Below are positions 1 to 64,000 of a stretch of DNA of 64,000 nucleotides, in pieces. The notes under the pieces were generated by a model that was not told the DNA's origin, did no database searches, and was given only the letters and a program-made list of their open reading frames with translations. The DNA is from Yinghuangia seranimata (lineage in GTDB: Bacteria; Actinomycetota; Actinomycetes; Streptomycetales; Streptomycetaceae), in assembly GCF_029953285.1 (NCBI RefSeq), contig NZ_JASAOI010000006.1, positions 62,001 through 126,000 of the forward strand, read 5' to 3'. Each line of letters begins with the position of its first letter. The first letter of the stretch is position 1. Position numbers and translations under genes: made by a program.

Positions 1-19
1 AATGCCTATTGGCTTTGCG

Positions 20-63
20 TCAAAAGAACCAAATGGCCACATGTTGCCATCTGGTTCTTTTGA
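20..63. repeat. AT-rich 18-bp inverted repeat (hairpin)
   Basis: The arms at 20-37 (TCAAAAGAACCAAATGGC) and 46-63 pair over 18 bp with a single mismatch (a G-U pair in RNA) around an 8-nt loop. AT-rich palindromes of this length are uncommon in such GC-rich DNA. It could be a terminator for a gene beyond the left edge, since the right arm ends in a T-rich run, or it could be part of a regulatory region. Confidence 0.6.
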
Positions 64-75
64 AAACCGTTGTCA
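61..75. promoter_or_regulatory. Zur-box-like palindrome
   Basis: TGAAAACCGTTGTCA is a 7-1-7 inverted repeat with one mismatch between arms. It resembles the Streptomyces Zur operator (TGAAAATGATTTTCA-like). It lies at the very edge of the window, so the controlled gene may be to the left. The next gene to the right encodes a zinc-ribbon protein but starts more than 500 bp away. The assignment rests on the pattern alone. Confidence 0.35.
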
Positions 76-95
76 GTGAGAGATGAGAGGTCGGC

Positions 96-174
96 GACCG
101 CAGCCCGGCAGCGCGGCACACTCGGCGTGAAGCCGCGCCGCCCACCACGCTGGGACCGCAGCCCGGCAGCGCGG
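96..174. repeat. 21-bp direct repeat, two copies, part of a dispersed element
   Basis: GACCGCAGCCCGGCAGCGCGG occurs exactly at 96-116 and 154-174. The second copy extends leftward into an 18-nt stretch (144-161) that is identical to 39240-39257. The first copy runs into a 7-bp hairpin (GCGCGGC at 111-117 pairing with 132-138). The function is unknown. Confidence 0.7.
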
Positions 175-618
175 ACCCAGGCACGCGCGCGTTCACACCC
201 CGCGCCCCTCCCGATAGCTGCCGGGTTGTCTGCGCGGGCGGGCGGCTGTCAAGCCGCCCCCAACAGCACGCGACAGGCCACCTGTTCGTAGGAGATCCAT
301 CGCGGCTTGACAGCCGTTCGGCCGCGCGGACCATCAAATCCGGGGCGCCAGGCCACCGCCGGCAGACGGGCCGGGGGACCGTGCATGGTCTTCGACGTCC
401 ACGCTGCAACAGGCGAGGCCGGCAACGCGGATGGCGGCTGGCTCGCACGCCGACGACGCGCCGCCGCGACGGAGTGGGCCGACCCCCCGTACACCTCAGG
501 TCAGCCCGCTGCGCGAACGGGCAGCCGGGCGCACCCTGAGGGCAGCCCCGGCGCACCTTTCGGCTCCCGGCCCGTGTCCGCCAGCGTGGATCGGTCACCC
601 CGAGAGGAGAACGCGCCG

Positions 619-2271
619 ATGGGCAACTGCGAAGCCTGCGGGCATCCGTGCAGTCAGGACGAGAGCTTCTGCGGCGCGTGCGGGGCGTACCTTGCGTGGG
701 ACTCTGCGGCGGATGCGAACGGCTCGGTGCAGGCAGCTGCCCCGAGTGCAGGCGTGGCCGCGTCAGCGTCGACGTCCGCGGTTGCCCAGAGTTCGTCGGT
801 GATCGTCCCGGCGTCTGGGCGCGCCGAGTCGGCTCCGAGCGAGGCCTCATCGGCAGGACGGTTGTCGGCACCTCCCGCGCCCACCTCGTCGCCCTCCCGA
901 CGCGTCGAGCGGCCCGTCGAGCCCGTTGAGCGTGTCGTGCCTCCGCAACCGGTTACGCCACCGGCCTCCGCAGAGTCCGGACCCGGATCGCCGGTGGTCG
1001 AGGCGGGGCGTGGGAGCGGGCATGACGGCGGCGTGGCTTGTCCCGCTGGTGATGGACCGCGCCCGTCAGGCGCTACAGGCACTACAGTTCCGCGCCCTCA
1101 GGCGAATGAGCGCGCTGCCGGACGCCCCGAACACCCCTCGCCAGCTGACGAGTCGAACGGACAGGTTGAGGCAGCCGCTCCCGTCGTTGTGCCGCCGCGT
1201 CCGACGGGCGGCGGGAGCACAGCGCCCGTCGCTCCCAGCGGTGTTCCGCCCGCCGGGCCTGCGGCCGCTGTGCCGCCGCCCCCGACCGGCGTTCCCCAGG
1301 GTCCCGGCGCCGCCACGCCGGCCAGGCCGAGTGAAGCCCCGCCCGTCCGTGCGGCCGCCGCACCGGTCCGACCCGGTGAGGCCCCACCCACCCCACCTGC
1401 TGCCGCAGCGCCTCCGCGTCCGACCAATGCTCCCGTGACCACAGGGGTGACGGCGGCGCCCGTTCGACCCGGTGAGGCTCGGCCTGCCGCGTACGCGTCC
1501 GCACCCGCCCCGGCTCCGGTCGCTCGCGTCGTCGAGGACCGGCCTCCCGCGCCCGGTGAGCTCGTGTGCCCGTCCTGTGGTGCCGGGAACGCCCCCGAGC
1601 GGCGGTTCTGCCGACGGTGCGGGGCTGCGCTCGCCGAGGCGCCGGTCGCGGCGCGGCCGTCGTGGTTCCGGCGGCGGCGTACGCACGTCGCCGGCGACCG
1701 GCCGCGCCAACGGCGGCTGCGCAGGCCCAGGTTCATCGTTCCGGGTGTGTTCATCGGGCTGCTCGCGGCGCTCGCCGCCGTGTTCCACGGGACGATCGCT
1801 GGGTGGGTCGACACCGTTAAGGACCGGTTCTCCGACCCGCAGCCGATCCACGCCGACGCGGTGCGCGCGTCTAGCGAGGACCCCGCGCACCCGGCCGCGC
1901 TCGCCGTCGACGGGACGAGCGACCGCTACTGGTCCCCGGCCGTTCCCGGCTGTGGCCAAGGCCAGTACCTGGAAGGCGACTTCGCCAACGCCTTCCGACT
2001 CACCGACATCGTCGTGCACCCCGGCGTGTCGACGGTGCCGGAGCAGTTCCTCGCCCAGGCCCGGCCCCGGGTGCTGCAGTTCACCGTCACCACGTCCGAC
2101 GGGCGCACGGTGAACCGGTCGTTCACGCTCACCGACAAGCCCGGCGAGCAGAAGTTCCACCTCGCCCTCGGCGACGTCGTGCGCATCCGGGCCACGGTCG
2201 GCGCCTGTTACGGCGAGACGGCCGACCGGCGGGTCGCCATCGCCGAGGTGGAGTTCTTCAAGAGGCCCTGA
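619..2271 (+). CDS. Double zinc-ribbon membrane protein with C-terminal discoidin-like domain
   Basis: The ATG at 619 is preceded by GAGGAG (604-609), which favours it over an in-frame upstream start at 307 that would add a low-quality leader. The 550-residue protein begins with a CxxC pair motif (C4, C7, C18, C21). A Pro/Ala/Val-rich linker follows to about residue 310, then a second zinc ribbon (C317, C320, C331, C334), a basic stretch and one membrane helix at about 372-392. The C-terminal 140 residues (FRLTDIVVHPG, many Trp/Tyr) look like the discoidin or NADase-type glycan-binding domain found at the end of many Streptomyces zinc-ribbon proteins. The predicted topology is cytoplasmic zinc ribbons with an extracellular binding domain. 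Its 3' end overlaps the convergent regulator gene by 64 bp. The substrate is unknown. Confidence 0.75.
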   Translation: MGNCEACGHPCSQDESFCGACGAYLAWDSAADANGSVQAAAPSAGVAASASTSAVAQSSSVIVPASGRAESAPSEASSAGRLSAPPAPTSSPSRRVERPVEPVERVVPPQPVTPPASAESGPGSPVVEAGRGSGHDGGVACPAGDGPRPSGATGTTVPRPQANERAAGRPEHPSPADESNGQVEAAAPVVVPPRPTGGGSTAPVAPSGVPPAGPAAAVPPPPTGVPQGPGAATPARPSEAPPVRAAAAPVRPGEAPPTPPAAAAPPRPTNAPVTTGVTAAPVRPGEARPAAYASAPAPAPVARVVEDRPPAPGELVCPSCGAGNAPERRFCRRCGAALAEAPVAARPSWFRRRRTHVAGDRPRQRRLRRPRFIVPGVFIGLLAALAAVFHGTIAGWVDTVKDRFSDPQPIHADAVRASSEDPAHPAALAVDGTSDRYWSPAVPGCGQGQYLEGDFANAFRLTDIVVHPGVSTVPEQFLAQARPRVLQFTVTTSDGRTVNRSFTLTDKPGEQKFHLALGDVVRIRATVGACYGETADRRVAIAEVEFFKRP

Positions 2272-5200
2272 CCTCCCGCCGGTTCGTCGTCGATGCCGAG
2301 CGAGGCGAGCATCCGTCGGTGGTCCCGACGGGCGCGTTCGGCGGCCGCGCGGTCGCCGGTGGACTGGTGTGCCGCGGCCAGTGCGTGCCAGGCTGCGTCC
2401 CGGAACGGGTCGATGTCCAGGCTGCGTGCGGCCGCCCGCACGGCCACCGCCGCGCGCCCGCGCCGCAGTTCGATCTCCGCCAGGCCCAACGCCGCACCGG
2501 CGGCCTCGCGCCGGTAGTGGTCCCGGTGCTCCAGCACCCACTCGGCGGGCCCGTCCTCCGGAAGGAGCTCGCCGCGGTAGGCGTCGAGCGCGACGCCGAG
2601 TTCGCGCGCGGCGCGCTCGTCGTCGCCCTGGCCACGGGCACGACGGGCGGCGGCCACGGCGTCCTCGAAGCGCTTGAGGTCGCAGACGGCGTCCGTGAGG
2701 TCCAGGCGGTACGTCTCACCGGACCGCACGACGAGCCGTGCCGCGCCGCGTCCGACCCCGGGCTCGAGGAACGTGCGGAGTGCCGACACCGCGACCTGCA
2801 GGTTGTGCGCGGCGGCCCGCTCGCCCCGGTCCGGCCAGAACGCCTCGATCAGCCGCTCCCGATGCACGGGGCGCCCGGCGTGCACGGCCAGCAACCGCAG
2901 CAGCGCCCGCGCCCGGGGCCGGATGGATGACCAGTCCAGTTCCCGGTCGGGCAGCGTGAGCCCGAACGCCCCGAAGCACGTGACCCGCAGACTCGGCGAA
3001 GGCGGCCCGAGCACGGCTAACGCCGCAACAGACCGAGGCCCACCATCCCGCTGCCCAGGCACATACCCCCGCCCCGACAAACCGGCCCCCTCCGACGAGT
3101 CAGCTCCCTGAGCCGAGCCCGCCCCCAGACGAGTGCCGATGCCTGCACGAGTGGCGACGCCGGGACCAGTACCCACCCCCGGACCGGTGCCCCCGTCCGG
3201 ACGAGTGCCCATGCCCAGACCGGTGCCCCCGCCCGGACGATTTCCCGCGCCCCGATGAGTGCTCACACCGGTGACTGCGCTCGCGCCGCTGTCAGAACTG
3301 TCCCACCCACCCGGGCCCACGTCAGGGCCCATGCCGGAGCGGCCCGATGTGCGGGCGTCTGCCGACGAACTGGGCCCCTCCGACGAGTCCGCGCCGAGAC
3401 GAGTGCCTGCGCCTGTCCCGTGCCACGGTTCTGCGGCCATGCCGATGCCCGCGTCCGGTCCTGTCCACGCGTCGTCGGCCTGACCCGCCGTGGCGGGGGC
3501 GGGCCGCGGTTGCCGGTGCGCCGGTGGGGTGTCCGACGGAGTGCTGGGGCCGTGGGTGGGGCCGAGGCGGCCTGTGCGGCGTGATGTGTCGACGGCTCCC
3601 CACGCGCTGGAGTCCTCCGACGGGTTCCCGTCGAGACGAGTGCCTGCGCCTGTCCCGTGCCACGGTTCTGCGGCTATGCCGATGCCTGCGCCCGGTCCTG
3701 TCCACGCGTCGTCGGCCTGACCCGCCGTGGCGGCGTCGGGTCGCGGTCGCAGGTTCGCCGGCGGGGTCTCCGACGGAGTGCTGGGGCCGTGGGTGGGGCC
3801 GAGGCGGCCTGTGCCGCGTGATGTGTCGACGGCTCCCCACAAGCCGGCGCTGTCCGACGCATCAGCGCCCAGGAGATCGTTCGTGCCTGGATGCGCGCCC
3901 GCGCCCTGCCGCCCCAGGGCCGTCGTGTCGGGGCGAGTGCCTGAGCCGCCCCAGCCGTCTGCGGTGCTCCTGCCGTGGGAGCGCGACCTCTCCGTCACCC
4001 GCGCGTTGCTCATGCTCGTGCCTGAGCTGTGCCACGCACCGTCGGTCAGGCCTTCGCGCGCGTCTGGACTGCCGGGCACTCCGGCGGACACGTGTGCGCC
4101 TGCTGCGGTCGTGCGCTCCCACGCGCTGGAACCTGTGCTCGCGCTCATGACTGAGCCCTGCCAGGTCCGGCCCGGGGGAGTGCCTGAGCCGTCGTCCCAT
4201 CCGTCTGCGGTGGTGTCGATGTGAGAGCTCGAGCCCTCTGCCGCCTCCGCGTTGCTCGCGCGTGTGCCTGAGCCGTGCCACGTCAGGGGCGTCGTGCGGG
4301 CGCGAGTGCCTGAATCCTCACGCCCGTGCGTGCGCTCGCTCGCGCTGATGTCCGAGCCGTCCCATGTGCCCGCGCTTGTGCCGCTGCGGGCTCCGGTGTC
4401 TGCGTCTGCGCGCTCCCATGTGCCGGCACCCGCGCGCCTGCGTTCGATTCCGACCGCGTCCGGGCGGGGGCCGATGGCCGTCCGCGGCTCGTCACAGACG
4501 CGTGCGGCGCCGGAGTCCGGTCGTGCTCGTTCGTCCGTGGGACCGCGTTCGGGCCGGAGCTCGTGGGGCCTCGTGCCCTCCCGCGCCCCGAGGCGTCCCG
4601 TGCGGGGGTCGGACCAGAGGCGGTTGCCTGGCGGGGTGTCGACGGCGTGTGTCTCGTCGTGGCTCGGCGGTGGGGTCGGGTGCCAGGGGGCTGTTGGTGT
4701 TGTCGCGCCGAGGCGGTGGGTGACTGCGGCGGAGTCCGGGGTTCGGCGGCGGGTGGTGGCGGTCCAGGTGGTGGTGCGCCAGCCTCCTACGGTGCGGCTG
4801 CGGTCGCGGGCTCGGAGGTGTTCCCGCAGGACCGGCACGCAGCGGTAGCCGCCGTCGTCCGGGTCGACCAGGCGGTATTCGCGGGCGAGTTCGTCGAGGC
4901 GCCAGGCGCTTGTCGAGCTGCCGAGGACGGTGTCGCAGCGGTCGGCTTCCAGGCGTTCGAGGCCGCTGGTGCGTTCGAGGAACTGGACGAGCGGGGACGG
5001 GGTGTCGCGCAGGACGGCGCGGTCGAGGTAGCCCGCGGTGGTCGCGGGGAGCGGGGTCTTGCTGTACGCGCCCGGGGACAGTCGGACCAACGCGGGCCAG
5101 CCGCCCGTGTGTTCGGCGACGCGGGCGACTTCGGCCCGGTCTGCGGGGGTCGCCCCCGCGCGGTCGTAGTGTTCGTGGATCTCGTCGCGGCTCATCCGGA

Positions 5201-5696
5201 GTTCCGGCGGCCCGACGATCGCGGTGTCGGCGAGTTCGGCGCGGGTCAGGTTGAGGGCCGGCATGCGGCGGCCGGCGGCGAGTACCGCGAGGTTGGCCGG
5301 GGCGTGCAGGGCGAGGTCCTCCAACGCGGCCTCGGTGTCGGACCCGTGGACGAGGTGGACGTCGTCGACCACCACCAGCACCGGGTCGCGGTGCCGTTCC
5401 GCGCGGTGCAGCAGGTCGTCGACGTCGCCGCCGGGTGTGGTCGCCGTCCCGCCCGGGAGCTGGCCGACGAGGACGTCCACCAGGCCGGTCACCGCCGCCC
5501 CGGTGCGCCGCGGGCGCCACCGCAGCACCAGGCCGACGTGGTCGGCGGCGATCTGGTCGACGAGGGTGCTCTTGCCGTATCCGGCCGGGGCCACCAGCAG
5601 GGTGAGCGGGCTGCGCCGGGGTTGGGCGAGCCGCCTCAGCAGCCGGGTCCTCGGGATGGCGTCGGTGTGCGGCGTGGCCGATACGTGTCCGCGCAT
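2208..5696 (-). CDS. MalT-like ATPase / SARP-type (wHTH-BTAD) regulator with long repetitive linker
   Basis: The chosen ATG at 5696 has a GGGGG-type ribosome site about 7 nt upstream; an in-frame start at 5867 is possible. The protein is 1162 residues. The N-terminus (1-300) is a STAND/MalT-like NTPase with Walker A APAGYGKST (36-44) and Walker B VLVVVDD (106-112). Residues about 300-895 are Gly/Ser/Thr/Asp-rich low-complexity sequence with repeats. From about 900 there is an OmpR-like winged helix (FGAFGLTLPDRELDWSSIRP, then RERLIEAFWPDRG) followed by a bacterial transcriptional activator domain to the C-terminus, as in AfsR/SARP regulators. The order is reversed relative to AfsR, where the DNA-binding part comes first. 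It probably activates a secondary-metabolism or stress target; no target is evident nearby. Confidence 0.75.
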   Translation of the reverse strand: MRGHVSATPHTDAIPRTRLLRRLAQPRRSPLTLLVAPAGYGKSTLVDQIAADHVGLVLRWRPRRTGAAVTGLVDVLVGQLPGGTATTPGGDVDDLLHRAERHRDPVLVVVDDVHLVHGSDTEAALEDLALHAPANLAVLAAGRRMPALNLTRAELADTAIVGPPELRMSRDEIHEHYDRAGATPADRAEVARVAEHTGGWPALVRLSPGAYSKTPLPATTAGYLDRAVLRDTPSPLVQFLERTSGLERLEADRCDTVLGSSTSAWRLDELAREYRLVDPDDGGYRCVPVLREHLRARDRSRTVGGWRTTTWTATTRRRTPDSAAVTHRLGATTPTAPWHPTPPPSHDETHAVDTPPGNRLWSDPRTGRLGAREGTRPHELRPERGPTDERARPDSGAARVCDEPRTAIGPRPDAVGIERRRAGAGTWERADADTGARSGTSAGTWDGSDISASERTHGREDSGTRARTTPLTWHGSGTRASNAEAAEGSSSHIDTTADGWDDGSGTPPGRTWQGSVMSASTGSSAWERTTAAGAHVSAGVPGSPDAREGLTDGAWHSSGTSMSNARVTERSRSHGRSTADGWGGSGTRPDTTALGRQGAGAHPGTNDLLGADASDSAGLWGAVDTSRGTGRLGPTHGPSTPSETPPANLRPRPDAATAGQADDAWTGPGAGIGIAAEPWHGTGAGTRLDGNPSEDSSAWGAVDTSRRTGRLGPTHGPSTPSDTPPAHRQPRPAPATAGQADDAWTGPDAGIGMAAEPWHGTGAGTRLGADSSEGPSSSADARTSGRSGMGPDVGPGGWDSSDSGASAVTGVSTHRGAGNRPGGGTGLGMGTRPDGGTGPGVGTGPGVATRAGIGTRLGAGSAQGADSSEGAGLSGRGYVPGQRDGGPRSVAALAVLGPPSPSLRVTCFGAFGLTLPDRELDWSSIRPRARALLRLLAVHAGRPVHRERLIEAFWPDRGERAAAHNLQVAVSALRTFLEPGVGRGAARLVVRSGETYRLDLTDAVCDLKRFEDAVAAARRARGQGDDERAARELGVALDAYRGELLPEDGPAEWVLEHRDHYRREAAGAALGLAEIELRRGRAAVAVRAAARSLDIDPFRDAAWHALAAAHQSTGDRAAAERARRDHRRMLASLGIDDEPAGGQGLLKNSTSAMATRRSAVSP
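3377..3850. repeat. 237-bp in-frame tandem duplication
   Basis: The unit at 3377-3613 is repeated at 3614-3850 with few differences, and the period is exactly 237 bp (79 codons). It lies in the low-complexity linker of the BTAD regulator, so it duplicates 79 amino acids without a frameshift. Shorter, more diverged repeats (hexapeptides such as GTGPGV; WHGSGT-like units) flank it, which suggests repeated expansion of the linker. Confidence 0.85.
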
Positions 5697-5996
5697 GCGG
5701 CATCCCCCTTTCCCCCGCCCGGCGGGGACGGTGCCGGGCGAGCCCCTGCGGCACGCGGCATCCCCGTCAGCCCCGTGCGGAGGCACCGCCCTCGGACCGC
5801 TCAGGCAAGGGCGGTGCCCGTGAGGGAAGATCCCCGATTCCAGGTAGGTGACGCATGAGTAGCCCACTACCTATTTGCCGTAGGACCGTTCCCCGAGCCG
5901 CAGGTCACGTGTCGAGACGCTGATCACCTGCGGGCCGGTTCCGGCGATGCGCCGCGACGCTCCGCATCGGTCCCGGTCGGTCCCGATCAGTCGCCA
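5697..5996. other. Intergenic region between regulator and HEAT gene, with leader hairpin
   Basis: No gene is seen in this 300-bp stretch. It holds a perfect inverted repeat in what would be the 5' leader of the BTAD regulator: GGCACCGCCCT (5782-5792) and AGGGCGGTGCC (5808-5818) around a 15-nt loop, 86-122 nt upstream of the chosen start. It could be an attenuator-like leader or an operator. If the regulator really starts at 5867, the hairpin would be coding. Confidence 0.45.
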
Positions 5997-7211
5997 TCAG
6001 TCCGTCTCGATCACTCGCAGCGCCGCCGAGGCCGCGTCGCGGACGCACCGCACCGGGTCGGTCTCGGCGATCCAGCGCAGCGACGGCACCGCGCGCGTAT
6101 GCCGCACCCGCCCGAAGGCGGTCGACGCGCGGGCCCGTGTGCGGTGGCCCTCGTCGCCGAGGGCGAACAGCAGCGCGGACACCACCTCGTCGAGCTGCCG
6201 AGCCGCCTGTCCGGCCGACAGCGCGGTGGGCGGGGACTCCGGTTCGGCGGCCCAGCCGCGCCCCAGCGAGTCGGCGGCACGGGCCCGCACGCCCGGGTCG
6301 TCGTGCACCAGCAGCCGGCGCAGGTGGTGCAACGCGAAGTCCTCCCAGGGGAACTCGCCCAACATCCACGCCATGGCACGCGCCACGCGCACGGACGGGT
6401 CGCGGGTGTCCCGCACGAGCAGGAGAACGTCGTCCCAGCCGTCCTTCCCCAGGCGGGTCACGGCGCGTGCGGCGCGGTACCGGTCGTCGCGCGTGCCGAG
6501 TCCGTCCGTGACGATCCGCAAAAGGGCGGGCAACGCCCGTGGCGTCGCCACGCGTTCCAGGCCGAGCAGTGCGAACCGGAGGTCGGGCCCGGCCAGTTGT
6601 TCGACCAGGAACGGCACGAAGCGGGCATCGGCGGCCTCGGCGATCCGCCGCATGACGGAGGCGTCCCATGGCCGTTCCATCAGATACGTGAACGCCAGCG
6701 CGGCGTCGACGCACGGCGGTGTCCCGACCGTGCACAGCGCGGCGACCAGGGCCCCGACCGGGTCGAACCACGGCGGCCGGGCGAGCGCGGTCGCGCCGAG
6801 GCACGCCTCCGCGACGTCCAGCAGCGCCCGCTCCGCCTCGCCGCCCCCGATCATGCCGAGCGCCTGGAAGACCTCGGCCGCGCATCCGAGGCGGACCGTG
6901 CCGTCGGCCGACCGGGTCACCGACCCCAGGGCGCACGCGGCGAGCAGCGGCACCGCGCGGGTGTCGCCTAGCCGGCCGAGCAGCACCGCCGCCGCCGGGT
7001 ACCAGTCGGCGCGTTCGGACAGCGCGCGCAGCGCGGCGTGCGCCGCCTCCGACGGGCGACGGTGGATCAGCTCGCACGCGATGTTGACGGGGTACTTGGC
7101 GCGCCCCGACTCCAGGGCCTCGATCAGGACGTCGAGCGGTGCGTGTGGTGCCTCGTCCCGGTTCAGCCACGCGTATGTGCGCGTGCCCTTCGCGGTGCCG
7201 CCGCCCGTCAC
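5997..7211 (-). CDS. HEAT-repeat protein
   Basis: This 404-residue protein starts at a GTG 25 nt after the stop of the acyl-CoA ligase gene, so the two are probably co-transcribed. It consists of alpha-helical repeats of the HEAT/PBS-lyase type throughout (for example LLGRLGDTRAVPLLAAC, RAARAVTRLGKDGW, RARASTAFGRVRHTRAVPSL). It has no signal peptide, membrane helix or catalytic motif. Such proteins are usually scaffolds or binding platforms. The partner is unknown; the adjacent ligase is one candidate by position only. Confidence 0.75.
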   Translation of the reverse strand: MTGGGTAKGTRTYAWLNRDEAPHAPLDVLIEALESGRAKYPVNIACELIHRRPSEAAHAALRALSERADWYPAAAVLLGRLGDTRAVPLLAACALGSVTRSADGTVRLGCAAEVFQALGMIGGGEAERALLDVAEACLGATALARPPWFDPVGALVAALCTVGTPPCVDAALAFTYLMERPWDASVMRRIAEAADARFVPFLVEQLAGPDLRFALLGLERVATPRALPALLRIVTDGLGTRDDRYRAARAVTRLGKDGWDDVLLLVRDTRDPSVRVARAMAWMLGEFPWEDFALHHLRRLLVHDDPGVRARAADSLGRGWAAEPESPPTALSAGQAARQLDEVVSALLFALGDEGHRTRARASTAFGRVRHTRAVPSLRWIAETDPVRCVRDAASAALRVIETD

Positions 7212-7236
7212 CGCCCGGCCCCCGCGCCGCCGCCCG

Positions 7237-8880
7237 TCACCGGGTCTCCGCGCCGCCGTCCAGCCCCAGCAGTTCGATGGACGCCTCCCGCATCTCGACC
7301 TTGCGGATCTTGCCTGTCACGGTCATCGGGAACTCGTCGACCACGTGCACGTACCTGGGGATCTTGTAGTGCGCCAGCCGTCCCGCGCAGTACGCCCGGA
7401 TCGACTCGCTCGTCGGCGCATCCGCGCCCGGCCGGACCTTGATCCAGGCCATCAGCTCCTCGCCGTACTTGGCGTCGGGCACGCCGATCACCTGGGCGTC
7501 GACGATGTCGGGGTGCGTGTAGAGGAACTCCTCGACCTCGCGCGGGTAGACGTTCTCGCCGCCGCGGATGACCATGTCCTTGATCCGCCCGACGACGGCC
7601 ACGTAGCCGTCCGCGTCCATGGTCGCCAGGTCGCCCGTGTGCATCCAGCCGTCCGCGTCGACCGCCTCGGCGGTCTTGTCGGGCTCGTTCCAGTAGCCGG
7701 TCATCACCGAGTAGCCGCGGGTGCACAGTTCGCCCGGCGTGCCGCGCGGGACGACGTCGCCGGTGTCCGGCGCGACGATCTTGATCTCGACGTGCGGGTG
7801 AACGGCCCCGACGGTGGCGGTCCGCTGTTCGAGGCTGTCGTCGACACGGGTCTGCGTCGACACCGGCGAGGTCTCGGTCATGCCGTAGCAGATGGTGACG
7901 TCGGCCATGCCCATGTCGTCGATGACCCGCTTCATGACCTCGACCGGGCACGGCGCGCCCGCCATCACACCGGTGCGCAGCGTCGACAGGTCGTACGACG
8001 TGAAGTCCGGTTCGGCGAGTGCCGCGATGAACATCGTCGGCACGCCGTACAGCACGGTGCAGCGCTCCTCCGCGACCGTCCGCAGCGTCGCGGCGGCGTC
8101 GAACGCCGGGGCCGGGATCACGATGCACGAGCCGTGGGCGACGGCGCCCAGGTTGCCCATGACCATGCCGAAGCAGTGGTAGAACGGCACCGGCAGGCAC
8201 ACCCGGTCCTCGTGGGTCCACCGCTGGAGCTCGGCGACGAACCAGCCGTTGTTGAGGATGTTGCGGTGCGAGAGCGTGGCGCCCTTGGGGAAGCCCGTCG
8301 TGCCGGACGTGTACTGGATGTTGATGGGGTCGCCGGGGGCGAGCTCCGCCGCTGCCTCGGCGAGCGCCGACGCGTCGAGTGCCCGCCCGGCGGCGACGAC
8401 GTCGTCCCAGTCCGGTCCGTCGAGGAACACGACCTGTTCGAGGTCGGGGCACGCGGCCCGGGCCTGCTCGACCATCGCCCGGTAGTCGCTGGTCTTGAAC
8501 GCCGGCGCGGACACCAGCATGCGGATGCCGGCCTGCCGCAGTACGTACTCCAGCTCGTGGGTGCGGTACGCCGGGTTGATGGTCACCAGGATCGCGCCGA
8601 TCTTGGCGGTCGCGAACTGCGTCAGCACCCACTCGGCGCGGTTCGGCGACCAGATCCCGACCCGGTCGCCGCGCCGGATCCCGCGGGCGAGCAGGCCGAG
8701 CGCGAAGGCGTCGACGGCCGCGGCGAGTTCGCGGTACGTGTAGCGCAGCCCGGCGGCGCGGTCGACGAGCGCGGGCCGGTCCGGGTGGGTCGCGGCGGTG
8801 CGGTCGAGGTTCGCGCCGACGGTCTCGTCCAGCAGCGGCGAGTCCGTCGGCCCGGACGCGTACGACAGCGCGTGCTGCAT
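7237..8880 (-). CDS. Acyl-CoA synthetase (AMP-dependent ligase, FadD family)
   Basis: The ATG at 8880 has a GGAGGT 4 nt upstream; an in-frame start at 8910 lacks such a site. The 547-residue protein has the full adenylate-forming ligase set: P-loop [11 protein letters not shown], the YGMTETSPV motif, [29 protein letters not shown], and the C-terminal lysine region [14 protein letters not shown]. It activates a carboxylic acid as acyl-AMP and then transfers it to CoA, in the cytosol. The closest resemblance is to medium/long-chain fatty-acid CoA ligases of actinomycetes. It lies between the drug exporter and the HEAT gene on the same strand. Chain-length preference cannot be read from the sequence. 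Confidence 0.88.
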
Positions 8881-8954
8881 GGTGACCTCCGCAGTCGGGC
8901 GGGCGGGCATTGCGCCCGATTCGAGGGCAACCTACCCGCCCGCCCCGTCGGAGG

Positions 8955-10433
8955 TCAGGCCGTTACGGCATCGTTTTCGGTGACCGCGGGAGGCGTGGCG
9001 GGCGTGGCCTTGCGCATGGTGGCCTCGGCGTCCTTGTCGCGGACCGTGAGCGCGGCCAGCGCGCCGAGCACCGCGATGCCGGCGGCGGTCCAGAACGCCG
9101 CGCGGTACGCGTCAAGGTTCGGCGTCGACACCCCGCCCGCGCCGGTGGTGAACACGCCGACCCCGGCCATCACGGTGGACAGGACCGCGATGCCGAGCGC
9201 CGAGCCGACCTGCCGCTGGGTGCTGAACAGCGTCGAGGCGCTGCCGCTGTCCTCCGGCTTGGTCCTGGCGAACGCGGCGGCCTGCATCGGGATCATGTTG
9301 AACGCGAGCGAGACGCCGGTGAAGAACAGGATGCCGACGTACGCGACCGGCGGGGTGTCCGCGGTGACCCGGGTCAGCAGCACGCCCGCCACCGCGATGC
9401 CGGTCAGGCCGACCGCCATCAGGCGCTTCGGGCCGATCTTCGGGTAGATGCGGGAGACGACCTGCGAGGTGATCATCACGCCGAACGCCTCGGGGAAGGT
9501 CAGCAGGCCGGTCTTGAGCGCCGACCAGCCGAACGCCTGCTGGCACATCAGCGGGTAGACGAACAGCAGGCCGAGGAAGCCGGCCGAGCCCAGGAACGAG
9601 ACCAGGTTGGTGCTGACGAAGAGGCGGTCCTTGTACAGCCGCAGGTTCAGGATCGGGTGGCTGGAGCGCAGGCCGTGCCAGATCATGGCGGCGAGCAGCA
9701 CCAGGCCGGATATGCCGGTGCCGAGGATGAGCGGCGTACCCCAGCCCTTGTCGGAGCCCTCGCTGAGCGCGTACATCAGCAGCGCGAGCCCGGCGCCGGA
9801 GAGCGCGAAGCCGAGCAGGTCGAGGCGGCCGGCGGCCGGCTCGCGGTGCTCGTCCAGGAACAGCAGTCCGAACACCAGGGCGAGCGCGCCGACCGGCAGG
9901 TTGATGAAGAACACCCAGTGCCACGAGGCCTTGTCGACGAGCAGGCCGCCGAGCACCGGACCCAGCGCGGGGGCGATGGCGGTCGGGATCATCAGGACGC
10001 GGGACGCGCGCACCCGCTCCTCCGGCGGGAAGGCCCGGAACATCATGGCCATGCCGACCGGCGTGAGCATGCCGCCGCCGACACCCTGGAGGATGCGGAA
10101 CAACACGAGCTGGTCGAGGCTCTGCGCGAGCCCGCACAGCGCCGAGGCGCCGGTGAAGATGGCCAGCGCGACGAGGAAGACCCGCTTGGTGCCGAACCGG
10201 TCGCCCAGCCAGCCGGACGCGGGGATGAACACCGCGAGGCTGACGAGGTAGCCGACCGAGACGGTGCCCAGCTGCGACGAGTGGACGCCGAAGTCCGCGC
10301 CGATCGAGGGCAGCGCGACGTTGATGATCGTGATGTCCAGGATGTTCACGAACATCGCGGCCACGAAAACCGCGCCGACCACGACCTTCTGGTTCAGCGC
10401 GGGCAATCGGCGGGATGACGACGTCACAGACAT
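8955..10433 (-). CDS. DHA2-family (14-TM) MFS drug exporter
   Basis: The start is an ATG at 10433 with a GAGGAG about 10 nt upstream. The 492-residue protein has the DHA2 signature near the first helix (LDITIINVALPSIG), the loop motif GWLGDRFGTKRV, motif C-like GPVLGGLLVDKASWHWVF, and about 14 hydrophobic helices. It resembles EmrB/QacA-type proton-driven multidrug exporters. The leader contains a spaced inverted repeat (10463-10493) that could be an operator. No regulator gene is adjacent, so the substrate and inducer are unknown. Confidence 0.88.
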   Translation of the reverse strand: MSVTSSSRRLPALNQKVVVGAVFVAAMFVNILDITIINVALPSIGADFGVHSSQLGTVSVGYLVSLAVFIPASGWLGDRFGTKRVFLVALAIFTGASALCGLAQSLDQLVLFRILQGVGGGMLTPVGMAMMFRAFPPEERVRASRVLMIPTAIAPALGPVLGGLLVDKASWHWVFFINLPVGALALVFGLLFLDEHREPAAGRLDLLGFALSGAGLALLMYALSEGSDKGWGTPLILGTGISGLVLLAAMIWHGLRSSHPILNLRLYKDRLFVSTNLVSFLGSAGFLGLLFVYPLMCQQAFGWSALKTGLLTFPEAFGVMITSQVVSRIYPKIGPKRLMAVGLTGIAVAGVLLTRVTADTPPVAYVGILFFTGVSLAFNMIPMQAAAFARTKPEDSGSASTLFSTQRQVGSALGIAVLSTVMAGVGVFTTGAGGVSTPNLDAYRAAFWTAAGIAVLGALAALTVRDKDAEATMRKATPATPPAVTENDAVTA

Positions 10434-10462
10434 CACAAGGCCGCTCCTCGGACTCGACGGGG

Positions 10463-10493
10463 TGTTGCGCGATTGCGCCGATGGAGCGCAACA
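10463..10493. promoter_or_regulatory. Spaced inverted repeat in the exporter leader
   Basis: TGTTGCGC (10463-10470) and GCGCAACA (10486-10493) are perfect arms 15 nt apart, 30-60 bp upstream of the exporter start codon. The spacing suits a dimeric repressor such as a TetR-family protein. No such gene is adjacent, so this is only a candidate. Confidence 0.35.
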
Positions 10494-10498
10494 AACGA

Positions 10499-10524
10499 GG
10501 CCCGGCGGAATGTTCCGCCGGGCC
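10499..10524 (-). terminator. Intrinsic-type terminator of the haem gene pair
   Basis: A 26-bp perfect palindrome has GGCCCGGCGGAA paired with TTCCGCCGGGCC. Read on the minus strand it is followed by TCGTTTGTTG. It lies downstream of the DUF2470 gene and upstream of the exporter promoter, so it probably separates the two units. Confidence 0.75.
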
Positions 10525-10630
10525 GCGCTTTGTGGCTCATGACACACGTGTTTCAGTCCACGAGTGTTTCAGTGCCCGCCGAGGGGCGTGTCAGGCAGTG
10601 CCGGAGCCGACCGGCACCGGCACCGCGGAC

Positions 10631-10948
10631 TCAGTGCTCGCCCTCCTGGCGCGGCTCGACGCCGAGCACCGCGCACGCCTCGTTGTACATCCGCACGATC
10701 TCGACCCGCACCTCGCGGCGCTCGGTCAGCGGCCGCGCCCACGGCACCCGCACGTCCACCTCGGCACCGTCGACCACCGCGACCCAGTCGGCGCCGGTGC
10801 CGTCCAGGCCGGTCATCCGCGCCGAGGTCGCGGCGGCCTGGCCGCCGAGCGCACGCGAGATGAGCAGGTTGTCGTCGGGGTGGTCCTCGTTCATGTGCTT
10901 GCAGACGGCCGCGATCACATCCGGGCCGAACGGGTTGGCGGTGGTCAT
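10631..10948 (-). CDS. DUF2470 domain protein
   Basis: This 105-residue protein begins with NPFGPDVIAAVCKHMNEDHP and continues with NLLISRALGG, the conserved DUF2470 pattern (histidine in KHMNEDH). The domain also forms the C-terminal part of HugZ-type haem-degrading proteins. The gene starts at 10948 with a GGAGG upstream and follows the anchored surface protein gene by 73 bp on the same strand. Its position opposite haem oxygenase, with an iron box between, supports a role in haem or tetrapyrrole handling. It contains no PPOX barrel, so it may act with a separate partner. Confidence 0.8.
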   Translation of the reverse strand: MTTANPFGPDVIAAVCKHMNEDHPDDNLLISRALGGQAAATSARMTGLDGTGADWVAVVDGAEVDVRVPWARPLTERREVRVEIVRMYNEACAVLGVEPRQEGEH

Positions 10949-11021
10949 GGTCGTCGCCTCCGGCGAAGAGCGTGGACTGTCGTGGGCGGTACGGGCGGCG
11001 GACCAGGCCGGTCCGGCACGG

Positions 11022-11765
11022 TCAGGCCTGGTTCTTGCGGCGCTTGGCGAACGCGTAGGCCCCGGCGCCGATCACGAGGACGCCGACGACGACGAAGATC
11101 GTGACGATCACGCCGGTGTGGGACGAGTCGCTGCTGTCGTCCTTGCTCGCCGAGCGGTCGGGCAGGCTCGCGCCCGGCTGCGGCGGGACGCTCTCCGCGC
11201 CCGGGCCGAGGTCGCCCCCGGCGCTCGGCGCGGCGGTCGGCGGGGTGCCGCCCGGTGCGGGCGGCATCGAGCCGGGGCCGCCCGCGTTCTCCTGCGGCTT
11301 GGCCGGCAGCGACGGCGCGACGCCGCCCGTGAAACCGATCGCGGCCAGCGCCTCCTGCGTGCGGTCCTTGCCGTTGCCGACCCGGCTGGTCTGCACGGCG
11401 CACGGGATGGCCGTGCAGTCGGTGCCGCCGAACTTCGCGGCCGCCTTGATCTCCGCGACGAAGCCGCCGCCGGCGTCGACCGAGGCCATCTTGAAGTTCG
11501 CCATGTCGCACGCCTTGCCGGCCGGCTGCGCCGGGTCGCACACCACGACGAAGAGCTGCACGCCCGGAATGAACCCCTTGCCGGAGACGGTGAGCGTCTC
11601 GCCGGCGGGGTTCAGATCGGTGGCCTTCGACACGGTGATCGACGCGGTGTCGGCATGTGCGGGGGTCGCGGCGACCACCAGCCAGGCGGCCAGCAGCGCG
11701 AGCGTGAGGAACGGGGCGGCGAGTATTCCCGCTGCGCGCGAGCGGCGGGTCGAGACTGTGGTCAC
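11022..11765 (-). CDS. Membrane-anchored neocarzinostatin-fold surface protein
   Basis: I chose the GTG at 11765 because GGGAG lies 9 nt upstream; an in-frame start at 11798 lacks this. The 248-residue protein has an N-terminal signal peptide ending near ATPAHA, then a beta-sandwich of the neocarzinostatin type (ITVSKATDLNPAGETLTVSG, VVVCDP, two Cys pairs, vDAGGGF-type strand). A Pro/Gly/Ala-rich wall-spanning linker follows, then one C-terminal helix and a basic tail RRKNQA. It is predicted to sit on the outer face of the membrane. Located between DUF2470 and an iron box, it may bind haem or a haem protein, but no haem ligand motif (such as HtaA or NEAT) is recognisable. Confidence 0.7.
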   Translation of the reverse strand: MTTVSTRRSRAAGILAAPFLTLALLAAWLVVAATPAHADTASITVSKATDLNPAGETLTVSGKGFIPGVQLFVVVCDPAQPAGKACDMANFKMASVDAGGGFVAEIKAAAKFGGTDCTAIPCAVQTSRVGNGKDRTQEALAAIGFTGGVAPSLPAKPQENAGGPGSMPPAPGGTPPTAAPSAGGDLGPGAESVPPQPGASLPDRSASKDDSSDSSHTGVIVTIFVVVGVLVIGAGAYAFAKRRKNQA

Positions 11766-11815
11766 TACGGCTAACTCCCAGGTCAACGGGCTGTACACCG
11801 GCGTACGTTCGTTGC

Positions 11816-11834
11816 GGAGGTTAGGCTACCCTCA
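11816..11834. promoter_or_regulatory. DmdR/DtxR-type iron box
   Basis: GGAGGTTAGGCTACCCTCA matches the actinobacterial iron-box consensus TTAGGTTAGGCTAACCTAA at 15 of 19 positions, including the core AGGTTAGGCTA and CCT. It sits between the divergent surface-protein gene (start 11765) and the haem oxygenase gene (start 12044). Iron-dependent repression of one or both is therefore likely. The identification is by pattern match only. Confidence 0.7.
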
Positions 11835-12043
11835 TCAACATGGCGCGCATCGCTGGGGCCATCCCCCGAACCCCTTGGGGCCTGAGAATGCCACCGCCGA
11901 CATCGTTCCGACAAGATGTCGGCAAGTTCTTGACGGCGCCGTACGGAGCCCAACACACTGCGGATCGGCAGCTTGTCGTACCGACACCGCCTGGCGCCGC
12001 CGTTTCGCGGTTGTCCAGGGGCCGTTCCAAGGGGACTCACACG

Positions 12044-12733
12044 ATGACCACCACCGAAACCACCGGGCAGACCGCCGCTGAGGAGACGTTCTCCGCAACG
12101 ATCCGCAGGCGTTCCTGGTCGGGTCACCAGAGTGCCGAGGGCGAGGGCTTCCTCGACGTCCTGATGCGCGGCGGTCTCACCCGCGAGGCGTACACCGCGA
12201 TGGTCGCCCAGCACTACTGGGCCTACGAGGTGCTGGAGCAGGCGTCCGCCGTGATGCGCGGGAACGACGTGGCGGCGCCGTTCTGCCCCGAAACGCTGGA
12301 CCGCATGGCCGCGCTCGAGGCCGACCTGGCCTTCCTGGCCGGCGACGGCTGGCGCGAGACGTACCCGGCGAGCGCCTCCACCGTGCGCTACATCGAGCGC
12401 ATAAAGGAGAAGTGCTTCGACTGGCCGGGCGGCTTCGTCGCCCACCACTACACCCGGTACCTCGGCGACATGTCGGGCGGCCAGCACATCGCCAAGGTGA
12501 TGCGCCGGCACTTCGGCCTGACCGGCCACGACGGCACCGAGTTCTACAACTTCGAGGCGGTCGGCGACCTGGACGCCTTCAAGACCGCCTACCGCACCGC
12601 CCTGGACACCGCGCCGTGGGACGACGAGGAGAGGGAGAGCATCATTCAGGAGGTGCTCTACGCGTACGAGGTCAACGGCGCCGTGCTCCGCGAGCTCGGC
12701 GACGAGATGGAGCAGTGGCGCAAGGCGGGCTGA
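12044..12733 (+). CDS. Biliverdin-producing haem oxygenase
   Basis: The 230-residue protein from the ATG at 12044 carries the haem oxygenase signature VAHHYTRYLGD (132-142) followed by GDMSGG (141-146). The expected proximal ligand His28 lies in WSGHQSAEGEGF. It degrades haem to biliverdin, CO and free iron in the cytosol. An in-frame start at 11840 would add 68 residues of non-conserved sequence through the promoter region and is rejected. The upstream leader of about 200 bp contains the iron box, so it is probably induced in low iron. A hairpin follows the gene. Confidence 0.93.
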   Translation: MTTTETTGQTAAEETFSATIRRRSWSGHQSAEGEGFLDVLMRGGLTREAYTAMVAQHYWAYEVLEQASAVMRGNDVAAPFCPETLDRMAALEADLAFLAGDGWRETYPASASTVRYIERIKEKCFDWPGGFVAHHYTRYLGDMSGGQHIAKVMRRHFGLTGHDGTEFYNFEAVGDLDAFKTAYRTALDTAPWDDEERESIIQEVLYAYEVNGAVLRELGDEMEQWRKAG

Positions 12734-12756
12734 CACCCGGCCGCACGCCGGTACTG

Positions 12757-12806
12757 GCCGTGAGGTGGGATGGCGGAGTACACCTACTCCACCCCCGCCT
12801 CACGGC
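12757..12806 (+). terminator. Terminator hairpin after haem oxygenase
   Basis: GCCGTGAGG (12757-12765) pairs with CCTCACGGC (12798-12806); further G-U and imperfect pairing extends inward. A second small hairpin follows (GAGAGCG 12816-12822 with CGCTCTC 12832-12838). The pair separates haem oxygenase from the ABC operon. Confidence 0.6.
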
Positions 12807-12906
12807 TGCCTAAAGGAGAGCGAGCGCGAAGCGCTCTCGAATATGGGCGGTGGGGGGCGACGGGCGGGCGGGCGGCGACATCAGAGGCAACTCAACAGGA
12901 GCGGAC

Positions 12907-13866
12907 ATGGCCACGTACATCCTGCGGCGCGCCCTCGGCGTGCTTGTGGTGATGTTCGCCGTCGTCAGCGGCATGTTCCTGCTCCTGCACGTCTCGCCGG
13001 TCTCCCCGGTCAACCAGCTCGCCCCGCAGATCGCCGCCGACCCCGTCGCGCGCGCCGCGTTCGAGCACGCGCACGGCCTCGACCGGCCGCTGGTCGTCCA
13101 GTACGGCGACTACCTCGGCGGCCTGCTCACCGGCGACATGGGCACATCGCTGTACGACGGCTCCGACGTCGCCGACCAGGTCGGCCGCGCGCTGCCGGTC
13201 TCCCTCGAACTCGGGTTCCTCGCCGCGCTGCTGGCCGGCATACCCGCCGTCCTGCTCGGCACGTGGTCGGCACTGCGCCAGGGCCGCACGGTCGACCACG
13301 TCACGCGCGTCGTCACCGTCGTCGCGATGTCGCTGCCCGGCTACTGGCTCGCCGTGCTGCTGCTGGTCTCCGTCGACGACCCCGACTACCTGCCCAGCGC
13401 GGGCGGGTTCGTGCGCTTCGCCGAGGACCCGGTCCGCAACGTGCAGGTGCTGCTGCTGCCCGCGCTCGTCCTCGGGCTGGGCGCGTTCGCGATGGTCACC
13501 CGCTCGCTGCGCGGCGGACTGGTCGAGGCGTACGCGTCCGACCACGTCGCGTTCGCCCGCGCCATGGGCTCCTCGCGCACCCAGGTGCTGCGCCGGGTCG
13601 CGCTGCGCGGCGCCGTCGTTCCCACTCTCACCGTGGCCGGCGTGCTCATCGGCGGCCTGCTGTCCGGCACCGTGCTCGTCGAGAACGTCTTCCAGATCCC
13701 CGGGCTCGGACAGCTCATGGTCACCGCGTTCCAGCGCCAGGACTACCAGCTCGCGCTCGGCGGCTGCGTCGCCACCGCGGCGATCTTCCTGCTCCTGAAC
13801 CTCGTCGTCGACCTGCTGTACCTCGTCGTGGACCCGCGCACCCGACAGGGGCTCGCCCGTGCCTGA
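12907..13866 (+). CDS. Peptide/nickel-type ABC permease (DppB family)
   Basis: The ATG at 12907 has AGGAG (12896-12900) just upstream. The 319-residue protein begins with the DppB-type first helix (ILRRALGVLVVMFAVVSGMFLLLH), has the periplasmic segment with GLDRPLVVQYGDYLGGLLTGDMGTSL, and carries the EAA loop EAYASDHVAFARAMGSSRTQVLRR, shown here in part. It forms one half of the membrane channel with the next gene, which it overlaps by 8 nt. It is the first gene of a five-gene operon (12907-19052). Confidence 0.9.
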   Translation: MATYILRRALGVLVVMFAVVSGMFLLLHVSPVSPVNQLAPQIAADPVARAAFEHAHGLDRPLVVQYGDYLGGLLTGDMGTSLYDGSDVADQVGRALPVSLELGFLAALLAGIPAVLLGTWSALRQGRTVDHVTRVVTVVAMSLPGYWLAVLLLVSVDDPDYLPSAGGFVRFAEDPVRNVQVLLLPALVLGLGAFAMVTRSLRGGLVEAYASDHVAFARAMGSSRTQVLRRVALRGAVVPTLTVAGVLIGGLLSGTVLVENVFQIPGLGQLMVTAFQRQDYQLALGGCVATAAIFLLLNLVVDLLYLVVDPRTRQGLARA

Positions 13867-14815
13867 AAGACCACGTCTCCGCGCGCGCCACCTGCGCCAC
13901 CTCGGCGTCGCGGGATGGACCGGCCTCGTCCTCGTCCTCCTCTACCTGCTGGTCGCCACCGTCGGCCGCCTGCACGGCAGCCCGACCGAGCTGGTGACGC
14001 TCGGCCCCGAGGCGCCGTCCGCCGCGCACCCGTTCGGCACCGACCACCTCGGCCGCGACCTGCTCGCCCGCACCGCCGAGGGCGCGTGGACGTCGCTGTG
14101 GATCTGCCTGACCTCGGTCGGCTTCGCGGTCGTCGTCGGCACCGCGATCGGCATGACCGCCGGCTACCGCTACGGCGGTCGGCTCGACACGCTGCTCATG
14201 CGCGGCGTCGAAACCGTCCAGGCGCTGCCGCAGTTCATCTTCGTCATGTTCGTCATCGGCCTCATGGGCACCGGCGACATGCACTTCGGCCCCGTCACGG
14301 TCGGCAACGGGCTGCGCGTCGCCCTCGCCATCGGCGTCGGCTTCGTGCCCTACTTCGCCCGCGTCGCGCGCGGCGCGACCGTCGTCGAGATGCGCGAGGA
14401 CTACGTCGTCAACCTGCGCGGCCTCGGAGTGCCCGCCCGCGAGATCGTCTTCCGCGAGGTGCTGGTCAACGTCCTGCCGCCGGTGCTCGGCCAGGCCTTC
14501 CTCGCCATGGCCATCGCGGTGTTCGCGGAGGGCGGCCTCAGCTTCCTCGGCCTCGGCGTCCCCGCGCCGCACCCGACGCTCGGCAACCTGGTCGCCGACG
14601 CCGGCGGCCAGATCCTCGGCGACGCGTGGTGGTACGCGACCCTCCCCGGCACCGTCCTGGTGCTCGGCATCCTCGGCTTCAACCTGCTCGGCGAGGCGTA
14701 CGGCGAGCGCGACCGGAACCGCGGCACCCGCTTCGCGCGTTCCCCGCGCGGCGGCGGCACCCCCGCGGTGCCCGCCGTACCCCCGAAAGCGACCGTGACA
14801 GAGGAGACGACGTGA
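13859..14815 (+). CDS. Peptide/nickel-type ABC permease (DppC family)
   Basis: This 318-residue partner permease starts at a GTG inside the end of the previous gene. DppC features are present: an N-terminal helix, the HPFGTDHLGRDLLAR motif, ARGATVVEMREDYVVNLRGL around the EAA loop, and VPAPHPTLGNLV near the end. The C-terminal 30 residues are polar and extended. Its stop overlaps the GTG of the binding-protein gene, which indicates translational coupling. Confidence 0.9.
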   Translation: MPERPRLRARHLRHLGVAGWTGLVLVLLYLLVATVGRLHGSPTELVTLGPEAPSAAHPFGTDHLGRDLLARTAEGAWTSLWICLTSVGFAVVVGTAIGMTAGYRYGGRLDTLLMRGVETVQALPQFIFVMFVIGLMGTGDMHFGPVTVGNGLRVALAIGVGFVPYFARVARGATVVEMREDYVVNLRGLGVPAREIVFREVLVNVLPPVLGQAFLAMAIAVFAEGGLSFLGLGVPAPHPTLGNLVADAGGQILGDAWWYATLPGTVLVLGILGFNLLGEAYGERDRNRGTRFARSPRGGGTPAVPAVPPKATVTEETT

Positions 14816-16455
14816 CGCCCGGACCGTGGTGGGCCCGCACGAGGACGACCGGCGGAGCGGACCCGGCGCACGCCGGGCCGAGCCGGCGCGGCTTCCTCGG
14901 CATGACCGCGGCCCTCGCGCTCGGCGGCACCGGGCTGCTCACCGCGTGCTCCGGCGGCGACTCCGGCGCGCGCGTCGCCGACCGGCACAAGGACGGCGTG
15001 CTGCGCATCGGCGTAGCGGCCGCGCCGTCCAACCTCAACCCGCTCGACTCCGGCGCCGAGGTCACCCGGTGGATCGCCGAGGCGGTGATGGAGAGCCTCT
15101 ACGCGTACGACGACCAGCTCAACTCGGTGCCGCTGCTCGCCGACGGCGAGCCGCAGATCTCCGCCGACCAGCTGACCTGGACGATCCGCCTCAAGACCGG
15201 GATCACCTGGCACAACGGCGCGCCGTTCACTGCCGACGACGTCGTCGCCACCCTCGTCCACATGCTCGACCTGTCCGCGGGCAGCGAGTGGATCACCTAC
15301 ATGCTCGGCTACGTGCAGTCGTTCGAGAAGGCCGACGACCGCACCGTCCGCATCGTGCTCGCCAAGCCCTACGGCCTGCTGCGCTCCCACCTGACGAACC
15401 TGCCCGTCACCCACAAGGACTTCGTGACCCGCAAGGACACGATGATGGGCACCGGGCCCTACAAGCTCGACACGTACGTGCCGGGCCAGAGCTTCACGAT
15501 GTCCCGCTTCGACGCCTACCACGGCGGCCAGTTCCGCGCGCCGTTCGCCGACGTGCCCGGCGGCGCCGCGTTCAAGGGCATCGAGTACACCGTCTTCACG
15601 GACGGCAACACCCGCGCGATCAGCCTCAAGCAGGGCAAGATCGACCTGATCACCTCGCCCGCGCAGACCACCGTCCAGAAACTCAAAGAGGCCAAGGAAC
15701 TCGCCGTCACCTCGACGGTCGCGCCGCTCGACGTGCTCACCTACGTGCTCGTCGCGCGCGAGCCGTTCAGCGACGAGAACTTCCGCAAGGCCGTGGCCCA
15801 CTCGATGGACCGCGACGGCGTGCTCCAGCGCGTGTACGGCGGCCGCGGCACCCCCGGACAGGGCCCCATCGGCCCCGGCGAACTCGGCCACGACCAGGCG
15901 CTGTCCGTCTACCCGGCCACCCCCGATCTGGCCAAGGCCAAGGAGTTCCTCGCCAAGGCCACCACCGCCAAACGCGACTTCACCCTCACCGTCGGCGCCA
16001 GCCAGACCGCCCGCGACATCGCGCAGGTGCTGGTCGCCGGATGGGCGAAGATCGGCCTGAACGTGCGCATCGAGCAACTCGCCGGCGGCCCGTGGTCCAA
16101 CAAGTGGCTGTCGCGCGACTACGACATGCTCATGAACACCTTCTCCTCGGGGTTCACCTCGGGCCCGGCGAACTACCTGACGCTCGCGCCCGCGTCGTCG
16201 ACCAACGTGCTGGCCTGCGGCTACAAGAACCCCGAGGTCGACAAGGCCATCGACACCGTGTGGCAGGCCACCGACCCGGCCGAGCGCACCGCCGCGCTGC
16301 GCACCGTCGACCGGATACTCGCCGAGGACGCCGTCATCTTCCCGCCCCTCTACCCCGAACTCGTCGTCGCGCAGCGCACCGAGCTCAGCCCGGTCAACCC
16401 CGCCCAGCTGAAGATCTGCCGGCTCGCGCCGCACACGCTGAGGTTCACCGGCTGA
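14812..16455 (+). CDS. Extracellular solute-binding protein family 5 (Tat lipoprotein)
   Basis: The GTG at 14812 overlaps the preceding stop (GTGA). The 547-residue protein has a twin-arginine signal (SRRGFLGMTAALALGG) and lipobox LTAC, so it is predicted to be exported folded and lipid-anchored. The mature part is a family 5 binding protein: LRIGVAAAPSNLNPLDSG, WTIRLKTGITWHNGAPFTADDV, and ENFRKAVAHSMDR. It captures peptides, or possibly nickel chelates or sugars, for the adjacent permeases. The substrate cannot be named from sequence. Confidence 0.9.
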   Translation: MTPGPWWARTRTTGGADPAHAGPSRRGFLGMTAALALGGTGLLTACSGGDSGARVADRHKDGVLRIGVAAAPSNLNPLDSGAEVTRWIAEAVMESLYAYDDQLNSVPLLADGEPQISADQLTWTIRLKTGITWHNGAPFTADDVVATLVHMLDLSAGSEWITYMLGYVQSFEKADDRTVRIVLAKPYGLLRSHLTNLPVTHKDFVTRKDTMMGTGPYKLDTYVPGQSFTMSRFDAYHGGQFRAPFADVPGGAAFKGIEYTVFTDGNTRAISLKQGKIDLITSPAQTTVQKLKEAKELAVTSTVAPLDVLTYVLVAREPFSDENFRKAVAHSMDRDGVLQRVYGGRGTPGQGPIGPGELGHDQALSVYPATPDLAKAKEFLAKATTAKRDFTLTVGASQTARDIAQVLVAGWAKIGLNVRIEQLAGGPWSNKWLSRDYDMLMNTFSSGFTSGPANYLTLAPASSTNVLACGYKNPEVDKAIDTVWQATDPAERTAALRTVDRILAEDAVIFPPLYPELVVAQRTELSPVNPAQLKICRLAPHTLRFTG

Positions 16456-16539
16456 CCGCCGCCCCGCAGACTGGAAGGACGTACTTTCGCCCGCCGACTC
16501 ACCTTGATCACACCACCCCTTCTTCGGACGGACAGCCCC

Positions 16540-17595
16540 ATGGCCACGACCCTCGAACCGGGCGCCAAGCCCGGCACGGCCGCCCCGCCGGACACCGCGT
16601 CCGACCCGTCGCCCGGCACCGGCCCGAACCCGGTGCCGCGGACGGCGCTGCTGCGCGTGCGCGAGTTGTCGGTGACGTACCCGTCGGCGCGCGGCGCGGT
16701 CCCGGCGGTGCGCGGGGTGTCCTTCGAGGTGCGCCCCGGCGAGGTGTTCGGCCTGGTCGGCGAGTCGGGCAGCGGCAAGAGCAGTGTGTGCTCGGCGATC
16801 CTCGGCATGCTGCCGGACGGCGCCCGCCTGGACGCCGAGGGCGTCGAGTTCGAGGGCCGCGACCTGGCACGGCTGCGCGAACGTGAGCTGCGCCCGATCC
16901 GCGGCCGCCGCATAGCGCTCGTGCCGCAGCAGCCGATGACGTCGCTGTCGCCGACCACGCCGATCGGCCGCCAACTGCGCTGGTACCTGGGGGAGCGGCT
17001 CGACGACCCGAGCGTCCGCGAGACCCTCGCCTCGATCGGCCTGGCCGCCGTGCTCGACCGCGGCCGCGACCTGCCCGGCGCGTTCTCCGGCGGCCAGTTG
17101 CAGCGCCTGGTGATCGCGATCGCCGCGCTCGCCCACGAGCCCGCCCTGCTGCTCGCCGACGAGCCGACCACGACGCTCGACGCGACGGTCCAGGCGCAGG
17201 TCCTCAAGCTGCTCCTGACGCTGCGTGAACAGCTGGGCCTGGCCGTGCTCTACGTCTCGCACGACCTCGCCGTGGTCTCGCAGCTGTGCGACCGGGTCGG
17301 CGTCATGTACGGCGGACGGCTGGTCGAAACCGCGCCGGTCGCCGAGCTGTTCGGCAACCCCCGGCACCCGTACACCCGCGCGCTGATCTCGGCGATGCCC
17401 GCGATGACGCCGGACGACCGGCCGCTGCGCCCGATCCCGGGCAGCGCCGAGGGCGCCAACCTGCTCCCCGGCTGCCCGTTCGCGCCGCGCTGCGCCGAGC
17501 GCGTGGCCGCGTGCGACACGGCGATGCCGGCCACCGTCCGGGTGGGCCGCACCCGGGTGGCCTGCCACCGAGTGCCCGACGAGGAGGCGAAGTGA
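16540..17595 (+). CDS. ABC transporter ATPase (DppD-like)
   Basis: The 351-residue protein has Walker A GESGSGKSS, signature FSGGQLQR, Walker B LLLADEPTTTLD, and the H-loop VSHDL. The C-terminal oligopeptide-transporter extension includes the cysteines of CPFAPRCAERVAAC. I chose the ATG at 16540; a TTG 36 nt upstream is in frame. It powers the importer together with the next ATPase and ends in a GTGA overlap with that gene. Confidence 0.9.
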   Translation: MATTLEPGAKPGTAAPPDTASDPSPGTGPNPVPRTALLRVRELSVTYPSARGAVPAVRGVSFEVRPGEVFGLVGESGSGKSSVCSAILGMLPDGARLDAEGVEFEGRDLARLRERELRPIRGRRIALVPQQPMTSLSPTTPIGRQLRWYLGERLDDPSVRETLASIGLAAVLDRGRDLPGAFSGGQLQRLVIAIAALAHEPALLLADEPTTTLDATVQAQVLKLLLTLREQLGLAVLYVSHDLAVVSQLCDRVGVMYGGRLVETAPVAELFGNPRHPYTRALISAMPAMTPDDRPLRPIPGSAEGANLLPGCPFAPRCAERVAACDTAMPATVRVGRTRVACHRVPDEEAK

Positions 17596-19052
17596 GCGCC
17601 GCGAAACGGGCGATGACGGAAAGTCAGCCCGAACCGCAGGCAGCCGCGCGAGACGCCGTGCTTGGGACCGGGGTCGAAGGGGAACCGAGCGCGGCGCAGG
17701 CCGACAGCGCGGGTCCCGCTGTGACCCTGGGGGACACCGCGCCCGAGACGGACAGACGCGCCGCACAGGCCAACGGCGCGGGTCCCGCTGTGACCGTGGG
17801 GGATGTGGCCGACGAGCGGAACCACGGTGTCGACCCGCGGGTCGCGCCCGAGGCGGACGTGCATGGGGCGGAAGGCGACGGCGTGGGCGAGGCCGCCGTG
17901 GCGCGGATCGCGGCGCAGGCCGCTGCCGCGCGAGACGCCGTGCCGGCGCCGGGGGCCGGGGCGGGGGTCAGCGACGCGCGGGCCGCCGGCGGGCGTGTGC
18001 CCGTGCTGGCTGCCGATCAGCTCCGTCGGTACTTTCCCGTTCCGCGCCAGCTGGGCAAGCGCGGGCCGGTGCAGCAGGTGCACGCTGTCGAGGACGTGTC
18101 GTTCGACGTCGCGGCCGGCGAGATCCTGGCCGTGGTGGGGGAGTCCGGGTGCGGCAAGTCGACCGTCGCGCGCATGCTCGCGGGGCTGACCGAGCCGACC
18201 GTCGGCAGGGTCCTGGTCGACGGCGCCGAACTGCCCGCGCGGCGCACGCCCGAGCAGCAGCGCGTCGTGCAGCTGGTGACGCAGAACCCGCGCGCCGCGT
18301 TCAACCGGCGGCGCGGCATCCGGCACGCCCTGCACCAGCCGCTGCGCGTGCACGGCCTGGCGGCGGGCGCGCGTGAGCGCGAGGCGGCCGCGGTGGAGAC
18401 GGTGCGGCGCGTCGGGCTGTCCGAGGAGCATCTGGACCGCATGCCGCGCGACCTGAGCGGCGGCGAGCTGGCCCGGCTGGTGCTGGCGCGGGCGCTGCTG
18501 GTGGGGCCGCGGGTGCTGGTGCTCGACGAGCCGACGGCGAGCCTGGACGCGAGCGTGAAGGCGACCGTCGTCAACCTGCTGCTGCGGCTGCGCGACGAGC
18601 TGGGGCTCGCGATCGTGGTGATCACCCACGAGATCGACATCGCGCGGCGGCTCGCCGACCGCGCCGCGGTCATGTACCTGGGCCGGGTCGTCGAGCTGGG
18701 CCCGGCGGCCGAGGTGCTGCACGCGCCGCGCCACCCGTACGCGCGGATGCTGCTCGCGAGCGTGCCCCGCCCGGACCCGACGCGCACCGGTCCCGCTCTC
18801 GCGGCGGACATGGCCGCCGACGGGGCCGGCGAGGTGCCGTCGGCGGTGACGCCGCCGTCGGGGTGCGCGTTCCATCCGCGCTGCCCGCTGGCGACCCAGG
18901 TGTGCGCTCAGGAAGTACCGGAGGAACGGATGCTCGGCGGCGTGCGCGTCATGTGCCACCACGCGGAGGACGCCGGCACGGAGACGGGTGCAGAGACGGC
19001 CGTGGAGACGGCCGTGGACGGGAGCGTCAGCGGCTCAGCAGCTGCCCGGTGA
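17592..19052 (+). CDS. ABC transporter ATPase (DppF-like) with N-terminal extension
   Basis: The 486-residue protein starts at the GTG at 17592. Residues 1-135 form an Ala/Gly/Asp-rich extension with repeated units (GAGPAVTVGD-like twice, AARDAV twice). The ATPase domain then begins with LAADQLRRYFPVPRQLGKRG and has Walker A GESGCGKST and Walker B VLVLDEPTASLD. The ABC signature reads LSGGELAR instead of the usual LSGGQ. The C-terminal Cys-containing extension CAFHPRCPLATQVC is present. Translation from an internal GTG at 17997 would remove the extension. The 3' end overlaps the convergent PPOX gene by 26 bp. Confidence 0.85.
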   Translation: MSAAKRAMTESQPEPQAAARDAVLGTGVEGEPSAAQADSAGPAVTLGDTAPETDRRAAQANGAGPAVTVGDVADERNHGVDPRVAPEADVHGAEGDGVGEAAVARIAAQAAAARDAVPAPGAGAGVSDARAAGGRVPVLAADQLRRYFPVPRQLGKRGPVQQVHAVEDVSFDVAAGEILAVVGESGCGKSTVARMLAGLTEPTVGRVLVDGAELPARRTPEQQRVVQLVTQNPRAAFNRRRGIRHALHQPLRVHGLAAGAREREAAAVETVRRVGLSEEHLDRMPRDLSGGELARLVLARALLVGPRVLVLDEPTASLDASVKATVVNLLLRLRDELGLAIVVITHEIDIARRLADRAAVMYLGRVVELGPAAEVLHAPRHPYARMLLASVPRPDPTRTGPALAADMAADGAGEVPSAVTPPSGCAFHPRCPLATQVCAQEVPEERMLGGVRVMCHHAEDAGTETGAETAVETAVDGSVSGSAAAR

Positions 19053-19431
19053 CCAGCTCGGGCTCGACGACGAACACGTACGTGTCCTCGTGCCAGGCCG
19101 GCGGGAAGCGGTGCGTCAGCCGGGCGGCCTCGGCGACCGCGTCGACGCGGGCCGCGTACCCGGTGACGGTGACCGTCCAGCCGCTGCCCCGCGCCGCGTC
19201 GTAGTCGTCGGCCTGGAAGGCCAGGACGCTGTTGTGCAGGGCCGTGACCAGCCGCTCGTCGCCGACGATGCGGAAGACGATCCGACCGCGGTCGAGGAAG
19301 AAGTGCACCGGGCGGATCGCGGGGAGCGCTCCCTCGGTGAACACGACACGCCCGACCGGCACGCCGGCCATGAGGTGGAGGGCCTCGGCGGGGGCGAGCT
19401 CGTGGAGCACGGGGGCGGGTGTGGTCGTCAT
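19027..19431 (-). CDS. PPOX-fold flavin-binding split-barrel protein
   Basis: The 134-residue protein has the pyridoxamine-5'-phosphate-oxidase-like pattern: VGRVVFTEGALPAIRPVHFFLDRGRIVFRI, seen here in part, followed by VLAFQADDYD and GWTVTVTGYA. Members bind FMN, F420 or haem and act as small reductases or sensors. It is monocistronic and convergent with the ABC operon. The cofactor cannot be decided from sequence. Confidence 0.82.
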   Translation of the reverse strand: MTTTPAPVLHELAPAEALHLMAGVPVGRVVFTEGALPAIRPVHFFLDRGRIVFRIVGDERLVTALHNSVLAFQADDYDAARGSGWTVTVTGYAARVDAVAEAARLTHRFPPAWHEDTYVFVVEPELVTGQLLSR

Positions 19432-20028
19432 GTGTTCCAGGATCCCCGCGCGGCCCCCGGCCGGTCAGGGGCGAAAGTCCCCTTTGCGTCGAGCGGAGTG
19501 CCGGGCGAACCGTCGCCCGCGGGATGCCCGCGGGGCCGCGGGTGGGCGCCCCGAGTTTCCGCTCGGTGAACGCCGCGGAGCGGTCCACAAAACGATTCGC
19601 AATTTCGCGGATTGATCGAGTCGCGTGATTTAGCGGAATCCCAACCCCCGGTTGGCGGAGGGTGTTCGAGTGATCCCGCGCAGTGCTACTCGGAGTGGTA
19701 CTCGCTGTGCACGGGAAAACCGGGCTATCGGTGAAACCGCGCCCCGCCGGGCCGCGTCCTGACTGCCAAGGGGGTGAGGGGAGCCCGCGCCGGAGGATAG
19801 CGGGTTCCGGGGCCATGGATTACGGCGGTGTTTGGTTCGGAAAAGTTCGGGGATGCGCCCTGACACGCGTCAACCCGGTGCTTGATCGGCACATCGGTGA
19901 TCGGGCAAGCTGAACCGTCAGACCGACCGGGACAAGCCGAGTTCCTGGCCAACTGTCGTGTTGGAATCGATGCCGGGGTGCGGTCCCGTACTCCCGGGAA
20001 CGCGGTTCCCAGCAGTCCAGGGAGAGAG
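19432..20028. other. Intergenic region upstream of the hopanoid operon
   Basis: No gene is supported in these 597 bp. A possible promoter for hpnC is TTGATC (19882-19887) with CAAGCT (19906-19911) 18 bp apart, weakly matching consensus. A perfect 15-bp palindrome GGGAACGCGGTTCCC (19996-20010) lies 18 bp before the hpnC start and could be an operator or a leader hairpin. The rest is unremarkable. Confidence 0.4.
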
Positions 20029-20943
20029 ATGGAGCGCAATTCCGGCGGTCATGGCGGTAACGGTGACACCGGAGGCGACCCGGGGGTCGGCAGCGCGGAA
20101 CAACCCGACCGCGCGGTCGTCGACCCCGCGGTCATCATGGCCCAGGCCAAGGACGAGAACTTCCCGGTCGCCTCGCGCGTGCTCAAGCCGGAGCACCGCC
20201 GCCACCTGCTCGCGGTGTACGGCTTCGCGCGCCTGGTCGACGACATCGGCGACGAGGCGGCCGGCGACCGGCTCGCCCAGCTCGACGCCGTCGAGGCGGA
20301 CGTCCAGCGGATCTACGCCGGGCGCGACCCCGAGCTGGCGGTGCTGCGCCCGCTGCGCGGAACCGTCGACGCGGTCGGCCTCCCGGTCGACCCGCTCGCC
20401 GCGCTGATCGAGGCCAACCGGCAGGACCAGCGGGTCAGCCGCTACGAGACGTACGACGAGCTGGTCGACTACTGCAAGCTCTCCGCCGACCCCGTCGGCC
20501 GGATCGTGCTTTATGTCTTCGGGCGCGCCACCGACGAGCGGTTCGTCTGGTCGGACCGGGTCTGCACCGCGCTGCAGATCGTCGAGCACCTCCAGGACGT
20601 CGCCGAGGACCTCGGCAAGGACCGGATCTACCTGCCGGCCGAGGACATGGCCCGGTTCGGGGTCGCCGAGGCCGACCTCAAGGCCCCCCGCGCATCGTCC
20701 GACCTGCGAAAACTGGTTGCGTTCGAGGCCGGTCGCGCGACTAACCTGCTCCGCGCCGGGGCGCCCCTGGTGGATTCGCTGCGCGGACGCGAGCGGCTCG
20801 CCGTCGCGGGCTTCACGGCCGGGGGGCGGGCGGCACTAGCGGCGATCGCCGCGGCGGACCACGACGTGCTGGGGCGGCGTCCCCGGCCGGGGAAGGCCGG
20901 CCTGCTGCGGGAACTCGTCCGCGTGCTGGCCCGGAAACGGTGA
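20029..20943 (+). CDS. hpnC: Squalene synthase HpnC (hydroxysqualene synthase)
   Basis: The ATG at 20029 follows GGAGAG. The 304-residue trans-isoprenyl diphosphate synthase fold protein has ENFPVASR (43-50), the first Asp-rich motif DDIGD (71-75) and QIVEHLQDVAEDLGKDRIYLP as the second, shown in part. In the three-enzyme bacterial route (HpnC, HpnD, HpnE), HpnC converts presqualene diphosphate to hydroxysqualene. It opens the seven-gene hopanoid operon, and hpnD follows after 9 nt with its own GGAG site. Confidence 0.93.
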   Translation: MERNSGGHGGNGDTGGDPGVGSAEQPDRAVVDPAVIMAQAKDENFPVASRVLKPEHRRHLLAVYGFARLVDDIGDEAAGDRLAQLDAVEADVQRIYAGRDPELAVLRPLRGTVDAVGLPVDPLAALIEANRQDQRVSRYETYDELVDYCKLSADPVGRIVLYVFGRATDERFVWSDRVCTALQIVEHLQDVAEDLGKDRIYLPAEDMARFGVAEADLKAPRASSDLRKLVAFEAGRATNLLRAGAPLVDSLRGRERLAVAGFTAGGRAALAAIAAADHDVLGRRPRPGKAGLLRELVRVLARKR

Positions 20944-20952
20944 AGGAGCGAC

Positions 20953-21912
20953 ATGGACGTCGACGCGTCGTACGCGTACTGCGAGCGGCTGACCCGCAAC
21001 CAGGCGCGGAACTTCTACTACGGCATCCGGTTGCTGCCCGAACCCAAGCGGCTCGCGCTCAGCGCGGTCTACGCCTTCGCCCGTGAGGTCGACGACATCG
21101 GTGACGGCGACCTGCCGCTCGAGGACAAGGTCGCCGAGCTGGCCCGCATGCGCGCGCAGCTCGAGGACCTCACCGCGTACCGCGACCCGGTGTGCACCGC
21201 CCTCGCGGACGCCGCGCGCCGCTACCCCATCCCGCTGTCCGGGCTCGGCGAGCTCATCGACGGCGTCGAGATGGACCTCAAAGAGACCCAGTACGAATCG
21301 TTTGAGCAGCTGACCGTGTACTGCCGCTGCGTGGCCGGCGCGGTCGGCCGGCTCTCGCTCGGCATCTTCGGCTCGCACGACCCCGAGCGCGCCCCGGGGC
21401 TGGCCGACACGCTCGGCATCGCGCTGCAGGTCACCAACATCCTCCGCGACATCAAGGAGGACAAGGAGAACGGCCGCGTCTACCTGCCGCGCGAGGACCT
21501 CGCCAAGTTCGGGCTCGAGGACGCGTGGGAGCCGGACGGCGCGTTCCGCCCCGGGCCCGCGTTCGACGACCTGGTGCGCTTCGAGGGGGAGCGGGCCCGC
21601 CGACTGTTCGACGAGGGCCTGCGGCTGCTGCCGCTGCTGGACCGGCGCAGCGCCGCGTGCACGGGCGCGATGGCGGGCATCTACCGCCGCCTGCTCACCC
21701 GCATCGTCGCCGAGCCGTCCCTGGTGCTCGCCGGACGCCAGTCGCTGCCGGGCTGGGAGAAGGCCGAGATCGCCGTCCGAGGCCTTTCCGGGCTGCCGGT
21801 CGGCGAGCGCTCCGCGTTCGCGCGCCTTGTGCGCCCTGTCACACCGAAAGCTCCGGATCAGGCCGTCAACGGGGGAACACGAACCGGGGAAAAACACTTC
21901 AACGGGGAGTAG
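20953..21912 (+). CDS. hpnD: Presqualene diphosphate synthase HpnD
   Basis: The 319-residue protein starts at the ATG at 20953 with AAGGAG upstream. It carries the two metal-binding motifs of the squalene/phytoene synthase family: DDIGD (47-51) and TNILRDIKEDKENGRVYLP, the latter in part. The YCRCVAGAVGRLS segment is typical. It condenses two farnesyl diphosphates to presqualene diphosphate. It lies between hpnC and hpnE in the same operon. Confidence 0.94.
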   Translation: MDVDASYAYCERLTRNQARNFYYGIRLLPEPKRLALSAVYAFAREVDDIGDGDLPLEDKVAELARMRAQLEDLTAYRDPVCTALADAARRYPIPLSGLGELIDGVEMDLKETQYESFEQLTVYCRCVAGAVGRLSLGIFGSHDPERAPGLADTLGIALQVTNILRDIKEDKENGRVYLPREDLAKFGLEDAWEPDGAFRPGPAFDDLVRFEGERARRLFDEGLRLLPLLDRRSAACTGAMAGIYRRLLTRIVAEPSLVLAGRQSLPGWEKAEIAVRGLSGLPVGERSAFARLVRPVTPKAPDQAVNGGTRTGEKHFNGE

Positions 21913-21943
21913 GCCGAGTGATCATCTGGGTACGTGAGGGGCC

Positions 21944-23350
21944 ATGACACGTCGTCTGATCGTGGTGGGGGGAGGGCTCGCCGGCATCACCGCCGCGTTG
22001 ACCGCGGCGGACGCCGGTGCGCACGTCACGCTGCTCGAAGGGCGTCCGCGCCTGGGCGGGGCGACGTTCTCCTTCCGCCGCGACGGCCGGTGGCTCGACA
22101 ACGGGCAGCACGTCTTCCTGCGCTGCTGTACCGAGTACCGGCGGCTCCTCGACCGGATCGGCAGCACGGACAAGACGGTCCTCCAGGACCGGCTCGACGT
22201 GCCCGTCCTGACCCCGTGGGGCACGACCGGCCGGCTCAAGCGCACCGCCCTGCCGTCGCCGCTGCACCTGTCCGCGGCGCTGTCGCGCTATCCGTTCCTC
22301 ACGCTCGCGGGCCGCGCCCGGGTCGGCGTCGCGGCGCTCGCGCTCAAGCGCCTCGACCTCGACGACCCGCGCCTGGACGAGACCACCTTCGGCGCGTGGC
22401 TGGACCGCTTCGGCGTCACCGAGCGTGAGCGCGCCGCGATGTGGGACCTCGTCGGCGTGGCCACCCTCAACCTGACCGCCGAGCACGCGTCGCTCGCGAT
22501 GGCCGCCAAGGTCTTCCGCACCGGCCTGCTCGACACCAACGACGGCGCCGACATCGGCTGGAGCCGGGTCCCGCTGCAGGAGCTGCACGGCGACGCCGCC
22601 CAGCGCGCGCTCGAGGACACCAAGGCGGAGGTGCGGCTGCGCGCCCGGGTGTCCGCGCTCGACACGCTGCCCGGTGGCGGCTTCACCGTCACCGCCGACG
22701 GCGCCACGCTGGACGCCGACGCCGTCGTCCTGGCCGTCCCGCACGAGGACGCCGCCCGCCTGCTCCCGGCCGGCGCACTGATCCTGGACGGCCGTCCCAC
22801 CGACCCCACCGCGCTCGCCGGACTCGGCGCCTCGCCGATCGTCAACCTGCACGTGCTCTACGACCGCCCGGTCTTCCGCGAGGAGTTCGCGGCCGGCCTG
22901 GCGAGCCCCGTGCAGTGGGTCTTCGACCGCAGCGCCAACCTCGGCCTCGAACGCGGCCGCTACCTCGCGGTGTCGCTGTCCGCCGCGGACGACGAGATCG
23001 ACCGCACCAACCACGAGCTGCGCGAGCGCTACCTGCCCGCGCTCGAGCGACTGCTGCCCGCCACGCGTGCGGCACGTGTCGAGGAGTTCGTGGTGACGAA
23101 GGAACGCACCGCGACGTTCCGCGCCGCACCGGGCACCGGGCGGCTGCGCCCCTACGCGCGAACCGCCGTTCCCGGCCTCGCGCTCGCCGGCGCGTGGACC
23201 GCGACCGGCTGGCCCGCGACCATGGAGAGCGCTGTCCGCAGCGGTCTCGCCGCGGCCCAAGTGGCCTTGCCCAGCCTGGACTTGGACCCCGGGCGTGTTC
23301 TGCCGACGACCACACCTGGTGCCTTCCCGGAGAGGACGACGACACCGTGA
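21944..23350 (+). CDS. hpnE: Hydroxysqualene dehydroxylase HpnE
   Basis: The 468-residue FAD-dependent protein begins with the dinucleotide-binding motif RLIVVGGGLAGITAAL and continues with LLEGRPRLGGATFSF, typical of the carotene desaturase-like HpnE family. The C-terminal FAD contact LALAGAWTATGWPATMESAV is present, in the usual place. It reduces hydroxysqualene to squalene. The stop overlaps the GTG of the next gene. Confidence 0.93.
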   Translation: MTRRLIVVGGGLAGITAALTAADAGAHVTLLEGRPRLGGATFSFRRDGRWLDNGQHVFLRCCTEYRRLLDRIGSTDKTVLQDRLDVPVLTPWGTTGRLKRTALPSPLHLSAALSRYPFLTLAGRARVGVAALALKRLDLDDPRLDETTFGAWLDRFGVTERERAAMWDLVGVATLNLTAEHASLAMAAKVFRTGLLDTNDGADIGWSRVPLQELHGDAAQRALEDTKAEVRLRARVSALDTLPGGGFTVTADGATLDADAVVLAVPHEDAARLLPAGALILDGRPTDPTALAGLGASPIVNLHVLYDRPVFREEFAAGLASPVQWVFDRSANLGLERGRYLAVSLSAADDEIDRTNHELRERYLPALERLLPATRAARVEEFVVTKERTATFRAAPGTGRLRPYARTAVPGLALAGAWTATGWPATMESAVRSGLAAAQVALPSLDLDPGRVLPTTTPGAFPERTTTP

Positions 23351-24372
23351 CCGTAGCCGACAGCTCACTCGCCCCCCTGGTACTCGACCGCGCCCGCGAG
23401 GCCTCGCAGCCCGCGCTGCGCGCCGCAGTGTCCCGGCTGGAACCCCCGCTCGCCCGCGTCTCCGCCTACCACATGGGCTGGGTCGACGCCGAGGGCCGCC
23501 CGGCACCCGGCAACGGCGGCAAGGCACTTCGCCCCGCCCTCGCCCTGCTGTCCGCCGAGGCGGTCGGCGCCCCGACCGAGGCCGGGGTGCCCGGCGCGGT
23601 CGCCGTCGAACTCGTCCACAACTTCTCGCTGCTGCACGACGACCTCATGGACGGCGACGAAGAGCGCCGCCACCGGCCCACCGCCTGGAAGGCGTTCGGC
23701 CCCGGCCTCGCCGTCCTCGCGGGCGACGGCCTGCTCGTGCTCGCCGAGCAGGTCCTCATGGAGTCCGGCGGCGAGGGCGACCGCGCCGCCAAGCTGCTCA
23801 CCGACGCCACCGCCGCGCTCATCGACGGCCAGTCGCAGGACCTGTCGTTCGAGACCCGCATGGACGTCACCGTCGACGAGTGCCTCGCGATGGCCGGCAA
23901 CAAGACCGGCGCGCTGCTGGCCTGCGCCAGCGCGATCGGCGCCGCCCTGGCGGGTGCCGACCAGGCCGTCGTCGACCGGCTCTACGCGTTCGGCCACCAC
24001 CTCGGCATCGCCTTCCAGGCCGTCGACGACCTGCTCGGCATCTGGGGCCGCCCCGAGGTGACCGGCAAGCCCGCCTGGAACGACCTGCGCCAGCGCAAGA
24101 AGTCCGTCCCCGTGGTCGCCGCGCTCAACGCGGGCGGCGCCGACGCCGGACGACTCGCCGACCTCTACCGCACCGAGGGCGACCTGAGCGAGGACCAGCT
24201 CGCGCTCGCCGCCCGCCTGGTCGCGGACGCCGGAGGACGGACGCGCACCGAACTGGAGGCGCAGCGGCACCTGGAACTCGCGCTCGGCAGCCTGGACGGA
24301 CTCGGTATCCCGGAGGTGACGCGTACCGACCTGGCGGCCCTGGCGGCATTCACTACGACTCGGGAGTTGTGA
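23347..24372 (+). CDS. Polyprenyl diphosphate synthase (probable farnesyl diphosphate synthase)
   Basis: The GTG at 23347 sits in a GTGA overlap with hpnE. The 341-residue protein has both aspartate-rich motifs: DDLMD (98-102) with DEERRHRPTAW after it, and the second at AVDDLLGIWG. GNGGKALRPALALL matches the conserved GGKRxRP region. It makes the allylic diphosphate feeding HpnD, most likely C15, although chain length is set by residues before the first motif that I cannot interpret safely. Actinomycete hopanoid operons usually carry such a gene at this place. Confidence 0.9.
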   Translation: MTVADSSLAPLVLDRAREASQPALRAAVSRLEPPLARVSAYHMGWVDAEGRPAPGNGGKALRPALALLSAEAVGAPTEAGVPGAVAVELVHNFSLLHDDLMDGDEERRHRPTAWKAFGPGLAVLAGDGLLVLAEQVLMESGGEGDRAAKLLTDATAALIDGQSQDLSFETRMDVTVDECLAMAGNKTGALLACASAIGAALAGADQAVVDRLYAFGHHLGIAFQAVDDLLGIWGRPEVTGKPAWNDLRQRKKSVPVVAALNAGGADAGRLADLYRTEGDLSEDQLALAARLVADAGGRTRTELEAQRHLELALGSLDGLGIPEVTRTDLAALAAFTTTREL

Positions 24373-24374
24373 AG

Positions 24375-26285
24375 ATGACGGTGACCGTCCCGACCGGAGC
24401 CACCGACGCGCCGGACCAGGCCAAGGACACCCTGGACCGGGCGGTTGCCCACCTGCTCGGCCTCCAGGACCCGGCCGGGTGGTGGAAGGGCGAGCTGGAG
24501 ACCAACGTCACCATGGACGCCGAGGACCTGCTCTTCCGGGAGTTCCTCGGCATCCGCACCGCCGAGCAGACCGAGCAGAGCGCCCGGTGGATCCGCGCGA
24601 ACCAGCACGAGGACGGCACCTGGGGCACCTTCCGCGGCGGACCCGCGGAACTGTCCACCACCATCGAGGCGTACGTCGCGCTGAAGCTGGCCGGCGACAG
24701 CGTCGACGCGGACCACATGCGCGCCGCCGCCGCGTACATCCGCGCGCAGGGCGGCATCGCGAACTCCCGTGTGTTCACCCGCTTCTGGCTGGCCTTCTTC
24801 GGCTGGTGGTCCTGGGACGAACTGCCGGTCATGCCACCCGAGCTGATCTACCTGCCCAAGTGGTTCCCGCTCAACGTCTACGACTTCGCGTGCTGGGCGC
24901 GGCAGACGATCGTGCCGCTGACCATCGTGAGCGCGCTGCGCCCGGTCAAGCCCGCGCCGTTCCGCCTCGATGAACTGCGGCCCACCGGAACGGTCAGGGC
25001 CAAGCCGGTCGCCGACGACCCGTGGTCGCGGTTCTTCCGCACGCTCGACCAGGCGCTGCACGTCTACAGCAAGCGCCCGGTCAAGCCGGTCCGCAAGGCC
25101 GCCATGCGCCGTGCCGCGCAGTGGATCATCGAGCGCCAGGAGGCCGACGGCGGCTGGGGCGGCATCCAACCCCCTTGGGTCTACTCGCTGATCGCGCTGC
25201 ACCTGTCCGGATACCCGCTCAATCACCCGGTCATGGCGCAGGGCATCAAGGGCCTGGACGGCTTCACCATCTGGGAGGAGACCGACCAGGGCACGGTGCG
25301 CCGCTTCGAGGCGTGCCAGTCGCCGGTGTGGGACACCGGCCTGGCGCTGGTCGCGCTGCGCGACGCCGGGTTCGCCGCCGACCACCCGCAGGTGGTCAAG
25401 GCCGCGGGCTGGCTGCTCGACGAGGAGATCCGCGAGACCGGCGACTGGGCGGTACGCCGCCCGAACCTCGAACCCGGGGGCTGGGCCTTCGAGTTCGCGA
25501 ACGACTACTACCCCGACACCGACGACACCGCCGAGGTCGTCATGGCGCTGCGCTACGCGGAGCACCCCGACACGGACCGGATGCGCGACGTGCTCGCCCG
25601 CGCCGAGGTGTGGACCGCGGGCATGCGCAGCAAGGAAGGCGCGTGGGGCGCCTTCGACGCCGACAACACCAGCACGCTGCCGCTGAAGCTGCCGTTCTGC
25701 GACTTCGGCGCGGTCACCGACCCGCCGTCCGCGGACGTCACGGCGCACATCGTGGAGATGTTCGCCGAGTCCGGGCCCGAGTACCGCGACCAGGTCGTCG
25801 AGGGCGTCCGCTGGCTGCTGCGCAACCAGGAGGCGGACGGCTCGTGGTTCGGCCGCTGGGGTGCGAACTACATCTACGGCACCGGCGCGGTCGTGCCCGC
25901 CCTCGTGCTCGCCGGGGTCGACCCGCGGCACAGCGCGGTGCGGCGTGCGGTGCGCTGGCTGCACAGCATCCAGAACCCGGACGGCGGCTGGGGCGAGGAC
26001 CTGCGCAGCTACGCCGACAAGGGCTGGTCGGGCCGTGGCGACTCGACCGCGTCGCAGACCGCGTGGGCGCTCCTGGCGCTGCTCGCGGCCGGTGAGCGCG
26101 GTGCCGGGGTGGAGCGCGGCGTCCGCTGGCTGGCGGAGCATCAGAACGACGAAGGCGGCTGGGACGAGCCGCAGTTCACCGGCACCGGGTTCCCCGGCGA
26201 CTTCTACATCAAGTACCACATGTACCGCATCGTGTTCCCGGTCATGGCGCTCGGGCGGTACGTCGAGGCGACAGGAAAGCGGTGA
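24375..26285 (+). CDS. shc: Squalene-hopene cyclase
   Basis: The ATG at 24375 begins 2 nt after the preceding stop. The 636-residue protein has the catalytic acid motif DTDD (381-384) and many QW repeats (for example QEADGSWFGRWG, QNPDGGWGED, QNDEGGWDEPQF), with the usual family length. It cyclises squalene to hopene and hopanol as a monotopic membrane protein. It shares the operon with the squalene-forming genes upstream and the side-chain genes downstream. Confidence 0.96.
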   Translation: MTVTVPTGATDAPDQAKDTLDRAVAHLLGLQDPAGWWKGELETNVTMDAEDLLFREFLGIRTAEQTEQSARWIRANQHEDGTWGTFRGGPAELSTTIEAYVALKLAGDSVDADHMRAAAAYIRAQGGIANSRVFTRFWLAFFGWWSWDELPVMPPELIYLPKWFPLNVYDFACWARQTIVPLTIVSALRPVKPAPFRLDELRPTGTVRAKPVADDPWSRFFRTLDQALHVYSKRPVKPVRKAAMRRAAQWIIERQEADGGWGGIQPPWVYSLIALHLSGYPLNHPVMAQGIKGLDGFTIWEETDQGTVRRFEACQSPVWDTGLALVALRDAGFAADHPQVVKAAGWLLDEEIRETGDWAVRRPNLEPGGWAFEFANDYYPDTDDTAEVVMALRYAEHPDTDRMRDVLARAEVWTAGMRSKEGAWGAFDADNTSTLPLKLPFCDFGAVTDPPSADVTAHIVEMFAESGPEYRDQVVEGVRWLLRNQEADGSWFGRWGANYIYGTGAVVPALVLAGVDPRHSAVRRAVRWLHSIQNPDGGWGEDLRSYADKGWSGRGDSTASQTAWALLALLAAGERGAGVERGVRWLAEHQNDEGGWDEPQFTGTGFPGDFYIKYHMYRIVFPVMALGRYVEATGKR

Positions 26286-26295
26286 CGACACGGCG

Positions 26296-27039
26296 GTGAT
26301 CCGCGACTACGTCATAGCGACGCCCATGCGCATCGAGTGGCTCGCGGTCCGCTCGACGCACCCGTTCGCGATGCGCACGGGCATGGGCGCGAAGGCCTCC
26401 CGCAGGGCGGCGCCGCGACTGGCCGGCGCCGAGGCCGTGGTGCTCGCCGGCTTCGCCGCGGGCATGGCGGACACCCGGCCGGGCGACATCGTGGTGGCGT
26501 CCGAGGTCCGGGCGCCCGACGGCACCCGGCACGCCTGCCCGGACGCCGAGCCGCTCGCCGCCGCCCTGCGCGGGCTGCTCGGCGCCTCGGCACGGGTGGT
26601 CGTCGGCCCCGTGCAGACCGTCGACAAGCTGGTCCGCCCCGCCGAGCGGGCGCGGCTGGCCGACGAGGGTGTCCTGGCCGCCGAGATGGAGGCGGCCTAC
26701 GTGCTCGCGGAGGCGTGGCAGGCGCGCTGGGCGATGGTGCGCGTGGTCAGCGACGCGCCGGGGCACGAACTGGTCAGCCCGCGCATCGTGCCGAACGGGA
26801 TCCGGGCGTACCGCACTCTCAAGGCCGCCGCACCGGCGCTGCACGGCTGGCTCGGCGAGGTCGCGGCCGAGCGGGCGCAGGGCGACGCGTCCGCAGGATC
26901 GGCCGGAGCGGCAGGCGGCGGCGCGGCGGCCGGTTCCGGGCCGGTGCCGACACCGGACGGCCCCGGCGAGGCAGACTTGGGCAAGGGACCCGGTACGGAG
27001 AGCGGACAGGACGGTGGCGATGACGTTCGACCTGGGTGA
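26296..27039 (+). CDS. hpnG: Hopanoid-associated phosphorylase (HpnG-like)
   Basis: The GTG at 26296 begins 10 nt after shc. The 247-residue nucleoside-phosphorylase-like protein shows IATPMRIEWLAVRS, RTGMGAKASRRAAPRL, AEAVVLAGFAAGM and the conserved VLAAEMEAAYVLAEA. HpnG cleaves adenine from adenosylhopane to give phosphoribosylhopane/ribosylhopane. The last 50 residues are Gly/Ala-rich and variable. It overlaps hpnO by 20 nt. Its usual upstream enzyme HpnH is not encoded in this operon. Confidence 0.87.
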   Translation: MIRDYVIATPMRIEWLAVRSTHPFAMRTGMGAKASRRAAPRLAGAEAVVLAGFAAGMADTRPGDIVVASEVRAPDGTRHACPDAEPLAAALRGLLGASARVVVGPVQTVDKLVRPAERARLADEGVLAAEMEAAYVLAEAWQARWAMVRVVSDAPGHELVSPRIVPNGIRAYRTLKAAAPALHGWLGEVAAERAQGDASAGSAGAAGGGAAAGSGPVPTPDGPGEADLGKGPGTESGQDGGDDVRPG

Positions 27040-28396
27040 GACCCTCGCGGAGTACGAGGGGCGCGGCTTCGAGCTGACCGCCAAGCACCTCAATCCGCAG
27101 CTGCCGCGCGTCCTTCAGACGATCGGCTTCCACCGCGACTACGTGCGCGCCGAGGGCCCCTACCTCTACGACGACACCGGGGCGCGCTACCTGGACTTCC
27201 TGTCCGGGTTCGGCACGTACGGTGTCGGCCGGCACCACCCCGTGGTGCGCAAGGCGATGCAGGACGTGATCGCGCTCGACCTGCCGGACATCGTGCACTT
27301 CGCGACGCCGCCGCTGGCCGCCGCGCTCGCCGACCGGCTGCTGCGCACGACCCCGCACCTGGACCGCGTGTACTTCTGCAACAGCGGCACCGAAGCGGTC
27401 GAGGCGGCGCTGAAGTTCGCGCGCTTCGCGACCGGGCGCCGGCGGATCGTGTACGTCGACCACGCGTTCCACGGCCTGACCACCGGCTCGCTGTCGGTCA
27501 ACGGCGCCAAGGAGTTCCGCAAGGGCTTCGAGCCGCTGCTGCCGGACGTGGCGATCACGCTGGGCGACCTGGACGCGCTGGAGCGCGAGCTCAAGCGCGG
27601 TGACGTGGCGGCGTTCATCGTCGAGCCGATCCAGGGCAAGGGCGTGCTGCTCCCGCCGCCCGGCTTCCTGGCGGCCGCGCAGAAGCTGCTGCGCCAGCAC
27701 GGCGCGCTGCTGATCGCCGACGAGGTGCAGGTCGGCATGGGCCGCACCGGGAAGATGTGGGCGTATGAGTGGGAGGACGGCGTCGAGCCGGACATCGTCA
27801 CCGTCGCCAAGGCGCTGTCCGGCGGCTATGTGCCGATCGGCGCGACGCTGACCAAGGACTGGATCTTCAAGAAGGTCTACTCGACGATGGACCGCGTCCT
27901 GGTCCACGACTGCACGTTCGGCGGCAACAACCAGGCGATGGCGGCCGGGTTGGCGACGCTGGCGGTGCTGGAGGACGAGGACCTGGTCGGCAACTGCGCG
28001 CGCATGGGCGACGCGTTCCAGGCGGCGCTGCGGCCGCTGCTCGACAAGTACGAGCTGTTCGCGGACGTGCGCGGCCGCGGCCTGATCGTCGGCCTGGAGT
28101 TCGGCAAGCCGCGCTCGCTGAAGCTGCGGGCGGGGTGGACGACGCTGCAGGCGGCGCGCACCGGGCTGTTCGCGCAGATGGTGGTCGTGCCGATGTTCCA
28201 GCGGCACCGCATGCTGACCCAGGTCGCGGGCGACCACATGGACGTCATCAAGCTGCTTCCGCCGTACGTGATCGGCCAGCAGGACGTCGACGACTTCACC
28301 GCCGGCTTCGTCGACGTGATGGACGACGCCCACAAGGGCACCGGCCTGATGTGGGACTTCGGTCGCACGCTGATCAAGCAGGCGCTCACCAAGTAA
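27020..28396 (+). CDS. hpnO: Class III aminotransferase of the hopanoid operon (HpnO-like)
   Basis: The 458-residue protein is a PLP-dependent class III aminotransferase: YFCNSGTEAVEAALKFAR, LLIADEVQVGMGRTG, and the Schiff-base lysine K264 in TVAKALSGG. In hopanoid operons this family is assigned to conversion of ribosylhopane to aminobacteriohopanetriol. It begins within the end of hpnG, so the two are translationally coupled. A strong terminator follows at 28414-28450. Confidence 0.88.
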   Translation: MTFDLGETLAEYEGRGFELTAKHLNPQLPRVLQTIGFHRDYVRAEGPYLYDDTGARYLDFLSGFGTYGVGRHHPVVRKAMQDVIALDLPDIVHFATPPLAAALADRLLRTTPHLDRVYFCNSGTEAVEAALKFARFATGRRRIVYVDHAFHGLTTGSLSVNGAKEFRKGFEPLLPDVAITLGDLDALERELKRGDVAAFIVEPIQGKGVLLPPPGFLAAAQKLLRQHGALLIADEVQVGMGRTGKMWAYEWEDGVEPDIVTVAKALSGGYVPIGATLTKDWIFKKVYSTMDRVLVHDCTFGGNNQAMAAGLATLAVLEDEDLVGNCARMGDAFQAALRPLLDKYELFADVRGRGLIVGLEFGKPRSLKLRAGWTTLQAARTGLFAQMVVVPMFQRHRMLTQVAGDHMDVIKLLPPYVIGQQDVDDFTAGFVDVMDDAHKGTGLMWDFGRTLIKQALTK

Positions 28397-28413
28397 CGGG
28401 ACCGCGGTACGCG

Positions 28414-28450
28414 CGAGGGCGCCCCGGCCGGGACGGCGGGGGCGCCCTCG
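28414..28450. terminator. Bidirectional terminator at the end of the hopanoid operon
   Basis: CGAGGGCGCCCC (28414-28425) pairs perfectly with GGGGCGCCCTCG (28439-28450) around a 13-nt loop. It lies between the convergent hpnO and anti-sigma-like genes and can serve both. Confidence 0.75.
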
Positions 28451-28465
28451 GACGTGCGGGGCCGG

Positions 28466-29368
28466 TCAGCGCTGTGGCGGCGTGTCGGCGACGTCCGCCG
28501 GGAACCGGGTCGGGCCCGGCGTGGGAAGTGTGGCCGGGTCCGCGGGCGGCGGCGGGTCGTACTGCGCCAGGATCGGTGCCCAGGCCGGACTCTTGAGGAT
28601 GGACAGCGCCTGCTCGTCGGTCAGCGGGAAGGTGCTGCGGGTGGGCTTGCCGTTGTCGGACAGCTCGCCGTTGCCGTACGCGAGCTCGACCTTCGTCTTG
28701 CCGGAGACGTACGAGAAGCCCTTCCAAGCGATGCCCTTCTCAGGGAACGGCTTTTCGTAGGTGCTGAGCAGGGTCCCGTCCGGGGCGTTGCTGCAGCTGC
28801 TGTAATTGTTCTCGTTGGGCGTCGGCTTGCCGTCGACCAGGTGGCACAGGAAAAAGCGCTTGCCGGACATGTGGAAGACCACCTCGACCACGCCCTGCCC
28901 GGTGTCCCACGTGACGCTCGCGTACAGGCCGCCGTCGATGCTGGTGTTGGTCTTGACCTGCTTCGTTCCGCCGGGCAGCAGCTCCGCGATGATCGGGCCG
29001 AGCCGCTCGGCGAGCGGATTGGGCGCGACCGGCTGGGACGGAAGGTCGGGGTTCACACCGCCGAACCACCCGTCGATCCAGGACTGCGACGGAGACGCCG
29101 CCGGCCCGGCTTTCGCCGCCGGCCCCGGCTTCAGCTGGACGGCGCCGACGACGCCCGCCGCGATCAGCCCGACCGCCAGCGCCCCACCGGCCGCTTGGCC
29201 GAGCATCCGTCGCCGGGCCCGGCGACGTCCGCCCTCCGCGGCACGCGCGGCCAGTCCCGGGCGGGGCGGCGCCACCAACTCCTCGGCTTCCGCCTGCAGT
29301 CCGCTGCGGAACAGTTCCTCGGTCTCCACGCTGTGCGCTCCTATGTCCGTCGTTTCTCCGCCGCTCAT
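28466..29368 (-). CDS. Anti-sigma-like single-pass membrane protein
   Basis: The ATG at 29368 overlaps the sigma-factor stop (ATGA). The 300-residue protein has a short cytoplasmic N-terminus, a basic stretch (GGRRRARRR), one membrane helix at about 55-78 and an extracellular domain of about 220 residues with a Cys pair (FFLCHLV, YSSCSNAP). Its position directly after an ECF sigma gene suggests that it is the cognate membrane regulator. No zinc-anti-sigma HxxxCxxC motif is seen, so this rests on context. Confidence 0.6.
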   Translation of the reverse strand: MSGGETTDIGAHSVETEELFRSGLQAEAEELVAPPRPGLAARAAEGGRRRARRRMLGQAAGGALAVGLIAAGVVGAVQLKPGPAAKAGPAASPSQSWIDGWFGGVNPDLPSQPVAPNPLAERLGPIIAELLPGGTKQVKTNTSIDGGLYASVTWDTGQGVVEVVFHMSGKRFFLCHLVDGKPTPNENNYSSCSNAPDGTLLSTYEKPFPEKGIAWKGFSYVSGKTKVELAYGNGELSDNGKPTRSTFPLTDEQALSILKSPAWAPILAQYDPPPPADPATLPTPGPTRFPADVADTPPQR

Positions 29369-29895
29369 CGCCGCGCCCCCGTCTCGAGCGCGCCGGCCAG
29401 CTCCGGCACGCGCTCGCGCAGCCTGGCCAGCGCGCGCATGGAGCCGGTCTTCACCGCGGACGCGCCCATGCCCAGCTGCCGCGCGGTCTCCTCGACGCTC
29501 AGGTCCTCCCAGTACCGCAGCACCAGCAGGGCGCGTTCGCGCGGTTCGAGGGTGTGCAGCGCCTCGACGAGGGTGAGCCGCAGCTCGGGGTCGCCCTGGA
29601 CGGGCGCGGGGGTGCGGGCCAGCGCCTCCGCGTCTATCCCGGTCATCTCGGTGCTGCTCCTGCGGCGGCGCCGGTCCAGGAAGGCGTTGACGAGCACGCG
29701 CTTGGCATACGCCTCGGGGTGCTCCTGGCGTTCGATCTTCGGCCACGCGACGTAGACCTTCTCCAGGGCGGTCTGGGCGAGGTCCTCGGCGAGGTGCCAG
29801 TCGCCGCACAACAGGTACGCGGTGCGGCGCAGCGAGGCCTGGTTCGCCTCCGCGAACTCCGTGAACCCGACGCGTTCTCTGTGGAACCAGCCCAT
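29365..29895 (-). CDS. SigE-family (ECF) RNA polymerase sigma factor
   Basis: The 176-residue protein has region 2 (SLRRTAYLLCGDWHLAEDLAQTALEKVYVAW, in part) and region 4 (LEPRERALLVLRYWEDLSVEETARQLGMGASAVKT, in part), the usual layout of actinobacterial SigE-family ECF factors. GGGGAGA lies upstream of the ATG at 29895. It is co-transcribed with the anti-sigma-like gene. Its regulon is unknown. Confidence 0.9.
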   Translation of the reverse strand: MGWFHRERVGFTEFAEANQASLRRTAYLLCGDWHLAEDLAQTALEKVYVAWPKIERQEHPEAYAKRVLVNAFLDRRRRRSSTEMTGIDAEALARTPAPVQGDPELRLTLVEALHTLEPRERALLVLRYWEDLSVEETARQLGMGASAVKTGSMRALARLRERVPELAGALETGARR

Positions 29896-30054
29896 CCGTC
29901 TCCCCGCTCTCCCGGCGACCTTGCACAGTCTTGACGCATCGAACCGGCGATCCGGTCACACGCTTCCGGCGCCGTTCGTGACGGTCTTCGCGGGGGTCGG
30001 TGAAGGTATTGCGCAGGGTCGGGACAGGTTGCGTGACCAGGGCGTTCGCCGAAT

Positions 30055-30081
30055 CAACCGATCGGTTGTCTGGACTAGTGT
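30055..30081 (+). promoter_or_regulatory. Leaderless promoter with TetR-type operator
   Basis: CAACCGATCGGTTG (30055-30068) is a perfect 14-bp palindrome of the kind bound by TetR regulators. TAGTGT (30076-30081) is a plausible -10 element exactly 7 nt before the ATG at 30089, as in leaderless actinomycete genes. The palindrome would lie in the spacer between -35 and -10, where a repressor would block polymerase. Confidence 0.5.
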
Positions 30082-30088
30082 CCGTGCC

Positions 30089-30610
30089 ATGGACGCCAGA
30101 TGGCTGGAAAAGCGCATACGTATATGGCTCGTCGTCTTCGTGGTCGGGCTCGTGATCAGCGGCCTGACCGCCTTCCCGCTGGAGACTGAGACGGGCTGGC
30201 TCGTCGACCTGGTGCACCGCTTCTCGTGGCTGCCCGACCCGCTCGTCGACTGGATCGAGCGCACCCACGAAGGCGTCGTGGACACCAACGACAAGTACCC
30301 GTTCATGGCGTACGGCACGGACTGGCTGGCCTTCGCGCACCTGACCATCGCCGTGGCGTTCTGGGGCCCGTTCCGCGACCCGGTGCGCAACGTGTGGGTC
30401 GTCCAGTGGGGGCTGGTGGCCTGCGCCGCGATCATCCCGCTCGCGCTCATCTGCGGGCCGCTGCGCGGCATCCCGCTGTACTGGCGGTTCATCGACATGA
30501 GCTTCGGCGTCTTCGGCGCCCTGCCGTTGCTGGTGGTGCTGAAGTACATCCGCAAGCTGTCCGCGCTGCCCCTTCCCGCGGCGAATAGGTTGACAGAGTC
30601 AATCAACTAA
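30089..30610 (+). CDS. Conserved integral membrane protein
   Basis: The 173-residue protein begins MDARWLEKRIRIWLVV and has about four membrane helices (near 10-30, 85-100, 108-126, 133-150) separated by a conserved loop, HEGVVDTNDKYPFMAYGTDW, and PFRDPVRNVWVVQWG. Similar proteins occur in many bacterial phyla, but I know of no assigned function. Its 3' end contains the promoter of the amidohydrolase operon. Confidence 0.7.
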   Translation: MDARWLEKRIRIWLVVFVVGLVISGLTAFPLETETGWLVDLVHRFSWLPDPLVDWIERTHEGVVDTNDKYPFMAYGTDWLAFAHLTIAVAFWGPFRDPVRNVWVVQWGLVACAAIIPLALICGPLRGIPLYWRFIDMSFGVFGALPLLVVLKYIRKLSALPLPAANRLTESIN

Positions 30611-30617
30611 GTAGAGT
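30590..30617 (+). promoter_or_regulatory. HrdB-type promoter with overlapping palindrome
   Basis: TTGACA (30590-30595) and TAGAGT (30612-30617) are separated by 16 bp, a good housekeeping-sigma match. The -35 is part of a perfect 13-bp palindrome TTGACAGAGTCAA (30590-30602), which could be an operator. It probably drives the operon starting at 30672. Confidence 0.55.
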
Positions 30618-30671
30618 GAAACGCGTACCCGGAGGAGGCCTGCATCCCAGGCCTGACAAGGAGGTTCGCGC

Positions 30672-31583
30672 GTGCCAGGATTCCCGTCCGACGTCGGGGT
30701 CGTCGACCTGATGATCGGTTTCCCGAGCGCTCAGGCACGCAGCCACTACGACTTCCTCAAGCCCCAGCTGCGGGACGCGGAGAGCGCCGAGATGGAGTTC
30801 CCGGCCGAGTACATGTTCAAGGGCGTGCCGAACCAGCTGGCCGAGGACACCGACCCCGTCGCCGTCACGCTCGCCAAGATGGACGCGTGCGGCGTCGCGG
30901 TCGGCCTCGTGGGCATGAGCGAGACCGGCCTGCGCGCCGCCAAGGAGCACCCCGGCCGGTTCCGGCTCGGCCTCGAGGTCGACCCCAACGAGATCACCGC
31001 GACCGTGCGCCGCATCCGCGCCGCGCACGAGGAGCACCGCATCGCGGCCGTCACGACCTTCCCGGCCGGCTGCAACCCGCAGGTCCCGGTCAGCGACCGC
31101 AGGTACTACCCGATCTACCAGGCCTGCATCGACCTGGACATCCCGATCATCAGCAACGCCGGGATCCCCGGCCCGCGCGTCCCGGCCGCCTGCCAGGACG
31201 TCATGCACTTCGACCAGGTCTGCTACGACTTCCCCGAGCTGCGCATCGTGATGCGGCACGGCGCCGAGCCGTGGGAGGACCTGGCCGTCAAGCTCATGCT
31301 CAAGTGGCCCGGCCTGTACTACATGACCTCCGCGTTCGCCCCCAAGTACTACCCGAAGGCGATCGTCGACTACGCCAACACCCGCGGCGCCGACAAGATC
31401 ATGTACGCCGGCTACTACCCGATGGGCCTGTCCCTCGAGCGCATCTTCCGCGAACTGCCCGACGTGCCGTTCAAGCCCGAGGTCTGGCCGAAGTTCCTGC
31501 GCGACAACGCCGCCCGCGTCTTCAACCTCGACGTGCCCGGCGCTCCCGCGCAGCCCGCAGCCGGCGAGGAGGCCGCGCGATGA
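30672..31583 (+). CDS. Amidohydrolase-family (TIM-barrel) protein with degenerate metal site
   Basis: The GTG at 30672 follows AAGGAGG (30658-30664). The 303-residue protein resembles amidohydrolase-2 proteins along its length (LRLGLEVDPNE-like strand, IVMRHGAEPWEDLAVKL, PKFLRDNAARVFNLD). The usual metal ligands are altered. The first-strand HxH position reads VVDLMIGF, and the GSDYPH position reads AGYYPMG. Only the His of RHGAEPW is clear. It may be a non-catalytic partner of the next protein, whose gene overlaps it by 4 nt. Confidence 0.75.
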   Translation: MPGFPSDVGVVDLMIGFPSAQARSHYDFLKPQLRDAESAEMEFPAEYMFKGVPNQLAEDTDPVAVTLAKMDACGVAVGLVGMSETGLRAAKEHPGRFRLGLEVDPNEITATVRRIRAAHEEHRIAAVTTFPAGCNPQVPVSDRRYYPIYQACIDLDIPIISNAGIPGPRVPAACQDVMHFDQVCYDFPELRIVMRHGAEPWEDLAVKLMLKWPGLYYMTSAFAPKYYPKAIVDYANTRGADKIMYAGYYPMGLSLERIFRELPDVPFKPEVWPKFLRDNAARVFNLDVPGAPAQPAAGEEAAR

Positions 31584-32773
31584 CCGACCGCTACACCGTG
31601 ATCTCCGCCGACGGCCACGCCGGCGCCAACATGGAGACCTACCGCGAGTACCTCGACCCCGCCTGGCGCGACGAGTTCGACGCCTGGCGCGACAAGTACC
31701 GCAACCCCTTCCGCGACCTCCAGGCCGACGGCCGCACCCGCAACTGGGACGACGACCGGCGCATCGCCGAGATGGAGGCCGACGGCGTCGTCGCCGAGGT
31801 GGTCTTCCCCAACACCGTCCCGCCGTTCTTCCCCACCGGTCAGCTGGTCGCCCGCCCGCCGACAGAGCGCTCCTACGCGCGCCGCCTGGCCGGCATCCGC
31901 GCCCACAACCGCTGGCTCGCCGAATGGTGCGGCGGCCCCCACAGGCACCGCCGGGCCGGCCTCGCGCAGGTCTTCCTCAACGACGTCGACGACGCCGTCG
32001 CCGAGGCGAGATGGGCCAAGGAGCACGGCCTCGCCGGCATCCTCGTCCCCACCACCCCGCCCGACGCCGCCGGCATCACGCCCATCTACGCGCCCGAGTG
32101 GGACCGGCTGTGGGAGGTCTGCCAGGACCTCGACCTGACCGTCGTCAACCACGGCGGTTCCGGGTCGCCCGACTACGGCCCCTACCCGGCCGCCAAGTTC
32201 CTGTGGATCGCCGAGGCCGCGACGTTCTTCCGCCGCCCGCTCACCCACATGCTCGTCTCCGGCGCCTTCGAGCGGTTCCCGCGCCTGAAGTTCGTCATCA
32301 CCGAGCAGGGCGCCTCGTGGATCCCGCCGCTGCTCGCCCAGCTCGACGGCTACCACGACCAGATGTCCTCCGGCCGCATCGGCGAGCTCAAGTACGGCGA
32401 CGAGGACCGCCTGCCGCTGCGCCCCAGCGAGTACTTCGCGCGCAACGTGTGGGTCGGCGTCAGCTTCCCCAGCCCCGTCGAGGCCGAGGCGCGGCACGGC
32501 ATCGGCGTCGACCGGTTCATGTGGGGCAGCGACTACCCGCACGACGAGGGCACCTACCCGTACACCGTCGCGTCGCTGCGCCGCTCCTTCGCCGGCGTCG
32601 ACCCCGCCGACCTGCGGCGCATGCTCGCTGGCAACGCCGCCGAGGTGTACGGCTTCGACCTGGACGTCCTCGACGGATACGCGGCCGCCTGCGGGCCGAC
32701 CCTCGCCGAGGTCGCCACGCCGCTGGACGGCGTGCCCGCGGACAGCGCCAGCCCCGCCTTCACCCGGCCCTGA
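31580..32773 (+). CDS. Amidohydrolase-2 family metal-dependent hydrolase/decarboxylase
   Basis: The ATG at 31580 overlaps the preceding stop. The 397-residue protein has the expected active-site features: VISADGH on strand 1, VVNHGGSG mid-barrel, FVITEQGASWIPPLL, and MWGSDYPHDEG with the catalytic Asp. The family hydrolyses or decarboxylates small organic acids, amides or lactones. The substrate is unknown. It is coupled to a degenerate paralogue upstream and followed 47 bp later by an SDR gene, which suggests a short catabolic pathway. Confidence 0.85.
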   Translation: MTDRYTVISADGHAGANMETYREYLDPAWRDEFDAWRDKYRNPFRDLQADGRTRNWDDDRRIAEMEADGVVAEVVFPNTVPPFFPTGQLVARPPTERSYARRLAGIRAHNRWLAEWCGGPHRHRRAGLAQVFLNDVDDAVAEARWAKEHGLAGILVPTTPPDAAGITPIYAPEWDRLWEVCQDLDLTVVNHGGSGSPDYGPYPAAKFLWIAEAATFFRRPLTHMLVSGAFERFPRLKFVITEQGASWIPPLLAQLDGYHDQMSSGRIGELKYGDEDRLPLRPSEYFARNVWVGVSFPSPVEAEARHGIGVDRFMWGSDYPHDEGTYPYTVASLRRSFAGVDPADLRRMLAGNAAEVYGFDLDVLDGYAAACGPTLAEVATPLDGVPADSASPAFTRP

Positions 32774-32820
32774 TGCGCCCCCGACCCTTCCCCGGTCCCG
32801 TCCCCAGTAAGGAGCCCCGC

Positions 32821-33648
32821 ATGTCAGGGAAGCGGTTCGCCGGACGCCGCGCGCTGGTCACCGGCGCCAGCCGCGGCATCGGCGCGGCGCTCGCCGAGCG
32901 CCTCGCCGCCGAGGGCGCCGACGTCGCCCTCACCGCCCGCAGCCTCGACCGGGCGGCCAAACTGCCCGGCACGCTCGCCGAGGTCGGCGCCCGGCTGGCC
33001 CGCTACGGCGGCAGGGTCGCGCTGATCGGCGCCGACCTCGCCGACGAGGCCGACCGCGACCGCGTCGTCCCCGAGGCCGAGGCCGGGCTCGGCGGCCCGG
33101 TCGACATCCTCGTCAACAACGCCGCGATGGGCGTCTACGCGCCGGTCGCCGACTACCCGCTGCGCCGCGCCCGGCTGCACTACGAGATCAACGTCATCGC
33201 GCCGCTGCACCTGGCGCAGGCGGCGCTCCCCGGCATGCGCGAGCGCGGCCAGGGCTGGATCGTCAACCTGTCCAGCGGCACCGCCCGGCCCTGGGCGGGC
33301 CCGCCCTTCACGCTCGGCGGCACGGGGACCGGCACCACCGTGTACGGATCGTCCAAGGCCGCCCTCAACCGGCTCACCAACGGCCTGGCCGCCGAGCTGT
33401 ACGGCACCGGCGTCCGGGTCAACACCGTCGAACCGCGCGCCGCCGTCATGAGCGAGGGCGCCCAGGAGCTGGTCGGCCACATCGTGCGCCCCGACCAGGT
33501 GGAGTCCATGGAGGAGATGGTCGAGGGCGCGCTCGCGCTGTGCGACTGCCCGCCCGGGCGCACCGGCGGCGTCGAGGTCAGCCTGGCCCTGATCGCCGAG
33601 CTGGGACTGACCGTGCACGGCCTCGACGGCAGCCCTCGGGCAGTGTGA
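32821..33648 (+). CDS. Short-chain dehydrogenase/reductase
   Basis: The ATG at 32821 follows AAGGAG. The 275-residue classical SDR has the cofactor motif TGASRGIG, the NNAAMG motif, catalytic Ser in IVNLSSG and YGSSK (Tyr-Lys). It is the third gene of the amidohydrolase operon and probably oxidises or reduces a hydroxyl/keto group of the same substrate. The substrate cannot be inferred. Confidence 0.9.
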   Translation: MSGKRFAGRRALVTGASRGIGAALAERLAAEGADVALTARSLDRAAKLPGTLAEVGARLARYGGRVALIGADLADEADRDRVVPEAEAGLGGPVDILVNNAAMGVYAPVADYPLRRARLHYEINVIAPLHLAQAALPGMRERGQGWIVNLSSGTARPWAGPPFTLGGTGTGTTVYGSSKAALNRLTNGLAAELYGTGVRVNTVEPRAAVMSEGAQELVGHIVRPDQVESMEEMVEGALALCDCPPGRTGGVEVSLALIAELGLTVHGLDGSPRAV

Positions 33649-33680
33649 CCAGGTCGTCCTGATCACATCCCCCAGGTTCA

Positions 33681-33710
33681 TTGCAAAGTCAAACACCGAT
33701 TGCATACGCT
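33681..33710 (+). promoter_or_regulatory. Leaderless promoter of the DUF385 gene
   Basis: TTGCAA (33681-33686) and TACGCT (33705-33710) are 18 bp apart. The -10 ends 6 nt before the ATG at 33717, so the transcript would begin at or near the start codon. There is no ribosome binding site, which fits leaderless translation. Confidence 0.55.
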
Positions 33711-33716
33711 CCGCAC

Positions 33717-34205
33717 ATGTCGACGGATCAGCGCAACGAAGAGTTCATCGAGCCCAGCCCTGACGAGATCGTGGCCTTCACGAAAGAGCACGTGAAGGGC
33801 ATGGAGGGCTCGGACGAGGACGAGTGGTGGAACGTCGCGGGGATGCTCCACGTCCTCATCCAGACGGTCGGCCGCAAGACCGGAAACGTCCACAAGGTCG
33901 CCCTCCCGTACTGGGAGGACAAGGACGGCAGCCGCGTCGTCGTCGCGTCCTTCGCCGGCGCCGAGAAGAACCCGTCGTGGTTCGTGAACCTCGCCGACAA
34001 GAAGGCCAACCCGACCGTGCTGGTGCGCGTCCAGGGCGGCACGTACTGGAGTGAGGCCGAGGTCCTCGACGGCGACGACTACGCCGCGACGTGGGCCGCG
34101 CTGATCGAGGACCGCGCCTACTACGCGAACTACCAGACGCGCTGCGAGCGCCGCATCCCGCTGGTGCGCCTCCCGGAGACGAACCGGGTCGCCACGCGGG
34201 GCTGA
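33717..34205 (+). CDS. DUF385 nitroreductase/quinone reductase family protein (F420-type split barrel)
   Basis: The 162-residue protein has the deazaflavin-dependent nitroreductase pattern: LIQTVGRKTGNVHKVALPYW, VVVASFAGAEKNPSWFVNLADKKANPTV (in part), and a terminal region rich in Tyr/Arg. Relatives such as Ddn use F420 to reduce quinones or nitro compounds. The ATG at 33717 is preferred over a TTG at 33681, because that TTG coincides with the likely -35. It is monocistronic, with a terminator at 34222-34255. Confidence 0.87.
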   Translation: MSTDQRNEEFIEPSPDEIVAFTKEHVKGMEGSDEDEWWNVAGMLHVLIQTVGRKTGNVHKVALPYWEDKDGSRVVVASFAGAEKNPSWFVNLADKKANPTVLVRVQGGTYWSEAEVLDGDDYAATWAALIEDRAYYANYQTRCERRIPLVRLPETNRVATRG

Positions 34206-34221
34206 TCTCCTGGGTAGTGTC

Positions 34222-34255
34222 GAAGCCGGGTCCGCCGCACGGCGGGCCCGGCTTC
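34222..34255 (+). terminator. Terminator after the DUF385 gene
   Basis: GAAGCCGGGTCCGCC (34222-34236) pairs with GGCGGGCCCGGCTTC (34241-34255) over 15 bp with one G-U pair, around the loop GCAC. Confidence 0.8.
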
Positions 34256-34280
34256 TGACGTGCACGACGTGAGGAGGCGC

Positions 34281-34883
34281 ATGACGACGCGCTGGCTGGT
34301 GTTCGACTACGGCGAAGTGATCTGCCACCGCTCCACGGCCGTCCCGGCCATGGCCGCTTCGGTGGGCGCGCCGGTGGAGGCGTTCGACGCGGCCTACTGG
34401 GAACTGCGTGACGCCTACGACCGCGGCATGGCCGACGAGGAGTACTGGACGCGGGTCGGCGAACGCGCCGGGTTCACCGTCGACGCCGCCCGGTCCGCCG
34501 CGCTGACCGCCGCCGACGTCGCGGGCTGGCTCAACACCGTCCCCGAGTCCCTCGCGCTGCTCGACGACCTGACCGCGGCCGGCGTCCCGCTCGCGCTGCT
34601 CTCGAACGCGCCCGCCGCCCACGGCCGCGCCTTCGAAACCCAGCCGTGGGCCAAGTACTTCCGGCACCTGGTGATCTCGGCCGACCACCTCACCGCGAAG
34701 CCCGACCCGGAGATCTGGCGCGTCCTCACCGACCGCCTCGGCGCCGCCCCTGCGGACTGCGCCTTCATCGACGACCGCCCGACCAACATCGACGGCGCCC
34801 GCGCCGCAGGACTGTCCGGCCACGTGTGGACCGGACCGGACGTAGCCCGCGGCTGGCTGGCCGCGGAGGGGCTGCTCGGCTAG
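34281..34883 (+). CDS. HAD-superfamily hydrolase
   Basis: The ATG at 34281 follows GAGGAGG. The 200-residue protein has HAD motif I as VFDYGEVI, motif II LALLSNAP, motif III lysine in TAKPDPEIW and motif IV FIDDRPTNIDGA. Motif I has Gly two residues after the nucleophile, as in the FDxGGV subgroup (YihX-like phosphatases, epoxide-hydrolase N-terminal domains). It probably acts on a small phosphorylated metabolite. It ends in a 4-bp convergent overlap with the methyltransferase gene. Confidence 0.85.
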   Translation: MTTRWLVFDYGEVICHRSTAVPAMAASVGAPVEAFDAAYWELRDAYDRGMADEEYWTRVGERAGFTVDAARSAALTAADVAGWLNTVPESLALLDDLTAAGVPLALLSNAPAAHGRAFETQPWAKYFRHLVISADHLTAKPDPEIWRVLTDRLGAAPADCAFIDDRPTNIDGARAAGLSGHVWTGPDVARGWLAAEGLLG

Positions 34884-35662
34884 CTTGGCAGGCGGCGGGC
34901 GGTGAAGGTGTCGGTGAGGTACGGGACGTCCAACGGATCCGGGTGCCGGGCCAGTTCGGCCCGCACCCGGACCAGGAGGGCGTCCCGCTCCTCGGCCGGC
35001 ATGGCGTTGACGTAGCTCAACGTGCTGAACCGCAGCGTCATCTGATCGTGCGTCAGGGTGTCGGACCAGGAGGTCGTGCGGCGCTCGGCCGGCGCGTACA
35101 GGCCGCTCGCGTCCAGGTCGGCGCGGAAGTCGCGGCCCACGTCGTACGGCATGTTGCGGGTCCAGCCGGCGACCTCGCTCAGCCGGGCCGCCTCCGGGAG
35201 CGACTCGTCGCGCTCGTTCCAGATCAGCCCCAGCGCACCGCCGGGACGCAGCACCCGGGCGATCTCGCGGAGCGCGACCGGCCCGTCGAACCAGTGGAAC
35301 GCCTGAGCCACCACCACCGCGTCGAACGCGCCGTCGTCCGCCGGGATCTCCTCCGCGGTGCCCGCCAGCAGCGGGACGCCGGGCAGGCCTTCGGTGAACT
35401 CCGCCCGCATCGCGTCCGACGGCTCGACCGCGGTGACGTCGCAGTCCCACGCGACCAGGTGGCGCGACATCCGTCCGGTGCCGGCCGCAAGGTCGAGGAC
35501 CCGCGCGCCGGGCCCGAGTCCGAGTGCCGCGTGGAGGTGGTCCAGCGCGACGCGCGGGTACTCGGGCCGCGCGCGGTGGTAGGTGTCGGCACCTGATCCG
35601 AAGCCCTTGCGGGCGAGTTCGCTCAGCTCCATGCGGCGCATGGTGCCACAGCCGGTTGGCAT
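34880..35662 (-). CDS. Class I SAM-dependent methyltransferase
   Basis: The 260-residue protein has motif I VLDLAAGTGRMSRHLV, an acidic residue after beta-2 (VTAVEPSDAMR), and the post-motif AFDAVVVAQAFHWFD, typical of the methyltransferase 11 family. The start is uncertain: ATGs at 35662, 35641 and 35632 are in frame and none has a strong ribosome site. The substrate is unknown. Confidence 0.85.
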   Translation of the reverse strand: MPTGCGTMRRMELSELARKGFGSGADTYHRARPEYPRVALDHLHAALGLGPGARVLDLAAGTGRMSRHLVAWDCDVTAVEPSDAMRAEFTEGLPGVPLLAGTAEEIPADDGAFDAVVVAQAFHWFDGPVALREIARVLRPGGALGLIWNERDESLPEAARLSEVAGWTRNMPYDVGRDFRADLDASGLYAPAERRTTSWSDTLTHDQMTLRFSTLSYVNAMPAEERDALLVRVRAELARHPDPLDVPYLTDTFTARRLPS

Positions 35663-35675
35663 CCGCCTTACGGAA

Positions 35676-36620
35676 TTACGGGGTGAGCACGACCTTCCCG
35701 GTCACCCGGCCGGTCTCGACCAGGTCGTGCGCCTTCGCGGCCTCCTCCAGCGGGAACACCGAGGCCACGTGCACCGCGAGCCGCCCCTCGTCGACCAGGG
35801 CGGCGATGCGCTCCAGGTCCGCGCCGGACGGCGCCACGCCGACGACGGCGAACCTGAGGCCGCGCGCCTCGGCCTCCTCGGTCGAGGTGCCCGGGTCGGC
35901 CAGGTACGCGGAGACCAGCACCCCGCCCGGGCGCAGCGTGTCGAGCGAACGGGCGCCGTACTCGCCGCCGATCAGGTCGAGGACGATGTCGATGTCCTTC
36001 GCGGACTCCACGAAGTCCACGGCCGTGTAGTCGATCGGCTCGTCCACGCCCACCCCGCGCAGGAACCCGTGCTTGTCGGCACGCGCGGTGCCCAGCACGT
36101 GCGCGCCGTGCGCCTTGGCGATCTGCACCGCCAGGTGCCCGACCCCGCCCGCCGCGGCGTGCACCAGCACCCGCTGACCGGCCGTCAGGCCCGCGATGTG
36201 GACCAGCGCCTGCCACGACGTCAGGGCCGACGAGGCCAACGCCGAGGCCTGCACGTGGTCCAGCGAGGCCGGCCGGCGCGCGAGGTTGTCCGCGGGCGCG
36301 GTCAGGTACTCGGCGTACGCCTGCCCGGGCTCCGGCATGCGCGGCATCCCGAACACCTCGTCGCCCACCGCGAACCGGTCGACGCCCGGGCCGAGTTCGA
36401 CCACGGTGCCGGACACGTCCACGCCCAGGACGAACGGCGGCTCGCCGTACATGTGGTTCTGCCCGGACCGGATCTTCCAGTCCAGCGGGTTGACGCTCGC
36501 CGCGGCCACCTCGACGAGGACCTCGCCAGGCCCGGGCACCGGCCTTTCGCGTTCCACGAGTTCGAGCACCTCGGACCCGCCGAACCTCGTCTGGCTGATC
36601 GCGCGCATGGTGATGGCCAC
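35676..36620 (-). CDS. NADP-dependent zinc-type/quinone oxidoreductase (MDR family)
   Basis: The 314-residue protein starts at a GTG (36620) with GGAGGA upstream. It has the MDR layout: N-terminal GroES-like domain (AAASVNPLDWKIRSG, VLGVDVSGTVVELG) and a Rossmann domain with VLVHAAAGGVGHLAVQIAKAHG, in part. It lacks structural zinc cysteines, which fits the quinone oxidoreductase branch. A terminator separates it from the ligase gene upstream. Confidence 0.88.
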   Translation of the reverse strand: MAITMRAISQTRFGGSEVLELVERERPVPGPGEVLVEVAAASVNPLDWKIRSGQNHMYGEPPFVLGVDVSGTVVELGPGVDRFAVGDEVFGMPRMPEPGQAYAEYLTAPADNLARRPASLDHVQASALASSALTSWQALVHIAGLTAGQRVLVHAAAGGVGHLAVQIAKAHGAHVLGTARADKHGFLRGVGVDEPIDYTAVDFVESAKDIDIVLDLIGGEYGARSLDTLRPGGVLVSAYLADPGTSTEEAEARGLRFAVVGVAPSGADLERIAALVDEGRLAVHVASVFPLEEAAKAHDLVETGRVTGKVVLTP

Positions 36621-36644
36621 CGTCGTTCCTCCGCTGCCGTGGGG

Positions 36645-36668
36645 TGAGGGCTTGCGCCCAAGCCCTCA
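36645..36668 (-). terminator. Terminator after the MatB-like ligase
   Basis: TGAGGGCTTG (36645-36654) pairs perfectly with CAAGCCCTCA (36659-36668) around the loop CGCC. It lies between two minus-strand genes, so the ligase is probably its own transcription unit. Confidence 0.7.
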
Positions 36669-36721
36669 ACGGCCGGACGGCCTCCGATCATCCCCGCGCG
36701 CCCCCGGGGTTCCGGCGCGGG

Positions 36722-38128
36722 TCAGTCGTCGGCGAGGAGCTTCTTCTGCACCTTGCCCATCGCGTTGCGCGGCAGCGTCTCCCGCAGCACGACCCGGCGC
36801 GGGCGCTTGTGCACCGACAGCGACTCCGCGACGAACGAGGCCAGTTCGGGGCCGGTCACGCCTTCGGCCACGACGTACGCGACGATCTCCTGCCCTAGGT
36901 CGTCGTGCGGGACGCCGACCACCGCCGCCTCGCGCACCCCCGGGTGGGCGAGCAGCGCCCCCTCCACCTCGCCCGCGCCGACCCGGTAACCGCCGCTCTT
37001 GATCAGGTCGGTGGAGGCGCGGCCGACGATGCGGTGCCAGCCGTCCGGGGCGATCACGGCGACGTCCCCGGTGCGGAACCAGCCGTCGGCGGTCAGCGAT
37101 TCCGCGGTGGCGTCAGGGCGGTTCAGGTAGCCGCCGAACAACGTCGGCCCGGAGACCTGGAGTTCGCCGACCGTCTCGCCGTCGGCCGGCACGGGCGCGC
37201 CGTCCTCGCCGGCGAGGCGGGTGCGCACGCCGCGCACCGGCGTGCCGACCCAGCCGGGGCGCCGCTCGCCGTCCGCCCGCGCGCTGACCGTGATCAGCGT
37301 CTCCGTCATGCCGTACCGCTCGACCGGCGCGTGCCCGGTCAGCCCGCGCAGCCGGTCGAACACCGGCACCGGCAGCGGCGCGCTCCCGGACACCAGCAGC
37401 CGGGCGCCCGCCAACGCGCGCGCCGAGGCCGGGTCCTCGGTGACCCGCGACCACACCGTCGGCACGCCGAAGTAGAGCGAGCCGCCCGCCTTCGCGTACG
37501 CCCCCGGCGTCGGGCGCCCGGTGTGCACGACGCGCGAGCCGGTGCGCAGCGCCCCGAGCACGCCCAGCACGAGGCCGTGCACGTGGAACAACGGCAGGCC
37601 GTGCACGAGCACGTCGTCGGGCGTCCACGCCCACGCGTCGGCCAGCGCGTCCAGGTCGGCGGCCAGCGCGGCGTGCGGCAGCAGGACGCCCTTGGGGGCG
37701 CCGGTGGTGCCGCTCGTGTAGAGCACCAGCGCGGTGGCGTCGCCCGCCGGCTCTGCGTACGTGGTCGCGGAACGCGCGGACACGTCGACGGGGACGGCCG
37801 GCAGCGCGACGTCGTCCCACGCCCCGGCGCCGCCCGGTTCCAGGAGCAGCTCGGCGCCCGAGTCCGTGAAGATGTGCGCGCGCTCCATCGGCCCCGAGTC
37901 CGGCGGCACCGGCACCACGGGCACCCCGGAGACCAGGCCGGCCAGCACCGCGACCACCGTCTCCAGACTCGCCGTCGCGCGCACCGCGACCGACCGCGCC
38001 CCCGCGATCCGGTCGGCGAGCGCGGTCGCCGCGCCGAACAGCTCCGCGCGGGAGACCGCGACCCCGTCGACGACGACGGCGTCGGGCCGGTCGGGCAGTC
38101 CGGACGAGGCGGGGACCAGCGGTGCCAC
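36722..38128 (-). CDS. Malonyl/methylmalonyl-CoA ligase-like acyl-CoA synthetase (MatB-like)
   Basis: The GTG at 38128 follows AGGAGG. The 468-residue adenylate-forming enzyme is short for the family. Its motifs closely resemble Streptomyces MatB: LVLYTSGTTGAPKGVLLPH, LVHGLPLFHVHGLVLGVLGALR (in part), ERYGMTETL, GRASTDLIKSGGYRVGAGEVE, and the terminal NAMGKVQKKLL. MatB makes malonyl-CoA or methylmalonyl-CoA from the free diacid. Residues that recognise the second carboxylate cannot be confirmed here. No polyketide synthase is near. Confidence 0.8.
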   Translation of the reverse strand: MAPLVPASSGLPDRPDAVVVDGVAVSRAELFGAATALADRIAGARSVAVRATASLETVVAVLAGLVSGVPVVPVPPDSGPMERAHIFTDSGAELLLEPGGAGAWDDVALPAVPVDVSARSATTYAEPAGDATALVLYTSGTTGAPKGVLLPHAALAADLDALADAWAWTPDDVLVHGLPLFHVHGLVLGVLGALRTGSRVVHTGRPTPGAYAKAGGSLYFGVPTVWSRVTEDPASARALAGARLLVSGSAPLPVPVFDRLRGLTGHAPVERYGMTETLITVSARADGERRPGWVGTPVRGVRTRLAGEDGAPVPADGETVGELQVSGPTLFGGYLNRPDATAESLTADGWFRTGDVAVIAPDGWHRIVGRASTDLIKSGGYRVGAGEVEGALLAHPGVREAAVVGVPHDDLGQEIVAYVVAEGVTGPELASFVAESLSVHKRPRRVVLRETLPRNAMGKVQKKLLADD

Positions 38129-38324
38129 GGAAAACCTCCTGGCAGATCGGGGGCGCGTAGGGCGATGCTATGTGCCGCCGCCGGGACGCCCGCAGCGAGC
38201 CGCCGGGAGTGCCGCCGGGCCGCCAACCGGGCCGTCACCGCGGCCTGCGATCATGTCTGGCCCGGCCACCGAATCCGGCGGCGGGACAACGCCGTCGCAC
38301 CGCGACGGCCGGAGGGGGAGCACG

Positions 38325-39227
38325 ATGGCTCAGCGCACGACGCGGGCGTTTCGCATATCCGTGGTGGCCGTCACCTTGGCCGCGGCCCTGACCGCCTGCG
38401 GGCGCCTCGACAACCAACGCCACGCCTTCCCGGCCGACGTGGGCCGCACCCCGTCGGCGAGCGCGTCGGAGCCGTCCACGAGCCCCACCGACGCCACCCG
38501 CACCCCGGCCCCGACCGGAACCGGCACCCGCAAGCCCACCGCGGCGCCCGACCCGACCGGATCGCTGTCCACGTCGGACCTCGACGCGCTCTCGGGCGAG
38601 GAACTGCTGCGCCGGGCCAAGACGGCCGCGAAGACAGTGAAGACCGTGCACTACGTCTTCGAGATCACCCGCTCCGGCCAGCGCTCGAAGCTGTCCTTCG
38701 ACGTCGACCGCGACGCGGGCACCTTCGACGGCACCGTGGAGTCCGACGGCGCGGTGGTCGCCCTCCGCAAGGTGGGCGCCGAGATCTGGATGAAGGGGGA
38801 CCGCGACTTCTGGCGGAACTCCGCTCGCGTGCCGTCCGACGTCGCGGCCAAGGCCGCAGGCAAGTACGTCCTCGTGCCCGAGGACAACCCCGGCTACGAA
38901 CGCCTGGCCGCGGTCGCCGTCTACGGCGACCTCGGAGGCGTGCTCTCCATGTTCACGCCCAAGGGCCACGGCGCGACCACGACGCTCGACGGGAACCGCG
39001 TGGTGGCGGTGCAGTGCGAGTCCGGAGTCGCGGCGAAACGCGAACAGGACACGGTCTACCTGCGCGCGGACGGCCCCCTCCTCCTCACCCGCGTCGACGC
39101 CGCCGACCTCGGCTACTTCGCCTACTCGGCCTTCAACACCCCCTTCCACATCACCGCCCCGCCCGCGGCCCAGGTCGTCGACCTCGCCGAACTGGGAGCC
39201 ACGAAGATCCCCCTCCCCGGCGTCTGA
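38325..39227 (+). CDS. Lipoprotein (LppX/LprG-like fold)
   Basis: The ATG at 38325 follows GGAGGGGGAG. The 300-residue protein has a signal peptide with lipobox LTACG (Cys at 25), a Thr/Pro/Ser-rich linker to about residue 80 and a folded domain containing VHYVFEITRSGQRSKLSFDVD, in part, and EIWMKGDRDFW. This matches the actinobacterial LppX/LprAFG-like lipoproteins that bind lipids in a half-barrel. It is attached outside the membrane. Ligand unknown. Confidence 0.78.
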   Translation: MAQRTTRAFRISVVAVTLAAALTACGRLDNQRHAFPADVGRTPSASASEPSTSPTDATRTPAPTGTGTRKPTAAPDPTGSLSTSDLDALSGEELLRRAKTAAKTVKTVHYVFEITRSGQRSKLSFDVDRDAGTFDGTVESDGAVVALRKVGAEIWMKGDRDFWRNSARVPSDVAAKAAGKYVLVPEDNPGYERLAAVAVYGDLGGVLSMFTPKGHGATTTLDGNRVVAVQCESGVAAKREQDTVYLRADGPLLLTRVDAADLGYFAYSAFNTPFHITAPPAAQVVDLAELGATKIPLPGV

Positions 39228-39239
39228 CCGCTGTCCTTG

Positions 39240-39272
39240 ACCACGCTGGGACCGCAGGCGAGCAGCGCGAAC
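39240..39272. repeat. Second copy of a dispersed intergenic element
   Basis: The 18 nt at 39240-39257 (ACCACGCTGGGACCGCAG) are identical to 144-161, and the similarity continues for about 15 nt more with four differences. It lies 12 bp past the lipoprotein stop. A short hairpin follows (GAACGGA 39269-39275 with TCCGTTC 39289-39295). Confidence 0.65.
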
Positions 39273-39360
39273 GGAACAAAAGCGGCGCTCCGTTCCGGTC
39301 CGCTGGCGTGCCGGCCCAGGCGCGCCGTCCCGACGATCCGGGCCGCAGCCTCCCGTCCCG

Positions 39361-40128
39361 TCAGCCTCGCCGCCCGCCCATCGCCGTGGCCAACCTTGCA
39401 AGATCCTCCCTGCGTTCGTCAGGGCGGCGGGCCGGGCAGCTGGTGCACATCGGTTGGCCCGGCGCGCGGTAGAGGAGGCAGCAGGAGGCGCGGCGTACGA
39501 AGCGGGCGCCGTTGACGTCGACGAACCTCGGGGGCGGCGGGCGTTCGCCGGTGGCCCGGCCCGCGGCGGCGATCAGGGGGGCGGCGAGGGCCGTGGCCTG
39601 GGTGGGTTCGCCGATCGTGGTGCCGGCTCGCAGCAGGGCACCGGAGACGGAGTCGACGGCGATCGCCCAGGCGGCGCGCGGGCGGACCGGGGCGACTTCG
39701 GCGAGCGCGCCTACGTAGGACTGGACGGCCTCGCCGAGGGCGGCGCCGAGCGACTCCGGCGTGTTTCCCACGACGTCGGACGACCGGGCTCCCGACGGGA
39801 GTCCGTCGCGGCGCAGGTGGAGTGTGGTCGCGGCGGGGCGCGGGTCGACGGCCCAGCGGGTGACGGCGAGGGTGGCCAGGGCCGGGGTGAGCAGAACCGT
39901 GCTCGCGGAGTACCACCACAGCACGGCCGCGACGCGCGGGTCCGCGGTGCGGTAGCGGCGGGCGGACTCGGCGACGCGGGCGGTGAGCCACGCGGGGTCG
40001 AGCACGGACGTCGCGGGGAGCACCGCGTCGCCGGGGGAGGGGAGGAGGCTCGCCCGGTATTCGGGGCACCAGTCGGTGAGCGCCTCCTGCACCTGGTCGG
40101 CGGCGGGCGGGGTCGTGCTTACGGTCAT
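39361..40128 (-). CDS. FhuF-like [2Fe-2S] ferric-siderophore reductase
   Basis: The ATG at 40128 is preferred over a TTG 6 nt upstream. The 255-residue protein is recognised by its C-terminal cluster motif RRASCCLLYRAPGQPMCTSC, the C-C-x10-C-x2-C pattern of FhuF. It would reduce Fe(III) from siderophores in the cytosol. The N-terminal part is variable, with an aromatic-rich AVLWWYSASTVLL segment. I see no iron box in its promoter. Confidence 0.85.
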   Translation of the reverse strand: MTVSTTPPAADQVQEALTDWCPEYRASLLPSPGDAVLPATSVLDPAWLTARVAESARRYRTADPRVAAVLWWYSASTVLLTPALATLAVTRWAVDPRPAATTLHLRRDGLPSGARSSDVVGNTPESLGAALGEAVQSYVGALAEVAPVRPRAAWAIAVDSVSGALLRAGTTIGEPTQATALAAPLIAAAGRATGERPPPPRFVDVNGARFVRRASCCLLYRAPGQPMCTSCPARRPDERREDLARLATAMGGRRG

Positions 40129-40258
40129 GATCAATCCAATAGATCGTCAAAACGTACAAGCTGATGTTTCGCGGCCTGGAGACTGTGCACCGAAGTATGC
40201 CCATCCTGAGGTGGGCGATCAGTCAGTCCACGGGGGACACAAGGGGAGGGTTTCGGCG

Positions 40259-40837
40259 ATGGCGGTTGTGCTCGCGCAGGGCGCGAAGGTGACGCTGGGC
40301 AAGGACGGCGAGGAGCTCCACCGGGTCCGCATGGGCCTCGGATGGGACCCGGTCAAGCACGCCGGTCTGCGTCCCGGCCTGCAGGCCCTGACCGGTGTCG
40401 ACCTCGACGCCGCGTGCCTGCTCTTCGACGCCGACCACCACCTGGTCGACGCCGTGTGGGCGCGTCAGCTCAAGTCCAAGGACGGCTCCGTCACCCACAC
40501 CGGTGACGACGTGACCGGCCACGGCCCGGGTGACGACGAGGCGATCATTGTCGACCTCGCGTCCCTGCCGTCGCGCGTGACGGCGCTGGTGTTCACCGCC
40601 AGCTCGTTCTCGGGCGCGGACTTCTCGAAGATCGCGTCGGCCTACTGCCGGCTGCTCGACGACCACACGCAGGCCGAGCTCGCGCGTTACGAGGTGACCC
40701 CGTCGGGCACCCACAACGCGAAGGTCTTCGCGAAGGTCGTGCGGGACGCCGACGGCTGGACGATGACCGCGATCGGCGCGCCCGCCGTCGCCCACACCAT
40801 CAACGACCTGGTGCCCGCGATCGCGCCGCACCTCTGA
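40259..40837 (+). CDS. TerD-family calcium-binding stress protein
   Basis: The ATG at 40259 follows GGGGAGGG. The 192-residue protein has the TerD pattern: VTLGKDGEELHRVRMGLGWDP (in part), ACLLFDADHHLVDAVWARQL, and the Asp-rich Ca2+ site GDDVTGHGPGDDEAIIVDL. TerD proteins are cytoplasmic and linked to tellurite and general stress responses. It is alone, with no terA/terB/terC beside it. A 17-bp-stem terminator follows. Confidence 0.92.
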   Translation: MAVVLAQGAKVTLGKDGEELHRVRMGLGWDPVKHAGLRPGLQALTGVDLDAACLLFDADHHLVDAVWARQLKSKDGSVTHTGDDVTGHGPGDDEAIIVDLASLPSRVTALVFTASSFSGADFSKIASAYCRLLDDHTQAELARYEVTPSGTHNAKVFAKVVRDADGWTMTAIGAPAVAHTINDLVPAIAPHL

Positions 40838-40892
40838 TCCCGTCCTCCCAGCGGGCTCCGCGTCCGCCCGGAGAACACGGTGACCACCCGTC

Positions 40893-40911
40893 CGGTCGGA
40901 TGATCCGACCG
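40893..40911. promoter_or_regulatory. 19-bp perfect palindrome
   Basis: CGGTCGGAT and ATCCGACCG (9-bp arms, 1-nt centre) lie 7 bp before the terD terminator and about 105 bp before the ligase fusion gene. It could be an operator for the downstream gene or a second hairpin. Confidence 0.4.
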
Positions 40912-40918
40912 CGCGGGC

Positions 40919-40958
40919 ACGGTCCGTCAGCGAACCCCGCCGTTCGCTGACGGACCGT
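40919..40958 (+). terminator. Strong terminator after terD
   Basis: ACGGTCCGTCAGCGAAC (40919-40935) pairs perfectly with GTTCGCTGACGGACCGT (40942-40958), a 17-bp stem with a 6-nt loop. Confidence 0.85.
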
Positions 40959-41015
40959 CACAACACTGATCAACTCCGACATATGCCTGTAACGTGCGCG
41001 CCGTACCCTGCGAAA

Positions 41016-43586
41016 ATGGGCAGCGGCAGTGCTGGTGCGACGCGCGCGGTCACGGTCGGGGTCGAGGAGGAGTTCCACCTCGTCGGGCTCGACACCCGGC
41101 ATTTGGTGCCGGGCGCCCGTGAAGTCCTGGAGCGGCTGCCCCGCCGGGGGTTCACCGCCGAACTGCAGCAGTCCGTCGTCGAGACCAACAGCCGCCCGTG
41201 CGGCGCGCTCGCCGAGCTCCGCGAGGACCTCGTCCGCTCGCGGCGCGAACTCGCCGACGCCGCCGAACGCTCCGGGCTCGGCATCGTCGCGGCCGGCACC
41301 GTCCCGCTCGCGTGCGTCGACGAGATCTCCGTGACCCCCGACGCCCGCTACCTGCACATGGTGGACGCCTACCAGCGCGTCGCGCACGAGCAACTGATCT
41401 GCGGCGCCCAGGTGCACGTAGGCGTCGAGGACCGCGACCTCGCCGTCGCCGCGCTGCCGTGGCTGGCGCCGTGGCTGCCCGTGCTGCTCGCGGTCTCCGC
41501 CAGCTCCCCGTACTGGCTCGGCGAGGACACCGGCTACGCGAGCTGGCGCACCAGCGTGTGGCAGCGCTGGCCCACCACCGGCCCGGCCGGGACGTTCGCC
41601 TCCGCCGCCGAGTACGACGAGATGGTCGACGGGCTGCTGCGCTCCGGCGTGATCAGCGACCCGGGCATGGTCTATTACGACGTCCGCCCGTCGCGGCACG
41701 TGCCCACGCTCGAACTGCGCATCACCGACGCCTGCCCCGACGTCGACGACGTGCTGCTCATCGCCGGGCTGTTCCGCGCCCTGGTGGTGCGCGGCTGCGA
41801 GCACGCCGCGCGTGGCGACCGCCCCCCGCTCATGCGCGACGAATGGCTGCGCGCCGCCACCTGGCGCGCCGCCCGTTCCGGCCTCGAGGGCGAACTCGTC
41901 GACCCGGTGGGGCTGTCCGCCGCCCCCGCGCGCGAGGTCATGCAGGCCCTGCTCGAGACCGCGCGGCCCTACCTGGAGGACCTCGGCGACTGGGACGAGG
42001 TGAGCGGCGCCGCGCACGCCGTGCTGCGCCAGGGCAGTTCGGCCGCGCGGCAACGCGCCGCCGTCGCCCGCGGCGGCTCGCTCGCCGACGCCGTCGACCT
42101 CGTGGTCGGCCAGACCCGCACCAGTCCTGTCGGGCCGCTCGGCGGCACCGTCCCCGCACAGCGCACCCCCGGATTGTTCGAGGGCTACCAGGCCGGGTGC
42201 GACGAGGCGCTCACCCCAGACGGCCGGGTCCGGCCCGCGTACGCCGCCCCGGTCGCGGCGCTGACCCGGCTCGGCGCGGCCCGGCTGCGGGTGCGGGCCC
42301 GCGCCCGCGACGACCTCCAGCGCGTCGAAGGCGCGTTGTTTCGGCCCGAAGGCGCCGACGACCCGCGGCTGTTCCCCTACGACCTGCTCCCGCGCGTGGT
42401 CGATGGCGCGGACTGGGCGCACCTGCGCGGCGGGCTCGCCCAACGGGTCGCCGCGTTAGAGGCGTTCCTCCATGACGTGCACGGCGAACGCCTCGCGGTA
42501 CGCGACCGCGTCGTGCCGGCATGGGTCGTCGAGGACGCGCCCGGCCTGCGGGACACCGGCGCGCGTGTCCCGCCCGACACCGTCCGCATCACCGTCGCGG
42601 GCATCGACCTGGTGCGGGACGCCTCCGGCCGCTGGCTGGTGCTGGAGGACAACCTGCGCATGCCCTCCGGCATCGCCTACGCGCTCACCGCGCGCCGACT
42701 CGCTTCCGTCGTCCTCCCCGAACTGGTGCCCGGCGCACCGATACTGACGTCGGATCAGGTCCCGTCGCTGGTGCGGAGCGCCCTGGTCGGCGCCGCCCCG
42801 CGCCGCGCCGAGCGCGACCCGGTCGTGGCCCTCCTCAGCGCCGGACCGGACAGCCCGACCTGGTTCGAACACCGGCTGCTCGCCGACGAGATGGGCGTCC
42901 CGGTGGTCACGCCCGGCGAACTGCGCATCGTCGACGACCGCGTGGTGGTGATGGGCGGCCGCTACGGCGCGTACCCCGTCGACGTGCTGTACCGCAGGGT
43001 CGACGAGGACACCCTCGTCACCGCCCCCGGTGCCGACGGCCGGCCGCTCGGCCCCGGCCTGCTCGACGCCGTGCGCGCCGGCCGTGTCGCGATCGCCAAC
43101 GCGCTCGGCAACGGCGTCGCCGACGACAAGACGCTCTACGCGTTCGTGCCGCGCCTGATCGAGTACTACCTCGGCGAACGCCCGCTGCTCCCGTCCGTGC
43201 GCACCTACCTGTGCGGCGACCCCGACGAGTGCGCCTACGTGCTCGACCACACCGACGAGCTGGTGGTGAAGCCCGTCGACGGCTACGGAGGCGACGGCGT
43301 CCTGATCGGCCCCGACGCGACCGAGGAGGAGCTCAAGCAGGCCCGCGCCGACATCGCCGCCGACCCGCGCCGCTGGGTCGCGCAGGAAACGGTCCCGCTG
43401 TCGACCCACCCGACCTTCACCGGCGAACGCTTCGAACCCCGCGCTGTCGACCTGCGCGCCTTCGTCTGCCAGTCCGGCGGCGCGACCGTCCTCCCCGTGG
43501 CCCTGACCCGCTCGGCCCCGCGCCGCAGCCTCCTCGTCCACGCCCTCCGCGGCGGCGGCGCGAAGGACACCTGGATCATGCGCTGA
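41016..43586 (+). CDS. Carboxylate-amine ligase (GCS2) fused to circularly permuted ATP-grasp
   Basis: I chose the ATG at 41016, which has a -10-like TACCCT (41003-41008) 7 nt upstream and no ribosome site, so it may be leaderless; an ATG at 40983 is in frame. The 856-residue protein begins with a GCS2/YbdK domain (VGVEEEFHLVGLDTRHLVPG, VVETNSRPCG, ICGAQVHVGV) to about residue 370. It continues with a type 2 circularly permuted ATP-grasp domain (LVLEDNLRMPSGIAYAL, VANALGNGVADDKTLYAFVP-like, ELVVKPVDGYGGDGVLIGP). Both halves form amide bonds using ATP. The product is probably a glutamate-containing small peptide; identity unknown. Confidence 0.9.
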   Translation: MGSGSAGATRAVTVGVEEEFHLVGLDTRHLVPGAREVLERLPRRGFTAELQQSVVETNSRPCGALAELREDLVRSRRELADAAERSGLGIVAAGTVPLACVDEISVTPDARYLHMVDAYQRVAHEQLICGAQVHVGVEDRDLAVAALPWLAPWLPVLLAVSASSPYWLGEDTGYASWRTSVWQRWPTTGPAGTFASAAEYDEMVDGLLRSGVISDPGMVYYDVRPSRHVPTLELRITDACPDVDDVLLIAGLFRALVVRGCEHAARGDRPPLMRDEWLRAATWRAARSGLEGELVDPVGLSAAPAREVMQALLETARPYLEDLGDWDEVSGAAHAVLRQGSSAARQRAAVARGGSLADAVDLVVGQTRTSPVGPLGGTVPAQRTPGLFEGYQAGCDEALTPDGRVRPAYAAPVAALTRLGAARLRVRARARDDLQRVEGALFRPEGADDPRLFPYDLLPRVVDGADWAHLRGGLAQRVAALEAFLHDVHGERLAVRDRVVPAWVVEDAPGLRDTGARVPPDTVRITVAGIDLVRDASGRWLVLEDNLRMPSGIAYALTARRLASVVLPELVPGAPILTSDQVPSLVRSALVGAAPRRAERDPVVALLSAGPDSPTWFEHRLLADEMGVPVVTPGELRIVDDRVVVMGGRYGAYPVDVLYRRVDEDTLVTAPGADGRPLGPGLLDAVRAGRVAIANALGNGVADDKTLYAFVPRLIEYYLGERPLLPSVRTYLCGDPDECAYVLDHTDELVVKPVDGYGGDGVLIGPDATEEELKQARADIAADPRRWVAQETVPLSTHPTFTGERFEPRAVDLRAFVCQSGGATVLPVALTRSAPRRSLLVHALRGGGAKDTWIMR

Positions 43587-43899
43587 GACAGTGGAGGAGA
43601 GGCGACACCCGCGTGGCCCCGCGCCGTCCGACCGAGCGCCGCGCGTGCCGGCCCACCGTCTGTGTGTTCACACCAGGGCGGTTTCTTCCGGTTCATCCCG
43701 GTTAGCCGACCTGAGACCAAGTTCACACACGCGTTCGGGCTTCGTGCGAGAACAGTGTTCCCGCTGGTCAGGCGTGTTGTTCCGCAGTCACGCACGGTGC
43801 CCGGCATATGGACCTGACCTGCGGGGGACCAGTACCCGTGTCCTATGGTTCGGGCATTCCGACCGGAGTCCCCGGGCGACCGGGCAAGGAGGGTAGCTC
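43587..43899. other. Intergenic region upstream of pyc
   Basis: No gene is seen. Small palindromes are present: GTGTGTTCACAC (43662-43673) and GAACAGTGTTC (near 43750). A TATGGT at 43844-43849 could be a -10 element, but no -35 at proper spacing is convincing. AAGGAGGG precedes the pyc start codon. Confidence 0.35.
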
Positions 43900-46800
43900 G
43901 TGATCCGCAAGTTGCTGGTGGCCAACCGCGGCGAGATCGCCGTACGGGCGCTGCGTGCCGCAACCGAGCTGGACATCACCACCGTGGCGGTCTACGCGTA
44001 CGAGGACCGCCACTCACTCCACCGGCAGAAAGCCGACGAGAGCTACGAGATCGGCGAACGCGGCCACCCGCTGCGCGCCTACCTGGACGTCGACACCATC
44101 GTCAACGCCGCCATCGCGTGCGGCGCGGACGCCATCTACCCGGGCTACGGATTCCTGTCCGAGAACCCGCTGCTCGCCGAGGCCTGCGAGGCCAACGGCA
44201 TCCAGTTCGTCGGCCCCAACGCCGAGGTGCTGTCGCTCGCCGGCAACAAGGTCCGTGCGCTGGAGGCCGCCAAGAGCGCCGGCCTGCCGACGCTCCGCAC
44301 GGCCGACCCGAACGACGACATCGAGGTCCTGCTCGCCGCCGCCGACGAGATCGGCTTCCCGATCTTCGTCAAGGCCGCGGCCGGCGGTGGCGGCCGCGGC
44401 CTGCGCCGCGTCGACCGCCGCGAGGACCTGCGCGCCGCGATCGAGACCGCGATGCGCGAGGCGCAGACCGCGTTCGGCGACCCGACCGTGTTCCTCGAAG
44501 AGGCCGTGATCCGCCCTCGGCACATCGAGGTGCAGGTGCTCGCCGACGCCGACGGCAACGTCGTGCACCTCTACGAGCGCGACTGCTCCGTGCAGCGCCG
44601 CCACCAGAAGGTCGTCGAGATCGCCCCGGCGCCGCACCTGGACCCCGACATCCGCGCGCGCATGTGCGCGGACGCGGTGCGCTTCGCCGAGACCATCGGC
44701 TACCGCAACGCCGGCACCGTCGAGTTCCTCCTCGACGAGCGCGGCCGCTACGTGTTCATCGAGATGAACCCGCGCATCCAGGTCGAGCACACGGTCACCG
44801 AAGAGGTCACCGGCATCGACCTCGTGCAGTCGCAGCTGCGCATCGCGTCCGGCGCGACGTTCACCGAGCTCGGCCTCGCGCAGGAGAACATCCGCGTGCA
44901 GGGCGCCGCCCTGCAGTGCCGCATCACAACCGAGGACCCGGCGCACGAGTTCCGCCCCGACACCGGCACGGTCTCCGCGTACCGTTCGCCGGGCGGCGCG
45001 GGCGTGCGCCTGGACGGCGGCACCTTCACCGGCGCCGAGGTCCTCCCGTACTTCGACTCGATGCTGGTCAAGCTGACCTGCCGTGGGCGGACGTTCGGCG
45101 ACGCGGTGGCCCGCGCGCGGCGCGCCGTCGCGGAGTTCCGCATCCGCGGCGTGGCCACCAACATCCCGTTCCTCCAGGCCGTCCTGGACGACGGGGAGTT
45201 CCGCGACGGCCGGGTCACCACGTCCTTCATCGAGGACCGCCCCGACCTGCTGCGCGCCCGCGCCGGCGCCGACCGCGGCACGCGCCTGCTGGCGTACCTC
45301 GCGGACGTGACGGTCAACCGGCCGCACGGGCCCGCGCCCGTGCTCGCCGTCCCGCGCGCCAAGCTGCCCGAACTCCCGGGGGGCGCGGCACCGTCCGGCA
45401 GTCGGCAGAAGCTCCTCGAGCTCGGCGCGAAGGGCTTCGCGGAGGCGCTGCGCGCGCAGAACGCGCTCGCGGTGACCGACACGACCTTCCGCGACGCGCA
45501 CCAGTCGCTGCTCGCGACACGTGTCCGCACGTTCGACCTCGCGGCGGCCGCGCCGCACGTCGCGCGGCTCACCCCGGAGCTGCTGAGCGTCGAGGCGTGG
45601 GGCGGCGCGACGTACGACGTGGCGCTGCGCTTCCTCACCGAGGACCCGTGGGAGCGGCTGGCCACGCTGCGCGAGGCGATGCCGAACCTCAACCTGCAGA
45701 TGCTGCTGCGCGGCCGCAACACCGTCGGGTACACGCCGTACCCGGACAAGGTGTGCGTGAAGTTCGTGGAGGAGGCGGCCCGCACGGGCATCGACGTCTT
45801 CCGCATCTTCGACGCGCTCAACGACATCGAGGCGATGCGCCCGGCGATCGAGGCGACGCTCGGCACGCACGCGATCGCCGAGGGCACGCTCTGCTACACG
45901 GGCGACCTGTCGAACCCGAACGAGACGCTCTACACGCTCGACTACTACCTGAAGCTCGCCGAGAAGCTGGTCGAGGCCGGCGTGCACGTGCTGTGCGTCA
46001 AGGACATGGCGGGCCTGCTGCGCGCGCCGGCCGCCCGGACGCTGGTCACCGCGCTGCGCGAGAACTTCGACCTGCCGGTCCACCTGCACACCCACGACAC
46101 CGCGGGCGGCCAGCTGGCCACCTACCTCGCGGCGATCGAGGCGGGCGTGGACGCGATCGACGGCGCGTCGGCGGCTCTGGCGGGCACCACCAGCCAGCCG
46201 CCGCTGTCGGCGATCGTCGCGGCGACCGACCACACCGAGCGGGCCACCGGCCTGTCGCTGGACGCGCTGTGCGACCTGGAGCCGTACTGGGCCGCGGTCC
46301 GCGAGGTGTACGCGCCGTTCGAGTCGGGCCTCCCGGCGCCGACCGGCCGCGTGTACCGGCACGAGATCCCGGGCGGCCAGCTGTCGAACCTGCGGCAGCA
46401 GGCGATCGCGCTCGGCCTCGGGCACAAGTTCGAGGAGATCGAGGACGCGTACGCCGCGGCGAACGACATCCTCGGCAACATCGTCAAGGTCACCCCGTCC
46501 TCGAAGGTGGTCGGCGACCTGGCGCTGCACCTGAGCGCGGTCGGCGCCGACCCGGCGAAGTTCGAGGACGACCCGGCGTCGTTCGACATCCCGGACAGCG
46601 TCATCGGCTTCCTGCAGGGCGAGCTGGGCACCCCGCCCGGCGGCTGGCCCGAGCCGTTCCGCACCCGCGCGCTGGCCGGGCGCAACACCACGGTGTCGCG
46701 CACCGTCGCGCTCACCGCGGAGCAGGACGCCGCGCTGGACGGCGAGGACGTGCGGGCGACCCTGAACCGCCTGCTGTTCCCGGGCCCGGCGCGCGACTTC

Positions 46801-47274
46801 GAGGAGGCCCGCCGGCTGTACGGCGATGTCTCGGTGGTGCCGACCCCGGCGTTCCTGCACGGGCTCAAGCCGGGTGAGGAGCTGACGGTCGAGCTGTCCG
46901 CGGGCGTCGCGCTGTACCTCGCGGTCGAGGCGATCGGCGAGGCGGACGAGCGCGGCTACCGCACGGTGTACTGCCGCATGAACGGGCAGCCGCGCGTGCT
47001 GTCGGTGCGCGACCGCTCGGTCAAGCCGGCCCGTCCGGAGAGCGAGCGGGCCAACCCGGACAACCCGAACCACGTCGCCGCGCCGTTCTCGGGCGTCGTC
47101 ACGCTGCAGGTCGGCGTCGGCGACCAGGTCGAGGTCGGCCAGACGGTCGCCACGATCGAGGCGATGAAGATGGAGGCCTCGATCACGGCGTCGTCGGCCG
47201 GCACCGTCGAGCGGCTGGCGATCGACACGGTGGCGTCGGTGGAGGCCGGCGACCTGCTCGTGGTCGTCTCCTGA
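43900..47274 (+). CDS. pyc: Pyruvate carboxylase
   Basis: The GTG at 43900 follows AAGGAGGG. The 1124-residue protein has the full single-chain layout: biotin carboxylase (KLLVANRGEIAVRALRAA, FVKAAAGGGGRGLR, FIEMNPRIQVEHTVTEEVTG), carboxyltransferase (VTDTTFRDAHQSLLATRVRT, NLNLQMLLRGRNTVGY, HLHTHDTAGGQLATYLAAIE) and a biotinyl domain with EAMKMEA (biotin Lys1090). It carboxylates pyruvate to oxaloacetate for anaplerosis, in the cytosol. It is monocistronic, with a large hairpin downstream. Confidence 0.97.
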   Translation: MIRKLLVANRGEIAVRALRAATELDITTVAVYAYEDRHSLHRQKADESYEIGERGHPLRAYLDVDTIVNAAIACGADAIYPGYGFLSENPLLAEACEANGIQFVGPNAEVLSLAGNKVRALEAAKSAGLPTLRTADPNDDIEVLLAAADEIGFPIFVKAAAGGGGRGLRRVDRREDLRAAIETAMREAQTAFGDPTVFLEEAVIRPRHIEVQVLADADGNVVHLYERDCSVQRRHQKVVEIAPAPHLDPDIRARMCADAVRFAETIGYRNAGTVEFLLDERGRYVFIEMNPRIQVEHTVTEEVTGIDLVQSQLRIASGATFTELGLAQENIRVQGAALQCRITTEDPAHEFRPDTGTVSAYRSPGGAGVRLDGGTFTGAEVLPYFDSMLVKLTCRGRTFGDAVARARRAVAEFRIRGVATNIPFLQAVLDDGEFRDGRVTTSFIEDRPDLLRARAGADRGTRLLAYLADVTVNRPHGPAPVLAVPRAKLPELPGGAAPSGSRQKLLELGAKGFAEALRAQNALAVTDTTFRDAHQSLLATRVRTFDLAAAAPHVARLTPELLSVEAWGGATYDVALRFLTEDPWERLATLREAMPNLNLQMLLRGRNTVGYTPYPDKVCVKFVEEAARTGIDVFRIFDALNDIEAMRPAIEATLGTHAIAEGTLCYTGDLSNPNETLYTLDYYLKLAEKLVEAGVHVLCVKDMAGLLRAPAARTLVTALRENFDLPVHLHTHDTAGGQLATYLAAIEAGVDAIDGASAALAGTTSQPPLSAIVAATDHTERATGLSLDALCDLEPYWAAVREVYAPFESGLPAPTGRVYRHEIPGGQLSNLRQQAIALGLGHKFEEIEDAYAAANDILGNIVKVTPSSKVVGDLALHLSAVGADPAKFEDDPASFDIPDSVIGFLQGELGTPPGGWPEPFRTRALAGRNTTVSRTVALTAEQDAALDGEDVRATLNRLLFPGPARDFEEARRLYGDVSVVPTPAFLHGLKPGEELTVELSAGVALYLAVEAIGEADERGYRTVYCRMNGQPRVLSVRDRSVKPARPESERANPDNPNHVAAPFSGVVTLQVGVGDQVEVGQTVATIEAMKMEASITASSAGTVERLAIDTVASVEAGDLLVVVS

Positions 47275-47300
47275 CGGACCTGACGGACCTGACGGACCTG
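47271..47300. repeat. 9-bp tandem repeat over the pyc stop codon
   Basis: CTGACGGAC is repeated three times plus CTG. The first copy contains the pyc stop codon (TGA at 47272-47274). Each unit carries an in-frame TGA, because 9 is a multiple of three, so it gives serial stops in the same frame. Confidence 0.8.
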
Positions 47301-47380
47301 CCCGGCGTCGCCCGGGCGCACGGCACGACAACTGAATGACCGGACGCGACCGAAAGGTTGCGACCCTGTGAGGAATCTCG

Positions 47381-47443
47381 CCGCGCGGGGGCGTTTTGAC
47401 GGTCGGAGCTTGTTCGCTCCGGCCCGAAAGCGCCCCCGCGCGG
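47381..47443 (+). terminator. Large terminator hairpin between pyc and the sigma gene
   Basis: CCGCGCGGGGGCG (47381-47393) pairs with CGCCCCCGCGCGG (47431-47443), and TTTT/AAAG next to it adds three more pairs after one mismatch. An inner stem GGAGC/GCTCC sits in the loop. The rest of 47275-47644 has no gene; it includes an AT-rich stretch with GCGTTAACGC (47501-47510), probably part of the sigma-gene promoter region. Confidence 0.75.
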
Positions 47444-47644
47444 CGTTGTCGTTGGGCCGAACGGACGGCGTCTCATCAGTTTTTCCGATGCTTTCTGCGC
47501 GCGTTAACGCCGGTAGCGCCCGGTTTTGTGGTGTTTTGGATGCTTCCGTAACCCGTCGGGCCTCTTGCCCTTGCGTGTCCCGCGTCACAGACTCGGTTTC
47601 CGCTCGGGGTTTCGGTGTCCGTCCGTCCGGTTTGGGAGACCTGT

Positions 47645-48589
47645 ATGGCTGTGCGCCTCACCGACGCCGACCCCGGCGTCGACCCTTCCGCCGATCCCGT
47701 GGATCCGGACGCGAAGCCGGTCCCGGGCGCGGCGGACGAACCCCCTGCCGAATCCCCTGCTGAATCGGGGACCCTCAACATCGACGAGCTGCTGGCCTAC
47801 CCGCAGCTGCTCAACCACCTGCCCACCCCGCTCGCCCGAGAGGCCGGCGACGGCCTGCTCGCCCGGCTCGCGACCCTCGAACCGGGGACCGCGCAGCACA
47901 GCTACGTGCGCGGCCTGCTCGTCGAGCTCAACCTCCCGATGGTGCGGCACGCCGCAGGCCGCTACCGGCGCCGCGGCGAGCCGGTCGAGGACATCGTGCA
48001 GGTCGGCACGATCGGCCTGATCAAGGCGATCGACCGGTACGAGGCGGAGCGCGGAAGCAGCTTCATGGCCTACGCGATGCCGACGATCATCGGAGAGATC
48101 AAACGTTTCTTCAGAGACACCTCGTGGTCCGTGCGGGTCCCGCGCCGGCTCCGCGAACTGCGCACCGAGCTGCTGCGCGCCACCGACGAGCTCACCGCGA
48201 CGCTCGGCCGCACCCCGACGCCCCGCGAGCTGGCCGAGCGGATCGGCATCAGCGAGGAGGAGGTCGTCGAGGGCCTGGACGCGTGCACCGTCTACACCGC
48301 GACGTCCCTGGACGAGACCGCGTACGGCGACGCCGAGGGCCAGGAGACCGTCGGCGACCGGCTCGGCGCCGAGGACCACGAGCTCGACCTCGTCGAGTAC
48401 CGCGAGGCCCTCCGCCCGCTGCTCGCCGAACTACCCGGGCGCGAGCGGGCCATCCTGGTCATGCGGTTCTACGGCAATCTGACCCAGGCGCAGATCGGCG
48501 AGCGGGTCGGCATCTCCCAGATGCACGTCTCGCGGCTGCTGGCCCGCACACTGGCGTCGCTGCGGGAGCGGCTCATGGTCGCGGGCTGA
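47645..48589 (+). CDS. SigB/SigF-family RNA polymerase sigma factor
   Basis: The ATG at 47645 follows GGGAGA; a GTG at 47615 is in frame. The 314-residue protein has an acidic N-terminal tail of about 45 residues, then sigma regions 2-4 of the SigB type: MVRHAAGRYRRRGEPVEDIVQ, VGTIGLIKAIDRYEAERG, SFMAYAMPTIIGEIKRFFRD, SWSVRVPRRLRELRTEL, and the C-terminal HTH LTQAQIGERVGISQMHVSRL. Such factors control stress and differentiation in streptomycetes and are normally held by anti-sigma factors, none of which is adjacent. The 3' end overlaps the convergent exporter gene by 17 bp. Confidence 0.93.
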   Translation: MAVRLTDADPGVDPSADPVDPDAKPVPGAADEPPAESPAESGTLNIDELLAYPQLLNHLPTPLAREAGDGLLARLATLEPGTAQHSYVRGLLVELNLPMVRHAAGRYRRRGEPVEDIVQVGTIGLIKAIDRYEAERGSSFMAYAMPTIIGEIKRFFRDTSWSVRVPRRLRELRTELLRATDELTATLGRTPTPRELAERIGISEEEVVEGLDACTVYTATSLDETAYGDAEGQETVGDRLGAEDHELDLVEYREALRPLLAELPGRERAILVMRFYGNLTQAQIGERVGISQMHVSRLLARTLASLRERLMVAG

Positions 48590-50060
48590 GCTTCTCGGCG
48601 GGCGCGGGCCGCGGCGCGGGCGCGGCCGCCTCCGCGCGCTCCGGCGCGCGCGTCGGGATGAGCAGCGTGACCAGGCACGCGGAGACGGCGGCGGCGAAGC
48701 CGACCCACAGCGTCGTCTTGAAGCCGTCGAGGGACGGGATGCTGGCGGGCCCGAGCTTCATCGTCAGGTTCGCCAGGATCATGCTGACCACGGCCGCCGA
48801 GGTGGACGTGCCGATCGACCGCATCAGGGTGTTGAGCCCGGTCGCCGCGCCGGTCTGCGCCAGCGGCACGGCCTGCATGATGAGCGCGGGCATCGCCGAG
48901 TAGGCGAGCGCGCAGCCGGCGGACGTGACGGACGTCGCGACGATGATCTTCCAGACGGCGTCGAGCATGCCGAGCGAGAGCAGGTAGCCGCCCGCGGTCA
49001 CGGCGCTGCCGACCAGCAGCGACACCTTCGGGCCCTTGGCCGCGGACAGCTTCGCCGACAGCGGCGAGACCAGCATCATCACGAGGCCACCGGGCGCCAT
49101 GACCAGGCCCGCGACCACCATCGACTTGCCGAGGCCGAAGCCGCTGACCTCGGGCAGCATCAGGACCTGCGGGAAGACCAGCGACTGCGCGTACATCGCG
49201 AAGCCGATGACGATCGACGCCAGGTTGGTGAACAGCACCTGCGGCCGCGCGCTGACCCGCAGGTCCACCAGCGGCGCGGCGGTGCGCAGCTCGACCAGCC
49301 CCCACAGCGGCAGCACCACGAGCGCGGCGGCGAACAGGCCGAGCGTGGTGCCGCTGCCCCAGCCCCAGTCGGCGCCCTTCGAGATCGCGAGCAGCAGCGC
49401 GACCAGCCCGGCGGCCAGGCCGACCGTGCCGAGGGCGTCGAAGCGGGCGGGCGTGCGCACCGGCGACTCGGGGACGAGCAGCAGCACCAGCGCGATGTCG
49501 AACGCGCCGAGCGCCGCGGCGCCCCAGAAGAGCATGTGCCAGTCGGCGTTCTGCGCGACCAGCGCGGCGACCGGCAGGCCGATGGCGCCGCCGATGCCGA
49601 GCGTCGCGCTCATCAGGGCGACGGACGGGCCGAGCCGCGCGGGCGGCAGCTCGTCGCGCATCAGGCTCATGCCGAGCGCGATGACGCCGAACGACGCGCC
49701 CTGGAGCACGCGTCCCGCGATCATCGGCAGGATCGAGTCGCTGAGCGCGCAGACGACCGAGCCGGTGGTCAGCAGCGCCAGGCAGAGCGCGAGCACGCGG
49801 CGCTTGCCGTACATGTCGCCGAGCCGGCCCATCACCGGGGTGAACACGGCGCCGGACAGCAGCGTGGCGGTCACCACCCACGAGGCGTTGGACGCGGAGG
49901 TGTGGAGCAGCTTCGGGAGCTCGGTGAGCAGCGGCACGACGAGCGTCTGCATGAGCGAGACGACGATGCCGCAGAACGCGAGGACCGTGACGACGATCCC
50001 GCCGCGGGCGCGGTCGTGTTCCGCGCCGTGGGGTGCGGCGGTGGGCGGTGCGGCGGTCAT
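48573..50060 (-). CDS. DHA2-type MFS exporter under MarR control
   Basis: The ATG at 50060 has GGAGG just upstream; earlier in-frame starts would run through the operator. The 495-residue protein has about 14 helices, GRLGDMYGKRRVLAL after helix 2, and the MFS motif GRVLQGASFGVIALG. It is divergent from a MarR gene across a 35-bp palindrome, the usual layout for an inducible drug or metabolite exporter. Substrate unknown. Confidence 0.88.
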   Translation of the reverse strand: MTAAPPTAAPHGAEHDRARGGIVVTVLAFCGIVVSLMQTLVVPLLTELPKLLHTSASNASWVVTATLLSGAVFTPVMGRLGDMYGKRRVLALCLALLTTGSVVCALSDSILPMIAGRVLQGASFGVIALGMSLMRDELPPARLGPSVALMSATLGIGGAIGLPVAALVAQNADWHMLFWGAAALGAFDIALVLLLVPESPVRTPARFDALGTVGLAAGLVALLLAISKGADWGWGSGTTLGLFAAALVVLPLWGLVELRTAAPLVDLRVSARPQVLFTNLASIVIGFAMYAQSLVFPQVLMLPEVSGFGLGKSMVVAGLVMAPGGLVMMLVSPLSAKLSAAKGPKVSLLVGSAVTAGGYLLSLGMLDAVWKIIVATSVTSAGCALAYSAMPALIMQAVPLAQTGAATGLNTLMRSIGTSTSAAVVSMILANLTMKLGPASIPSLDGFKTTLWVGFAAAVSACLVTLLIPTRAPERAEAAAPAPRPAPAEKLSPRP

Positions 50061-50102
50061 CTGGCCTCCGTGGCTGTGCCCGTGGGGGGCGGGCGGCGAT
50101 CT

Positions 50103-50137
50103 GTATGCACGATACACACAATGTGTATCGTGCATAC
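50103..50137. promoter_or_regulatory. MarR-type operator, 16-3-16 perfect palindrome
   Basis: GTATGCACGATACACA (50103-50118) and TGTGTATCGTGCATAC (50122-50137) are perfect arms around a 3-nt centre. It lies between the exporter start (50060) and the MarR start (50288). The region is AT-rich for this genome. It probably covers both divergent promoters. Confidence 0.85.
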
Positions 50138-50287
50138 TCGGGACCCCGGAAAGTCCGCTGTGACGCTCGCCTCCGCACCGCGCCGGCACGGGCCCTGGAT
50201 AGGTTGGGGGCGCGCCGGAACCCGGCCCGGGGGACGCGCGTTGGCGCAGCAGAGGGCGGCCCGCAGGGCACCGACGAGGGAGGACCC

Positions 50288-50782
50288 GTGCCGAATCACG
50301 CGCCGGACGACGTGCTGGCCCACATCGAGCGCGAATGCATGGTCCTGGCCCGGCACCAGGTGATGGTCAACCGCAACGTCGAGGGCCGGCCGCTGGAACG
50401 CTCGGCCTACCTCCTCATCAGCCGCCTCGAGGCCGAGGGGCCGATGTCCATCGGGCAGCTCGCCGACGCGTTCATGCTCGACACCTCCACCGTCAACCGC
50501 CAGGTCGCGGCCCTGCTCCGCGGCGGCCTCGCCGAACGCATCGTCGACCCCGACGGCGGCCTCGCCCGCAAACTCCGCGCGACCGAGGAGGGCCGCCGCC
50601 GGCTGGCCGCCGACCGCGAGCGCCACCGGCGCGGCCTGGAACGCGTCCTGGCCGACTGGGACGAGCCGGAGCGCCGCGAACTGCTCGACGTCCTCACCCG
50701 GTTCAACCGCTCGATCGAGGACCTCCAGGGGAACGCCTGGCCGCGGCCCGACCTGGCGACGGGGGCCGGGTCGCGCGACTGA
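50288..50782 (+). CDS. MarR-family transcriptional regulator
   Basis: The GTG at 50288 follows GGGAGGA. The 164-residue protein has the MarR winged helix: SAYLLISRLEAEGPMSIGQLADAF (in part), DTSTVNRQVAALLRGGLAERI as recognition helix and wing start, and DPDGGLARKLRATEEGRRRL. It probably represses itself and the divergent exporter through the palindrome at 50103-50137 and is released by a small ligand. Confidence 0.92.
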   Translation: MPNHAPDDVLAHIERECMVLARHQVMVNRNVEGRPLERSAYLLISRLEAEGPMSIGQLADAFMLDTSTVNRQVAALLRGGLAERIVDPDGGLARKLRATEEGRRRLAADRERHRRGLERVLADWDEPERRELLDVLTRFNRSIEDLQGNAWPRPDLATGAGSRD

Positions 50783-50811
50783 GCGCCTCCCGTCGTGCGC
50801 GTCCACGCAAA

Positions 50812-50850
50812 GACCGCGCCTTCCGGTTCGGGGGTCCGGGAGGCGCGGTC
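50812..50850. terminator. Bidirectional terminator between marR and the amidotransferase gene
   Basis: GACCGCGCCTTCCGG (50812-50826) pairs with CCGGGAGGCGCGGTC (50836-50850) over 15 bp with one G-U pair and a 9-nt loop, between two convergent genes. Confidence 0.8.
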
Positions 50851-50900
50851 GGCTTGTGCGGTTGTCCCGCCCGTGCCGCGTGGGTGCGGCTGACGGGCGG

Positions 50901-51668
50901 TCAGCGGTGGCTCGGGACCGAGTGGTTCGGGGCCCGGTGGTTCGCGACGACGGCGGCCCAGCGGTCGGCGAGCGCGCCCCAGGCCGCGCGCAGCTGTGGC
51001 TCGGCCGCGGCGATCTCGGCGATCATGCGGTCCGGGTCGATGCCCAGCTCGGGGAGGCGGCCCGCGTCGTGGCCGGCCCAGTCGCGGGCGGCGTCCGCCA
51101 GCACCTCGGGGTGGAACTGCACGGCCCACACCGCGCTGCCCATGCGGAACGCCTGGTAGGCGCACCGCGGGCTCGTCATCAGCGGCACCGCCTCGTCGGG
51201 CAGTGCGTCGACCTCCTCCCAGTGCCACTGCACGGCGGGTGCCGCGGCGGAGTCCGCGAGAGGGGCGAACAGCGGGTCTGCGGAAGCCTGGTGAAGGGGC
51301 GTCACCGGGACCAGCCCGACCTCGGGCAGCGGCGCGTGGCGGACGGAGCCACCGCACGCGACGGCGAGCAACTCGGCGCCCAGGCAGATGCCGAACGTGG
51401 GCAGGTCGGCCGCCACCGCGGCGCGCAGCAGGGCTCGGGTGTGCGGCAGCCACCGCGCGGTGCCGTCGTCGTACGGACCGGGCGAACCGCCCAGCACCAA
51501 CAGGCCCGCGTAGCCGTCGAGATCGTCGGGCAGGGGGTCGCCGGCCCAGGGGCGGCGGACGTCGAGGCGCACCCCGGCGGCCTCGACCCGGGCGCCGAAC
51601 AGGCCTGGCCCTGTGCCGTCTTCGTGCTCGACGGTGAGGACCGTGGGGGTGTCGTGCGTCGTGCTCAC
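50901..51668 (-). CDS. Class I glutamine amidotransferase
   Basis: The GTG at 51668 overlaps the ATPase stop (GTGA). The 255-residue protein has the triad of class I amidotransferases: nucleophile Cys in [16 protein letters not shown] and FHPEV with His-Glu. [15 protein letters not shown] is the oxyanion strand. It has no synthase partner domain. As the last gene of an amino-acid ABC operon it may hydrolyse an amide or gamma-glutamyl bond of the imported compound; this is inference from context. Confidence 0.85.
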
Positions 51669-52408
51669 AGCCGTCCCGCCTCGATGATCCGGCGCAGGAA
51701 CGCGCGTGTGCGCTCCTCCTTCGGGTCGCCGAAGATCTGCTCCGGCGGCCCTTCCTCCAAGAGCACGCCCTGGTGCAGGAAGCACACCTTGCTCGACACC
51801 TCGCGGGCGAAGCCCATTTCGTGCGTGGCGAGCAGCATGGTCATCCCGTCGTCCGCCAACTCGCGGACGATGTTGAGCACTTCGGCGACCAGCTCGGGGT
51901 CGAGCGCCGAGGTGATCTCGTCCAGCAGCAGCGCCTGCGGCTCCATGGCGAGCGCCCGGACGATCGCGACGCGCTGCTGCTGACCGCCGGAGAGCCGGTC
52001 GGGGTGCGCGCCCGCCTTGTCCGCGAGCCCGACGCGGGACAGCAGCGCCATCGCCTTCTCCTCGGCGGCGGCCTTCGGCACGCCGCCGATCTTCACGGGC
52101 GCCAGGCACACGTTCTTGAGCACCGACATGTGGGGGAACAGGTTGAAGCTCTGGAACACCATGCCCACGTCGCGGCGCAGCCGGTTGACGTCGGTGCCCG
52201 GCCCGGAGACCGGGTCGCCGTCCAGGCGGATCTCGCCGCCGTCGATGTCCTCCAGCGCGTTGACGCAGCGCAGCAGCGTCGACTTGCCGCTGCCGGACGC
52301 GCCGATGAGCGTCACGACCTGGTGGCGTTCGACGGACAGGTCGATGCCCTTGAGGACCTCGTGGGGCCCGTAGTTCTTGCGTACCGCGTCGATCTCCAGG
52401 AACGGCAT
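51665..52408 (-). CDS. Amino-acid ABC transporter ATPase (GlnQ/HisP-like)
   Basis: The 247-residue ATPase has Walker [11 protein letters not shown]-loop [12 protein letters not shown], signature LSGGQQQR, Walker [14 protein letters not shown] and H-loop ATHEMGFA, the amino-acid transporter type. It starts at the ATG at 52408, 5 bp after the permease stop. It powers the importer encoded by the two genes upstream. Confidence 0.94.
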
Positions 52409-52413
52409 GGCGG

Positions 52414-53532
52414 TCAGGCCCCCTTGGCGCGGGCACGCGCGTCGCGTGCGACGAGGTGGTCGACGAGCCTGGCCTGAGGGATCGTCATGACGATGAACAG
52501 CACGGCGACGACGGTCACCGACGAGAGGTTGAAGTGGTTCGCCGCGAAGATCTTCGACTGGTTGAACGCGTCGATCGTGCCGATCACGTTCACCAGCGCG
52601 GTGTCCTTCTGCAGGCTGATGAAGTCGTTGAGCAGCGGCGGGACGACCCGGCGCCCGGCCTGGGGGACCACCACGTAGCGCAGCGTCGCCCCGTGCGACA
52701 GGCCGAGCGAGCGTGCGGCGGCGGTCTGCCCGGCGTGCACGCCGTCGATGCCCGCGCGGTAGACCTCGGCGACGTACGCGCCGTAGGTCAGGGTGAGCGC
52801 GATGATCGCGAACCAGGTCGGCGACAGGTCGCTCAGCACCGGCACTTCGGCGAGCGGCAGTCCGAAGCCGACCAGGTAGATGATGATGATCGCGGGGACG
52901 GCGCGGAACAGGTCGATGTACGCGACCGCGAGCAGCCGCAGCGGACGCCCCGCCCGGCCCGGCGCGAGCCTGGCCAGCGCCAGCGCCAACCCCCAGACCA
53001 TCACCAGGACCTGGGCGACCACGGCGATGAAGAGGTTGGTGCCGAGCGCGTTGGTGATGTCGGCGAAGCTCAGCGACATCACGTGCCCGTCGAGGAACGT
53101 GCGCTGCACCGCCCGGTCGTTCGCCAGCAGGAACCACACCAGTCCGAGGACGGTCCCCGCGGCCAGGCACCAGCCCAGCGAAGTCCACGCGGACTCACGG
53201 GACTTCGCGGCCTCGCGGCGGGCGTCGGCGGCCCGGCCCGCGGACCACGCGCCCGCACTCGCCGCCGCCGCGCGCCACGCGCCGAGCGCGGGCCACAGCA
53301 GGACCAGGACGCCGGCGGTCGCCGCCGCGGTGAGCGCCCACGTGGTGCCGCCGCCCCACGGCGTGCCGACGAGTGCGCCGTGCGCGCCCGCGCCGGTGGC
53401 CACCGTGAGGGCCGCCGTCAGGAGCACGCCGGCCAGACCGGCCGCCGCGAGCAGGCGGCAGGGGCGGGGCGCGGCGGCGGGCCGCGCCTCGTGCTGCTTG
53501 TCCGCGGGGCGGACGGCGGTGCCGGAGCTCAC
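52414..53532 (-). CDS. Amino-acid ABC transporter permease with extended N-terminus
   Basis: The GTG at 53532 overlaps the binding-protein stop. The 372-residue protein has a N-terminal part of about 150 residues with two or three extra hydrophobic helices ([33 protein letters not shown]). The HisM/GlnP-type permease domain follows: [41 protein letters not shown], and the EAA loop [20 protein letters not shown]. It forms a homodimeric channel. Confidence 0.88.
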
Positions 53533-54425
53533 TTGGTGCTCCAGACCGGGATGCTCTTGGGGTCGCCGCCGAACGCGGGGCCGAGGTAGGTGGTGGCGAG
53601 CTTGTCGAGGGTGCCGTCGTCGCCCATCTGCTTGATGATCGCGTCGAGCGCCGTCGCGTTCGCGGAACCCTTCGGGTAGAGCGCGCCGTACGACTCGCCG
53701 GTCGTGAACTGGCCGACCACCTTGAGCTTTCCGTCGGACGCGTTGGCCTGGCCGAGCACGATCGCGACGTCCGTCATGGCGACGTCGATCTGCCCGGCCT
53801 GCAACGCGGCGGCCAGCTCGGGGTCGCCCGCGAAGACCGAGGTCTCGTGCACGGGCTTGAGCGTCTGGGCGACGAAGTCGGCGCCGGTGGTGCCCTGCTT
53901 GACGCCGATGCGCAGGTTGGCGAGGTCGGCGGCGGTGACCTTGCTGTCGCCCTTGACCATGACGCCGATGTTCGACGCGTAGTAGGGGGCGGAGAAGGTG
54001 ACGACCTTGCGGCGCTCGTCGGTGATGGATATCTCGGCGAGCGCGAGGTCGAAGTCCTTGGTCTTGCCGGCCACCAGGGCGTCGAAGGAGGCGTTGGTGA
54101 CCTTCAGCTTGTCCAGGCCGGCGCGGTAGGCGATGTTCGCCGCCATGCAGTACTCGTAGCCGTCCTTGATGTCGGCGACGGTGTCGCCGTTCCACCAGCC
54201 CGGCGACGGGAGGTCGCCCTGCACGGTCAGGGTGCCGCCGTGCGTGGGGTCGAGCTTGAACTCGCCGCGGGTGCCGGTGACGGTGCACTTGCCGTACGCC
54301 GTACCGCCCTTCGCGTCGGTGGTGGCCGTGGAGGCGTCGCCGCCGGGGCTCGAACAGGCGGTCAGCGCGAGGGCGAACGCGGCGGCGAGCACGGGCGCGG
54401 CGGCGGTCGTGCGGAGGCTTCGCAT
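53529..54425 (-). CDS. Amino-acid-type solute-binding lipoprotein (family 3)
   Basis: The ATG at 54425 follows AAGGAG. The 298-residue protein has a signal peptide with lipobox LTACS and the family 3 binding fold: FDALVAGKTKDFDLALAEISITDERRK (in part), FSAPYYASNIGVMVKG, and LRIGVKQGTTGADFV. It delivers a polar amino acid or similar small ligand to the permease. It is the first gene of the four-gene operon, under two LacI-type operators. Confidence 0.92.
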   Translation of the reverse strand: MRSLRTTAAAPVLAAAFALALTACSSPGGDASTATTDAKGGTAYGKCTVTGTRGEFKLDPTHGGTLTVQGDLPSPGWWNGDTVADIKDGYEYCMAANIAYRAGLDKLKVTNASFDALVAGKTKDFDLALAEISITDERRKVVTFSAPYYASNIGVMVKGDSKVTAADLANLRIGVKQGTTGADFVAQTLKPVHETSVFAGDPELAAALQAGQIDVAMTDVAIVLGQANASDGKLKVVGQFTTGESYGALYPKGSANATALDAIIKQMGDDGTLDKLATTYLGPAFGGDPKSIPVWSTK

Positions 54426-54494
54426 CGTGGAGCTCCTTCGGGGGGCGGGCAGAGGCCCGGGCCGACCGACCGGGGCTGATGAGGGGATAGGCTG

Positions 54495-54510
54495 CCCAAA
54501 ACGTTTTGGG
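54495..54510. promoter_or_regulatory. LacI-type operator O1
   Basis: CCCAAAACGTTTTGGG is a perfect 16-bp palindrome with the central CG of LacI-family sites. It lies 70 bp upstream of the binding-protein start and 122 bp upstream of the divergent lacI-type gene. Confidence 0.85.
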
Positions 54511-54538
54511 TCCGTCAAGACCCGACTCGTGACGAGAC

Positions 54539-54550
54539 CAAAACGTTTTG
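54539..54550. promoter_or_regulatory. LacI-type operator O2
   Basis: CAAAACGTTTTG is a perfect 12-bp palindrome with the same core as O1. The centres of the two sites are 42 bp apart, four helical turns, so two dimers would bind the same face of the DNA. Confidence 0.85.
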
Positions 54551-54631
54551 TGCGGCTAGGCTGGCGCCCCTCGCCGGGGCGGGACCGGCACCGGCCCGCG
54601 ACCGGCGGGCGACCGAGAGGAGACGGCAACG

Positions 54632-55648
54632 ATGGCGGCCAAACGGGGGAAGCCGAAGCGGATCGGCATCCGCGACGTCGCGGAGGCCACCGGGCTCTCC
54701 ATCACCACCGTGTCCCACGCCCTCAGCGGCAAGGGCCAGATCGCCCCCGACACCCGCGACCGCGTCCGCGCCGCCGCCGAACGCCTCGGCTACCGCCCCG
54801 ACCCGGTCGCCCGCGGCCTGGTCTCCGGACGTACCGGCATCCTCGGCCTCGCCGTCAGCCACATGGCCGAAGGCCCGTGGGAAGGCACCTACCGGCCCTA
54901 CTACGCGGCGTTCTCGGCCGGCGCCACCATGGCCGCGATCGAACGCGACTACGCCCTCGTCGTCCTCCCCGGCGACCCGGCCTCAGGGCTCTGGTCGCGG
55001 GTCCCCGTCGACGGCCTGATCATCGTCGACCCCGTGCGCGAGGACCCGCTCCTCCTCGACTGCGCCCGCCGCGGCCTGCCCGTCGTCACCGACGGCCGCC
55101 CCATCGACCCCGGCTACGACACCGTCCCCACCGTCGAGAGCGACCTCGCCACGGGCATGCGGGCCATCCTCGACCACCTGTGGGACAGCGGCGGCCGCTC
55201 GATCGCCCTGCTCTCCGGCGCCGAAGCCGACTCGTACACGATGGACTGCGAGGACCTGTACCGCCGTTGGTGCGCCGAACGCGGCACCACCGCCCGCATC
55301 GAAGCCCCCGCCCGCGACGAGGAGCCGGCCGCGGCCGCCCGACGCCTCCTCGACTCCCCGACCCGCCCCGACGCCGTCCACGGCCTCAACGAAACCTACG
55401 GCCAGGCCCTCCTCGTCGCCGCCCGCCGCCTCACCCTCGACATCCCCGGCGACGTCCGTCTCAGCGTCATGAGCGAAACCGCCGCCCCCAAGGACTGGGA
55501 CATCCCCCTCACCGTCCTGAGCCTCGACGCCAAACGCATCGGCGCCGAAGCCGCCAGCCTCCTCATAGACACCCTCGCCGGCACCTCCCGCCGCAACCCG
55601 GTCGTCCCCTGCACGGTGGTGCCTCGCGACTCCACCTTTGCGGGGTAA
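54632..55648 (+). CDS. LacI-family transcriptional regulator
   Basis: The ATG at 54632 follows GAGAGGAG. The 338-residue protein has the LacI headpiece (IRDVAEATGLSITTVSHALS, residues 13-32; hinge GYRPDPVARGLVSGRTG) and a periplasmic-binding-protein-like effector domain. It probably represses itself and the divergent ABC operon through O1 and O2. A LacI regulator over an amino-acid-type importer is less usual than over sugar genes, so the ligand may be an unusual compound. Confidence 0.93.
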   Translation: MAAKRGKPKRIGIRDVAEATGLSITTVSHALSGKGQIAPDTRDRVRAAAERLGYRPDPVARGLVSGRTGILGLAVSHMAEGPWEGTYRPYYAAFSAGATMAAIERDYALVVLPGDPASGLWSRVPVDGLIIVDPVREDPLLLDCARRGLPVVTDGRPIDPGYDTVPTVESDLATGMRAILDHLWDSGGRSIALLSGAEADSYTMDCEDLYRRWCAERGTTARIEAPARDEEPAAAARRLLDSPTRPDAVHGLNETYGQALLVAARRLTLDIPGDVRLSVMSETAAPKDWDIPLTVLSLDAKRIGAEAASLLIDTLAGTSRRNPVVPCTVVPRDSTFAG

Positions 55649-55770
55649 TAGGCGAAATCTCTGCTGTGGGGCGGGTTTTGGCGGAGATAAATTCACTCGC
55701 TCGAACGAATGTGCTGCTGGATGTAGTCGTTCGACTGCGGTGGGTGAAAAGAGCGCCATAGCTTCGCGCC

Positions 55771-56700
55771 ATGGTTACGACCGAACATGAAGGTCTCATC
55801 GACCTGTTCTGTGACGCTCCTGGAGTCGCGCTGAAGGAACTCGCGCTCCAGGGCGCCGCCGTGCAACTCGACTGGGCCGGGCGGGTCGAATCCGCCAACA
55901 TGTCCCAAACCGTGCCGCAGGTGCTGTTCGCGGACGCCGTGATCGTGTACTCGGATCCGCAACGAGTCGCTGGGGCGCCCGAGGTAGCCCTCGTCGTCGA
56001 GGTTCAACGGGGCAAGGACCGACGCAAGTTCATGAGCTGGCCGCAGTACCTGGTCGGTGCGAGGAAGGCGCACAACTGCCGCACGATGCTCTTGGTCGTG
56101 TGCCCGGACCGCGCGACGGCCGAGTGGTGTCGCAAGCCCTACGACACGGGCATCCAGGACTGGCATGCGCTGAAGCCCTGGGTGCTGGGCCCGGACGACG
56201 TCCCGGTCCAGGAAGACCCGGTCGAAGCAGCCCGCAAGCCCTTCGAAACTTTGCTGTCGGGGCTGCTGCACGGATCGGACACCGACCTCGGCAAGCAGGT
56301 GTTCGCGGCACTGGCGGCGGCCATTCGGGCGCTGCCTGACGAGCAAGCGGATAGGTACGCTCGTATCGTCTACAACGCGTCGACTGATGCTGCGAAGTCG
56401 ACCTTTATGGAGGCACTGATGGCGGTAGACCAGCGATTCCCGGCGACCATCTTCGAGGCCTACGCCGAGCAGTTCCGCGACCGGGGCCTGGCTGAGGGGA
56501 AGGCCGAGGGCAAGGCCGAGGGCAGGGTGGAGGGGCAGGCTGTCTCCCTGCTGACCGTGCTCGCGGCCCGTGGCATCGAGGTGACCGACGCCGACCGCGA
56601 GCGCATCATGGCCTGTACCGACCAGGAACTCCTCGACATCTGGATCCAGACGGCTGCCGTGACCGACGCGACGACGGCCGCCGGTCTCCTCGATGGATAG
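55771..56700 (+). CDS. Rpn-like PD-(D/E)XK nuclease-family protein
   Basis: The 309-residue protein starts at the ATG at 55771; a -10-like TAGCTT (55759-55764) sits 7 nt upstream, suggesting leaderless expression. The N-terminal 130 residues show the degenerate PD-(D/E)XK pattern: FADAVIVYSD (Asp55) then EVALVVEVQRGKDRRK (Glu77, Gln79) and WPQYLVGARKAHNCRTMLLVVC. This resembles Rpn/transposase_31 proteins. A helical middle follows, then a Glu/Gly/Lys repeat (EGKAEGKAEGRVEG) and a tail GIEVTDADRERI. An internal in-frame ATG with its own GGAGG lies at 56419. Nuclease activity is inferred, not shown. Confidence 0.65.
   Translation: MVTTEHEGLIDLFCDAPGVALKELALQGAAVQLDWAGRVESANMSQTVPQVLFADAVIVYSDPQRVAGAPEVALVVEVQRGKDRRKFMSWPQYLVGARKAHNCRTMLLVVCPDRATAEWCRKPYDTGIQDWHALKPWVLGPDDVPVQEDPVEAARKPFETLLSGLLHGSDTDLGKQVFAALAAAIRALPDEQADRYARIVYNASTDAAKSTFMEALMAVDQRFPATIFEAYAEQFRDRGLAEGKAEGKAEGRVEGQAVSLLTVLAARGIEVTDADRERIMACTDQELLDIWIQTAAVTDATTAAGLLDG
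56409..56700 (+). other. Internal translation start inside the Rpn-like gene (candidate C-terminal product)
   Basis: GGAGG at 56409-56413 is followed by 5 nt and an ATG at 56419-56421 that is in frame (codon 217). Translation from it would give a 93-residue C-terminal protein beginning MAVDQRFP. In E. coli Rpn genes an internally started C-terminal protein (RpnS) inhibits the full-length nuclease. The arrangement here is analogous; expression is not shown. Confidence 0.5.
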
Positions 56701-56977
56701 CGCGAGGGACATGCTGGAGGCCTATAAGGCGTCCCTGGAACGTATCGGGCTTGGCTTGCCGATGAACATGTTCGAGGCGATCGACCAGCGCGCGGAGTGG
56801 GAGGCGAGCAAGCTGCTCACCACGTTGGAGCTGCGTGGGATCACTGTGACCGATGCCGACAGGGCACGGATCCGTGGCACTTCGGACTACGTGCTGCTGG
56901 ACAGGTGGTTTCGGGTGGCGGTCGTGACACGGATGGCGACCGCTCGTGAGCTCCTTGAGAGCTACTACGACGACTGA
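56693..56977 (+). CDS. Small protein paralogous to the tail of the Rpn-like protein
   Basis: The ATG at 56693 overlaps the preceding stop by 8 nt, so it is translationally coupled. The 94-residue protein matches the last 50 residues of its neighbour at about 27 positions (shared LLTxLxxRGIxVTDADRxRI, then LLDxW and AVT). Its length is almost the same as the candidate 93-residue internal product. It lacks any nuclease part. It may be a stand-alone second copy of the regulatory tail or the remnant of a duplicated gene. No homologous function is known to me. Confidence 0.7.
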   Translation: MDSARDMLEAYKASLERIGLGLPMNMFEAIDQRAEWEASKLLTTLELRGITVTDADRARIRGTSDYVLLDRWFRVAVVTRMATARELLESYYDD

Positions 56978-56989
56978 TGACGTCTGCGA

Positions 56990-57017
56990 GGCCCCGGGTG
57001 TTTTGGCGCCCGGGGCC
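56990..57017. terminator. Terminator after the Rpn-like locus
   Basis: GGCCCCGGGTG (56990-57000) pairs with CGCCCGGGGCC (57007-57017), with one G-U pair, around a 6-nt loop. TTT follows on the plus strand. It can also serve the convergent gene. Confidence 0.75.
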
Positions 57018-57027
57018 TTTGCGTTCG

Positions 57028-57615
57028 TCAGGACGGGGTGTTGGGGGTGGTCGGTTTGTCCTTGGGCGGCTCGGGGGTGGCTGCCTCGTTGTCGGGCTTC
57101 GCGGCGGTGGCGGTGGGGGGCTCGGGGTCGGCCTTGCGGGTGTCGTTGTCGCCGGTGTTCGTGGTCGGCTCGGCGTCTTCGGGCTTTGTGTCGTCCTCGT
57201 TGCTCTTGTCCGCTGCGGCTTCGGCGTTGCCCGGCTGTTCGGTGGGCTTGGCTGGGGGCTCGTCCGCCGGAGTGGTCTCGGCGTCGGCCGGGGCGGGGTC
57301 GAGGTCGTCGTCGAAGTCCTCGTCGAGGTCGTCGTCGTAGTCGTCGTCCTCGTAGTCGTCGTCCGTGCCGGCGCGGAGGGTGCGGAGGCGGGCCGCGCCT
57401 ATGACGACGGCGCCGCCGGCGAGCATGACCACGCCGGCCATCAGGATCGCGGGTTCCTTGCCGGAGGCGCCGGTGTCGGCGAGGACCGGGGCGGGGTCGT
57501 CGTCGAGGGCGGGGAGGGCGTGGACCGTCAACGGTAGGGCGACCGTCAGGGCTCCGGCCGCCATGGCCACCGCCGCGGCGCGCTTGATCGTCCGGGCTGA
57601 CGTCTTCTGCTGCAT
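57028..57615 (-). CDS. Exported membrane protein with LAxTG-like motif and long acidic tail
   Basis: The 195-residue protein has a signal peptide ending near TVHA, only about 15 mature residues, then LADTG, a membrane helix (ILMAGVVMLAGGAVVIGAARL) and a basic RTLR stop. This would be a class E sortase signal (LAxTG), but sorting signals normally end the protein. Here about 115 residues follow, starting with an Asp/Glu run and then Pro/Thr/Asp-rich sequence. The tail would be cytoplasmic if the helix is inserted in the usual direction. Function unknown. Confidence 0.65.
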   Translation of the reverse strand: MQQKTSARTIKRAAAVAMAAGALTVALPLTVHALPALDDDPAPVLADTGASGKEPAILMAGVVMLAGGAVVIGAARLRTLRAGTDDDYEDDDYDDDLDEDFDDDLDPAPADAETTPADEPPAKPTEQPGNAEAAADKSNEDDTKPEDAEPTTNTGDNDTRKADPEPPTATAAKPDNEAATPEPPKDKPTTPNTPS

Positions 57616-57755
57616 GCGGTAGCTCTTCTGTCCGGGTGCCGACCACTGTCAGCGACTTTCCTAGCAGTCCGAGGCGGTGCGCGGCAGCCCGGTAGGGCAC
57701 TTGCCCGGCGCGGCCGTCGTACGAGATGGTGTCGGCCCCCAAAACGGAGGCCGCC

Positions 57756-59087
57756 ATGACCGAGGACCGCGCCACCCACGCCGGCCACGGACACAGCCAT
57801 GCGCACGGCCCGGCCGCCGCCGCTTCGGCGCGGGTGCGGCGGCTGCTCACGTTCCTGCTGGTGCCGTTCGCGCTGGCGGTCGCGGTCGGGATGTTCGTGT
57901 TGTGGCCGGACCACCACGCCGGCGTGAACCGGCACGATCCCGCGCAGGGGCGGGTGGAGTCGGCGTACGGCGAGGTGACCGAGACCGCGAAGGTGTCCTG
58001 CGATCCGGCGGTCTCCGGTGTGGACGGCGCGAGTCCGCCGCCGGACGCGCCGTCCGCGTCGGCAGGGCCACGCGACTGCGTGTCGGTCGCCGTCGACGTG
58101 TCGGGCGGTCCCGGCCGTGGGACGACGGTGCGCCAGCTGGTGGGCCCGGGTGCGGGCCTGCAGGGTGTGAAGGTCGGCGACAAGGTGGTGCTGGACTACG
58201 CGCCGGACGCGCCGCCCGAGGCGCAGTGGACGATCGTCGACTACCAGCGCGGCAAGCCGATGCTGTGGCTCGCGGGGCTGTTCGCGGTGGCGGTCGTGCT
58301 GGTCGGCCGGCTGCGCGGGTTGATGGCGCTGGTCGGCCTGGCCGGCAGTTTCGCGGTGCTGGTGTGGTTCGTGCTGCCGGCGATCCTGCAGGGCAGCGCG
58401 CCGCTGCCGGTCGCGGTGGTCGGGGCGTCCGCGATCATGCTGGTGACGTTGTACATGTGCCACGGGTTGAGCGCCCGTACGTCGATCGCGGTGCTGGGCA
58501 CGTTGGTGAGCCTCGCGTTGATCGGTGTGCTGGGCGAGGTGTTCATCCATCTGACGAAGCTGAGCGGGCTGGCGTCGGAGGAGGCGACGACCGTCCGCGC
58601 GCTGCATTCCGAAGTGGACGTTCGGGGCCTGCTGTTGGCGGGTGTGGTGATCGGTTCGCTCGGTGTGCTGGACGACGTGACGGTCACGCAGACGTCGGCC
58701 GTGTGGGAGCTGAAGCACGCCAACCCGGCGCTGCGGGCCCGTGACCTGTACCGGGCGGGGCTGCGGATCGGCCGGGACCACATCGCGTCGACGGTCAACA
58801 CGCTGGTGCTGGCGTACGCGGGCGCCTCGCTGCCGTTGCTGCTGCTGTTCTCGGGTTCGCAGCAGCCGTTCGGGGACCTGGTGACGAGCGAGATCGTGGC
58901 CGAGGAGGTGGTGCGGACGCTGGTCGGCAGCATCGGCCTGGTGGCGTCCGTGCCGGTGACGACGGCGTTGGCGGCGCTGGTGGCGGCGCGCGAACGGGTG
59001 CCGGCGGCGACGACGGGGTCGGGGCACGGCCACAGCCACGCGGGACCGCGGCGGAAGCATCGCAGCCGGCACGCGGCGTCGGTCTGA
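57756..59087 (+). CDS. YibE/F-family membrane protein with His-rich ends
   Basis: The ATG at 57756 follows GGAGG. The 443-residue protein has one N-terminal helix, an extracytoplasmic domain of about 110 residues with two cysteines (KVSCDPAV, GPRDCVSV), then about seven helices with the YibE/F core (VVGASAIMLVTLYMCHGLSARTSIAVLGT in part, GVLDDVTVTQTSAVWEL, DHIASTVNTLVLAYAGASLPLLLLF in part). Both cytoplasmic ends are His-rich (HAGHGHSHAHG; GHGHSHAG), which suggests metal contact. The family's function is not established. Confidence 0.85.
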   Translation: MTEDRATHAGHGHSHAHGPAAAASARVRRLLTFLLVPFALAVAVGMFVLWPDHHAGVNRHDPAQGRVESAYGEVTETAKVSCDPAVSGVDGASPPPDAPSASAGPRDCVSVAVDVSGGPGRGTTVRQLVGPGAGLQGVKVGDKVVLDYAPDAPPEAQWTIVDYQRGKPMLWLAGLFAVAVVLVGRLRGLMALVGLAGSFAVLVWFVLPAILQGSAPLPVAVVGASAIMLVTLYMCHGLSARTSIAVLGTLVSLALIGVLGEVFIHLTKLSGLASEEATTVRALHSEVDVRGLLLAGVVIGSLGVLDDVTVTQTSAVWELKHANPALRARDLYRAGLRIGRDHIASTVNTLVLAYAGASLPLLLLFSGSQQPFGDLVTSEIVAEEVVRTLVGSIGLVASVPVTTALAALVAARERVPAATTGSGHGHSHAGPRRKHRSRHAASV

Positions 59088-59316
59088 CCCGACGGCGGTC
59101 GGGCGGCCCGGTCCGCAACCGCCCGCTTGCGACCGTCTGACAGCTCGTCAAGACCGTTGTCGGCAACGCCTTGTCAAAGTCATCTCGCGTTGTCAACGGG
59201 AAACGAGACTGAGCGATGAAATTTTCCTGCCTGTAACAAGGCGCCGAAAGGCTGGCCGTCGCGGGTGCGACCCGGGCCGGGGATTCCGGGTCGCGTGACC
59301 GGACGAGAGGACCGCG

Positions 59317-60342
59317 ATGGCTGTCAGGGCGACGCAGGCGGCACCGAGCTGGGAACGGGAGATCGACGATGTGCCGAGCGCGCTGGCGGTGTCCGGCGCG
59401 GTGTGTGTGGCCGCGGGTGCGGGTGGTCCGGCACACCTGATCGACGCGGCGACCGGGCGGCTGCTGGCCAGGATCGTGCTGCCGGGCGGCGCTCGGTACG
59501 CGGGGTTCTCACCGGACGGGGCCGTCGTCGCGCTCGCCGGGCCGCGCGGGTTCGCGCTGTGGCGGGTCTCCGACGGCGCCGTGATGATGCGCGGCACCGA
59601 CGCGCCCGCCCGGTTCGCGTGGACGGACGGCGACCAGTGCGCGGTCGCGTCCGGCGGCACGGTGAGGGTGTTCGACGCGGTCAGCGGCTTCGAGCGCTGG
59701 CGCCCGGTGGACGGCCCGGTGGTCGTCGACGACCTGACGTGGTTCGACGGCGGCCGCACGGTCGCGGTCGCCCACGGCGGCGAGGTGCACGCGTACTCGG
59801 CGCGCGGGCGGGTCGCGGCGTGGTCGTACCCTGCGCCGGTGCGGGTGCTCGCGGGCGGGACGGACGGCGCGTGGCTGTGCTCGGCGGGCGACGGGCCGGG
59901 CGTGTACATCCGGGGGAGCGGCGGCACGTACGAGGACCTGCCGACGCACGGGGCGGGCCTGATCGACGGCCTGTCGCTGGACGCCTCGGGCCGCTGGCTG
60001 GCCGCCGAGGCCGACGGCGGCCTGACCGTGTGGGACCTCGCGGCCCGCGGCGGCCGGGTCCGGCCGCGCCCGCGCCGCCTGGACGCGCACATCGCGATGG
60101 GCGTCGCCGCCTGGCGCCCGTCGGAGCGCGGCGCGGTGATAGCGACCGGCGGGACCGACGGCGCCGTCTCGCTGTGGGACGTCCGCTCGGGCTCGGCCCG
60201 CCGCACCCCGCCCCCACTGGCCCGCCGCTTCGCAGGGGCCCCGGTCACGGCGATCGCCTGGCACGGCCCGGACACGGTCCTGTACGCCGACCGCTCAGGC
60301 CGCGTGACCGCCCAGCACCTGGCCGAACTGTCCGGCAAGTAG
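59317..60342 (+). CDS. WD40-like beta-propeller protein
   Basis: The ATG at 59317 follows GAGAGGA. The 341-residue cytoplasmic protein has repeated blade-like units (LIDAATGRLLARIVLPGGA, FSPDGAVVALAGPRGFALW, VRVFDAVSGFERW, GLTVWDLAARGG, GAVSLWDVRSGSA), about seven blades with the WD or WR ending. There is no signal peptide or enzyme motif. It is probably a binding scaffold. The 229-bp upstream region has three TTGTC motifs but no clear promoter. Confidence 0.8.
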   Translation: MAVRATQAAPSWEREIDDVPSALAVSGAVCVAAGAGGPAHLIDAATGRLLARIVLPGGARYAGFSPDGAVVALAGPRGFALWRVSDGAVMMRGTDAPARFAWTDGDQCAVASGGTVRVFDAVSGFERWRPVDGPVVVDDLTWFDGGRTVAVAHGGEVHAYSARGRVAAWSYPAPVRVLAGGTDGAWLCSAGDGPGVYIRGSGGTYEDLPTHGAGLIDGLSLDASGRWLAAEADGGLTVWDLAARGGRVRPRPRRLDAHIAMGVAAWRPSERGAVIATGGTDGAVSLWDVRSGSARRTPPPLARRFAGAPVTAIAWHGPDTVLYADRSGRVTAQHLAELSGK

Positions 60343-60489
60343 CCCCCGGCCCGAGGCGGGCCCGTCTTCCGCAACACGTTCCGACCGTGCGTTCCTTCCT
60401 GTCAGGATGACCTGCGCCACGGCGTCTTTCCGGCGCGTCCGGTAAGTTGCCAGGCAAATATGACGGCGGGTCAGATCACGAGGTGGGCG

Positions 60490-61038
60490 ATGTTCGGCAG
60501 GAAGAAGTCCCGCGGCGCGACGGACGGTGCGGGCAAGGACGTCGCGGCGCTGGTGCTGCGCACGACCCTTGGCCCGATGCTCTTCGCGCACGGATACAAC
60601 AAGGTCGCCGGCCCCGGCGGTCTCAAGGGCACCACCGGCTGGTTCGAGGCGCTCGGCCTGCGTCCCGCCGAGGTGCACGCGCGCATGGCCGCCGGCACGG
60701 AGATGGCCGCGGGCGTCGGCCTCACCCTCGGCATAGCCAACCCGCTGCCCGCGGCGGCGACCGTCGGCCTCATGGCCGTGGCGGCGCGCACCGACCACCG
60801 CGGCAAGGGCTACTTCGTGTTCAAGGGCGGCTGGGAGTACTGCGCGGTCGTGGGCGGCGCGGCCGTCGCGCTCGCCGGCCTCGGCAACGGCAAGTACTCG
60901 GTCGACCGGCTGCTCGGCCGCCAGTCGTCGGGCGCGAAGCCCGCGCTGGTCGCCGCAGGCCTCGGCGTCGCGAACGCCGCGCTGCTGCTCAAGCTCTGCT
61001 ACAAGCCCGAGGAGAAGCCGGACGAGACGGCGGCCTGA
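60490..61038 (+). CDS. DoxX-family membrane protein
   Basis: I chose the ATG at 60490 (AGGTGG upstream, MFGRKKSRG); an ATG at 60460 is in frame. The 182-residue protein has four membrane helices and the DoxX pattern LRTTLGPMLFAHGYNKVAGPGG, in part, GTTGWFEALGL, and GKGYFVFKGGWEYCAVV. DoxX proteins are linked to quinone or sulfur redox chemistry, but most are uncharacterised. Confidence 0.87.
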   Translation: MFGRKKSRGATDGAGKDVAALVLRTTLGPMLFAHGYNKVAGPGGLKGTTGWFEALGLRPAEVHARMAAGTEMAAGVGLTLGIANPLPAAATVGLMAVAARTDHRGKGYFVFKGGWEYCAVVGGAAVALAGLGNGKYSVDRLLGRQSSGAKPALVAAGLGVANAALLLKLCYKPEEKPDETAA

Positions 61039-61190
61039 CCTCCGCGACGGCACGAAGACCCTCGGTGGGGGCGGCGAATTCCGGCGAACCGGAAGGCGCC
61101 GCCCCCACTGTCGTCGGGGGCGGCTACGTTGGGAGCACACAGACCGCAGCAAGGGGTCTGGTCGTCGTTTCACGCGTGGAGGTTGTTGCT

Positions 61191-61865
61191 GTGCAGACGT
61201 TGCCCGAGTCGTGGCGCCCGGTGCTCGCGGAGGAACTGACCGCGGACTACTACGCCGCACTCACCGCGTTCGTCGACGCCGAGCGGGCGCAGCACCAGAT
61301 CTTCCCGCCCGAGGACGAGGTCTTCGCGGCGCTCGAGGCGACGCCGTACGAGGACGTGAAGGTGCTGATCGTCGGTCAGGACCCGTACCACGACGACAAC
61401 CAGGCGCACGGCATGTGCTTTTCGGTGCGCCCGGGCGTGAAGGTGCCGCCGTCGCTGCGGAACATCTACAAGGAGGCGGTCACCGACATCGGCCTGACCG
61501 TCCCCGACAACGGCTACCTGATGCCGTGGGCGCAGCAGGGCGTCCTCCTGCTCAACACGGTCCTGACGGTGCGCGCGCACGAGGCGGCGTCGCACAAGAA
61601 CCAGGGCTGGGAGAAGTTCACGGACGCGGTCATCAAGGCCGTCAACGAGCGTGACAAGCCGGTGGTGTTCGTGCTGTGGGGCGCGCACGCCAAGAAGAAG
61701 GCCGCGCTGATCGACACGTCGCGGCACGCGATCGTCGAGGGCGCGCACCCGTCGCCGCTGTCGGCGAAGAAGTTCTTCGGCAGCAAGCCGTTCTCGCAGA
61801 TCGACGAGGCGCTGGAGAAGATGGGCCACGAGAAGATCGACTGGCAGATCCCGAACCTCGCCTGA
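61191..61865 (+). CDS. ung: Uracil-DNA glycosylase (family 1)
   Basis: The GTG at 61191 follows GGAGG. The 224-residue protein has the water-activating motif GQDPYHD (62-68, Asp64), the Phe of the uracil pocket in MCFSVRPG, and the DNA-intercalation motif HPSPLSAKKFF. It removes uracil from DNA in base-excision repair. It is monocistronic; an 11-bp tandem repeat follows its stop. Confidence 0.96.
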   Translation: MQTLPESWRPVLAEELTADYYAALTAFVDAERAQHQIFPPEDEVFAALEATPYEDVKVLIVGQDPYHDDNQAHGMCFSVRPGVKVPPSLRNIYKEAVTDIGLTVPDNGYLMPWAQQGVLLLNTVLTVRAHEAASHKNQGWEKFTDAVIKAVNERDKPVVFVLWGAHAKKKAALIDTSRHAIVEGAHPSPLSAKKFFGSKPFSQIDEALEKMGHEKIDWQIPNLA

Positions 61866-61870
61866 CGCGC

Positions 61871-61922
61871 GATCCGCGGATCCGACGCGGATCCGACGCG
61901 GATCCGACGCGGATCCGATGCC
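61871..61922. repeat. 11-bp tandem repeat with GGATCC cores
   Basis: GATCCGACGCG occurs three times in tandem (61879-61911), flanked by partial copies at 61871 and 61912. Each junction contains the palindrome GGATCC. It begins 6 bp after the ung stop. It may be a slippage-prone minisatellite or a multi-site binding region. Confidence 0.85.
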
Positions 61923-62074
61923 GTGCGGCCCGGTGCGGACAGCCGATCGCGCCGGGCCGATCAATTTCGACCAGTTTCGGAGAACGGCGGAAAACCGCCT
62001 GGTATCGGGATCTACGCGCGATCCGATGTGCCAATGTGTATCGCTCGGTTCGAGCGCACCCCCTGGCGGTACAC

Positions 62075-62731
62075 GTGGCAGCAAACGGTGTTCACACCTC
62101 CCCACCCCTCGATCTGACCTCGGGTTACGTCGCCCACCGCGGTCTGCGTGAGGAGCTCGCGCGCCTGACCGTGGCGACCCGTGAAGTCAATCCCGCCGAC
62201 ATCCGCCAGGTCCGCGCGGTCGAGGACCACCTCGCCCTGGTGCTGCGGTTTCTGGCCGCGCACCACCGCGAGGAGGACGCCCTCGTCTTCCCGCGCGTCC
62301 GGGCCCGGGTCGGCCACGGACTCCCCGTCGCGGGACGGGTGTTCACCGATCTGGCGGTGGACCACGACTCGCTCGACGTGCTGACGCGCCGCGCCGGTGA
62401 CACCCAAGTCCCCCTGCGGGAACGATCGTTGGCGATCGGCAGACTGCACGCCCTCGTGGCGCGGCACACCTACCAGGAGGAGCGGGAGATGTTCCCGCTC
62501 ATGCGACGGCACGTCAGCAACCTGGAGCAGCGCCGCCTGCTGCGTCGCACGCTGCGTGGCTGGGGCCGCGACCTCCCGGCGTTCGTCGCGCTGTACTTCC
62601 ACCACGCCGACGCGGGCGAGCGGGCCCGGCTGCTGCGCTTCGCCCCGTTCGGCGCCGGCCTGATGTGGCGGCTGAGCTGGAAGCGCGGCTACGAGCGGCG
62701 GCGCGTCGCGGCATACGGCACGTCGACCTGA
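62075..62731 (+). CDS. Hemerythrin HHE-domain protein
   Basis: The 218-residue protein from the GTG at 62075 (another in-frame GTG is at 62036) has the four-helix diiron pattern: VAHRGLREEL, LRFLAAHHREEDALVFPRV with His and Glu ligands, DLAVDHDSLDVL, and LVARHTYQEEREMFPL. It would bind a diiron centre that senses or binds oxygen or NO. The C-terminal part continues with a helical region GYERRRVAAYG. The start is uncertain. Confidence 0.82.
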   Translation: MAANGVHTSPPLDLTSGYVAHRGLREELARLTVATREVNPADIRQVRAVEDHLALVLRFLAAHHREEDALVFPRVRARVGHGLPVAGRVFTDLAVDHDSLDVLTRRAGDTQVPLRERSLAIGRLHALVARHTYQEEREMFPLMRRHVSNLEQRRLLRRTLRGWGRDLPAFVALYFHHADAGERARLLRFAPFGAGLMWRLSWKRGYERRRVAAYGTST

Positions 62732-62881
62732 GCCCACCCCCGTAGGCCGAGCGCAAAAGCCCGCCCGCCGCGCGCCCGCGCGGCCCCGCCGAGTGATCGG
62801 CGCGGTGCCGCGCGCGCCGCCACGCGTGTTCCGGTTCGAGGAGTACGATCGCCCCGATACTCACCGTGAGGGAAGGTGGCG

Positions 62882-63172
62882 ATGACTGCGCCTTTGGAGG
62901 TATCGGCTGCTCGCGGCGCCGCCACGCGGCCGGTCCCCGGCACCGGCCCGGCCGACGTTCACGACCGGTGGCCGGACGACGGCGCGGCCGACGCGGACCC
63001 CCTGCTGATCGATGTGAGCGGGCTGGGACTCGACCGCCTCACCGCCCTCGGCCGGCTCGGCGACCTGGACGCGCTGGCGCCCGACGTGCTCGCCGCCGCG
63101 CTGCGCCGGGTGGCCGCCGAGGCGCTGGACTGCGCGGATTCGCCGGTCGCCGCGTTCAACTCGGCCTTCTGA
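62882..63172 (+). CDS. fxsA: FxsA-type FxSxx-COOH cyclophane RiPP precursor
   Basis: The ATG at 62882 follows GGAAGG. The 96-residue peptide has an acidic, helical leader (LLIDVSGLGLDRLTALGRLG) and ends in AAFNSAF, so its last five residues FNSAF fit the FxSxx-COOH rule of this precursor family. The radical SAM gene fxsB follows after 44 bp. The Phe and Ser residues of the core are the expected crosslink sites. Confidence 0.85.
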   Translation: MTAPLEVSAARGAATRPVPGTGPADVHDRWPDDGAADADPLLIDVSGLGLDRLTALGRLGDLDALAPDVLAAALRRVAAEALDCADSPVAAFNSAF

Positions 63173-63216
63173 GCCAGGTCTTCGCCGCGGGCGGGGGATT
63201 CGAAGGGGGCGTCCCA

Positions 63217-64000
63217 GTGCCCGAGGAAGCGTGGGGCTTCCGGCAGTTCGTCGTCAAACTGCACAGCCGCTGCAACCTCCGATGCGCGCACTGCTACGTG
63301 TACGAACTGCGCGACGCGAGCTGGCGCGGCCAGCCGCGCGTCATGGCCGCGGCCACCATGGACCTGCTCGCCGCGCGCATCGCCGAGCACGCCCGGACGC
63401 ACCGCATGCGGCAGGTGCGCGTGGTGCTGCACGGCGGTGAGCCGCTGCTCGCCGGACCGGCGCGCATCGACCGCATCGCGCGGACCCTGCGCGCCGCGCT
63501 CGGCGACGACACGGACCTCGCCCTGTCCGTGCAGACCAACGGCACCCTGCTCACGCCGCGCCTGCTCGACGTGTGCGCCGAGCACGGCATCGCGGTCGGG
63601 GTCAGCCTCGACGGCGACGCGGACGCCAACGACCGGCACCGCGTGTACGCCGGCGGCCTCGGCAGCCATCGCGACGTGGTGCGCGGCCTCACGCTGCTGC
63701 GCACGCCCCCGTACCGGCACCTCTACAGCGGCCTGCTGTGCACGGTCGACCCACGTCAGGACCCGGTACGCACCTACGAGGCGCTCGTCGCGCACGAGCC
63801 GCCCCGGATCGACCTCCTCCTCCCGCACGGCACATGGCAGTTCCCGCCGACCGGGCACGACCCGTCGGGGACGCCGTACGCGCGCTGGCTCGGCGCGGTG
63901 TTCGACCGCTGGTACGACGCGCCGCGCCCCGAGACCGGGATCCGCCTGTTCGAGGAGATCCTGGCGCTGCTGCTCGGCGGCCGGGCCCGCACCGAAGCCG
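63217..64000 (+). CDS. fxsB: FxsB-type radical SAM/SPASM maturase (partial, runs off right edge)
   Basis: The GTG at 63217 follows AAGGGGG. Translation is open to the window end (261 residues). The radical SAM cluster motif is LHSRCNLRCAHCYVYEL (Cys19, Cys23, Cys26), followed by VVLHGGEPLL, SVQTNGTLL and GVSLDGDADANDRHRVY, the SPASM maturase type. It would bind the FxsA leader and form a carbon-carbon or carbon-heteroatom crosslink in the core. The C-terminal SPASM region is not in the window. Confidence 0.9.
   Translation, partial: MPEEAWGFRQFVVKLHSRCNLRCAHCYVYELRDASWRGQPRVMAAATMDLLAARIAEHARTHRMRQVRVVLHGGEPLLAGPARIDRIARTLRAALGDDTDLALSVQTNGTLLTPRLLDVCAEHGIAVGVSLDGDADANDRHRVYAGGLGSHRDVVRGLTLLRTPPYRHLYSGLLCTVDPRQDPVRTYEALVAHEPPRIDLLLPHGTWQFPPTGHDPSGTPYARWLGAVFDRWYDAPRPETGIRLFEEILALLLGGRARTEA

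Follow-up and report, generated by a model that had tools for sequence, protein, structure and literature searches.

The locus studied here raises the question of why an actinobacterial genome should encode the C-terminal tail of a putative nuclease more than once. In the window (the whole stretch of 64,000 nucleotides that was analysed), a long gene on the plus strand (55771 to 56700, stop codon TAG at 56698-56700) encodes a protein of 309 amino acids. Within this gene, an in-frame ATG (56419-56421) is preceded, at a spacing of five bases, by an internal Shine-Dalgarno (SD) motif, GGAGG (56409 to 56413, plus strand), and translation from this codon would yield an intragenic, RpnS-like short protein of 93 amino acids (56419 to 56700, plus strand). 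The end of the long gene overlaps by eight nucleotides (ATGGATAG) with a separate tail gene on the same strand (56693 to 56977), which encodes a protein of 94 amino acids. These elements had been described in a first-pass annotation, and direct reading of the sequence found the long open reading frame (ORF), the GGAGG motif, the internal ATG, and the overlapping small ORF at the same positions. A strong hairpin was predicted just 3' of the tail gene (56979 to 57026, plus strand; MFE -32.8 kcal/mol, z -5.1), which was equalled by one of 200 shuffled sequences, and the terminator-like pattern at 57000-57016 is one of three in the region, compared to 0.8 expected. The hairpin probably marks the end of the operon, so that the long gene and the tail gene are probably located on one transcript that ends there.

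A comparable arrangement has been characterized in E. coli. According to the text of Zhong et al. (2023, PMC10327210), RpnS is encoded within its long gene and again in a second copy located downstream; the tail product binds to the long form and blocks it, and the toxin and antitoxin roles of the two forms were measured. The first-pass annotation had not seen such a layout described, but the same text reports it for E. coli rpnE and rpnC. It also describes the RpnA complex as consisting of two of each form, and reports rpn genes (COG5464) from 34 bacterial phyla. Our best reading, to which we assign a probability of roughly three in four, is that the Rpn-like locus in this actinobacterial window functions in the same way as the RpnL/RpnS toxin-antitoxin systems of E. 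coli (RpnA to RpnE).

Predicted fold of the long protein

The AF2 model of the long protein (pLDDT 88.7) contains a predicted PD-(D/E)XK-like nuclease core (residues 1-163), and the remainder of the protein consists of a hinge with four-residue repeats of the EGKA type and a helical tail. The top VIA match was 2vld (Z 9.1, rmsd 2.8, 101 residues aligned), a repair endonuclease of Pyrococcus, and archaeal NucS/EndoMS enzymes were the top structural neighbours. Among the 50 matches listed, which include NucS/EndoMS, PaqCI, McrBC, Can2, BamHI, FokI, MspJI, and TnsA, only three chains reached a Z of 8; we take these named nucleases to share the PD-(D/E)XK fold. A Foldseek search of the PDB with the long protein yielded nothing at E <= 0.001 (best value 0.093). 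In an alignment of 34 full-length homologues, H6, D55, E77-x-Q79, K86, and Y93 were invariant, among others, and D63, E82, and Q84 are invariant in the four E. coli Rpn proteins. Taken together, the PD-(D/E)XK-like fold proposed at first pass is backed by the AF2 model, by the VIA match to 2vld, and by the presence of the motif residues. The long protein would be a PD-(D/E)XK nuclease, with a predicted fold, an intact motif, and presumably the corresponding activity.

Relationship to Rpn proteins

Profile models did not place the window protein among the Rpn proteins. TIGR01784 and PF04754 gave no match to it, and it thus stays below their curated cut-offs. Over the whole window genome, TIGR01784 gave no match either; it weakly matched seven of the 34 homologues (best E 0.0049), and for PF04754 no match was listed for any of the 34 at E values up to 1. 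DUF4351 (PF14261) matched neither the window proteins nor the window genome, and it matched three of the 34 long relatives (best E 5.1e-5) and three of 40 tails (best E 0.0094). Pfam, NCBIfam, and PADLOC scans gave no credible match for either window protein, with PADLOC returning no match for the long or the 94-residue protein. A match of the small protein to TIGR02293 (E 0.068) was judged to be due to chance. A sequence search of the PDB with the family profile had a best E value of 0.92, to an unrelated protein.

In contrast, profile-profile comparison aligned the family with Rpn from end to end. The family profile, the first alignment of which included members found via the small protein, was compared using hhalign with a profile of seven canonical Rpn proteins (three actinobacterial proteins passing PF04754 and the four of E. 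coli). The result was 98.2% over 284 columns (E 4e-14; this and the following hhalign E values apply to single comparisons), and the alignment runs through the stretch with the D/E-x-Q motif. When the halves were compared separately, the values were 86.8% (E 4.3e-6) for the N half and 97.1% (E 5e-11) for the tail half. Column-shuffled controls, which cover the full profiles and the tails but not the N half, reached at most 0.5% (full profiles, n = 30) and 0.4% (tails, n = 30), and a reversed-profile control reached 14.4%. Against the four E. coli Rpn proteins alone, the value was 49% (E 1.7e-4). A sequence bridge between canonical Rpn and the family of the window protein is formed by the actinobacterial Rpn L246, which exceeds the cut-offs of both PF04754 and DUF4351 (PF14261), while 28 of 75 residues of its tail are identical to a family tail (E 2e-9). 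L246 also resembles the family in having AAGGAGG before a GTG, a feature found at the tail start of all three canonical actinobacterial Rpn genes, but it differs in that its nuclease domain scores with PF04754, which none of the 34 listed family members does at E values up to 1. Because the profiles align end to end with Rpn, but the cut-offs of TIGR01784 and PF04754 are missed, the window protein appears to belong to an Rpn-like family that is unnamed by the models scanned, related to TIGR01784/PF04754 but not a member of them.

The features shared with E. coli RpnL/RpnS are an N-terminal D and E-x-Q, a helical tail, four-residue repeats in the hinge, and an SD motif and start codon just before the tail or repeat helix (KESLM in RpnA, MEALM in the window protein). 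The differences are that the window family is distant in sequence and is missed by both Rpn models, that its SD motif is usually formed by Trp-Arg codons (TGG AGG), and that more residues lie between the internal start and the repeats.

A family-wide footprint at the internal start

The internal start was analysed in 103 family members, representatives at 80% identity of 172 distinct full-length genes, at the alignment column of Met217 of the window protein. A start codon together with an SD motif of at least 5 nt was present in 93 of the 103 members. In 200 shuffles of synonymous codons, the mean number was 11.5 (sd 2.5, maximum 18), and a comparable SD motif preceded only 37 of 992 other in-frame ATG or GTG codons. 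The codon at this column was ATG in 65 members, GTG in 34, TTG in one, and another codon in three. Wherever the column encodes Val, the codon is GTG (34/34), compared to 33% gene-wide. Similarly, Arg three codons upstream was encoded by AGG in 88 of 90 cases and by AGA in the other two, whereas AGG accounts for 9.4% gene-wide. The next highest AGG share among 28 Arg columns was 0.32, and the next highest GTG share among 25 Val columns was 0.75.

The conserved positions are the GGAGG-like bases at -11 to -7 and the start codon (ATG, GTG, or TTG), whereas the spacer varies; the codon directly preceding the start was CTG in 62 members, CTC in 21, and another codon in 20. Among four long genes compared within the window genus, GGAGG is kept although the encoded residues differ: MEALM in the window protein, WRELM in its paralogue, LEAFM in G001, and KEALM in G002. 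The internal start was present in 24 of 25 members with a downstream tail gene and in 69 of 78 members without one. Because start codon and SD motif are present far above expectation and the Arg and Val codons are biased toward AGG and GTG, the codon usage points to selection for initiation at the nucleotide level, from which we infer translation. The internal start noted earlier for the window gene alone is therefore part of a family-wide footprint.

In E. coli, internal starts are used, with RpnA_S starting at Met244 (KESLM), and the rpn genes have an internal promoter too (text of PMC10327210). The hhalign alignment places the internal starts of the family and of canonical Rpn roughly ten residues apart, so that the two starts need not be homologous, although both lie just before the tail helix; the codon evidence is independent of this point.

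A candidate leaderless start of the long gene

The start of the long gene has different properties. An SD motif of at least 5 nt precedes it in only 13 of the 103 members. A TANNNT box beginning 11-15 nt upstream was found in 56 of the 103 (300 shuffles: mean 3.2, maximum 9). In two control sets, both resting on crude ORF starts, TANNNT was present at the same distance in 11 of 213 cases when the first ATGs of other long ORFs were taken and in 121 of 12238 when any ATG in the named loci was counted. It preceded none of the 103 internal starts. In the window, TAGCTT (55759 to 55764, plus strand; -12 to -7 before the ATG) ends 6 nt before the ATG of the long gene and is a -10-like box of a candidate promoter for a leaderless toxin mRNA. 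According to the text of PMC3898074, TANNNT is the -10 box of leaderless mRNAs mapped in mycobacteria, and the text of PMC4681348 gives 264 leaderless mRNAs for S. coelicolor in one study. Because an SD motif is lacking at the long-gene start and a TANNNT box lies just upstream, translation from the toxin start probably proceeds on a leaderless mRNA. The leaderless appearance of the toxin start in many family members is a further difference from E. coli RpnL/RpnS. The leaderless toxin-antitoxin operons of mycobacteria described in PMC3898074 also have a TANNNT box just before the start codon, but in the window it is the putative toxin start that appears leaderless, with the antitoxin nested and preceded by an SD motif.

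The overlapping tail gene and its relatives

The likeness of the 94-residue protein to the tail of the long protein, earlier given as about 27 of 50 positions, was confirmed at a closely similar level using BLASTP (30/58 identical, core 52%, E 4e-14 in a single comparison). Among 172 family tails, that of its own neighbour is the closest, and blastn, at the setting used, detected no remaining similarity between the two at the DNA level. Over the 58-codon core, compared with the tail of the long gene, the first two codon positions (0.64 and 0.66) are better kept than the third (0.48), and the GC contents at the three codon positions are 0.61/0.44/0.83 for the small ORF and 0.71/0.45/0.83 for the long gene. 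The AF2 model of the 94-residue protein is helical (pLDDT 80.7); a structure search with it revealed no significant or meaningful neighbour, and 7th0 (RpnA_S) was absent among the matches listed. Because the SD match before the ATG at 56693 is only 3 nt, initiation at this codon would depend on coupling to the long gene. An alternative start is located at 56704 to 56713 (plus strand), with GAGGG at 56704-56708 and ATG at 56711.

Tail genes recur in relatives. From 208 full-length hits, 172 distinct genes were obtained, 169 of which had at least 450 nt of downstream sequence, and a tail-only ORF was found within 600 nt of 39 of these 169 long genes. By source, a tail ORF was found in 23 of 75 named loci, which came from the best 80 of 392 relatives, and in 16 of 87 survey loci (30 automatic and 60 chosen roughly best first, some already included being skipped); some loci belong to both sets, and neither set was sampled at random. 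The G001 homologue has no tail gene beside it. The other long family gene found in the window genome (L006, G000:C1:265833-267034) is likewise followed by a tail gene of its own, with stop and start codons overlapping in TGATG, and the window copy begins at -5. For 41 tail starts, an exact GGAGG preceded the corresponding start in 11 cases and a TGATG overlap was found in 14, the latter being an upper view, as the scoring favoured starts close to the long-gene stop codon; L125, which is among the 41, has an internal stop codon.

Of 42 tail copies, 24 were closest to their own neighbour among the 172 tails, and identity to the neighbour ranged from 24% to 98%, with L203 and L226 (24-29%) counted among the tail ORFs though possibly of other origin. 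Because so many copies are closest to their own neighbour over such a range of identities, the tail genes are, as judged by sequence, the products of repeated duplication, which is also how the text of Zhong et al. (PMC10327210) explains the downstream copies of rpnC and rpnE. In the sister genome G002, two tandem tail genes follow the long gene (L063, G002:C1:6035270-6036760), and both begin with GGAGGCACTGATG, the sequence that is also found at the internal start of the long gene. The cores of these copies are 97-98% identical to the tail of the long gene, and their hinges are 8 and 4 residues longer. For nine of the 14 overlap loci, the median dN/dS was 0.40 for the copies (range 0.09-0.80) and 0.32 for the long-gene tails (36 pairs each), and in five of the nine, dS between the copy and its own neighbour was lower than dS between that copy and any of the other copies. 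This may reflect gene conversion or duplications that recurred at a single point.

The closest E. coli counterpart is rpnE-ypaA (rpnE_S) of strain K-12, in which, as read here from the sequence (L234:6905-8002), a second tail gene also directly follows the long gene. The ypaA gene repeats the internal SD motif and start of rpnE at the rpnE stop codon and, by eye, has one more four-residue repeat than the rpnE tail; it is annotated as a pseudogene in RefSeq, and its product was detected by Zhong et al. (text of PMC10327210). The window copy differs in that it is old, no longer begins at a copied SD motif and start codon, is without the repeats, and overlaps the 3' end of the long gene. The closer parallel to rpnE-ypaA is the G002 relative.

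Two further observations were made on the tail ORFs. In L065, L069, L073, L075, and L154, the copies look homogenised with their own neighbour tails, although the position of the overlap junction is shared across species. The tail ORFs of L203 and L226 are 29% and 24% identical to their neighbours and 57% identical to each other, and may represent a separate lineage of small genes.

Repeat numbers in tail copies

The lengths of recent copies (core identity at least 0.85) were compared with those of their own neighbour tails, with pairs of tails from different long genes as a control. Net length differed in 16 of 17 copies and in 14 of 22 control pairs (Fisher p 0.052, for pairs that are not independent). 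A non-zero difference in multiples of four was found in 13 of the 17 copy-neighbour pairs and in 8 of the 22 control pairs. Of the 16 mismatched copies, 13 thus differ by a net multiple of four; the remaining three (L066, L069, and L073) also hold gaps of lengths not divisible by four. At a core identity of at least 0.93, the mismatch was found in 13 of 14 copies and in two of three controls. The excess of repeat mismatches in recent copies is suggestive and is regarded as a lead only. In E. coli, neutralization is abolished by one extra four-residue repeat in RpnC (text of PMC10327210). In the 94-residue protein of the window, the repeats are not recognisable, while the neighbouring long gene has them, and the copy may therefore be mismatched with its own toxin.

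Proposed mechanism and alternative explanations

Because the family is related to E. coli Rpn, in which the tail product blocks the long form, a nuclease toxin with a nested antitoxin is the best reading of the mechanism, with toxicity, neutralization, and phage defence proposed by analogy. The helical tail would also be translated alone, from the internal SD motif and ATG (56409-56421), and the resulting 93-residue protein would probably bind the long form and block the nuclease, as in E. coli. A leaderless toxin start combined with a good SD motif for the antitoxin would normally keep the antitoxin in excess. The 94-codon gene would stem from an old duplication of the antitoxin part, and its translation would probably be coupled to termination on the toxin gene; its product, diverged and with the repeats lost, may no longer neutralise its own toxin well.

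Other explanations were weighed against this reading. It is somewhat unlikely that the downstream small gene is a non-functional remnant of tandem duplication and that the intragenic tail alone matters. The small gene follows only a minority of the long genes (39/169), many copies are very recent (in 14 of 42, core identity to the neighbour tail is 93% or more), and L113 has no start within 120 nt, while L125 has a stop inside the chosen frame. However, the window ORF is intact and coding-like, its protein core has stayed 52% identical with no DNA similarity left at the blastn setting used, both long genes of the window genome carry a copy, and the median dN/dS of the copies in nine of the overlap loci is 0.40, compared to 0.32 for long-gene tails, though gene conversion may lower this value. 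The possibility of a sporadic pseudogene, raised at first pass, therefore fits the minority occurrence but not the window ORF, which looks maintained.

Alternatively, the long protein could be a PD-(D/E)XK enzyme of DNA repair or recombination, with the tail product as a structural subunit like Cas11d for Cas10d. This would agree with the archaeal NucS/EndoMS repair nucleases as top structural neighbours and with the first naming of Rpn for recombination, and the Cas10d/Cas11d case is cited in the text of Zhong et al. (PMC10327210). We consider this quite improbable in view of the end-to-end homology with Rpn, a group with measured toxin and antitoxin roles in E. coli, and of the patchy distribution described below. 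The internal motif might, in turn, be kept as a DNA site, as the starting point of duplication or a nuclease cut site, and not for translation. The duplicated unit does begin near the motif in many of 20 loci examined, and the Rpn authors speculate that RpnL helps to make the downstream copies (text of PMC10327210). However, exactly those parts are conserved that initiation needs, while the spacer and the preceding codon vary, the SD motif is kept while the encoded residues change, and the corresponding E. coli starts are in use (text of PMC10327210), so that a DNA site is very unlikely.

The nested toxin-antitoxin reading can be extended, although the extension itself is rather unlikely. A large actinobacterial branch of Rpn would use a dual-initiation switch, in which a leaderless toxin and an SD-dependent antitoxin are translated from the same mRNA. 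The tail genes would then serve not as spare antitoxins but as stores of tails with mismatched repeats, or as competitors, through which the pairing is retuned, and gene conversion would keep some of them in step. Recent copies nearly always differ in length from the tail of their neighbour, mostly by four-residue repeats, and in E. coli RpnC such a change abolishes neutralization. If such a switch existed, weakened SD-dependent initiation, under stress or upon phage attack on the ribosome, would release the toxin.

The text of Zhong et al. (PMC10327210), outside its species figure and supplements, does not contain the terms "Actinobacteri", "Actinomycet", "Streptomyces", or "leaderless", and the literature searched contained no description of the start signals or tail genes of this actinobacterial family. 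New here are the family-wide footprint at the internal start, the SD-poor and TANNNT-preceded start of the long gene, and the recurrent tail genes, some of which copy the internal start. The proposed reading would extend nested Rpn toxin-antitoxin systems to Streptomyces and relatives, in a family unnamed by the models scanned, and would provide codon-level evidence that a nested antitoxin start is under selection far from E. coli. It also offers a testable switch between leaderless and SD-dependent initiation, and recent antitoxin duplications with changed repeat numbers would be a natural series for testing the E. coli pairing rule.

Distribution and genomic context

At least 162 of the 394 genomes from the window's taxonomic family contain a member of the Rpn-like family, a lower bound because at most six candidates were scored per genome. 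The Rpn-like family was also found in 5 of 296 genomes sampled across the phylum, including the window's own genome, and the canonical model TIGR01784 matched three of the same 296 at E 1e-5. An initial search of genome contigs with the window protein found no relative. No homologue was detected in 50,697 phage records at E 1e-5, and 72,556 plasmid records contained two, on replicons of 2.7 and 11.9 Mb.

The GC content of 200-base steps is 0.57-0.69 in window 55600-57000 and mostly 0.70-0.76 on either side (0.69 at 57600), and GC3 is 0.83 in both genes, compared to 0.93-0.94 in three neighbours. Because of these lower values, the segment 55600-57000 was probably acquired. The proteins of four window neighbours were absent from the examined flanks of the G001 and G002 homologues and of the paralogue in the window genome, and of nine proteins tried against the surroundings of the YibE/F orthologues in G001 and G002, YibE/F alone gave a match. 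A Pfam scan of eight neighbouring stretches gave matches for six, none of them a defence gene by its match, with one stretch (50317-50782) cut out of frame and thus uninformative. On the minus strand at 57028-57615, an ORF of 195 amino acids without a Pfam match contains LADTG ahead of a hydrophobic segment and basic residues, a pattern that we take to indicate, perhaps, a sortase-type surface protein.
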